A DNA stretch of 32,178 nucleotides, taken from positions 1 to 32,178 of the forward strand of contig JACCWD010000077.1 in assembly GCA_013697825.1 (NCBI GenBank). The letters run 5' to 3'. The position numbers and the translations under genes were made by a program. Shown here piece after piece: positions 1 to 32,178 of the stretch. Position 1 is the stretch's first letter. Each line of letters starts with the position of its first letter. This stretch comes from Rubrobacter sp. (GTDB lineage: Bacteria; Actinomycetota; Rubrobacteria; Rubrobacterales; Rubrobacteraceae). The notes under the pieces were generated by a model that saw only the letters and a list, made by a program, of their open reading frames with translations, searched no databases and was not told the origin of the DNA.

Positions 1-54
1 GAGCGCGGCGAGATCCTCCCTGGCTGACCGACGGTTCGCTAAAAAGGCACTCAT
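1..54 (-). CDS. Possible 5' end of an unidentified minus-strand gene, cut by the window edge
   Basis: On the minus strand an ATG at 54-52 opens 18 codons without a stop to the window edge, reading MSAFLANRRSAREDLAAL. No clear Shine-Dalgarno sequence precedes it, and 18 residues are too few to recognise a family. The call rests only on an open frame with an ATG, so it could be chance. It would be co-oriented with and downstream of the tct genes, with about 245 bp between. Confidence 0.22.
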   Translation of the reverse strand, partial: MSAFLANRRSAREDLAAL

Positions 55-298
55 GGCCGTACAAAATTCGGGTCAGGCCAGTCGGGAGGACCATCACCGC
101 TTATATTCTCGCAGTACAGAATTCCCAGAATGGTACCGCTACGCGGGATAGCGAGCGGTGGGTTCGTTGGTTTTGGCGGATCGCTTGTGACTGGTTCCGG
201 CTTCCGAAGGCTCTTCGGGTTCGTACTCGCCGCCCTCCGCGTTCCGCGGCGGACATCACAGGGAAAGTGCGGGAAGTGTTTCGGGAGGAGCGCCGGGG
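55..298. other. Intergenic stretch downstream of tctA
   Basis: No convincing gene was found here. The part at about 95-140 is more AT-rich than its surroundings and contains two AGAAT repeats flanked by GTAC at both ends (about 117-136). A short inverted repeat CGCTA/TAGCG lies at 137-153 and a better one at 204-218. It could hold the tctCBA terminator and the promoter of the possible gene at the left edge. Confidence 0.4.
204..218 (-). terminator. Weak hairpin, possible tct operon terminator
   Basis: CCGAAG-GCT-CTTCGG is a perfect 6-bp stem with a 3-nt loop, about 80 bp past the tctA stop in the direction of transcription. No T-run follows, so a classical intrinsic terminator is not shown. 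Confidence 0.25.
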
Positions 299-1777
299 TT
301 ATCGTTCTCCGGTGCGGCGGCGCGTTCGGAGGAGTGGGATCACGAGGGAGGCTATGGTCAGGACGAGGAGGACGAGTGGGATCGGGATGAGGAGCCATTC
401 GAGGCTTCCGTTGTTGATGATCATGGCCCGTCGAAAGCCGCTCTCGGCGATCGGGCCGACGATCACGCCTATGACGAGCGGGGCGACCGGGAACCCTCCC
501 TTGAGCATGAAATAGCCGAGTATTCCGGCGGCGATCATGACGAGAACGTCGAACGGATTCGAGCGAAGCGCATACGAACCGATGACGCTGAGCACCAAAA
601 CGGTCGGCCACAAAAAGCGGGTCGGAACCCGCATAACCTGCGCCCACAGCCGGATGCCCGCAAGCCCCATCACGAGGAGAACCACGTACGTAATAAAGAA
701 CCCGACGAAGATGCCGTATACGAGATCCGGGCTTCCGGTGAAGAGTTGCGGGCCGGGCTGGAGGCCGTGGACGGTGATCGCCCCGATGAGGATCGCCGAC
801 ACCGAATCCCCCGGAATGCCGAGGGTGAGCATCGGGGTGAGCGCCCCGGCGGTGCTCGCGTTGTTGGCCGACTCGGCCGCCGCGACGCCGCGCGGGTCTC
901 CCTGCCCGAAGCGCCGCTCGCCGCGCGAGAACCGCTTCGTCTCGTTGTACGCGACGAAGGAGCCAATGTCCCCGCCCGTGCCGGGCAAAACGCCGACGAG
1001 GAAGCCGATCACGGACGAACCGAGCGTCGTCGGAGAGAGTCTTTTCAACCATCCGCTCCCGAGTCCGAAGCTGCCGAGCCTCGGCCGGTCTTCTGCGCTT
1101 CCGCGGCGGAGTCGCTCGAACTGCGTGAGCGCCTCGGCGACGCCGAAGAGCCCGATCAGGATCGCGATGAACTCGATGCCCGCTCCGAGTTGCGGGCTGC
1201 CGAAGGAGAAGCGGGGGTACGCCTGTATCGGGTCTATGCCGATGGTGGCTATGACGAGGCCGAGGGCGCCGGAGATCAAACCCTTCACGAGCATCCCCTC
1301 CGACAGCGAGGCGATCACCGTCAAGGCGAAGACCGAGAGCATGAAGTACTCCGCCGGCCCGAAGGCGAGCGCGAAGTCCGCGAGGAGCGGCGCGAACGTG
1401 GCGAGGAGCAAAACACCCACGATCCCGCCCACGGCGGAGGCGACGACGGATATCGTCAATGCCTCCCCAGCCCGTCCTTGCCGCGACATCGGATACCCGT
1501 CGAGGATGGTCGCCGCCGCCGATGGTGTTCCGGGCGCCCGGATGAGTATGGCCGGGATCGAACCCGCGTAGAGCGCGCCGCCGTATATGCCGAGCAAAAG
1601 CATCATCCCCGGCACCGGGTCGAGCGCGAACGTGAACGGGAGGAGAACCGCGACGGACATCGTGGCCGTGAGCCCCGGCAACGCGCCGACGACGAGCCCC
1701 ACGGACACTCCGACGAGGATGAGAAGGAGAGGCTGTATCTGGAACACGGCTTCGAGCCCCGCCATCCACGAACTCAA
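299..1777 (-). CDS. tctA: Tripartite tricarboxylate transporter, large membrane subunit TctA
   Basis: Large integral membrane subunit of a TTT-family secondary transporter, which imports a carboxylate delivered by the TctC receptor and is driven by an ion gradient. The 492-residue length and almost wholly hydrophobic multi-span profile fit TctA (usually about 500). Family hallmarks are visible: an early PGL motif in GALPGLTATMSVAVLLPF (about residues 32-49), a second PGTGGDIGSF loop, and AAAESANNASTAGA followed by LTLGIPGDSVSA. The start is a TTG at 1777-1775 that shares TTGA with the tctB stop, which suggests translational coupling; an internal ATG at 1765 is an alternative. It is last in the order tctC-tctB-tctA. 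Divergence from sugar-acid genes suggests a sugar acid or related carboxylate, but the substrate cannot be read from the sequence. Confidence 0.93.
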   Translation of the reverse strand: MSSWMAGLEAVFQIQPLLLILVGVSVGLVVGALPGLTATMSVAVLLPFTFALDPVPGMMLLLGIYGGALYAGSIPAILIRAPGTPSAAATILDGYPMSRQGRAGEALTISVVASAVGGIVGVLLLATFAPLLADFALAFGPAEYFMLSVFALTVIASLSEGMLVKGLISGALGLVIATIGIDPIQAYPRFSFGSPQLGAGIEFIAILIGLFGVAEALTQFERLRRGSAEDRPRLGSFGLGSGWLKRLSPTTLGSSVIGFLVGVLPGTGGDIGSFVAYNETKRFSRGERRFGQGDPRGVAAAESANNASTAGALTPMLTLGIPGDSVSAILIGAITVHGLQPGPQLFTGSPDLVYGIFVGFFITYVVLLVMGLAGIRLWAQVMRVPTRFLWPTVLVLSVIGSYALRSNPFDVLVMIAAGILGYFMLKGGFPVAPLVIGVIVGPIAESGFRRAMIINNGSLEWLLIPIPLVLLVLTIASLVIPLLRTRRRTGER

Positions 1778-2229
1778 AACAGGATTCCTTCCAGAAACGC
1801 GCGCGGCAGCGAGACCGAGAGAAGCTGGTTGAAAACGTAGAAGAGCGCGAAGCTGACGCCGACCGGTATGAGGGTCAAAGACAACAAACTACGCGCTCCC
1901 GCCAGAACCAGCGCGGCCGCGAGGAAGAGCATGGTGGCGAGCATGAACCCGAGGGGCTCCAAAACCACGGCGTATACGAGGAGCAAAGCCACGATCCCCG
2001 CCACCCGGAGGGTGCCGCCGCCTCTGGGCAAAGCCTCCATCTCGCCGGGACGGAGGAATTGAAGCACGGCGAGCGCGAGGAGCGCGCCCGCCAGCATGCG
2101 GGGGAACGTGGCCGTGCCGGGGTCATCGGCCTGCCCCGGAGGCGGGAAACCGAGCGTCGCGGCGAGGATCCCGAGCGCGAGAAACAGAAGTACGACGGCG
2201 AAGATGCGGTTACCCGTCCGGTTCGGCAA
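1774..2229 (-). CDS. tctB: Tripartite tricarboxylate transporter, small membrane subunit TctB
   Basis: Small membrane subunit that pairs with TctA. The 151-residue protein has about four hydrophobic segments: residues 9-27, 45-59, a long pair at about 75-110, and 115-140. The loop DDPGTATFPRML after the first segment matches the usual TctB DPGPAxFP pattern. The start appears to be a TTG at 2229-2227, nine bases after the tctC stop, with only a weak AAGGA element upstream. Its TGA stop overlaps the TTG of tctA by four bases. Sequence conservation in this family is low, so the call rests on length, topology, the DPG-FP motif and position between tctC and tctA. Confidence 0.88.
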   Translation of the reverse strand: MPNRTGNRIFAVVLLFLALGILAATLGFPPPGQADDPGTATFPRMLAGALLALAVLQFLRPGEMEALPRGGGTLRVAGIVALLLVYAVVLEPLGFMLATMLFLAAALVLAGARSLLSLTLIPVGVSFALFYVFNQLLSVSLPRAFLEGILF

Positions 2230-2238
2230 GGCTTCGGC

Positions 2239-3243
2239 TTATCCTTGCTGGCCGAGGCCGAGGGACTGGATCAAGTCCCCGAACCGATCGAACTCCTCGT
2301 CCATATACCCCTCGAACTCGTCCGCCGAACGGAACTCCAGCCCGAAGCCGTTGTTCCCCATGAATTCTTGGAACCCGTCGGAGTTGGCCGCCTCCTCGAA
2401 GCACTCGTTCAACGTCTCGACCACGTCATCCGGGGTGTCGTTCGGAACCACGAGGCCGCGCCAAGCGCCGGAGTTCCAGTCAATTCCCTCTTCCTCCAGC
2501 GTCGGGACGTCGGGGAGTATGTCGAGCGGCTCCTCGCCCATCACCGCGAGCGGACGGAGCTCCCCCGACTCGACCTGCGGCGCGACCTCCGCGCCGCTCG
2601 CCGAGGTCGCCTCGACCTGCCCGCCGAGCACCGCCGCTATCGCCGGAGCCGCTCCGTCGAACGGGACGTTCTTCATCTCGACCCCGGCCTCCTGCGCCAT
2701 CCCGGCGAAGGCGATGTGCCATATGGAGCCAGTCCCGCTCGTGCCGATGCTGAAATCCTCGCCCCCCTCGGCGGCGGAGAGGAAGTCGTCGAGCGTCTCG
2801 TACTCCGAGTCGGCCCCGACGCTCAGCGCGGCGGGATCGAAGTTGTACTGCATCACGCCCCGGACGTCCTCCGGCGAGACCGGCGCGACGCCGAGGTGGT
2901 TGATCATGGCGATCTCGACCGTCGCCAAACCGACCGTATACCCGTCCGGCTGAGCGTTCGCCGCCGCCTGGAAGCCCACCGCCCCCGTGCTCCCGGTCTG
3001 GTTGCTCACGATAATATCCGTCCCGCACGATTCCTCCGCCGCCGAGGCGAGTTGCCGCGCCGTCTGATCCGTGCCTCCCCCAGCGTCCCACGGCACGATC
3101 ACCTCGATCTGCTCCGAAGGAAACTCCGCGTCCTCCGCCCCCCCGCAGGCGACCACCCCAAACGCGGCGACCGCCAACACCGACAAACCCAAAACCCGCG
3201 AAAATCCTCCGCGACTTCCACGAACCCCGAACCACTCCATCAT
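2239..3243 (-). CDS. tctC: Tripartite tricarboxylate transporter receptor TctC (Bug family), lipoprotein
   Basis: Extracytoplasmic solute receptor for the TctAB pair. I chose the ATG at 3243 because a GGAGGAGGAAG ribosome site lies just upstream and the product then begins with a clean lipoprotein signal: a basic n-region, hydrophobic core LGLSVLAVAAFGVVA and lipobox cysteine at residue 33. An upstream in-frame start at 3291 would add a charged 16-residue extension before the signal. The mature part opens with IEVIVPWDAGGGTDQTAR, matching the Bug consensus IxxIVPxxxGGGTDxxAR that forms part of the carboxylate site. The length of 334 residues is typical. It is the first gene of a minus-strand operon divergent from the cupin gene. 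The ligand is unknown; a sugar acid is inferred from the neighbours. Confidence 0.93.
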   Translation of the reverse strand: MMEWFGVRGSRGGFSRVLGLSVLAVAAFGVVACGGAEDAEFPSEQIEVIVPWDAGGGTDQTARQLASAAEESCGTDIIVSNQTGSTGAVGFQAAANAQPDGYTVGLATVEIAMINHLGVAPVSPEDVRGVMQYNFDPAALSVGADSEYETLDDFLSAAEGGEDFSIGTSGTGSIWHIAFAGMAQEAGVEMKNVPFDGAAPAIAAVLGGQVEATSASGAEVAPQVESGELRPLAVMGEEPLDILPDVPTLEEEGIDWNSGAWRGLVVPNDTPDDVVETLNECFEEAANSDGFQEFMGNNGFGLEFRSADEFEGYMDEEFDRFGDLIQSLGLGQQG

Positions 3244-3377
3244 AGGCTTCCTCCTCCCCGAGCCGAACCCGAACTTCTTCCCTTCGGCCACCTAGCGTAA
3301 CTATGCTCGGGAGTGTAACATGTTGTTAGACAAGATTGTATTTTGTCATATGAAACCGGGCGCGAAAGGGGGTTCGC
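3244..3377. promoter_or_regulatory. Divergent regulatory region between tctC and the cupin gene, with operator-like palindromes
   Basis: This is the only AT-rich patch nearby and must serve both divergent transcription units. Three overlapping symmetric elements are visible: AACATGTT at 3317-3324, TTGTTAGACAA at 3323-3333 (TTGT and ACAA arms around TAG), and GACAA/TTGTC arms at 3329-3333 and 3343-3347. TTGTTAGACAA fits the general FCD/FadR-type operator TNGTNNNACNA. The 12-mer GTGTAACATGTT at 3313-3324 resembles one just before iclR. The cupin gene has a strong AAAGGGGG ribosome site ending about seven bases before its ATG. I could not assign unambiguous -35/-10 boxes. Confidence 0.55.
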
Positions 3378-3863
3378 ATGAAGGTGGAGCAAGGTCTTCA
3401 GGCGGTGATGGAGGCGGGGATGCCGGATCGGGCGATCCAGAGCGACGAGGTTCCGTGGGTTCCGCAGGGTGAGAACGTATGGTTCAAGCCGCTTCGCTTC
3501 GATCTGTCGTCGGGGCGTTGGATCAACGTCCTCAAGGTCGTCGGCGGGGGCAAGGTGAATCGCCACCGCCACTCCGGCGGACAGGTGCTCGGCTACTGTC
3601 TGGAAGGAAGCTGGCACTACCTGGAGCGGGAGTGGGTGGCGCGTCCGGGAACCCTCGTCTACGAGCCGCCGGGCGACATCCACACGCTCGTGGTGGACGA
3701 AGAGGCCGGAGAAATGACGACGCTCTTCGTGCTCGAAGGGGTCATACAGTACCTCGACGACGAAGACAACCTTCTATATCAGGACGACGTGTTCAGTAAA
3801 TTGGAGCGTTATTTGGATTATTGCCGCGAACAGGGCATCGAAGCCCGGGATCTCTGCTTTTGA
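3378..3863 (+). CDS. Cupin protein resembling the 2,4'-dihydroxyacetophenone dioxygenase family
   Basis: Single-domain cupin of 161 residues. The first cupin motif reads HRHSGGQVLGYCLEGSWHY (from residue 63) and the second includes RPGTLVYEPPGDIHTLV (about 89-105). Likely metal ligands are His63, His65 and His102; the usual Glu position appears as Gln69. The GYxLEGxWxYxE and YEPPGxxHTL patterns resemble proteins annotated as 2,4'-dihydroxyacetophenone dioxygenase-like. An aromatic-ketone dioxygenase makes little sense here: the gene precedes a KduD-like SDR and KDG-type genes, so a role in sugar-acid isomerisation or ring-opening (compare KdgF, also a small cupin) is a reasonable inference. 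Its stop overlaps the next gene's proposed start. First gene of the plus-strand operon. Confidence 0.8.
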   Translation: MKVEQGLQAVMEAGMPDRAIQSDEVPWVPQGENVWFKPLRFDLSSGRWINVLKVVGGGKVNRHRHSGGQVLGYCLEGSWHYLEREWVARPGTLVYEPPGDIHTLVVDEEAGEMTTLFVLEGVIQYLDDEDNLLYQDDVFSKLERYLDYCREQGIEARDLCF

Positions 3864-4630
3864 GCGTGCTGGATTCATTCAGGCTCGATGGCCGGGTCGC
3901 GCTGGTTACCGGAGCCTCCCGAGGGCTGGGACGAGGCATCGCGGTCGGGCTGGCCGAGGCGGGCGCGGACGTGGCGGTGCTCGACCGCCTCGAATGCGGG
4001 GAGACCGCGGCGGAGATATCCGCCCTCGGGCGCAAGGTTCACGAGATGCGGCGCGACCTCCTCGGCGTGAAATCCGAGGCGGCCGGGGAGATCGTCGGCG
4101 AGTGCGTCACGGAGCTTGGGCGTTTGGATATTCTGGTCAACAACGCCGGGATCATCCGCCGTTCGGGGGCGTTGGAATTCTCCGAGGAGGATTGGGAGGA
4201 CGTGGTGAACGTCAACCTCGGCAGCGTTTTCTACCTCTCTCAAGCCGCCGCCCGGCGCTTCGTGGACGAGGGGCGTGGGGGCAAGATCATCAACCTCGCC
4301 TCGGTGCTTTCGTATCAAGGAGGCATACTCGTCCCCTCATACTCGGCTACCAAAGGCGGCGTCGCGAACCTGACCCGCGCGCTCGCCAACGAGTGGGCGG
4401 GGCGGGGCATAAACGTCAACGCCATCGCGCCAAGCTACTTCTCGACCGATCTCACGGCGAACATCCGGGAAGACCCCGGACGAAGCGACGCTCTCTTGAG
4501 CCGCATACCTGCCGGTCGATGGGGCGAGCCGGAGGATCTGAAAGGCGCCGCGGTGTTCCTCGCGTCGGAGGCCGCCAGCTATGTCCACGGGGCCGTCGTG
4601 CCGGTGGACGGAGGGTGGCTGGCCCGATGA
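3860..4630 (+). CDS. SDR-family oxidoreductase, KduD-like (2-deoxy-D-gluconate 3-dehydrogenase type)
   Basis: NAD(P)-dependent classical short-chain dehydrogenase of 256 residues. Visible motifs are TGASRGLG (17-24, dinucleotide site), NNAG (94-97), Ser148, and Tyr161-x3-Lys165 in YSATKGG. Asp42 at the end of strand 2 suggests NAD preference. The N-terminus (SFRLDGRVALVTG) and the C-terminal VPVDGGWLAR match 2-deoxy-D-gluconate 3-dehydrogenase/KduD proteins of about 253 residues. I placed the start at TTG 3860, overlapping the cupin TGA as TTGA, the same arrangement as tctB/tctA. GTG at 3866 is also possible, while an ATG at 3821 would add a non-homologous stretch inside the cupin gene. It probably oxidises or reduces a keto-deoxy sugar acid for the kinase and aldolase downstream. 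The exact substrate is uncertain. Confidence 0.87.
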   Translation: MSVLDSFRLDGRVALVTGASRGLGRGIAVGLAEAGADVAVLDRLECGETAAEISALGRKVHEMRRDLLGVKSEAAGEIVGECVTELGRLDILVNNAGIIRRSGALEFSEEDWEDVVNVNLGSVFYLSQAAARRFVDEGRGGKIINLASVLSYQGGILVPSYSATKGGVANLTRALANEWAGRGINVNAIAPSYFSTDLTANIREDPGRSDALLSRIPAGRWGEPEDLKGAAVFLASEAASYVHGAVVPVDGGWLAR

Positions 4631-4653
4631 GATTCGGCGGCCGAAACGCTGAC

Positions 4654-4665
4654 GTGTAATATGCT
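4654..4665 (+). promoter_or_regulatory. Motif before iclR shared with the tctC/cupin intergenic region
   Basis: GTGTAATATGCT matches GTGTAACATGTT at 3313-3324 at 10 of 12 positions. Both occur in short intergenic regions of this gene cluster, so a shared regulator site, most simply for the IclR protein, is an inference. It overlaps a possible upstream ATG (4661) that lacks a ribosome site. Confidence 0.3.
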
Positions 4666-4672
4666 AGGGAGC

Positions 4673-5467
4673 ATGCGAAACTCATCGAACACACAGGATG
4701 GTTACAGGGTCAGGGCGGTGATCCGCGCCGTCTCCTTGCTTGAATTGCTGCGAACGAGCAACGGAGGAGCGTCGCTCAACGAGCTCGCCTCGCGCTCCGA
4801 CCTCGCGAAGCCCTCGGTCTTCCGGATGCTTCGGACGCTGGAGGAGACGGGGCTTGTGGAGCGGGTTTCGGGGAAGGACACGTATCGGCTCGGTGTGAGG
4901 TGCCTCGCGCTCGGGCAGGCGTACCTCGAGCAAACCGACCTCCGGCGCGAGGCGCTTCCCGTGCTCGAGCGGCTCCGGAGCGACTTCGACGAGACGGTGC
5001 ATCTCGGGGTTCTCGACGACGAGCTTCGGGTCGTGTACCTCGAAAAACTCGAGACCACGCACGCCGTCGGGGTCATGATGTCGAAGGTGGGCCGGACGGC
5101 ACCCTCGCATTGCACGTCGCTCGGGCATGCGATGCTCGCCGGGAGCGACGAGGATCTCATAGGCGAGCTCGACCGCCGGGGCGCGCTCGGGGAGGCGACC
5201 GCGAACACCGTCAACGACCCGGACGTGCTTCGAGGGACACTCGCGGAGGTACGCGAGCGGGGATACGCCCTCGACCTCGAAGGACACGAGGAGGGCGTCC
5301 GGTGCGTCGCGGCCCCCATACAAGACGCGAGCGGGAGGACGGTCGCCGCCGTCTCCATCTCCGGGCCGAAGCACCGTTTGCCGAAGCGTCTTTTGCAAGG
5401 GGATCTCGCCCGGGCGACAAAGGAGGCGGCGCGGGAAATAAGCGCCCGCCTCGGGGCCGCCCGCTAA
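4673..5467 (+). CDS. IclR-family transcriptional regulator (KdgR-like)
   Basis: DNA-binding repressor or activator of 264 residues. The N-terminal winged helix-turn-helix covers about residues 15-75 (SLLELLRTSNGGASLNELAS, then KPSVFRMLRTLEETGLVER), followed by the C-terminal effector domain. That domain shows typical IclR patterns: DETVHLGVLDDELRVVYLEK, APSHCTSLGHAMLA and, near the end, GVRCVAAPIQDASGRTVAAVSISGP split by short variable parts. ATG 4673 was chosen because AGGGAGC lies just before it; ATG 4661 has no ribosome site. The gene sits inside the sugar-acid operon, one base before the kinase gene, so it likely controls this operon and perhaps tctCBA in response to a keto-deoxy acid. 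The effector is unknown. Confidence 0.9.
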   Translation: MRNSSNTQDGYRVRAVIRAVSLLELLRTSNGGASLNELASRSDLAKPSVFRMLRTLEETGLVERVSGKDTYRLGVRCLALGQAYLEQTDLRREALPVLERLRSDFDETVHLGVLDDELRVVYLEKLETTHAVGVMMSKVGRTAPSHCTSLGHAMLAGSDEDLIGELDRRGALGEATANTVNDPDVLRGTLAEVRERGYALDLEGHEEGVRCVAAPIQDASGRTVAAVSISGPKHRLPKRLLQGDLARATKEAAREISARLGAAR

Positions 5468-5468
5468 G

Positions 5469-6422
5469 ATGGGAGACACGCCGAGCGTCGTAGCGGCGGG
5501 CGAGACTATGGTGCTTGCGACCCCCCGCCAGCCGGGGCGCCTCCGCCACGCCGGGGAGCTCGAGTTCAAGATCGGCGGCGCCGAGTCGAACCTCGCCATA
5601 GCCCTCTCCCGCCTCGGCGTCCACTCCGGATGGGCGAGCCGCCTCGGAGACGACGAGCCGGGGCAACTCGTCCTCGACAAAATTCGGGGCGAAGGAGTGG
5701 ACACTTCGCGAGTCCGCCGCGTCCCGGAAGCCCCCACCGGACTTTACCTCCGGGAAAGAGTCGGGCGCGAGGCCCGCGTATATTATTATCGGGAGAACTC
5801 CGCCGCCTCCATGATGGTGGCCGACGACGACCTCGACGCTGACTACTTCGCCGAGGCCGACTTCGTCCACCTCACCGGCATAACCCCCGCCCTCTCCGAA
5901 AGCTGCCGGACGTTCGTGCGGGCGCTCGTGAGGAAGTTGGAGAAGACTCCGGCGAGGCTCAGCTTCGACGTGAATTACCGCTCCAAACTGTGGGCCGCCG
6001 GGGAGGCTTTGGAGTTCGTAGAGGAGGTGCTTCCGGCGGTGGATCTTCTCTTCGTCAGCGGAGAGGAGGCGCGGGCCATGTGGGGCCGGGACGACGAGGG
6101 GCTTCTTCGGGAACTCGGGGAACTCGGGGCGGAAGAGGTCGTTCTCAAGCGCGGGAAGGAAGGGAGCGTCGCCCTCGTGGGAGGGGAAATCTTCGAGCAG
6201 CCCGGCTTCGAGGTCGCGGAGGTGGATCCCATCGGGGCGGGCGACGCTTTCGCCGCCGGATACCTCGCCGGACTCCTTTGGGAGAACCCCCCCGAAGAAC
6301 GCCTCCGGATAGCCAATGCGATGGGAGCGTACAGCGTGATGACGCTCGGGGACTACGAGGGCCTTCCCGACCGCGACGAGCTCGAAGCCTTCCTCGAAGG
6401 CCGGGAGTCCCTCGGTCGGTAG
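5469..6422 (+). CDS. kdgK: PfkB-family carbohydrate kinase, 2-keto-3-deoxygluconate kinase type
   Basis: Predicted cytoplasmic ATP-dependent kinase that phosphorylates a 2-keto-3-deoxy sugar acid. The 317 residues carry the PfkB sugar-site motif GGAESN (36-41), the KdgK-type YYYR element (105-108), FDVNYRSKLW (166-175, typical of KDG kinases) and the C-terminal PfkB signature DPIGAGDAF (253-261) with Asp259 as the expected catalytic base. Many homologues have DTTGAGD here, so Pro-Ile is a mild variation. The start is one base after the iclR stop, so translation is probably coupled; no separate strong ribosome site is seen. The DapA-family aldolase follows 24 bp downstream. KDG versus another keto-deoxy acid cannot be settled from sequence. 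Confidence 0.87.
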   Translation: MGDTPSVVAAGETMVLATPRQPGRLRHAGELEFKIGGAESNLAIALSRLGVHSGWASRLGDDEPGQLVLDKIRGEGVDTSRVRRVPEAPTGLYLRERVGREARVYYYRENSAASMMVADDDLDADYFAEADFVHLTGITPALSESCRTFVRALVRKLEKTPARLSFDVNYRSKLWAAGEALEFVEEVLPAVDLLFVSGEEARAMWGRDDEGLLRELGELGAEEVVLKRGKEGSVALVGGEIFEQPGFEVAEVDPIGAGDAFAAGYLAGLLWENPPEERLRIANAMGAYSVMTLGDYEGLPDRDELEAFLEGRESLGR

Positions 6423-6446
6423 CGAACCACGAATCGGGAGGATGAA

Positions 6447-7301
6447 ATGCAAGGCGGAGTATACGTAGCCAACGTTACGCCATTCAAAGCCGACGGTGCA
6501 TTCGCCGTGGACACGGCGGCATATCTCGCCCACGTCGAATGGCTCGCCGAGCGCGGAGTGCGGGGCATAGTCCCCTTCGGAACGAACGGAGAGGGGCCTT
6601 CCGCGACCCTCAGAGAGAAATTGAGCGTACTCGAAAAGCTCTTCGAGCGAGGGTCGTCTTTGGAGATCATCCCGAACGTCGCGCAGGGGAACGTGCCGGA
6701 GACTTTGGAGATGCTCCGGTGGCTGGAGGACAAGCCCGTCGCCGCCGTCATGGCTCTTCCCCCGTACTATTTCAAGCCCGCTTCGCCGGAGGGTTTGAAG
6801 AGGTTTTACGAGATTGCGCTGGAAGCGAGCGGCCATCCCGTCATCGTGTACCACATCCCGAAATACGCTGTCCCCGTCCCGGTGGAGGTGGTGGCGAGCC
6901 TCCCGGTGTGGGGCGTGAAGGACTCCGGCGGGGACGCGGAGTACACCCGAGCCGTCCTCGAAACCGGGAAGGACGTCCTCCTCGGCACGGAGGACGATCT
7001 ATGGAGCACCCTCAACCTCGGGGCGCGGGGTGTCATCTCCGCCATGGCGAACTTCATCCCCGAGGAGATAGTGGAGATGGACCGGAGGGTTCATGAAGGC
7101 GACGAAGCCGGGGGAAAGGAGCTCTCCGAACACCTTCAGCGAGTGCGGGCGATGACGAAGGAACACACCTCAGCGGCGGTTCTCAAGCGGCTGGCGGAGG
7201 CGCGTCACGGAGTACCGATGGGAACCGTTCGCCCGCCGCTGACTCCGGCTCCGGCGGACTATGATCCGAGGCCGACGCTGGAGGCCGCGATCACCGTTTG
7301 A
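6447..7301 (+). CDS. DapA/NAL-family class I aldolase, probably 2-keto-3-deoxy sugar-acid aldolase
   Basis: TIM-barrel Schiff-base aldolase of 284 residues. It has the pyruvate-binding motif GTNGEG (45-50; usually GTTGE), Tyr135 in IVYHIPKY and the Schiff-base lysine Lys158 in GVKDSGGD. The short length and the absence of the arginine expected for dihydrodipicolinate synthase after Tyr135 favour a KDG/KDPG-type aldolase. It would release pyruvate from a 2-keto-3-deoxy acid. The same enzyme could act on 2-keto-3-deoxy-L-fuconate made by the fucD gene at 9459, giving pyruvate and lactaldehyde; this is inference. A strong GGGAGG ribosome site lies just before the ATG. Last gene of the plus-strand operon; the next genes are convergent. 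Confidence 0.88.
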   Translation: MQGGVYVANVTPFKADGAFAVDTAAYLAHVEWLAERGVRGIVPFGTNGEGPSATLREKLSVLEKLFERGSSLEIIPNVAQGNVPETLEMLRWLEDKPVAAVMALPPYYFKPASPEGLKRFYEIALEASGHPVIVYHIPKYAVPVPVEVVASLPVWGVKDSGGDAEYTRAVLETGKDVLLGTEDDLWSTLNLGARGVISAMANFIPEEIVEMDRRVHEGDEAGGKELSEHLQRVRAMTKEHTSAAVLKRLAEARHGVPMGTVRPPLTPAPADYDPRPTLEAAITV

Positions 7302-7477
7302 GCCTCCCAAAGATGGGTTCGGGAGGTGGTTCGCCGAAGAGTCGTACCGAATCCTGTGCGGCCGGTGCGCGTTCGCGGACGGCGAACTTTTGGAAAGACG
7401 TCGTACGCCACGTATCTGCGGGAGACGTCCTTCGCAGAAACTCTCGCCCTCTCGACTTCGATTTGGAGGCGCCGTAC
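7302..7477. other. Convergent intergenic region with inverted repeats
   Basis: No gene is supported in these 176 bp between the convergent aldolase and 2-hydroxyacid dehydrogenase genes. Visible structure: CCTCCC (7303-7308) with GGGAGG (7321-7326) around a 12-nt loop; GTTCGCCG (7329-7336) with CGGCGAAC (7380-7387), a perfect 8-bp inverted repeat; and GTCGTAC twice (7341-7347 and about 7400-7406). These may act as bidirectional transcription termination structures, but no T-runs are present. Confidence 0.35.
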
Positions 7478-8416
7478 TCAGTATCCGGCCTCGACGTCCA
7501 CGATGCCGATGAGTTCCTCGTCTTTGGCGAAGCGGGCGACGTTCTCTTTTACTCGCTCGGCGAAACCGAGGGCGAAGGCGGCGGGCGGGTTCGCGGAGTG
7601 AGGTGTGATCAAAGCCCGCTCCTCTCTCCATAAAGGATGCCCGTCGGGCAGCGGCTCGGGGTCGGTCACGTCGAGGGCGGCTCCGCCGATGCTCCCGGTG
7701 GAGAGCGCTTCGGCGAGGGCGTCGGTATCCACGAGGGAGCCTCGCGCCACGTTCACGATCCACGCGCTCCCCTTCATCGCGGCGAGTTCGCTTTTTCCGA
7801 CCATGTGTCGCGTGTCCCCGGTCGCGGGGGCGGCGACCACGAAGAAGTCGCCCTCCGGCCAGAGGGCGGCCACCTCTTCGGCGGCGCGGCTCTCGGCGGC
7901 TCCGGGGACTTCCCGACCGCTTCGGGTCACGGCGACTATGCGGGCGCCGAGCGGCTCGAGCATCCGGATGAGGGCGCGCCCGATGCCGCCCGCGCCGAGG
8001 ATCACGACCGTCGAGCCTTTGAGCGGCGTCCCCCACCCGGCGTTCCATGAATCGGCTCGGGCGCACTCGTGGAGCCGCCGGATCCCGGCGAGCATGAGCG
8101 CGAGGGCGTGCTCGGCCACGGTGTCGGCGTACGCTCCCACCGCCGAGGTGAAGGTTCGGTCGCGGTCGACGAGGCCGTTCTCCATCCACGCCTCGATCCC
8201 GGCTGAGGGAAGCTGAACCCACCGGATACCCTCGTGGAGCATCCCCGGCAAACGCGACGGCTCCGAGCCGAGCCACACGATGGCGTCGGCCTCCTCCGGC
8301 CTCTCGACCACCACTCCCCCGCCGCGCCCGACGGCCTCGACGAAGGAATCGGCGTGTTCGGTGCCGAAGTGGTCCCTCTCGGGTCCGACGTAAATCGCTG
8401 GCTTTCCATCCTCCAT
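7478..8416 (-). CDS. D-isomer-specific 2-hydroxyacid dehydrogenase
   Basis: Cytoplasmic NAD(P)-dependent dehydrogenase of 312 residues. The Rossmann motif GAGGIG is at about 141-146. The family catalytic residues are all present: Arg225 in NVARGSLVD, Glu254 in DPEPLP and His273 in ITPHSA. The start is ATG 8416, since AAAGGAGG sits six bases upstream; the in-frame ATG at 8422 abuts that site directly. It is last in the minus-strand unit after the aldo/keto reductase (61-bp gap). Plausible roles are reduction of a 2-keto acid such as pyruvate or hydroxypyruvate, or of a keto-deoxy sugar acid. Nothing in the sequence fixes the substrate. Confidence 0.9.
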   Translation of the reverse strand: MEDGKPAIYVGPERDHFGTEHADSFVEAVGRGGGVVVERPEEADAIVWLGSEPSRLPGMLHEGIRWVQLPSAGIEAWMENGLVDRDRTFTSAVGAYADTVAEHALALMLAGIRRLHECARADSWNAGWGTPLKGSTVVILGAGGIGRALIRMLEPLGARIVAVTRSGREVPGAAESRAAEEVAALWPEGDFFVVAAPATGDTRHMVGKSELAAMKGSAWIVNVARGSLVDTDALAEALSTGSIGGAALDVTDPEPLPDGHPLWREERALITPHSANPPAAFALGFAERVKENVARFAKDEELIGIVDVEAGY

Positions 8417-8477
8417 TATCATCCTCCTTTGAGGGGATCATCCATCAGATCGTGTTTTCGGGGTCGCTGCCGGAACC

Positions 8478-9431
8478 CTATATGGCTTCGAGTTTCTCCC
8501 ATAGTTCGTCGGGGATGGGGTGGCGGGCGAGTTTCAGCGTCTGCTCCACGCGCTCGGGGCGGGTCATCCCCACGACGGTGGAGGCTATCCGCTCGTCACG
8601 GAGCGAGAACTGAAGCGCCGCGGCGGCGAGTGGGACATCGAACTCCTGGCACGCGGACTCGGCCTTCTTTGCTTTAGCCAAGATCTCGTGCGACGCCTCC
8701 CGGTATTCGTAGCGGGCGTATGCGTCGGGGCCTTTTGCGAGGATGCCGCTTCCGTACGGGGCGGCGTTGAAAACCGCAACGCCGAGATCCCGGGCGAGAT
8801 CCAGCAAAGGCTCCGCGCTCTTGTCTATGAGCGTATACCGGTTGTGCGTCATGACCGTCTCGAAAAGCCCGGTCTCGACGAAGCGCGTGAGGAGGTCTAT
8901 CGGGCCGCCGGAGATGCCGAGATGCTCGATGACGCCTTCTTCTGCGAGACCGCGCAAAACTTCGACCGGGCCGCCGGGGGCCATCATGTACTCGAAGGGT
9001 TCCCGCCCCGGCTCCCGAAGATGCTCGGGGTCGTGGAGGTGGACGAGCTGGAGACGGTCGAGGCCGAGAAACCCGAGGCTTCGCTCCACGGAGCGTCGCA
9101 TTTGATCCCCCGAGAAGTCTCCGGTCGTGAGATCCCGATCCGCCTTCGTCGCAAGGACGCATCCTTCGGGGAGTCCACCCATCTCCCCGATCACCATGCC
9201 GATGCGCCTCTCGCTCTCGCCGTCGCCGTAGGCTGCGGCGGTGTCGAGGAAGTTGATCGGACTCTCGAACACGGCGCTCAACGTGTCCCTCGCCCTCTGT
9301 TCCGGCACGGAAAAGTCGAACGTCTCCGGCATGTCTCCCAAAGGAGCGCATCCGATGCCGATCGAAGAAACTTCGAGGCCCGTCTTTCCAAGCGGACGCC
9401 TCGACAGTCCGCGAGCGTCGTGTTCATTCAT
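8478..9431 (-). CDS. Aldo/keto reductase, candidate L-fucose (D-threo-aldose) 1-dehydrogenase
   Basis: NAD(P)H-linked AKR of 317 residues. The catalytic tetrad is visible: Asp63 and Tyr68 in FLDTAAAYGDGESER, Lys96 in LATKAD and His133 in LVHLHDPE. The N-terminal LGKTGLEVSSIGIGCAPLG is the usual first strand and nucleotide-facing loop. The DTAAxYGxGxSE pattern and position 27 bp after L-fuconate dehydratase point to the D-threo-aldose/L-fucose dehydrogenase branch of the AKR superfamily, which oxidises L-fucose to the lactone. A GGAGGT ribosome site lies nine bases before the ATG. AKR specificity is hard to read from sequence, so the family is sure and the substrate is inferred from context. 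Confidence 0.85.
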   Translation of the reverse strand: MNEHDARGLSRRPLGKTGLEVSSIGIGCAPLGDMPETFDFSVPEQRARDTLSAVFESPINFLDTAAAYGDGESERRIGMVIGEMGGLPEGCVLATKADRDLTTGDFSGDQMRRSVERSLGFLGLDRLQLVHLHDPEHLREPGREPFEYMMAPGGPVEVLRGLAEEGVIEHLGISGGPIDLLTRFVETGLFETVMTHNRYTLIDKSAEPLLDLARDLGVAVFNAAPYGSGILAKGPDAYARYEYREASHEILAKAKKAESACQEFDVPLAAAALQFSLRDERIASTVVGMTRPERVEQTLKLARHPIPDELWEKLEAI

Positions 9432-9458
9432 CTTTCACATACCTCCGTTCATGCGCTC

Positions 9459-10766
9459 TCATGAGCCTTCCGCAACGGACGAGTTCCACGCTCCACCATT
9501 CGGAAACTCGAACTCGTCGAGCGACTCCGGCTTCATCTCGATGGAATATCCGGGGGCCTCGGGCGGCGTGTATCGTCCGTTCTCTATCCGCACCGGATCC
9601 ACGAAATGCTCGTGAAGGTGATCCACATATTCGAGGACGCGGTTTTCGAGGGAAGCCCCGACGGCTATGTAGTCGAAGATAGAGAGATGCTGTACGTACT
9701 CGCAAAGCCCCACGCCTCCCGCGTGCGGACACACCGGAATCCCGAACTTCGCGGCCATGAGAAGCACCGCTATGACCTCGTTGACGCCCCCGAGGCGGCA
9801 GGCGTCTATCTGGCAGAAACTTATGGCTTCCGCTTGCATGAGCTGTTTGAAGACGACCCGGTTCTGGCAGTGTTCCCCGGTCGCGACGCCGACGGGCGCG
9901 ACGGCCTTCGCTATCCTCGCGTGGCCGAGGACGTCGTCGGGGCTGGTCGGCTCCTCGATCCACCACGGTTCGAACGCCGCAAGCCGCTCCATGTTGGTTA
10001 TCGCCTCGTCCACGTTCCAGACCTGGTTCGCGTCCATCATGAGCTTGCGATCGGGGCCGATCTCCTCGCGGAGGATCCCAGCCCGCTTTATGTCCCCTTC
10101 GATGTCCCCCCCGACTTTTTGCTTGAAATGCGTCCATCCGGCCTCCACGGCCTCCCGGCAGAGCCTCCTCAGCTTCTCGTCCGAGTACCCGAGCCAGCCC
10201 GCGCTCGTGGTGTACGCCGGGAACCCCTTCCCGAGCATCTCCGCTTCACGGGAGGCTTTCGTGGCCTCGTTGCGCCGCAATATATCGAGCGCCTCCTCGG
10301 GCGTTACGGTGTCGGTGATGTATCGGAAGTCCACCGAGCGGACGACCTCCTCGGGGGTCATGTCGGAGAGGAGCTTCCACAGCGGCTTTCCCTCGACCTT
10401 CGCCCACAAGTCCCACACCGCATTCACTATCGCCGCCGTTGCGAGGTGGATCACACCCTTCTCCGGCCCGACCCATCGCAATTGGCTGTCTCCGGTGATG
10501 TGCCGCCAGAACGCCCCCATGTCGCTCGTGAAAGAGTCGAGGGTTCGGTTTTCGACGAGCGGCGAGAGCGACTTTATGGCCTCCACGCAAAGCTCGTTGC
10601 CGCGCCCGATGGTGAACGTGAGCCCGTGGCCTTCGAGGCCGACATCGGTTTCGAGTACGACGTATGCGGCGGAATAGTCGGGGGCCTCGTTCATCGCGTC
10701 GGAGCCGTCGAGGTTCTTCGAGGTCGGAAAACGAATGTCGCGGGCCGTGACTCCGGTGATCTTCAT
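9459..10766 (-). CDS. fucD: L-fuconate dehydratase (enolase superfamily)
   Basis: Converts L-fuconate to 2-keto-3-deoxy-L-fuconate. The 435-residue protein belongs to the mandelate racemase branch of the enolase superfamily. The N-terminal capping loop reads FPTSKNLDGSDAMNEAPDYS, diagnostic for fuconate dehydratases. Catalytic and metal residues line up with those I recall for Xanthomonas FucD at a constant offset of three: Lys217 in FKQKVGG, Asp245 in MMDANQVW, Glu271 in WIEEPTSPDD, Glu298 in GEHCQNR and His348 in CPHAGGVGL. A GGAGG ribosome site overlaps the end of the mini-ORF upstream. It shares a minus-strand run with the AKR (first step) and an ABC receptor; the DapA-type aldolase at 6447 could take the product. 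No fuconolactonase is visible. Confidence 0.94.
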   Translation of the reverse strand: MKITGVTARDIRFPTSKNLDGSDAMNEAPDYSAAYVVLETDVGLEGHGLTFTIGRGNELCVEAIKSLSPLVENRTLDSFTSDMGAFWRHITGDSQLRWVGPEKGVIHLATAAIVNAVWDLWAKVEGKPLWKLLSDMTPEEVVRSVDFRYITDTVTPEEALDILRRNEATKASREAEMLGKGFPAYTTSAGWLGYSDEKLRRLCREAVEAGWTHFKQKVGGDIEGDIKRAGILREEIGPDRKLMMDANQVWNVDEAITNMERLAAFEPWWIEEPTSPDDVLGHARIAKAVAPVGVATGEHCQNRVVFKQLMQAEAISFCQIDACRLGGVNEVIAVLLMAAKFGIPVCPHAGGVGLCEYVQHLSIFDYIAVGASLENRVLEYVDHLHEHFVDPVRIENGRYTPPEAPGYSIEMKPESLDEFEFPNGGAWNSSVAEGS

Positions 10767-10773
10767 CGCACCG

Positions 10774-10878
10774 TCATCCTCCCTCCACGGCCATGCCCGC
10801 CCCGATCACCGGCTCACCCGAACCGGGATGCGCGGTCATCGCGACCGTCTCCCATGCTCCTTTGTCCACGTTCGCCAC
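10774..10878 (-). CDS. Unrecognised 34-residue mini-ORF between an ABC receptor gene and fucD
   Basis: A GTG at 10878-10876 shares one base with the receptor stop (TAGTG). It is preceded by GGGGAGGATA, a strong ribosome site inside the end of the receptor gene. The product has 34 residues, beginning MANVDKGAWETVAMTAHPG and ending AGMAVEGG. The stop at 10774 lies seven bases before the fucD start, and its GGAGG provides the fucD ribosome site. No transmembrane segment or known motif is seen. It could be a genuine small protein, a translational coupler between receptor and fucD, or the remnant of a larger gene. Confidence 0.45.
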   Translation of the reverse strand: MANVDKGAWETVAMTAHPGSGEPVIGAGMAVEGG

Positions 10879-12035
10879 TATCCTCCCCTTTCCATCTTCG
10901 CCGCTCTCCCGGCGGCTTCTTCCGTATTCGCGAGCGCGGCTTCGACGGTCTTGTTTCCGATGAGGGCTTCGCGGACGCCTTCCCAAACGGCGTCCTCGAC
11001 CGCCGGGTAGTTCGGGTGCTTGGGAGGTATGATCGCCGCCTCCTTCGCCTCCGCGAGCAAACCCCACCGCCGTCCGGCAAGAGAACCCGACGGGACTTCG
11101 GCCCGCGCTTCTTCGAGAGCGTCGTTTCTCGCGGGCAAGGTTCCGAGCCGCGCCTCGAAGGTCTGGGACTCCCGAGAAGTCAAAAACCGGAGCAACTCGA
11201 CCGCCAACCCGCGATCCCGTACGGTCTCGGGTATGGCGAAGCTGTGGCATCCGCCATATATGAACCGTCCCGACGGTCCCTCCGGGTATGGCGCGAGGTC
11301 GTACCTCCCTTTCACCGCGCTGCCCTCTTCCTCATAGACGTGGAAGCCGCCGGGCCAATCGGTGGACATCGCGGCTCTCCCCTCCCTGAAGCACGCGGCG
11401 ACCTCGTCGTAGTGCCAGTCGGGGGTCTCCGGTGGGGCGGCTTTCTCGTAGAGTTCCTTGAGGAGGGTCAGCGCGGCCACACTGGCTTCGTCGTTCATGC
11501 GAGGCACGGGAGGTCCTTCTCCGTCGAACATCTCTCCGCCGTGCATGGCGTGCAGCTCGAAGAAGTGTCCGAAGAGGCCGGATTCCTTTCCCGGAAACGC
11601 GAAGCCGTGCATGTCCCCGGACTTCAGGCTCGCCGCCGTCTCGAGAAGCTCTTCCCACGTCGCGGGCGGTTCGTCCATGAGATCCGTGCGGTAATGGAGG
11701 AGCTTCACGTCGAGGTTGCGCGGGACGCTGTACAGCGAACCGTCTATCCGCGCGAGTGCCAGCGTGAGATCCGAAAAGAGTCTCCCCGCTTCGAGATCCC
11801 CATCGAGCGGCGTGAGCCATCGCTTTTGGCTCGGAGCGTACTTCGTGTGGGTCGAGATCAGATCATAGTCCGCGACCCCGCTCCCGAACTCATGCGAGAT
11901 CCGCTCGTTGAGGTCCGGGTGGTCCCTCGACAACACCCTCTCCACCTCGACGCCCGCGTGCTCCTCGAACTCCCCGATCCTCGCGTACAACGGATCATAC
12001 ATCGGGCCGCCCACCAAAAGAACCTTCAGCCTCAT
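10878..12035 (-). CDS. ABC-type extracellular solute-binding protein (family 1) lacking an obvious signal peptide
   Basis: The sequence resembles carbohydrate receptors of ABC importers (MalE-like family 1): an N-terminal lobe with ADYDLISTHTKYAPSQKRWLTPL, then LHYRTDLMDEPPATWEELLETA (in short parts), a WPGGFHVYEEEGSAVKGRYDLAPYP-type hinge region and GGCHSFAIPETVRDRGLAVELLRFL. Length is 385 residues from ATG 12035, chosen because GAGAGGGGG lies nine bases upstream. An earlier in-frame start at 12080 adds only a charged stretch. The protein begins MRLKVLLVGGPMYDPLYARI, so no lipobox or cleavable signal is seen, and no partner permease genes of this class lie in the window. It may be cytoplasmic, signal-less through decay, or exported otherwise. 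It leads the fucD unit. Confidence 0.82.
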   Translation of the reverse strand: MRLKVLLVGGPMYDPLYARIGEFEEHAGVEVERVLSRDHPDLNERISHEFGSGVADYDLISTHTKYAPSQKRWLTPLDGDLEAGRLFSDLTLALARIDGSLYSVPRNLDVKLLHYRTDLMDEPPATWEELLETAASLKSGDMHGFAFPGKESGLFGHFFELHAMHGGEMFDGEGPPVPRMNDEASVAALTLLKELYEKAAPPETPDWHYDEVAACFREGRAAMSTDWPGGFHVYEEEGSAVKGRYDLAPYPEGPSGRFIYGGCHSFAIPETVRDRGLAVELLRFLTSRESQTFEARLGTLPARNDALEEARAEVPSGSLAGRRWGLLAEAKEAAIIPPKHPNYPAVEDAVWEGVREALIGNKTVEAALANTEEAAGRAAKMERGG

Positions 12036-12071
12036 GCTTCCGAACCCCCTCTCTTTCCATCTCGCAACCTT

Positions 12072-12100
12072 ACGGTACATACGTGTCTTTACTGTGTCAA
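12072..12100 (-). promoter_or_regulatory. Predicted promoter of the receptor-fucD unit
   Basis: On the minus strand TTGACA (12100-12095) is followed after exactly 17 bp by TACCGT (12077-12072). The start of transcription would be near 12065, about 30 bases before the ATG at 12035. Two direct GTGTC repeats at 12083-12087 and 12094-12098, 11 bp apart, overlap the spacer and -35 box and could be a repressor site. Confidence 0.5.
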
Positions 12101-12178
12101 TAGTATGATTTATACGGCCTTTGATGGGATGTTTTGTTTGGAGGGAAGGTTTTTTATATCATTGATCCGATCTATTGC

Positions 12179-12208
12179 TTGACACGGGTTGTTCCGGGGG
12201 GATAGGAT
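12179..12208 (+). promoter_or_regulatory. Predicted promoter of the GntR gene, giving a nearly leaderless transcript
   Basis: A consensus -35 TTGACA (12179-12184) is followed after 18 bp by TAGGAT (12203-12208). Transcription would start at about 12215-12217, essentially on the ATG at 12217, which has no good ribosome site. This agrees with leaderless translation. Confidence 0.5.
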
Positions 12209-12216
12209 GGCGCGGT

Positions 12217-12957
12217 ATGAGGGAGGAAGGAGGGCTCGCGGCGGCGATGGCGTTGACGGACGAGGCGATCGGGAAGTTGAAAGAGATGATTCTCTCCGGG
12301 CAGATACAGCCGGGAGAGAAGCTGCCCGTGGAGAAGGCGCTCGCCGAGAAGCTCGGGCTTTCGCGCAGTTCGCTGCGGGAGGCTGTGCGCGCCCTCACCA
12401 TGCTCGGGGTATTGAAGACTCGACGGGGGGACGGGACTTATGTGACGAGTTTGGAGCCGGAGTTGTTGCTCGCGTCGACGGGGATCGCTTTGGATCTTCT
12501 TCAGGGGAACACGCTTGTCGAGTTGATCGAGGTGCGGAGACTCCTCGAGCCGGGTGCGACCGCGCTGGCGACGGCGAGGATCGGCGACGCCGGTCTCGCC
12601 CGCCTCGAAGACTGCATGGAGCGAATAGACAACGCCCGCGACATTAACGACCTCGTCGAGGCCGACGACGAGTTCCACGCCGTCATAGCGCATGCCGCCG
12701 AGAATTCGACGCTCGCTTCGCTCCTCGGAAACCTCTCGGGGAGGACGTTGCGCGCCCGCCACTGGCGCGGCCTCACCGACGAGGCGGTGATCGAGCGCAC
12801 GAAGGCCGGACACCACTCGATTTACCGGGCCATCCGGGGCAAAGACCCCGAACAGGCCCGCGCCGCCGCCGCGATGCACATCCACGAAACCGAAACCTGG
12901 TTCCGCGAGTTCGAGGTGAAGCAAGCGGATGCCTCGCCGGAGCCGGAGATAGCATGA
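12217..12957 (+). CDS. GntR-family regulator, FadR/FCD subfamily
   Basis: Transcriptional regulator of 246 residues. The winged helix covers about residues 12-75: AIGKLKEMILSGQIQPGEKL, then LAEKLGLSRSSLREAVRALTMLGVL and TRRGDGTYV in sequence. The C-terminal FCD domain carries the expected metal/acid-binding residues: Asp and His in EADDEFHAVIAH, His in AGHHSIYRAI and His in AAMHIHE. FCD proteins commonly sense carboxylates or sugar acids. ATG 12217 lies two bases after a predicted transcription start; the next in-frame ATG, 12247, has a GGAGG too far upstream. It is divergent from the receptor-fucD unit and 13 bp before the ABC ATPase gene, so it likely regulates one or both. TTGTTAGACAA at 3323 also fits this family's operator type. 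Confidence 0.9.
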   Translation: MREEGGLAAAMALTDEAIGKLKEMILSGQIQPGEKLPVEKALAEKLGLSRSSLREAVRALTMLGVLKTRRGDGTYVTSLEPELLLASTGIALDLLQGNTLVELIEVRRLLEPGATALATARIGDAGLARLEDCMERIDNARDINDLVEADDEFHAVIAHAAENSTLASLLGNLSGRTLRARHWRGLTDEAVIERTKAGHHSIYRAIRGKDPEQARAAAAMHIHETETWFREFEVKQADASPEPEIA

Positions 12958-12970
12958 CGGGACAGAAAAG

Positions 12971-14476
12971 ATGACCACGAACACGGAAACCGAATCGGTG
13001 GTTCGCATGAAGGGCGTCTCGAAGGAGTTCCCCGGCGTGCTCGCCGTCGACTCCGTGGATCTCGACATCCTTCCGGGCGAAGTGCATGTCGTGGCCGGAG
13101 AGAACGGGGCCGGAAAGTCCACGCTGATGAAGCTCCTCTCGCAAGTCGAGAGGCCGAGCAGTGGGGGGATCGAGGTGTCCGGGGAGGATGTCGAGTTCCG
13201 GGGGCCGAGGCACGCGCAATCGCTCGGGGTGGCGATGGTCCACCAGGAATTCGCGCTTGCGCCGCACCTTTCGGTCGCCGAAAACCTGTTCATGGGGCAG
13301 GAGCCGGGCCGCTTCGGGTTCGTCAATCGGCGAGCCGAGAAAGAGGACGCGGAGCGGCTGCTCCGGCGGGTGGGACTCGGCGTGGACTCCACGCGGCTCA
13401 TATCCAGCCTCACGGTCGCCGAGCAGCAACGGATCGAGATCGCGAAGGCCCTCGCCATTGACGCGAAGGTCGTCATCATGGACGAGCCGACGGCGACGCT
13501 GGCGGAGAAGGAGATCGAAGAGTTGTTCGGGATCATCCGAGACCTCACTTCCCACGGGAGGGCCGTCCTGTATATCTCGCACCGTCTCGATGAGATCTTC
13601 CGCATCTCCGACCGCGTTACGGTGATGCGCGACGGCAAGGTCGTGGACACCCTCCCCACCCCCGAACTCGACGAGGACAAGCTCGTCCGGCTCATGGTCG
13701 GGCGCGAGGTCGAGAACCTTTATCCGAAGCCGGAGGCGGAGATCGGGGACGTTTTGCTCACCGTGCGCGGAATCGGCCGGGGAAGAAAGCTCGTGGACTG
13801 CTCCTTCGAGGTGAGGGCGGGGGAAATCCTCGGTTTCGCCGGGCTTGTCGGAGCCGGAAGAACCGAACTCGCCCGCGCGGTCTTCGGCGCGGACCGCAAA
13901 GACTCCGGCGAGGTCGAACTCGAAGGGAAGAAGCTCCGCATAAAGAAGCCGCAAGACGCCATTGACGCGGGCATCGGGTATCTGACGGAGGATCGGAAAG
14001 GGGCGGGGCTCGCGCTCCAGCTCGGCGTGGATCAGAACATCACGCTCGCGAGTCTTCCCGCTTCGTTCGGCTTCATCAATCTGAAGGAGGAGCGGAGGAT
14101 CGCGCAGCGAAGGCGCGAGCAATTGAATATCCGAACGCCTTCGATCCGGCGCAAGGTTCAGGTTCTCTCCGGCGGAAACCAGCAAAAAGTCGTCGTCGCC
14201 AAGTGGCTGGAGACGAAGGCGCGGGTTCTCCTCTTCGACGAACCCGCGCGCGGCATAGACGTCGGGGCGAAGGCCGAGATGTTCGGCCTCATCGGGGAGC
14301 TTGCCAAAGAGGGGCGCGGGATCGTGCTAATAAGCTCGTATTTGCCGGAGCTCATAAACATGTGCGACCGGATACTTGTCATGAACGAGGGGAGGGTGGC
14401 GGGTGTGATCGGACGCGGGGAGTTCTCCGAAGAGAGGATCATCGCCCTCGCCACCGGAATGGAGGAGGCCGAATGA
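12971..14476 (+). CDS. Sugar ABC importer ATPase with two nucleotide-binding domains (RbsA/XylG type)
   Basis: Cytoplasmic ATPase of 501 residues powering a ribose/xylose-class importer. The first domain has Walker A GENGAGKST (about 44-52), signature SLTVAEQQRIEIAKAL, Walker B VVIMDEPTATL and the H-loop YISHRLDE. The second has the degenerate Walker A GLVGAGRTELA typical of this family, signature LSGGNQQKVVVAKWL, Walker B VLLFDEPARGIDVGAKAE and Ser in place of His in ISSYLPEL, also usual here. The gene follows gntR by 13 bp, and its stop overlaps the permease start as ATGA. The substrate is not defined; the fuculose-phosphate-type aldolase downstream and fucD upstream suggest L-fucose or another deoxy sugar. 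Confidence 0.94.
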   Translation: MTTNTETESVVRMKGVSKEFPGVLAVDSVDLDILPGEVHVVAGENGAGKSTLMKLLSQVERPSSGGIEVSGEDVEFRGPRHAQSLGVAMVHQEFALAPHLSVAENLFMGQEPGRFGFVNRRAEKEDAERLLRRVGLGVDSTRLISSLTVAEQQRIEIAKALAIDAKVVIMDEPTATLAEKEIEELFGIIRDLTSHGRAVLYISHRLDEIFRISDRVTVMRDGKVVDTLPTPELDEDKLVRLMVGREVENLYPKPEAEIGDVLLTVRGIGRGRKLVDCSFEVRAGEILGFAGLVGAGRTELARAVFGADRKDSGEVELEGKKLRIKKPQDAIDAGIGYLTEDRKGAGLALQLGVDQNITLASLPASFGFINLKEERRIAQRRREQLNIRTPSIRRKVQVLSGGNQQKVVVAKWLETKARVLLFDEPARGIDVGAKAEMFGLIGELAKEGRGIVLISSYLPELINMCDRILVMNEGRVAGVIGRGEFSEERIIALATGMEEAE

Positions 14477-15471
14477 CGGACACGACCGAACGCCGGAGCC
14501 TCGGTACGGCATTACGAGACCGCTTCTCCGACGCCGTCTCCCAACTCGCCGCCGCGGGCGCGCTCTTCGCCGTCTTCATCTTCCTCTCCTTCGCCTCCCC
14601 CGCCTTCCTCACCGCGGACAACTTGTTTAACATTGGCTCTCAAACCGCCGTTGTGGCGGTCATCGCCATCGGGGTTACGCTCGTCATCATCACGGCGGGG
14701 ATCGACCTTTCCGTCGGCTCGGTGGCGGCTTTCTCCGGAGTGATGGGGGTGATGATGATCGTGGACTTCGGCCTCCCGGTGCCGCTCGCGATCATCGGGG
14801 GGACGGCCGTCGGGGCCACGTGCGGCCTCGTGAACGGGTTCCTCGTCTCGACCGCCGGACTGAATCCGTTCATCGCGACGCTCGGGATGCTCTCGGTGGC
14901 TCGCGGGCTTGTGTACATCTTCTCTGACGCGCAGGCCGTGTTCGGGACGCCGGACTCGTTCCGGCTTCTCGGGCAGGGTGTGATCGCGGGCGGCATCCCG
15001 ATACCGCTCGTCGTCCTCCTCACGGTCGGCGCCATCGGCTTCGTCGTCCTCTCGCGCACGAAGCTCGGGAGGTACTCGTACGCCATCGGGTCGAACCCGG
15101 AGGCGGCGAGGCTCTCGGGCATACCGGTGCGCCGTTACCTCACGATCGTGTACGTCATCTCCGGCGCGCTCGCGGGCTTCGGGGGCATGATCGCCGCCTC
15201 GCGGGTCAACTCCGGGCAGCCGAACTTCGGGGTGGGACTCGAGCTCGACGTGATAGCCGCCGCCGTCATCGGCGGGGCGAGCCTGTTCGGCGGGCAGGGA
15301 ACCGTCGTCGGGACGCTCATCGGCGCGTTCCTCATAGCGCTCATAAGGAACGGCTCCGTATTGCTCGGCGTGGATATTTTTTACCAGCAAGTCATTATCG
15401 GCGTGGTCATCTGGATCGCGGTGTTCTGGGATCAGTACCGTCGCCGTCGCCTGGCGGCGTCGTCGGAATAA
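14473..15471 (+). CDS. Sugar ABC importer permease (RbsC type)
   Basis: Integral membrane permease of 332 residues, starting at the ATG that overlaps the ATPase stop (ATGA). About ten hydrophobic segments are visible from residue 20 onward. Family motifs include VIAIGVTLVIITAGIDLSVG after the second span, NGFLVSTAGLNPFIATLGML, the cytoplasmic loop RTKLGRYSYAIGSNPEAARL (EAA-like ATPase contact) and VIAAAVIGGASLFGGQGTVV near the C-terminus. It would form a homodimeric channel with the ATPase and lipoprotein receptor on either side. Its TAA stop overlaps by one base with an ATG that is probably not used. Confidence 0.94.
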   Translation: MTDTTERRSLGTALRDRFSDAVSQLAAAGALFAVFIFLSFASPAFLTADNLFNIGSQTAVVAVIAIGVTLVIITAGIDLSVGSVAAFSGVMGVMMIVDFGLPVPLAIIGGTAVGATCGLVNGFLVSTAGLNPFIATLGMLSVARGLVYIFSDAQAVFGTPDSFRLLGQGVIAGGIPIPLVVLLTVGAIGFVVLSRTKLGRYSYAIGSNPEAARLSGIPVRRYLTIVYVISGALAGFGGMIAASRVNSGQPNFGVGLELDVIAAAVIGGASLFGGQGTVVGTLIGAFLIALIRNGSVLLGVDIFYQQVIIGVVIWIAVFWDQYRRRRLAASSE

Positions 15472-15497
15472 TGGAACGAGCAGGGGAAAGGGGAAGC

Positions 15498-16529
15498 ATG
15501 AGAAAGAAGCGTATATTCATAGTCGCGGCGGGGGCGGCCCTCGCCCTCACCCTCGCGGCGTGCGGCGCCGAGGTGAGGGAGACTGGCGGCGGAGGCGAGG
15601 AAGGTACCGGAGGCGAGGACGGCCCCGTTCAGCTCGCCGTTGTGCCGAAGGCCGTCGGCTTCGATTTTTGGGCGACAGTTCGGGCCGGGGCGGAGTGCGC
15701 CGCCGAAGAAGCCGAGGGCGAGGTCGAGATCCAGTGGGACGGCGTTACGCAGGAGACCGACGTCACCGGGCAGGTGAACCTGCTCCAGAACTTCGTCTCG
15801 CAGGGAGTGGACGGCCTCGTCTACGCCGCCACCGACGCGCAGGTTCTCGCCGACGTCTCCCAGAACGCCCTCGACCAGGGGCTTGTCGTCACGAACATAG
15901 ACTCCGGCACCGATCCGCAGCCCGACGAGATCCCGGTCTTCGCCACAGACAACGTTGCGGCCGCCGAGGACGCTACCGAATACCTCGTCAAGCAGCTCGG
16001 CGAGGAGGGCGGCGAGGTCGCCTTCATACCGTTCCAGCCCGGCACCTCGACGAACGACACCCGCACCGAGGGCTTCAGAAACGTCCTCGAAGAGAACCCG
16101 CAGGTCGAGCTCGTCGCGGAGCAGTCGAGCGAGAGCGACTACAACACCGCGCTCCAGGTTACGCAGGACATCCTCACCGCCAACCCCGAACTCGACGCCA
16201 TATACGCCGCCAACGAGCCGGGGGTCCTCGGCGCGGCGGAGGCCGTGCGCGGCTCGGGGAGGGCCGAAGACATCACCATCGTCGGCTGGGACACCGCCCC
16301 CGACGAACTCGAAGCCGTGAGAGACGGCGTCGTCTCGGCGCTCGTCGCCCAGAATCCCTTCCGCATGGGATACGACGGAACAAACGCGGCGGTCGAGGAG
16401 ATAAGAACCGGGGAGAGCGTCGAAGGTGGAGACACCGGCTCGACCCTCGTCACCCAAGACAACATAGACGACGAAGAGGTTCAGGCCGTCCTCAACCCGA
16501 GCTGCGACAACCCGCCGACCGACGATTGA
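15498..16529 (+). CDS. Sugar ABC importer receptor, periplasmic-binding-protein-4 lipoprotein (RbsB type)
   Basis: Extracytoplasmic sugar receptor of 343 residues. From ATG 15498, chosen for the AAAGGGGAAGC ribosome site, the product starts MRKKRIFIVAAGAALALTL with lipobox cysteine 22 (LAAC). A Gly/Glu-rich linker follows before the binding fold. Peripla_BP_4 patterns are visible: VGFDFWATVRAGAECAAEE, QNFVSQGVDGLVYAATDAQV in parts, then DSGTDPQ, ATDNVAAA and DAIYAANEPGVLGAAEAV. An ATG at 15471 would put ten extra residues before the signal peptide. It completes the ABC operon begun at 12971; a hairpin 13 bp downstream may end or reduce transcription before the aldolase gene. Confidence 0.93.
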   Translation: MRKKRIFIVAAGAALALTLAACGAEVRETGGGGEEGTGGEDGPVQLAVVPKAVGFDFWATVRAGAECAAEEAEGEVEIQWDGVTQETDVTGQVNLLQNFVSQGVDGLVYAATDAQVLADVSQNALDQGLVVTNIDSGTDPQPDEIPVFATDNVAAAEDATEYLVKQLGEEGGEVAFIPFQPGTSTNDTRTEGFRNVLEENPQVELVAEQSSESDYNTALQVTQDILTANPELDAIYAANEPGVLGAAEAVRGSGRAEDITIVGWDTAPDELEAVRDGVVSALVAQNPFRMGYDGTNAAVEEIRTGESVEGGDTGSTLVTQDNIDDEEVQAVLNPSCDNPPTDD

Positions 16530-16541
16530 TAACGCCACAGG

Positions 16542-16557
16542 CGGGGAGGTTTCCCCG
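16542..16557 (+). terminator. GC-rich hairpin after the RbsB-type receptor gene
   Basis: CGGGGA-GGTT-TCCCCG is a perfect 6-bp stem with a 4-nt loop, starting 13 bp after the TGA. The following bases are TCTCG rather than a T-run, so it may stabilise mRNA ends or attenuate rather than fully terminate. Confidence 0.4.
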
Positions 16558-16774
16558 TCTCGAACGTGAGAGCGATTGTGCCGCCCAGAAGAAGGCGTCG
16601 ATGCTTTCGAAAAGCCCTCCGGCGTGGAAGCTGGGATGTAGCGTGAGGAATCTTCGCATCTCCCATCGTGCAAGAAGTAGGCGGCGTATGCTGATTTAGG
16701 AAGAGCGATATGAGTGATGAGCTATGTTAAGGTGCGATTGTCTTTGTAACTAATGGTTTGTTCGGGGGATCGGC
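16558..16774. other. Long leader region upstream of the class II aldolase gene
   Basis: I see no supported gene in this stretch. Its right third (about 16690-16765) is AT-richer and could hold a promoter for the aldolase gene, but I could not find a convincing -35/-10 pair. A CGGGGGA ribosome site precedes the TTG start at 16775. Confidence 0.4.
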
Positions 16775-17434
16775 TTGGATCACGTAAACCTGCGGGCGGG
16801 CATCGTGGAAACGACACTCAAGATGAGCCAGTCCGGCCTTGTGGTCGGAACCTCTGGAAACGTCAGCGTCCGAACGCCTGACGATAGGATACTCATCACC
16901 CCCAGCGGCCTCCCGTACGAGGAGATGAAGCCCGAGGACGTGGCCGTCGTAGATATGGAGGGAAACCTCGTGAGCGGCCCTCTCGCCCCGTCGGTCGAGA
17001 CGCCGATGCACTTGGGAATCTACGCTGCGAGACCGGAGGCCAAAAGCATCGTCCACACCCACGCCCGCTACTCGACGATTCTGGCGTGCATGGGACTTGA
17101 GATACCACCCGTCCACTACATGCTCGCCGAGCTGTCGGACGAGGGAAGAATCCCCGTCGCGGATTACGCTGTTTACGGCAGCCGGGAACTCGCCGAGAAT
17201 GCCAGCCGCGCTCTCGGCGACTCCCACAGAGCATGCCTCCTTCGGAACCACGGAACCATCGCCGTCGGAGGCTCGCCCGAGGAAGCCTTCAAGCGAACAG
17301 AGGTTCTGGAGGAGATGGCGGAGATCTTCCACCATACCCGCCTCGCCGGAGGCCCGATCCTCCTCTCCCAAACCCAGATCACCGAGACCGCCGAAAAGAT
17401 GTCCGCCGGCTACGGACAACTCAAGAAAATATAA
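16775..17434 (+). CDS. Class II aldolase, L-fuculose-phosphate aldolase type
   Basis: Zinc-dependent class II aldolase/adducin-fold protein of 219 residues, the usual size of FucA. Motifs: GTSGNVSVR (about 25-33, phosphate-binding loop), ITPSGLPYEEM, Glu in the SVETPMHLGIY segment (about residue 73), the zinc pair in VHTHARYST (about 91-99) and the third zinc His in LLRNHGTIAVG (about 152). The start is TTG 16775, preceded by CGGGGGA at good spacing. FucA cleaves L-fuculose-1-phosphate to DHAP and lactaldehyde; relatives act on ribulose- or threonate-derived substrates. No fucose isomerase or fuculokinase gene is in the window, so either those are elsewhere or the substrate differs. Confidence 0.85.
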   Translation: MDHVNLRAGIVETTLKMSQSGLVVGTSGNVSVRTPDDRILITPSGLPYEEMKPEDVAVVDMEGNLVSGPLAPSVETPMHLGIYAARPEAKSIVHTHARYSTILACMGLEIPPVHYMLAELSDEGRIPVADYAVYGSRELAENASRALGDSHRACLLRNHGTIAVGGSPEEAFKRTEVLEEMAEIFHHTRLAGGPILLSQTQITETAEKMSAGYGQLKKI

Positions 17435-17555
17435 AATCCCACCTTCGACAAACTCCCACAGCGCGACCCGAAAGCAATGAATTAAAAGCTTCTTTCACCC
17501 CGCGCCTCTCCCGGCTTCGCGCTGCAAAGCCCCCCGACTTTTCACGCAATAGCTC

Positions 17556-17585
17556 TTGCATGTGATCGTTTGATGTGCATATACT
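17556..17585 (+). promoter_or_regulatory. Predicted promoter and operator of the rhamnose operon
   Basis: TTGCAT (17556-17561) and TATACT (17580-17585) are separated by 18 bp. The interval 17557-17579 is bounded by TGCA at both ends and contains two GATNGT/GATGTG-like half repeats, so it may be the DeoR operator overlapping the -35 box and spacer. The predicted start (about 17592) leaves a leader of only about ten bases before the ATG at 17602. Confidence 0.5.
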
Positions 17586-17601
17586 GGTCGAACTTGGGTG
17601 A

Positions 17602-18420
17602 ATGGATGGCAATTTGGGGAAAAGCGATCAACAAAAACCAGATTTGCGTTCTTTGGTGCCGGAGGAGCGTCGCCAGCGGATAGCCCGGCTCGTCGAAGAG
17701 ACGGGGAGCGTGAAGGTGGCGGCTTTGGAGGAAGAGTTCGGGGTTTCGCCGATGACGGCTCGCCGCGATCTCCTCGCTCTGGAGAGATCCGGCCGTATTC
17801 AACGGACGCACGGCGGCGCGGTGCTTCCGGGCTTCGCGGGATACGAGGACTCTTTCCGGCGGAGGATGGAGGAGAACGTCGCGGCGAAGGAAAGGCTCGC
17901 GCGGGCCGCTCTCGGTTTGGTGGAGGCCGGGGAGACCGTCTTCATAGACTCCTCGACCACGGCGTATTTCGCGGCGCGCGAGATCTTCGGGGCGGGGATG
18001 CGGGTTACGCTCCTCACGAACTCCGTCCCGGTGATGGATCTGTTTTCGAGCGACAAGTCGCCGAACACGAACCTCGTGGGGATGGGCGGAACGTTGAGGA
18101 GGCTCACCCTCTCCTTCGTCGGGCCTCACGCCGCGCGAACCGTCGGCGCCCACTTCGCGGACAAAGCGTTCATAAGCGTCAAGGGCGTGACGGCGGACGG
18201 GCATCTCACCGACCCCGACCCGCTCGAAGCCGAGGTGAAGCGGGCCATGATCGAGCGTTCCGAAAGACCGATTCTGCTCGTGGACGGAGGCAAATTCGAG
18301 AAGCGGGGACTCAGCGTCATAGCCCACGTGTCGGAGGTTTCTTTCGCCTTGATCGCGGACGGGGCCGAGGACGCATCGAAGATGCTCGCCGATGCCGGAG
18401 TGGAGGCGCGAAGTGTTTAG
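17602..18420 (+). CDS. rhaR: DeoR/GlpR-family regulator, probable rhamnose repressor
   Basis: Transcriptional regulator of 272 residues. The DeoR winged helix is at about 22-77: EERRQRIARLVEETGSVKVA, then FGVSPMTARRDLLALERSG and the family ending RTHGGAV. The C-terminal sugar-phosphate isomerase-like sensor domain shows DSSTTAYFAA, LLTNSVPVMDL, GMGGTLRR and FISVKGV in the usual order. As first gene of the operon it precedes the ASRT gene by nine bases, then the kinase and transporter. DeoR-type RhaR proteins control rhamnose catabolism in rhizobia, so autoregulation and repression of the downstream genes, relieved by a rhamnose-pathway intermediate, is the natural inference. Confidence 0.88.
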   Translation: MDGNLGKSDQQKPDLRSLVPEERRQRIARLVEETGSVKVAALEEEFGVSPMTARRDLLALERSGRIQRTHGGAVLPGFAGYEDSFRRRMEENVAAKERLARAALGLVEAGETVFIDSSTTAYFAAREIFGAGMRVTLLTNSVPVMDLFSSDKSPNTNLVGMGGTLRRLTLSFVGPHAARTVGAHFADKAFISVKGVTADGHLTDPDPLEAEVKRAMIERSERPILLVDGGKFEKRGLSVIAHVSEVSFALIADGAEDASKMLADAGVEARSV

Positions 18421-18429
18421 GGGGCATTC

Positions 18430-18792
18430 ATGAGCGAGGGCGCGCGAATCTGGCTCATCCCCGACGGGTTCATCCCGGAGGAGAGTTCCGGCTCGCACGA
18501 GAGCCACGAGGCGATATGCGTCCTCAATACCTCGGGGTGGGATGCGCGTTTGTCCATCTCTTTCTATTTCGAGGATCGGGAGCCGATAAAGGACGTTTCC
18601 GTGGAGGTTCCCGCCGAGCGAACCCGCCACATTCGAACCGATGGGATCGAGGGCGTGGAGGTTCCGCGCGGGGTTCCATACGCCGTCCGGGTCGAGTCGG
18701 ACGCGCCCGTCACCGTACAACATTCGCGGATGGACACCACACAGCCCGCCCTCTCCCTCATGACCGCGATGGCATATCCGGTGGAGCCATGA
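18430..18792 (+). CDS. Anabaena sensory rhodopsin transducer (ASRT)-family small protein
   Basis: Small soluble protein of 120 residues. The N-terminal RIWLIPDGFIPEESSG, then HESHEAICVLN and FYFEDREPIKD, and the C-terminal VQHSRMDTTQPALSL match the ASRT family (DUF1362/PF07100), a tetrameric beta-sandwich first known as partner of a cyanobacterial rhodopsin. No rhodopsin gene is nearby. Most family members occur away from rhodopsins, and a role in binding small molecules such as sugars has been proposed from comparative genomics as I recall. A GGGGG ribosome site lies six bases before the ATG; its stop overlaps the rhamnulokinase start (ATGA). The location between rhaR and rhaB suggests a rhamnose-linked sensor or chaperone; the function is inferred. 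Confidence 0.85.
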   Translation: MSEGARIWLIPDGFIPEESSGSHESHEAICVLNTSGWDARLSISFYFEDREPIKDVSVEVPAERTRHIRTDGIEGVEVPRGVPYAVRVESDAPVTVQHSRMDTTQPALSLMTAMAYPVEP

Positions 18793-20288
18793 GCGCGGCG
18801 ACGGAATTCCTCGCGACGGATCTCGGCGCGGAGAGCGGGCGCGCGCTCCTCGCCGGATTCGACGGCGAGAGGATGTCGCTCGGTGAGATCCACCGCTTCC
18901 CGAACGTCCCGGTTCACGCCGCCGGAACCCTCCACTGGGACGCGCTCCGCCTCTTCGACGAGATAAAGCGCTCTCTGTCGAAGGCCGTCCGAGAGTCCGA
19001 AAATCTGGAAAGCATCGGTCTCGACACGTGGGGCGTGGACTTCGCCCTCCTCGACCGCGACGGATGTCTCGTCTCGAACCCCGTCCATTATCGGGATTCG
19101 ACGACGGAAGGAATCTCGCAAAGAGCCGAAGAGCGTGTGTCGCGCGAGGAAATGTACCGCGTAACCGGCATCCAGTTTCTTCCTTTCAACACCGTCTACC
19201 AGCTTATGGCGATGAAGGGTTCACCCCTTCTCGAAGCGGCGGAGGACATGATCATGATCCCCGACCTCTTCGCATACTGGCTCACCGGAGAAAAGGCGTG
19301 CGAGTATACCGCCGCGACCACCACCGGACTCTACGGACTCGAAGAAAGAGGATGGGCCACGGCCTTGATCGAAACCCTCGGCCTCCCGACGAAGATCTTC
19401 CCGGCCATAAACCCGCCCGGCGAAACCCTCGCCCCACTCCTCCCCGCCGTCGCCGACGAAGCCGGAGCTTCCGGCCTCCATCTCACCTCCGTCGCCTCGC
19501 ACGACACGGCCTCCGCCGTCGTCGCGGTTCCGGCGGAAGGCGAGGACTTCGCATACATCTCCAGCGGCACATGGTCGCTCGTCGGCTTGGAGACACCGGA
19601 CCCGATCACGAACGAAGAAGCCCGCCGCTCGAATTTTACAAACGAGGGAGGCTTCGGAGGGACGAACCGCTTCCTCAAAAACGTGATGGGACTTTGGATC
19701 CTCCAGGAATGCCGCAGACAATGGATGCACGAAGGCAAGGAATACTCATACGAGGAACTCGCCCAAATGGCGAAAACCGCCGCTCCCGCGCAATCCTTCA
19801 TAGACCCCGACCATCACACTTTCCTCGCTCCGGGAGACATGCCCTCTCGGATCGAGCGCTTCCTCGTCGCGACGGGACAACCGCCCGTCGAGGAGTCCGG
19901 GGATATGGCTCGCTGTGTGCTCGAAAGCCTCGCGCTCAAGTACCGATGGGTCGTGGACAAGGCCGAGTCCGCCTCCGGTCGGAAAGCCGGGGTCGTCCAC
20001 GTCGTGGGCGGCGGCGCGCGAAACGAACTCCTTTGCGAACTCACCGCCGAAGCCGCCGGGAGGACGGTTCTCGCCGGACCGTACGAAGCGACCGCGCTCG
20101 GGAACGCGCTCGTCCAGGCATACGCGAGCGGTCGCCTCGGTTCTCTCGACGAGATGCGCGAGGTGGTTCGGAACTCCTTCGCGGTGCGCGTTTACGAACC
20201 TCGGGACGACCGGGGAAGGTGGGAAGAAGTTTATGGAAGGTTCACCGATCTTCTCGAAACGGAGAGTCGGGGAGTGGCCGCGGAATGA
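18789..20288 (+). CDS. rhaB: L-rhamnulokinase
   Basis: FGGY-family kinase that phosphorylates L-rhamnulose to L-rhamnulose-1-phosphate. The 499 residues match RhaB (about 489 in enterobacteria). Visible motifs: DLGAESGR (11-18, phosphate-binding loop), LDTWGVDFALLD (78-89), HYRDS (100-104), ASHDTASAV with catalytic Asp239, SSGTWSLVG (258-266, adenosine-site side) and HVVGGGARNELLCEL in the C-terminal ATPase domain. Glu15 replaces the Ser more often seen in DLGASSGR. It starts at ATG 18789 overlapping the ASRT stop. It lies between the regulator genes and the rhamnose importer, with isomerase and aldolase further down the same operon. Confidence 0.95.
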   Translation: MSAATEFLATDLGAESGRALLAGFDGERMSLGEIHRFPNVPVHAAGTLHWDALRLFDEIKRSLSKAVRESENLESIGLDTWGVDFALLDRDGCLVSNPVHYRDSTTEGISQRAEERVSREEMYRVTGIQFLPFNTVYQLMAMKGSPLLEAAEDMIMIPDLFAYWLTGEKACEYTAATTTGLYGLEERGWATALIETLGLPTKIFPAINPPGETLAPLLPAVADEAGASGLHLTSVASHDTASAVVAVPAEGEDFAYISSGTWSLVGLETPDPITNEEARRSNFTNEGGFGGTNRFLKNVMGLWILQECRRQWMHEGKEYSYEELAQMAKTAAPAQSFIDPDHHTFLAPGDMPSRIERFLVATGQPPVEESGDMARCVLESLALKYRWVVDKAESASGRKAGVVHVVGGGARNELLCELTAEAAGRTVLAGPYEATALGNALVQAYASGRLGSLDEMREVVRNSFAVRVYEPRDDRGRWEEVYGRFTDLLETESRGVAAE

Positions 20289-20324
20289 ATCTTGCGCGCA
20301 AAGGAGTCGTGTGGAGAATGAGAC

Positions 20325-21902
20325 ATGGCCTCAGCGGATAACGGCATGAACGGCGACGGGAGCACATCCGTGGAGCGGGTGGGGATCTTCGCCCTCTCCG
20401 GAGCGACGAAGCGTTTCGGGGGCGTCGTCGCCGTGGACGGCGTGGACTTCGACCTCCTCGAAGGCGAGGTTCACGCGCTCGTCGGCGAGAACGGAGCCGG
20501 GAAAAGCACCCTCATGAAGATGGTCGGCGGCGTCCACGCGCCGGATGAAGGGAGCGTCGAAGTTGGCGGCGAGGCCGTCTCCTTCGCGTCTCCGGGAGAG
20601 GCCGAGGGGGCGGGGATCGCCATGATCCCGCAGGAACTCGACCTCTTCCCGGAACTCACCATCGCGGAGAACCTCTTCGTCGGGCGGAAACGCCCCCGCA
20701 CCCGGTGGGGCGGCATGGACTGGAAAACGATGAAGGAGGAAGCCCGCCGGAGTCTCGGCTCGATGGGCGTGAGCCTCGACGTGGGCGCCACCGTCAAACA
20801 GCTTTCGACCGCCAATCGGCAAATAGTTGCCATCGCACGCGCCCTCCTCGGCGACGCGAAGGCCGTCATCATGGACGAGCCGACCGCCTCCTTGACCGAG
20901 CGCGAGGCCGAGAAGCTCTTCGAGGTCATCGCCGACCTCACCGCGAGCGGCGTCGGCGTCGTGTACATCTCCCATCGTCTCGAAGAAGTCTTCCGAATCT
21001 CCGACCGCATCACCGTCATGCGCGACGGGAGGCACATAAAGACCGCCCCGACCTCCGACCTCGACTCCGACGAACTCGTCCGGCTCATGGTCGGACGCGA
21101 ACTCAAGGAACTCTTTTCCCGCAGCCGCCACGAAACCGGGGACATCGCCCTCGAAACACGCGGCCTCACCCGTGAGGGGGAGTTCGAGGATGTGGATCTC
21201 ACCGTCCGCCGCGGAGAGGTCGTGGGACTCGCGGGCCTCATCGGAGCCGGGCGTACCGAACTCGCGCAAACTCTCTTCGGACTCCATAAGGCGGACGCCG
21301 GGGAGATCCGGATAGACGGCGAGGCCGTGAAGAGTCTTTCTCCTCAAAAGGCGATGGAGAAGGGCATTTTCTATGTGCCGGAGGAGAGGAAGTCGCAGGG
21401 GCTTATCTCGCCGTTCCCGATCTCCGCCAACATCACGCTGAGCATCCTCGACCGCATCTGCCGGATGGGGTTCGTGAAGCGGGGGCGGGAGCGCGAGACG
21501 GCGGAGAGGTTCGCGGCTTCGCTCTCCATCCGGGGAGCCGGGATGGACGACCCGGTGAGCCGTCTTTCCGGCGGGAACCAGCAAAAGGTCGTGCTTGCGA
21601 AGTCGCTCGCGAGGGAGCCTTCGGTTCTCCTTCTCGACGAGCCGACGCGCGGCGTGGATGTCGGGGCGAAGTCCGAGATATACCGTCTCATTGACGATCT
21701 CGCCGGAGAGGGGAAAGCCGTGCTTCTCATATCGTCGGAGCTCGAAGAGATACTCTCGATGTCCGACCGCATCGTGGTGATGCGCGAGGGGAAGGTGAGC
21801 GGCGAGTTCGAGCGGAGCGAGGCCGATCAGGAAAAGATCATGGCCGCCGCCACCGGAACGAAGGCCGGACAAACCGCCGAAGTCCGCGAGGAGCGGACAT
21901 GA
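20325..21902 (+). CDS. rhaT: Rhamnose ABC importer ATPase (two-domain, RhaT type)
   Basis: Cytoplasmic energy-coupling subunit of 525 residues. The first domain has Walker A GENGAGKST (about 54-62), a divergent signature QLSTANRQIVAIARALL, Walker B AVIMDEPTASL and H-loop YISHRLEE. The second has the family's degenerate Walker A GLIGAGRTELA, signature LSGGNQQKVVLAKSLA, Walker B VLLLDEPTRGVDVGAKSE and ISSELEE in place of an H-loop. A 24-residue N-terminal extension precedes the domain, from the ATG with GGAGA upstream. Its stop overlaps the first permease start (ATGA). The rhamnose assignment follows from operon content, not from the ATPase itself. RhaT here means the rhizobial-type ABC subunit, not the enterobacterial proton symporter. 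Confidence 0.93.
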   Translation: MASADNGMNGDGSTSVERVGIFALSGATKRFGGVVAVDGVDFDLLEGEVHALVGENGAGKSTLMKMVGGVHAPDEGSVEVGGEAVSFASPGEAEGAGIAMIPQELDLFPELTIAENLFVGRKRPRTRWGGMDWKTMKEEARRSLGSMGVSLDVGATVKQLSTANRQIVAIARALLGDAKAVIMDEPTASLTEREAEKLFEVIADLTASGVGVVYISHRLEEVFRISDRITVMRDGRHIKTAPTSDLDSDELVRLMVGRELKELFSRSRHETGDIALETRGLTREGEFEDVDLTVRRGEVVGLAGLIGAGRTELAQTLFGLHKADAGEIRIDGEAVKSLSPQKAMEKGIFYVPEERKSQGLISPFPISANITLSILDRICRMGFVKRGRERETAERFAASLSIRGAGMDDPVSRLSGGNQQKVVLAKSLAREPSVLLLDEPTRGVDVGAKSEIYRLIDDLAGEGKAVLLISSELEEILSMSDRIVVMREGKVSGEFERSEADQEKIMAAATGTKAGQTAEVREERT

Positions 21903-22894
21903 GCGGCGCCTCGACGACCACCACGGCGACCGAACACTCCGACGGCCCTCTGAAACGCTTCCTCACGCGACCGGAGGCTCCGGCCCTCATCTTCCTCGCC
22001 GCGCTCGTCGTGGTTCTCTCCGTCGTCGCGGACGGCTTTCTCGGGGCATCGAACTTCGAGGGGATACTTTCGCAGGTCGTCGTTATCGGGATCATCGCCC
22101 TTGCCGTCAACCAGGTCGTCCTCTCCGGGGAGATAGACATCTCCACCGGCTCCATGCTCGGCCTTTGCGCGATGGCCTCCGGAACCGTCGCCGTCGCGGG
22201 CGGGGGTCTCCTTTTCACCCTTCTCGCGGGCGTCGCCGTGGGCGCTCTCGCCGGGGCGGTGAACGGGTTTCTCGTTACCGTGGCCCGCATACCGGCGATC
22301 ATAGTTACGCTCGGGATGCTTTACGCGCTGCGTGGCGTGCTTCTCCTCGTGACCGGGGGGACGTGGGTGACGGGTGTACCCGCCGAAGCTCGGGTACTCG
22401 GTATCGGGTCGGTGTTCGGCGTGTCGCTTCCCATAATCGTCCTCTTCGCGCTTTTCATCGTCATGGAACTCGTGAATCGCCACTCGGACTGGGGAAGGAA
22501 TGTCCTCGCAGTCGGGGGGAATCGGCGGGCGGCGATGCTCGCGGGGTTGCCCTCAAGGCGGGTACGGTTTTGGGCGTTCGTGCTCGTCGGGGCGGCGGTC
22601 GGGATCGCGTCGGTCATATATATCGGACGGGCGGGTTCCGTCCAGACGAACGCGGGTACGGGACTCGAGTTGCAAGTTATCGCGGCGGTCGTTATCGGGG
22701 GGACGAGCATCGCGGGCGGGCGCGGTTCGACGCTCGCCGCGCTGACCGGGGCGGTTCTCATCGGCGTAATTTTGAACGGTATGGTACTTCTCGGGATTCC
22801 GGGCGTTTGGCAGGATGCGGTTCTCGGAGCTTTGATCCTCCTCGCCGTCTCCACCGACGTCCTCCGACGCAAACTTCTGGGAGACAAAGCATGA
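21899..22894 (+). CDS. rhaP: Rhamnose ABC importer permease 1
   Basis: Membrane permease of 331 residues with about nine to ten hydrophobic segments after a hydrophilic 25-residue N-terminus. BPD_transp_2 patterns: ALAVNQVVLSGEIDISTGSM, NGFLVTVARIPAIIVTLGML, the loop RHSDWGRNVLAVGGNRRAAM contacting the ATPase, and VIAAVVIGGTSIAGGRGST. It overlaps both neighbours by ATGA (rhaT before, second permease after), so the three are probably made in fixed ratio. Rhizobial-type rhamnose importers likewise use two different permeases, which supports the assignment. Which of the two should be called rhaP or rhaQ is only by analogy of order. Confidence 0.92.
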   Translation: MSGASTTTTATEHSDGPLKRFLTRPEAPALIFLAALVVVLSVVADGFLGASNFEGILSQVVVIGIIALAVNQVVLSGEIDISTGSMLGLCAMASGTVAVAGGGLLFTLLAGVAVGALAGAVNGFLVTVARIPAIIVTLGMLYALRGVLLLVTGGTWVTGVPAEARVLGIGSVFGVSLPIIVLFALFIVMELVNRHSDWGRNVLAVGGNRRAAMLAGLPSRRVRFWAFVLVGAAVGIASVIYIGRAGSVQTNAGTGLELQVIAAVVIGGTSIAGGRGSTLAALTGAVLIGVILNGMVLLGIPGVWQDAVLGALILLAVSTDVLRRKLLGDKA

Positions 22895-23859
22895 GCCAGT
22901 ACACCGAAACCTCCCGCGGCTTCCTGAGCCGCATAAAGTTCTCCCGAGAACTCGTCCTCCTCGGCGTACTCATCGTCATAGTCATCGCCATGAGCCTCCT
23001 CTCCCCCGTCTTCTTGACGCTCGGGAATTTGCTGAACACTTCGCGGTACTTCGTGGAGATCGGGCTTATATCGCTCGGTATGACCTTGATCATCATAACG
23101 GCGGGCATCGACCTCTCGGTCGGCTCGAACATGGCCCTCGTCTCCGTCGTCGTCGGCTTCTCGTTCCTCGGCGGCGTGCCGCTTCCTCTGGCGATCGTCC
23201 TCGGCGTGGTCGCGGGCCTCGCAGCCGGAGTCTTCAACGGTCTCTTCGTCACGATGCTCGACCTCCACCCGCTCGTGGTGACGCTCGGCACGTTCGCGAT
23301 GTTCCGCGGCCTCGCCTATGGCTTCTCCGACGCGGACGCGGTGTCGAGCTTCCCGGCGTGGTTCGCGTATTTCGGGCAGGCGTATTTCGGGCCGATTCCG
23401 GGGCAATTGATCGTCTTCGTCATCGCGGTCGCGGTGGTATGGCTGATCCTTTCCCGGACTCGCTTCGGACGGTACGTGTACGCCATCGGACACAACGAGG
23501 AGGCGGCGCGGTTCTCCGGGGTTCCTGTCGAGAGGGTGAAGCTGGCTATTTACGCGGGGACCGGGCTTCTCGTCGGGCTGGCGTCGGTCATATACATCTC
23601 CCGCGTCTCGACGGCCCGCGGCGACGCCGGACTCGGCCTCGAACTCGACGTCATCGCCGCCGTCGTCCTCGGCGGCGCGAGCATCTACGGCGGGAAAGGC
23701 ACGATAGCCGGAACCGTCCTCGGCGTCCTCATCATCGCCACGCTGCGAAACGGACTCCTCCTCGCGGGCGTCCCGAGCACGTGGCAGCTTTTCCTCCTCG
23801 GCGTTTTGCTCCTCGTAGCGGTGTTCCTCAACGAGTTCTTCAGAAAGGAAGAAGGATAG
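22891..23859 (+). CDS. rhaQ: Rhamnose ABC importer permease 2
   Basis: Second membrane permease, 322 residues from the ATG at 22891 that overlaps the preceding stop. It shares the BPD_transp_2 layout: SLGMTLIIITAGIDLSVGSN, NGLFVTMLDLHPLVVTLGTF, the cytoplasmic loop RTRFGRYVYAIGHNEEAARF and VIAAVVLGGASIYGGKGTIA. It is clearly a paralogue of the first permease, not a duplicate, and probably forms a heterodimeric pore with it. It ends FRKEEG just before the receptor gene, with AAGGAAG near its stop acting as a possible ribosome site for the receptor. Confidence 0.92.
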   Translation: MSQYTETSRGFLSRIKFSRELVLLGVLIVIVIAMSLLSPVFLTLGNLLNTSRYFVEIGLISLGMTLIIITAGIDLSVGSNMALVSVVVGFSFLGGVPLPLAIVLGVVAGLAAGVFNGLFVTMLDLHPLVVTLGTFAMFRGLAYGFSDADAVSSFPAWFAYFGQAYFGPIPGQLIVFVIAVAVVWLILSRTRFGRYVYAIGHNEEAARFSGVPVERVKLAIYAGTGLLVGLASVIYISRVSTARGDAGLGLELDVIAAVVLGGASIYGGKGTIAGTVLGVLIIATLRNGLLLAGVPSTWQLFLLGVLLLVAVFLNEFFRKEEG

Positions 23860-23890
23860 ACATATGTCAATCGAAGGGAAGGGAGAGACG

Positions 23891-24928
23891 ATGTTGAAAA
23901 CGTTGCGTATGACTCTGGCGGTGTTTCTGGCCCTCGCCGTCGCGGGGTGCGGGGCCGGGGTCGGGGAAGCGCCTGATGAAGGCGGAGGAGAAGGCGAGCA
24001 GGGAGGCTCCGGCGAGGGTGGGGCTAACAGCATTTGCATGATGCCGAAGCTCGTGGGAATCCCGTATTTCAACGCCGCCGAGGAGGGGGCGAACGAGGCC
24101 GCCGAGGAGCTTGGCGTGGACTTGACATACGACGGTCCGACGGAGGCGCTCGCGGCGGAGCAGGTGCGCCGGATCGAGCAGTTCACCCAGCAACAATGCG
24201 ACGCGATCTCCGTCGCAGCTAACGACCCGGACGCCCTCGCTCCGGCCATGACTCAGGCCGGTGAGGCCGGTACCGCGACGAGCGCGTGGGACGCCGACGT
24301 GGCGGAGGACTCGCGCGAAGTGTTCGTAAACCAGGCGACCTTCGAAGCCATCGGGCAAACTCTCGTGGATATCATGGCCGAGCAGACCGGGGGCGAGGGC
24401 GAGTTCCTCGTCGTCACCGGCTCTCTGACCGCCCCGAACCAGAACTCGTGGATCGAGGAGATGGAGGCGCACATGGAGGCCGAGTACCCGGACATGTCCA
24501 TCGCCGAAATTCTTCCCGGCGAGGAGGACCTCCAGCTCGGCATCGACGTGACCACGGACTACCTCCGCGCCAACCCGGACACAGCGGGAGTCTTCGGCAT
24601 CACCACGGTCGCGCTTCCGGGAGCCGCCGAGGCCGTCCAGCAACTCGGGCGCGAGGGCGAGGTCGCCGTGACGGGCCTCTCCACGCCGAACGAGATGCGC
24701 CCGTACGTCGAGTCTGGCACCGTTGAGGAGTTCGCTCTCTGGAACCCCGTTGACCTCGGCTACCTCGCCGTTCACGTCGCGAACGCTCAGGTCGAAGGAA
24801 ACCTCCCCGACTCCGGGACCTTCGAGGCCGGACGCCTCGGCGAGGTCGAGATGCTCGCCGAGGACGAAGTCCTCCTCGGCCCGCCCGACGTTTACAGCAG
24901 CGAGAACATAGACGACTTCGACTTCTAA
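23891..24928 (+). CDS. rhaS: Rhamnose ABC importer receptor lipoprotein
   Basis: Extracytoplasmic Peripla_BP_4 receptor of 345 residues. From ATG 23891 the protein has a compact lipoprotein signal with hydrophobic core LAVFLALAVA and cysteine 20 (VAGC), followed by a long Gly/Glu linker (to about residue 45). ATG 23864 also has an acceptable AAGGA site and would add nine residues to the n-region. RhaS-type patterns: CMMPKLVGIPYFNAAEEGAN, VAANDPDALAPAM, TSAWDADV, LTAPNQNSWIEEM and LWNPVDLGYLAVH. The NPVDLGYLA segment is typical of RhaS/LsrB-like receptors. It is the last transporter gene, 18 bp before the isomerase, which supports L-rhamnose as ligand, though autoinducer-2-like ligands are bound by close relatives. 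Confidence 0.9.
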   Translation: MLKTLRMTLAVFLALAVAGCGAGVGEAPDEGGGEGEQGGSGEGGANSICMMPKLVGIPYFNAAEEGANEAAEELGVDLTYDGPTEALAAEQVRRIEQFTQQQCDAISVAANDPDALAPAMTQAGEAGTATSAWDADVAEDSREVFVNQATFEAIGQTLVDIMAEQTGGEGEFLVVTGSLTAPNQNSWIEEMEAHMEAEYPDMSIAEILPGEEDLQLGIDVTTDYLRANPDTAGVFGITTVALPGAAEAVQQLGREGEVAVTGLSTPNEMRPYVESGTVEEFALWNPVDLGYLAVHVANAQVEGNLPDSGTFEAGRLGEVEMLAEDEVLLGPPDVYSSENIDDFDF

Positions 24929-24946
24929 ACAACCACCGATCCGGGG

Positions 24947-26215
24947 ATGCCGAACGTATACGGCGTCCCCGGCATCGTCGAGAGAGAAGGGATGGATTTG
25001 GAGAGCGACGACATGAGGGCTTACGAAACGTTCGTATCCGACCTCGAAGCGCGGGGCGTGGATGTGTCCGGTGTCGAGAGGCGGCTTCGGGGACAGAAGA
25101 TCGAGACTCCCTCGTGGGGATACGGAAATTCCGGGACGCGGTTCAAAGTGTTTCCGCAGCCCGGAGTTCCGCGCGACCCCTTCGAGAAGTTCGAGGACGC
25201 CGCCGAGGTACACCGCCTCACCGGGGTCTCCCCCACCGTGGCGATCCACATTCCGTGGGATAGGGTGGAAGACTACGCGGAACTCAAGGAACACGCGCGT
25301 TCGCTCGGGATGGGGATCGGGGCCGTCAACCCGAACCTCTTCCAGGACGAGGAATACAAGCTCGGGAGCGTATGCAACCCGGACGCGAACGTGCGCCGAA
25401 AGGCGACCGACCACCTCCTCGAATGCGTCGAGGTCGCCCGAGAGGTCGGATCGGACATCGTCTCGCTATGGCTCGCCGACGGCACGAACTATCCGGGGCA
25501 GGATTTCTTCATAGAGCGCCGGAACCGGATGCTCGAATGCCTATCCGAAACGTATGCCGCGATGCCCGAACATATGCGGCTTCTCGTCGAGTACAAATTC
25601 TATGAACCCGCCTTTTACCACACCGACCTCGCCGATTGGGGAGCGGCGCTCGGCGTGTGCCGGAGGCTCGGGGAGAGGGCGCATGTTCTCGTGGATCTCG
25701 GGCATCACGCGCAGGGGGTGAACGTCGAGCACATCGTGGCTCTTCTCCTCGACGAGGGAAGGCTCGGCGGGTTCCATTTCAACAACCGGAAATACGGGGA
25801 CGACGACCTCATCGTGGGCTCCGTGAACCCGTTCGAATTGTTCCTTATCTACGCGGAGCTTGTCGAGGCCGAGGAGGAGACGGAGCATCCCATCGCGTAC
25901 ATGATCGACCAGTCCCACAACATCGAGCCGAAGATAGAGGCCATGATCCTCTCGGTGATGAACTTGCAAGAAGCATACGCGAAGGCCCTCCTCATCGACC
26001 GCGACGCCTTGCGGAAGGCTCGACGCGAAGGAGATGTCCTCGCCGCTCACCGCGTTATGCTCGACGCATACAACACCGACGTTCGCCCATTGTGCGCGAA
26101 GGCGCGCGAAGACCTCGGAGCCTCGCCCGACCCGATCTCCTCGTTCCGGTCGAGCGGCTATGCGGAGAAAGCATCCCGCGAGAGGCTCGAAGGTTCGCAG
26201 GCCGGGTGGGGATGA
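24947..26215 (+). CDS. rhaI: L-rhamnose isomerase (Pseudomonas stutzeri/rhizobial type)
   Basis: TIM-barrel metalloenzyme interconverting L-rhamnose and L-rhamnulose. The 422 residues carry metal ligands in family positions: Glu215 in VEYKFYEPAFYHTD, Asp250 in LVDLGHHAQG, His277 in GGFHFNN, the acidic cluster at 285-287 and Asp321 in YMIDQSHNIEPK. The first part (ETPSWGYGNSGTRF, HIPWD) also fits this type, which differs from E. coli RhaA. The start is uncertain: 24947 is kept because IVEREG and the next 20 residues align with the N-terminus expected for the family, although ATG 24992 and 25013 have comparable or better ribosome sites. It is placed between the receptor and the fused aldolase. 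Confidence 0.93.
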   Translation: MPNVYGVPGIVEREGMDLESDDMRAYETFVSDLEARGVDVSGVERRLRGQKIETPSWGYGNSGTRFKVFPQPGVPRDPFEKFEDAAEVHRLTGVSPTVAIHIPWDRVEDYAELKEHARSLGMGIGAVNPNLFQDEEYKLGSVCNPDANVRRKATDHLLECVEVAREVGSDIVSLWLADGTNYPGQDFFIERRNRMLECLSETYAAMPEHMRLLVEYKFYEPAFYHTDLADWGAALGVCRRLGERAHVLVDLGHHAQGVNVEHIVALLLDEGRLGGFHFNNRKYGDDDLIVGSVNPFELFLIYAELVEAEEETEHPIAYMIDQSHNIEPKIEAMILSVMNLQEAYAKALLIDRDALRKARREGDVLAAHRVMLDAYNTDVRPLCAKAREDLGASPDPISSFRSSGYAEKASRERLEGSQAGWG

Positions 26216-26264
26216 GACGGTCGAAGTTTGCGTTCGGCGCCAACGGTTGGAAAGGGGATCGCCC

Positions 26265-28340
<2,076 letters not shown>

Positions 28341-28388
28341 ATGCGGCGGTGGTGAGAATGGCATACCTCCACCCCGAGGTTCGACAGC

Positions 28389-28418
28389 TTGACGGTTCGT
28401 CTCGCACACATCTATCAT
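28389..28418 (+). promoter_or_regulatory. Predicted promoter of the amidase gene
   Basis: TTGACG (28389-28394) and TATCAT (28413-28418) are 18 bp apart, placing the start near 28425 and a leader of about 34 bases. This would separate amidase transcription from the rhamnose operon. Confidence 0.5.
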
Positions 28419-28442
28419 TGACTCCGATCGGGGAATTGACTC
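28418..28442 (+). repeat. Direct repeat TTGACTC flanking the predicted amidase transcription start
   Basis: TTGACTC occurs at 28418-28424 and 28436-28442, 18 bp apart centre to centre, just downstream of the -10 box and before the GAAGGGG ribosome site. It may be a regulator site; coincidence cannot be excluded for a 7-mer. Confidence 0.35.
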
Positions 28443-28458
28443 TTGGAAGGGGTTTCGC

Positions 28459-29973
28459 ATGAGATTGTCCGACGAACTCGCGTACACGAGCGCGACCGAG
28501 CTCGCGCGGCGCATCCGCGCCCGCGAACTCTCGCCGGTGGAGGTCGTGGAGGCGTACATCGAGCGCATCGAGGAGCGGAATCCGAGCCTGAACGCCCTCG
28601 TGTTCTTCGGCTACGACGACGCTCGAAAGAACGCGGTAAAGGCGGAGAAGGCGGTCGTCTCGGGGGAGGAACTCGGCATTCTCCACGGGGTTCCGACGGC
28701 CATAAAGGACCTCTTCGATTTCAAGCCCGGCTGGAAAAGCACCTTCGGCGGCATCCCGGCGTTGCGGGATCTCGTCATAGACGCATATTGCGCGTTCGCC
28801 GAGAGGATGGAGGAATCGGGCGCGATCCTCGTCGGCAAGACGAACAGTCCGGTGATGGGCTTCCGGGGCGTCTGCGACAATTTCCTCTTCGGCCCCTCCC
28901 GCAACCCCTTCGACGCCTCGAAGAACACCGGAGGCTCCTCGGGCGGAAGCGCGGCGGCGGTGGCGGACGGCCTCCTCCCCTTCGCCGAAGGCACCGACGG
29001 CGGAGGCTCCATCCGCATCCCGGCCTCGTGGTGCGGCGTGTACGGCTACAAAGCGTCCTTCGGGCGGGTGCCGTTCATGGCGAGGCCGAACGCCTTCAGC
29101 GGCGACATACCCTTCCTCACCGAAGGCCCCATCACCCGCACCGTCGAGGACGCCGCCCTCGCCATGACCGCCCTCTCCGGCTACGACCACCGGGATCCTT
29201 TGAGCCTCGACGAAGATGTTGACTTCCTCGGAGCCACCCGCCGCTCCGTGAAGGGTATGCGAATAGCGTACAGCCCCGACTTCGACGTGTTCCCCGTGGA
29301 CGAACGTGTCTCGAATGTCGTCGGAAAAGGGGTCCGGGCCTTCGAGGAGGCCGGGGCGCGCGTCGAGGAGGTGAAAGTCGGGATCGGGCGCGATCAGCGC
29401 GAGCTTAGCGATTTGTGGTGTCGCCTCATCACGCCCGTCAACCTCGCGACCTTCGAGACTTTCAAGGAGCAGGGACTCGACCTCCTCAAAGACCACCGCG
29501 AGGACTTCCCGCCCCGGTACCTCGAATGGATGGATCGGGGCATGGGGATGAGCGCCGTGGATCTCTACCGCGACCAGGCGATGCGAACCGAGGTCTTCGA
29601 TGCCATACAAAACGTCTTCCAAAACTACGACCTCCTCATAACCCCGACCCTCGCCACCCTCCCGGTGGACAACGCCGAAGACGGGGACACCATCGGCCCG
29701 ACGGAGATAAACGGCGTGGAGGTCGATCCCCTCATCGGGTGGTGCATGACGTACTTCATAAACTTCTCGGGCCACCCGGCGGCCTCCATTCCAGCGGGCA
29801 TGAGCGAGGACGGACTCCCGGTCGGCATGCAAATAATCGGTCGGAGATACGCCGACACCGACGTGCTCGCCGCGAGCGCCGCCTTCGAGAGGATGAGGCC
29901 GTGGAGTGATACATACGAACTCTGCGCGGAGAGACCTCTCGAATTAGCACCATCCGCCGAATACAAAGGATGA
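28459..29973 (+). CDS. Amidase-signature hydrolase
   Basis: Amidase of 504 residues with the complete Ser-cisSer-Lys triad: Lys83 in TAIKDLFD, Ser160 in NTGGSSGGSAAAVA and Ser184 in GTDGGGSIRIPAS. The spacing of 24 residues between the two serines equals that of characterised family members. C-terminal LITPTLATLPV and GHPAASIPAGMSEDGLPVG also fit. A GAAGGGG ribosome site precedes the ATG by about seven bases. The substrate cannot be inferred; candidates run from small aliphatic amides to aryl amides. No GatB/GatC partner genes are present, so GatA is unlikely. Its TGA overlaps an ATG that begins the decayed SnoaL-like gene, which suggests the two once formed an operon. Confidence 0.92.
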   Translation: MRLSDELAYTSATELARRIRARELSPVEVVEAYIERIEERNPSLNALVFFGYDDARKNAVKAEKAVVSGEELGILHGVPTAIKDLFDFKPGWKSTFGGIPALRDLVIDAYCAFAERMEESGAILVGKTNSPVMGFRGVCDNFLFGPSRNPFDASKNTGGSSGGSAAAVADGLLPFAEGTDGGGSIRIPASWCGVYGYKASFGRVPFMARPNAFSGDIPFLTEGPITRTVEDAALAMTALSGYDHRDPLSLDEDVDFLGATRRSVKGMRIAYSPDFDVFPVDERVSNVVGKGVRAFEEAGARVEEVKVGIGRDQRELSDLWCRLITPVNLATFETFKEQGLDLLKDHREDFPPRYLEWMDRGMGMSAVDLYRDQAMRTEVFDAIQNVFQNYDLLITPTLATLPVDNAEDGDTIGPTEINGVEVDPLIGWCMTYFINFSGHPAASIPAGMSEDGLPVGMQIIGRRYADTDVLAASAAFERMRPWSDTYELCAERPLELAPSAEYKG

Positions 29974-30367
29974 CGCTCGACACGAAGCGATCCGGAAGGG
30001 AGACCCCGCGTCTCCACACGAAGCCCGCGAACGTGTCGAAGCCTTGATCGAGGAAAAGGTTTCCGAACTCGAGAGGGCGCGGCAAAACGAGTGTGTGGAC
30101 GATTTCATGAGCCTGTTCACGCCAGACGCGGTATGACCGCCCACGCGGCAAGCGGCTGACCGGACGGGATCGAAGCGTTCACCCGAAAGGTTATTCCGGA
30201 TGCCATGAGGGACTCGACCACCCGCTACGAGGTCGTCCACATCTCATTCATCCGGCCCCACGTCGCCATCGTGAACGTTCGCCAGCGCCCGGTCTATGTA
30301 ATATCGAAAGATGAAGACTCATGGAAGATCACCGCCGCGCAAACCACCCCATATCGAAGTGCCGTGA
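29970..30367 (+). pseudogene. Frameshifted SnoaL-like (SgcJ/EcaC-type) protein gene
   Basis: The ATG at 29970 overlaps the amidase stop and reads MTLDT. After about 29982 the family-like frame continues one frame off: EAIRKGDPASPHEA, VEALIEEKVSELERA and DDFMSLFTPDAV, ending at TGA 30134. The next piece, RPRGKRLTGRD, lies in another frame (about 30138-30170). The rest, DGIEAFTRKVIPDAMRDS through YEVVHISFIRP, VAIVNVRQRPVYV and WKITAAQ, is in a third frame from about 30163. At least three small indels are thus needed to restore one protein of about 130 residues typical of SnoaL-like/DUF4440 proteins. The right end is uncertain; I place it at a TGA near 30367. Genes on both sides are intact, so decay is more likely than sequencing error. 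Confidence 0.75.
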
Positions 30368-30407
30368 CCGAGTATCCTCTTCCGCTCGTAACGGCGGGGC
30401 GGACATT

Positions 30408-30429
30408 GCTCGGGAAGATTTTCCCGAGC
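30408..30429 (+). terminator. Strong hairpin terminator between the catabolic island and repA
   Basis: GCTCGGGAA-GATT-TTCCCGAGC forms a perfect 9-bp stem with a 4-nt loop, followed on the plus strand by CGATTTCTCTC. It is the best terminator-like structure in the window and sits between the amidase/pseudogene unit and the convergent repA, so it may serve both strands. Confidence 0.65.
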
Positions 30430-30525
30430 CGATTTCTCTCGCCGACGACTCACTGGAACACATAATACTCCGAAAAGACACGAAGGAGTAAATTCAACCA
30501 AAAAGGGAGAAGGCAGGAGAAGCAA

Positions 30526-31980
30526 TTAAGCAGAGTCAAAAAATAGAGAAAGTTCGGGAGCCACATTATTACGGGCCGTTTCAAGAAGTTGGGAAGAGAA
30601 GCGATCCTCGATGTATTGACGAGCGAAGTCGTTCGGAGCAACGAGGGTAAGAACCCCATCATCAAGAGAACTCGCCACCACGCCCTCGAACCACGGACCG
30701 AAGGCTTCATCCTCGGAGACACTGGCAAACTCGGTGACGAGCTTTTCCCAGACTGGGGTTGCAATCGGGTCGGGATCCGGCATCCTACCAGGCGACTCCA
30801 TGGACGCCTTTGACTCCCCACCATCCCCCCCCGAGAAGTCAAGTGAGGCTTGGCCGTCGGGGGTATTATGTAAAGTAACGTCGAGTGCTTTTGGGGAGAT
30901 GTCGAGTTCGGGGGCTGTCTGGATCGCCCATTTTAGCCACGGGCCTCGGCGGCGTATTTGCTTTTGGAATGGGAGGGCTTCAGCGTAGCGGAGACAGCGT
31001 TCGGAGCCGTGGTTTGCGACGAGATCTTCGGCGACGCTTCCCCACACGCCCTCGGTTTTCAAGCGTTCGAGAGCTATGAGGTTTTCGGGGGTGCGTTCGA
31101 GGCGAACCGCGGGTCTACGCTGAGAGAAGCCATCCTGTATTTTGTAGCAGACCGCATGGGACTTCTTCTTCGTCTTGGTGTATGAGACGCTTTCGAGGAA
31201 GCCCTTCTCCGTGAGTTCTTCGTGGGCGGGGGCGAGCTTTTCCTTGATCTTCGACGGGTATTTGTAGTTGCTAAGCGGGATGCGATCCCGGAGCGCGAAG
31301 AGATCCACCTCCCACCTGTGGCGGTGGTTCCGCTTTTTGTCTATAAACCGGTACAACCTCTTCGCGACGGCGGAGTTTAGCGAATAATAAAAATCCACGT
31401 CGAGGCCCTTCAGGTAATCCGAGTTATACGATTCGACGAAATAATCCGAGAGCTTGACGCGGGTGCGATCCGCCCTCGCGCCGCTCGCGTCGGAGGTTTC
31501 GGTATGCTGGACGTGGTCGAGGAGGCTGAAAGTGTCCGTGACGAACGACTCGGAACTCTTCCGGTAAAAGGCGTTCTTGCTCTGAATTCTCGTCCCCGCC
31601 AACCTGTCGAGGGACTGCTTCACCTGCTGATAATCCCGCCCCCCGTGCGACCGATTCAGAAGACTGACCATCTCATAAAGCGAAAACGAGAGCCAGCCAT
31701 CCGACGGAACCTCGCCCTGCCTCTCGATGATCTGCAAAAGAGCCACATACACGTCCTGATCGAGCGTCCCCGGCAAACCGAGACCGCTCAAAGCCCGAAC
31801 AGTCCACGTTTGCTTGAGAACTTGGCCGTTGCCGGAGCGGATCTCATTCCGGTACTCGATGACCCCGTCTCCGCGCCTCGCGTTGCCAACGCTGAAATAC
31901 GGGAGATCCTCGAAGTTCCCCTCCGCCTTGACTATGTGCTTCTTCTCCACCTGCCCCGAAGCCTTCATAGAACCGTCCAC
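30526..31980 (-). CDS. repA: Plasmid replication initiator (RepA type) with a C-terminal DnaA domain I-like module
   Basis: DNA-binding initiator of 484 residues. The N-terminal two-thirds match replication initiator protein A (PF10134-like): EDLPYFSVGNARRGDGVIEY, then WTVRALSGLGLPGTLDQDVY, the LNSAVAKRLYRFIDKKR segment (about 201-217) and a second winged-helix-like part, LSNYKYPSKIKEKLAPAHEE (about 236-255). After a Gly/Ser/Pro-rich linker (about 375-408), residues 409-475 resemble DnaA domain I: VWEKLVTEFA, AFGPWFEGV, LTLVAPNDFARQYIEDRF. That domain in DnaA contacts the helicase. The start is GTG 31980 behind AAAAGGG; ATG 31968 is an alternative. The gene reads away from the iterons at 32109-32178, as expected for an iteron-controlled replicon. 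Confidence 0.88.
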   Translation of the reverse strand: MDGSMKASGQVEKKHIVKAEGNFEDLPYFSVGNARRGDGVIEYRNEIRSGNGQVLKQTWTVRALSGLGLPGTLDQDVYVALLQIIERQGEVPSDGWLSFSLYEMVSLLNRSHGGRDYQQVKQSLDRLAGTRIQSKNAFYRKSSESFVTDTFSLLDHVQHTETSDASGARADRTRVKLSDYFVESYNSDYLKGLDVDFYYSLNSAVAKRLYRFIDKKRNHRHRWEVDLFALRDRIPLSNYKYPSKIKEKLAPAHEELTEKGFLESVSYTKTKKKSHAVCYKIQDGFSQRRPAVRLERTPENLIALERLKTEGVWGSVAEDLVANHGSERCLRYAEALPFQKQIRRRGPWLKWAIQTAPELDISPKALDVTLHNTPDGQASLDFSGGDGGESKASMESPGRMPDPDPIATPVWEKLVTEFASVSEDEAFGPWFEGVVASSLDDGVLTLVAPNDFARQYIEDRFSSQLLETARNNVAPELSLFFDSA

Positions 31981-32108
31981 GCCCTTTGCCCTTTTCTTTG
32001 CCTTTCCTTGTTGTTAAACATAAACATAAGAACAAACAGTAGTAAAACATGTGCGAGACCACTTTTTTCAAAAAACCCACTTTTGCAGGTAAAAACAGCA
32101 CAAAACTT
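31981..32108 (-). promoter_or_regulatory. AT-rich repA leader, candidate origin unwinding and promoter region
   Basis: Much richer in A/T than the rest of the window. It contains AAACATAAACATAAG (about 32016-32030, tandem hexamer-like), the palindrome TTTTTTCAAAAAA (32063-32075) and a direct repeat CCACTTTT at 32059-32066 and 32077-32084. With the adjacent iterons this is the likely unwinding element and repA promoter area, though I could not assign the promoter boxes with confidence. Confidence 0.5.
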
Positions 32109-32178
32109 CCCCCGAAGCCCGGTACGACTATCCCCCATTGCCCGGTATATTTCCCCCGAAGCCCGGTATTCCTTCCCC
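32109..32178 (+). repeat. Iteron array, probable plasmid origin, cut by the window end
   Basis: CCCCCGAAGCCCGGTA occurs at 32109-32124 and 32153-32168 exactly, and as CCCCCATTGCCCGGTA at 32132-32147. Start-to-start distances are 23 and 21 bp, about two helical turns, so all copies face the same side. CCCC at 32175-32178 falls at the place expected for a fourth copy. Location upstream of repA supports binding by RepA and a role as origin and copy-control site. Confidence 0.8.

Follow-up and report, generated by a model that had tools for sequence, protein, structure and literature searches.

The ASRAH domain was named by De Souza, Iyer and Aravind in 2009, who proposed that ASRT proteins occurring without a rhodopsin are stand-alone cytoplasmic sugar sensors acting by protein contacts (PMC2739507). 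The same study described a conserved isomerase-aldolase-kinase neighbourhood of ASRT genes, Thermotoga included, and reported two ASRT paralogues in Rubrobacter xylanophilus, of which one has such a neighbourhood; a sugar pocket was predicted from the structure 1nc7, in which H25 and C29 of TM1070 contact 1,2-ethanediol (PMC2739507). Thermotoga maritima, the source of TM1070, grows on rhamnose, its rhaMADBC operon is induced 27-37-fold by this sugar and its DeoR-type rhaR forms a separate transcription unit (PMC3750489). The ASRT of Anabaena binds and loops DNA with a weak sequence preference, acting on the phycoerythrocyanin promoter, and R109, Q110 and N113 have been reported as its DNA-contact residues (PMC8660804). 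In the open literature, no paper was found that names both sensory rhodopsin transducer and rhamnose, and neither a function test of TM1070 nor an experiment on the sugar-binding prediction of 2009 or on the exact job of ASRT in rhamnose use was found.

The DNA analysed here, called the window, is a stretch of 32,178 nucleotides from Rubrobacter sp. GCA_013697825.1 that makes up the whole of contig JACCWD010000077.1, in a genome that is 82% complete. Its ASRT protein resembles TM1070 (1nc7) in Pfam family, fold, the histidine and cysteine of the pocket and the isomerase/aldolase/kinase gene setting, with 37% identity in the structural alignment; the window gene lies between rhaR and rhaB, whereas the rhaR of T. 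maritima is transcribed separately. The R. xylanophilus paralogue of De Souza et al. (2009) comes from the same family of bacteria and the same kind of operon, and no difference that matters was seen. The Anabaena ASRT (2ii7) shares the Pfam family, the fold and the SHExxCxxN signature, but belongs to another branch of the tree, is encoded in a rhodopsin operon and carries the DNA-contact residue Arg109. RhaM/RhaU (PF05336) is likewise a small optional gene of rha clusters and alternates with ASRT in the clusters sampled, but it is unrelated in sequence, and a mutarotase activity of ASRT would be hypothetical. A sensor or accessory function in rhamnose use had been presented in the initial annotation as a new role; since the sugar-sensor role of rhodopsin-free ASRT proteins was published in 2009, for Rubrobacter too, that idea is a rediscovery. 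The additions of the present analysis are the neighbourhood counts, the branch split with the loss of the arginine, the optionality of the gene and the finding that ASRT never shares a cluster with RhaM.

The rhamnose operon and its ASRT gene

The operon is encoded on the forward strand in the order rhaR-ASRT-rhaB-rbsA-rbsC-rbsC-SBP-rhaI-rhaEW. It begins with a DeoR-family regulator gene (17602-18420; PF08220 and PF00455), named rhaR from its context, followed by the ASRT gene (18430-18792) and by the rhamnulokinase gene rhaB (18789-20288), whose product contains the FGGY N and C domains and has TIGR02627 as its best family, with 461 bits, below the cut-off of 528. The transporter genes come next: an RbsA-type sugar ABC transporter ATPase (20325-21902; 753-792 bits to the proteins at the same position in related rha operons), two homologous RbsC-type permeases (21899-22894, PF02653 with E = 6.6e-36, and 22891-23859, an open reading frame whose start codon was chosen in the analysis) and the sugar-binding protein (23864-24928; PF13407, E = 1.8e-63). 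The last two genes code for the L-rhamnose isomerase RhaI (24947-26215; TIGR02635, 598 bits against a cut-off of 531) and for RhaEW, a fusion of rhamnulose-1-phosphate aldolase and dehydrogenase (26265-28340; PF00596 and PF00106/PF13561, 868 bits to Paenibacillus RhaEW). Judged from sequence, the substrate of the operon is rhamnose: RhaI exceeds its cut-off, the best family of RhaB is rhamnulokinase and RhaEW is present. A scan of positions 17300-19000 for promoters revealed no consensus site, and the repeats upstream of rhaR did not include a clear DeoR operator.

Two further features of the window were observed around this operon. Directly upstream, at 12175-17434 (+), a second sugar cluster codes for a GntR/FCD regulator, RbsA, RbsC, a binding protein and a fuculose/ribulose-1-phosphate-type aldolase of class II, so that two aldolases are encoded near the rhamnose operon. 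At 30529-31980 (−), a plasmid-type replication initiator was detected (PF10134 RPA and a DnaA N-terminal domain, with a weak TrfA match); as the window is the whole contig, the rhamnose operon may be plasmid-borne.

The ASRT open reading frame starts with ATG, codes for 120 residues and ends with a TGA at 18790-18792. Nine nucleotides separate it from the end of rhaR at 18420, and it overlaps rhaB, whose ATG lies at 18789, by the sequence ATGA, in agreement with the arrangement given in the initial annotation; this spacing suggests that ASRT is co-translated with the rhamnose catabolism genes. The product belongs to PF07100 (E = 6.6e-45, 152 bits against a cut-off of 25, residues 4-117) and possesses the complete SHExxCxxN signature, with W8, S25, H26, E27, C30 and N33 all present. 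In an alignment of 119 sequences, H26 and E27 were kept in 98% and C30 in 92%. Comparison with three relatives whose synonymous sites are unsaturated gave dN/dS values of 0.10-0.16, so that the gene is conserved under purifying selection and a chance open reading frame is excluded. An AlphaFold model built from 61 relatives reached a pLDDT of 93 and is predicted to share the eight-stranded beta-sandwich fold of 1nc7 and 2ii7; its best PDB match was 1nc7 (TM-score 0.89, rmsd 1.6 Å), followed by 2ii7. Beyond these two structures the fold search gave no significant match, carbohydrate-binding modules being weak hits with E of about 0.06 to 0.1.

Within Rubrobacteraceae, the gene order of the window was kept in three genomes (G011, G041 and G196), although in G196 the ASRT gene starts farther from rhaR; the ASRT protein of G011 is about 71% identical to that of the window. 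The same operon was found without ASRT in G249, a genome that is 100% complete, and in G228, where RhaM is encoded downstream. In an operon that is stable in other respects, ASRT is therefore an optional gene.

Neighbourhoods of ASRT genes across bacteria

Relatives were collected by a profile scan of 84,980 species genomes, for which the rhamnose-type alignment A2 was used, the alignment of all ASRT branches being too diverse for a contig scan. The scan returned 528 relatives, and the best 80 of these, 78 of them distinct, were analyzed. With A2 as the profile these 80 loci are biased to the branch of the window, and as the best matches to the window protein, with many close Paenibacillaceae among them, they do not represent PF07100 as a whole. 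Rhamnose genes (RhaA, RhaI, RhaB or RhaEW) were found within 4.5 kb of ASRT in 33 of the 78 distinct loci, and within 100 nucleotides in 31. These neighbourhoods of the nearest relatives support the proposal that the window protein serves rhamnose metabolism, and the neighbourhood analysis suggested in the initial annotation gives a positive result. A GDSL esterase context, mostly beside an ABC sugar transporter, accounted for 26 of the 78 loci and other contexts for 19. The clustering of ASRT with rhamnose genes recurs in Actinomycetota, Thermomicrobiota, Chloroflexota and Bacillota, and it persists whether the isomerase is RhaA or RhaI, which are unrelated to each other.

The order of genes around ASRT was compared in 47 rhamnose-linked loci. 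RhaEW was the upstream neighbour in 29 and an isomerase (RhaA or RhaI) the downstream neighbour in 31; on either side, the isomerase gene directly adjoined ASRT in 33 of the 47, whichever its type. RhaR was a direct neighbour in 8 loci and RhaB in 9. The initial annotation had also considered an accessory to RhaR or RhaB, which is not favoured by these data, RhaEW and the isomerase being the commonest direct neighbours. As a sample independent of ASRT, all 57 RhaEW clusters from 301 Bacilli were inspected, and ASRT was present in 9 of them, at several different positions.

Some relatives have neighbours without a link to rhamnose, among them genes for altronate dehydratase, GH42 and glycerate kinase. 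A connection with pectin is suggested by other loci, with rhamnogalacturonan lyase genes adjoining ASRT in L060 and L090, and a GH88 gene in L101, a member of the GDSL group. In Paenibacillus (loci L036-L101, for example L044:3000-10400 and L068:3000-10400), a gene for a close relative of the window protein ends a conserved cluster coding for a response regulator, a binding protein, two permeases and a GDSL esterase; the cluster resembles one for the uptake of pectin or rhamnogalacturonan. In the phylum sample, many weak PF07100 matches of 20-32 bits, usually covering profile positions 27-99, were seen within long open frames of 250-2800 residues in other bacterial families of the phylum; these may be secreted multi-copy ASRAH proteins or unrelated beta-sandwiches.

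Light, DNA contacts and the relation to RhaM

A tree was built from a short alignment of 119 sequences, and many of its forks lack resolution. The window protein groups with rhamnose-linked proteins. The ASRT of Anabaena is placed in a branch of 18 rows (SH-aLRT 100), together with the second Rubrobacteraceae paralogues. Genes adjoining this Anabaena-type branch code for TPP enzymes, a universal stress protein and glucose-6-phosphate dehydrogenase, in agreement with the second context already published. Positions 11, 12, 48, 83, 99 and 104 distinguish the branches. A third, divergent branch was noticed in loci L021-L028 (family f5) of the same phylum, two of which adjoin genes for an M24 peptidase and a phosphotriesterase-like protein, not sugar genes.

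If the window ASRT were a photosensory transducer, its rhodopsin would have to be encoded elsewhere. No PF01036 rhodopsin was detected in the window or in its 82%-complete genome, so that the statement of the initial annotation that the operon is without any rhodopsin holds at this level; across the family it does not, since 17 of 40 Rubrobacteraceae genomes encode PF01036 rhodopsins, among them G041 (C1:2063272-2063928) and G196, which share the ASRT type of the window. The absence of a rhodopsin is hence a weaker argument than was first thought, and missing linkage and tree position are better ones: in G041 and G196 the rhodopsin and ASRT genes lie hundreds of kilobases or more apart, three of the five genomes with this ASRT type, two of these three being incomplete assemblies, lack a rhodopsin, and the Anabaena protein belongs to its own well-supported branch. 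On genome content, linkage and tree, photosensing is rejected, its probability being negligible, in accordance with the earlier judgement that light sensing is implausible here.

A role as a DNA-binding co-regulator of rha transcription, comparable to that of the Anabaena ASRT on its promoter, could be suggested by the DNA binding and looping of that protein (PMC8660804) and by the position of the window gene directly after rhaR. However, the residues equivalent to R109, Q110 and N113 are T104, Q105 and L108 in the window protein; position 104 is occupied by T, S or G in rhamnose-linked members and by R in 88% of the Anabaena-like branch. The window protein is also acidic (pI 4.7), although the Anabaena fragment is acidic too (5.2), and the regulator gene adjoins ASRT in only 8 of the 47 loci. 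With the equivalent of Arg109 absent, such a co-regulator is highly improbable.

The distribution of RhaM leads to another reading, in which ASRT would be a non-homologous replacement of RhaM (PF05336), the mutarotase of L-rhamnose, and would accelerate the interconversion of anomers to supply the isomerase with the one that it prefers. RhaM was found in none of the 80 ASRT loci (the best 80 of 528), while the same profile recovered 25 of 26 RhaM loci. The 57 RhaEW clusters of Bacilli comprised 9 with ASRT, 9 with RhaM and none with both, and in Rubrobacteraceae PF05336 is absent from all five genomes that encode the rhamnose-type ASRT, just as this ASRT type is absent from all five that encode PF05336. 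The frequent contact between the ASRT and isomerase genes is also consistent with such a function, as is the operon name rhaMADBC, in which rhaM is probably the authors' name for TM1070, going by gene and locus order; the text of the paper is silent on its identity. T. maritima encodes PF07100 and no PF05336, and it grows on rhamnose (PMC3750489). Against this, the exclusion is weak in the unbiased samples (one-sided p = 0.10 in Rubrobacteraceae and 0.19 in Bacilli, relatedness ignored) and reaches p = 0.006 only between samples chosen differently, relatedness again being ignored. The remaining 39 of the 57 RhaEW clusters contain neither gene, so the rhamnose pathway runs without ASRT. Of the 36 genomes with rhamnose-context loci (Bacillota and others), 13 encode PF05336 elsewhere, in each case more than about 1.5 kb away from rhamnose genes. 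Some clusters with ASRT have no isomerase gene, and ASRT matches RhaM neither in sequence, PF07100 being the sole hit of the window protein, nor in fold. A replacement of RhaM is judged unlikely. Strict exclusion of the two genes at the genome level is false outside Rubrobacteraceae, PF05336 being present in 18 of 50 genomes, and holds at the cluster level only. That ASRT and RhaM never occur in one cluster hints at overlapping roles, short of proof.

Proposed role and its meaning

Taken together, these results indicate that the window ASRT is a TM1070-type ASRT (ASRAH) protein that probably binds sugar in the cytoplasm as an optional accessory of rhamnose catabolism. By homology it would be a small cytoplasmic beta-sandwich that forms a tetramer, as in the ASRT family, whose homotetramers have a ligand cleft formed in part by the dimer interface. 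A small sugar, most likely L-rhamnose or an early intermediate of the pathway, would be held in the pocket lined by His26 and Cys30. The protein should act on the sugar itself or through contacts with other proteins, not via light and probably not via DNA, and the best-supported mechanism is that binding of rhamnose or the early intermediate in the His26/Cys30 pocket would exert a regulatory effect on pathway proteins. A sensor is the most likely form of this rhamnose-binding accessory, a mutarotase-like enzyme being less likely: within this explanation, the published idea of a sensor or allosteric effector is an about even call, and a catalytic, mutarotase-like role is a tentative possibility. 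It is similarly doubtful, as a wider proposal, that the TM1070-type branch takes the place of RhaM in rha operons, those of Thermotogota, Rubrobacteraceae and Paenibacillaceae among them, either as another L-rhamnose mutarotase of unrelated origin or as a carrier that selects one anomer and passes it to the isomerase.

The solved structure 1nc7 with its pocket, together with the pattern of RhaM avoidance, allows the prediction of 2009 to be examined at the bench in two clear ways, through rhamnose binding and through mutarotation. For the rhamnose-linked branch, 'sensory rhodopsin transducer' is a family name that leads annotation astray. ASRT recurs as an optional gene in rhamnose operons and is not the curiosity of one genome; its kind had been described before in the same genus.
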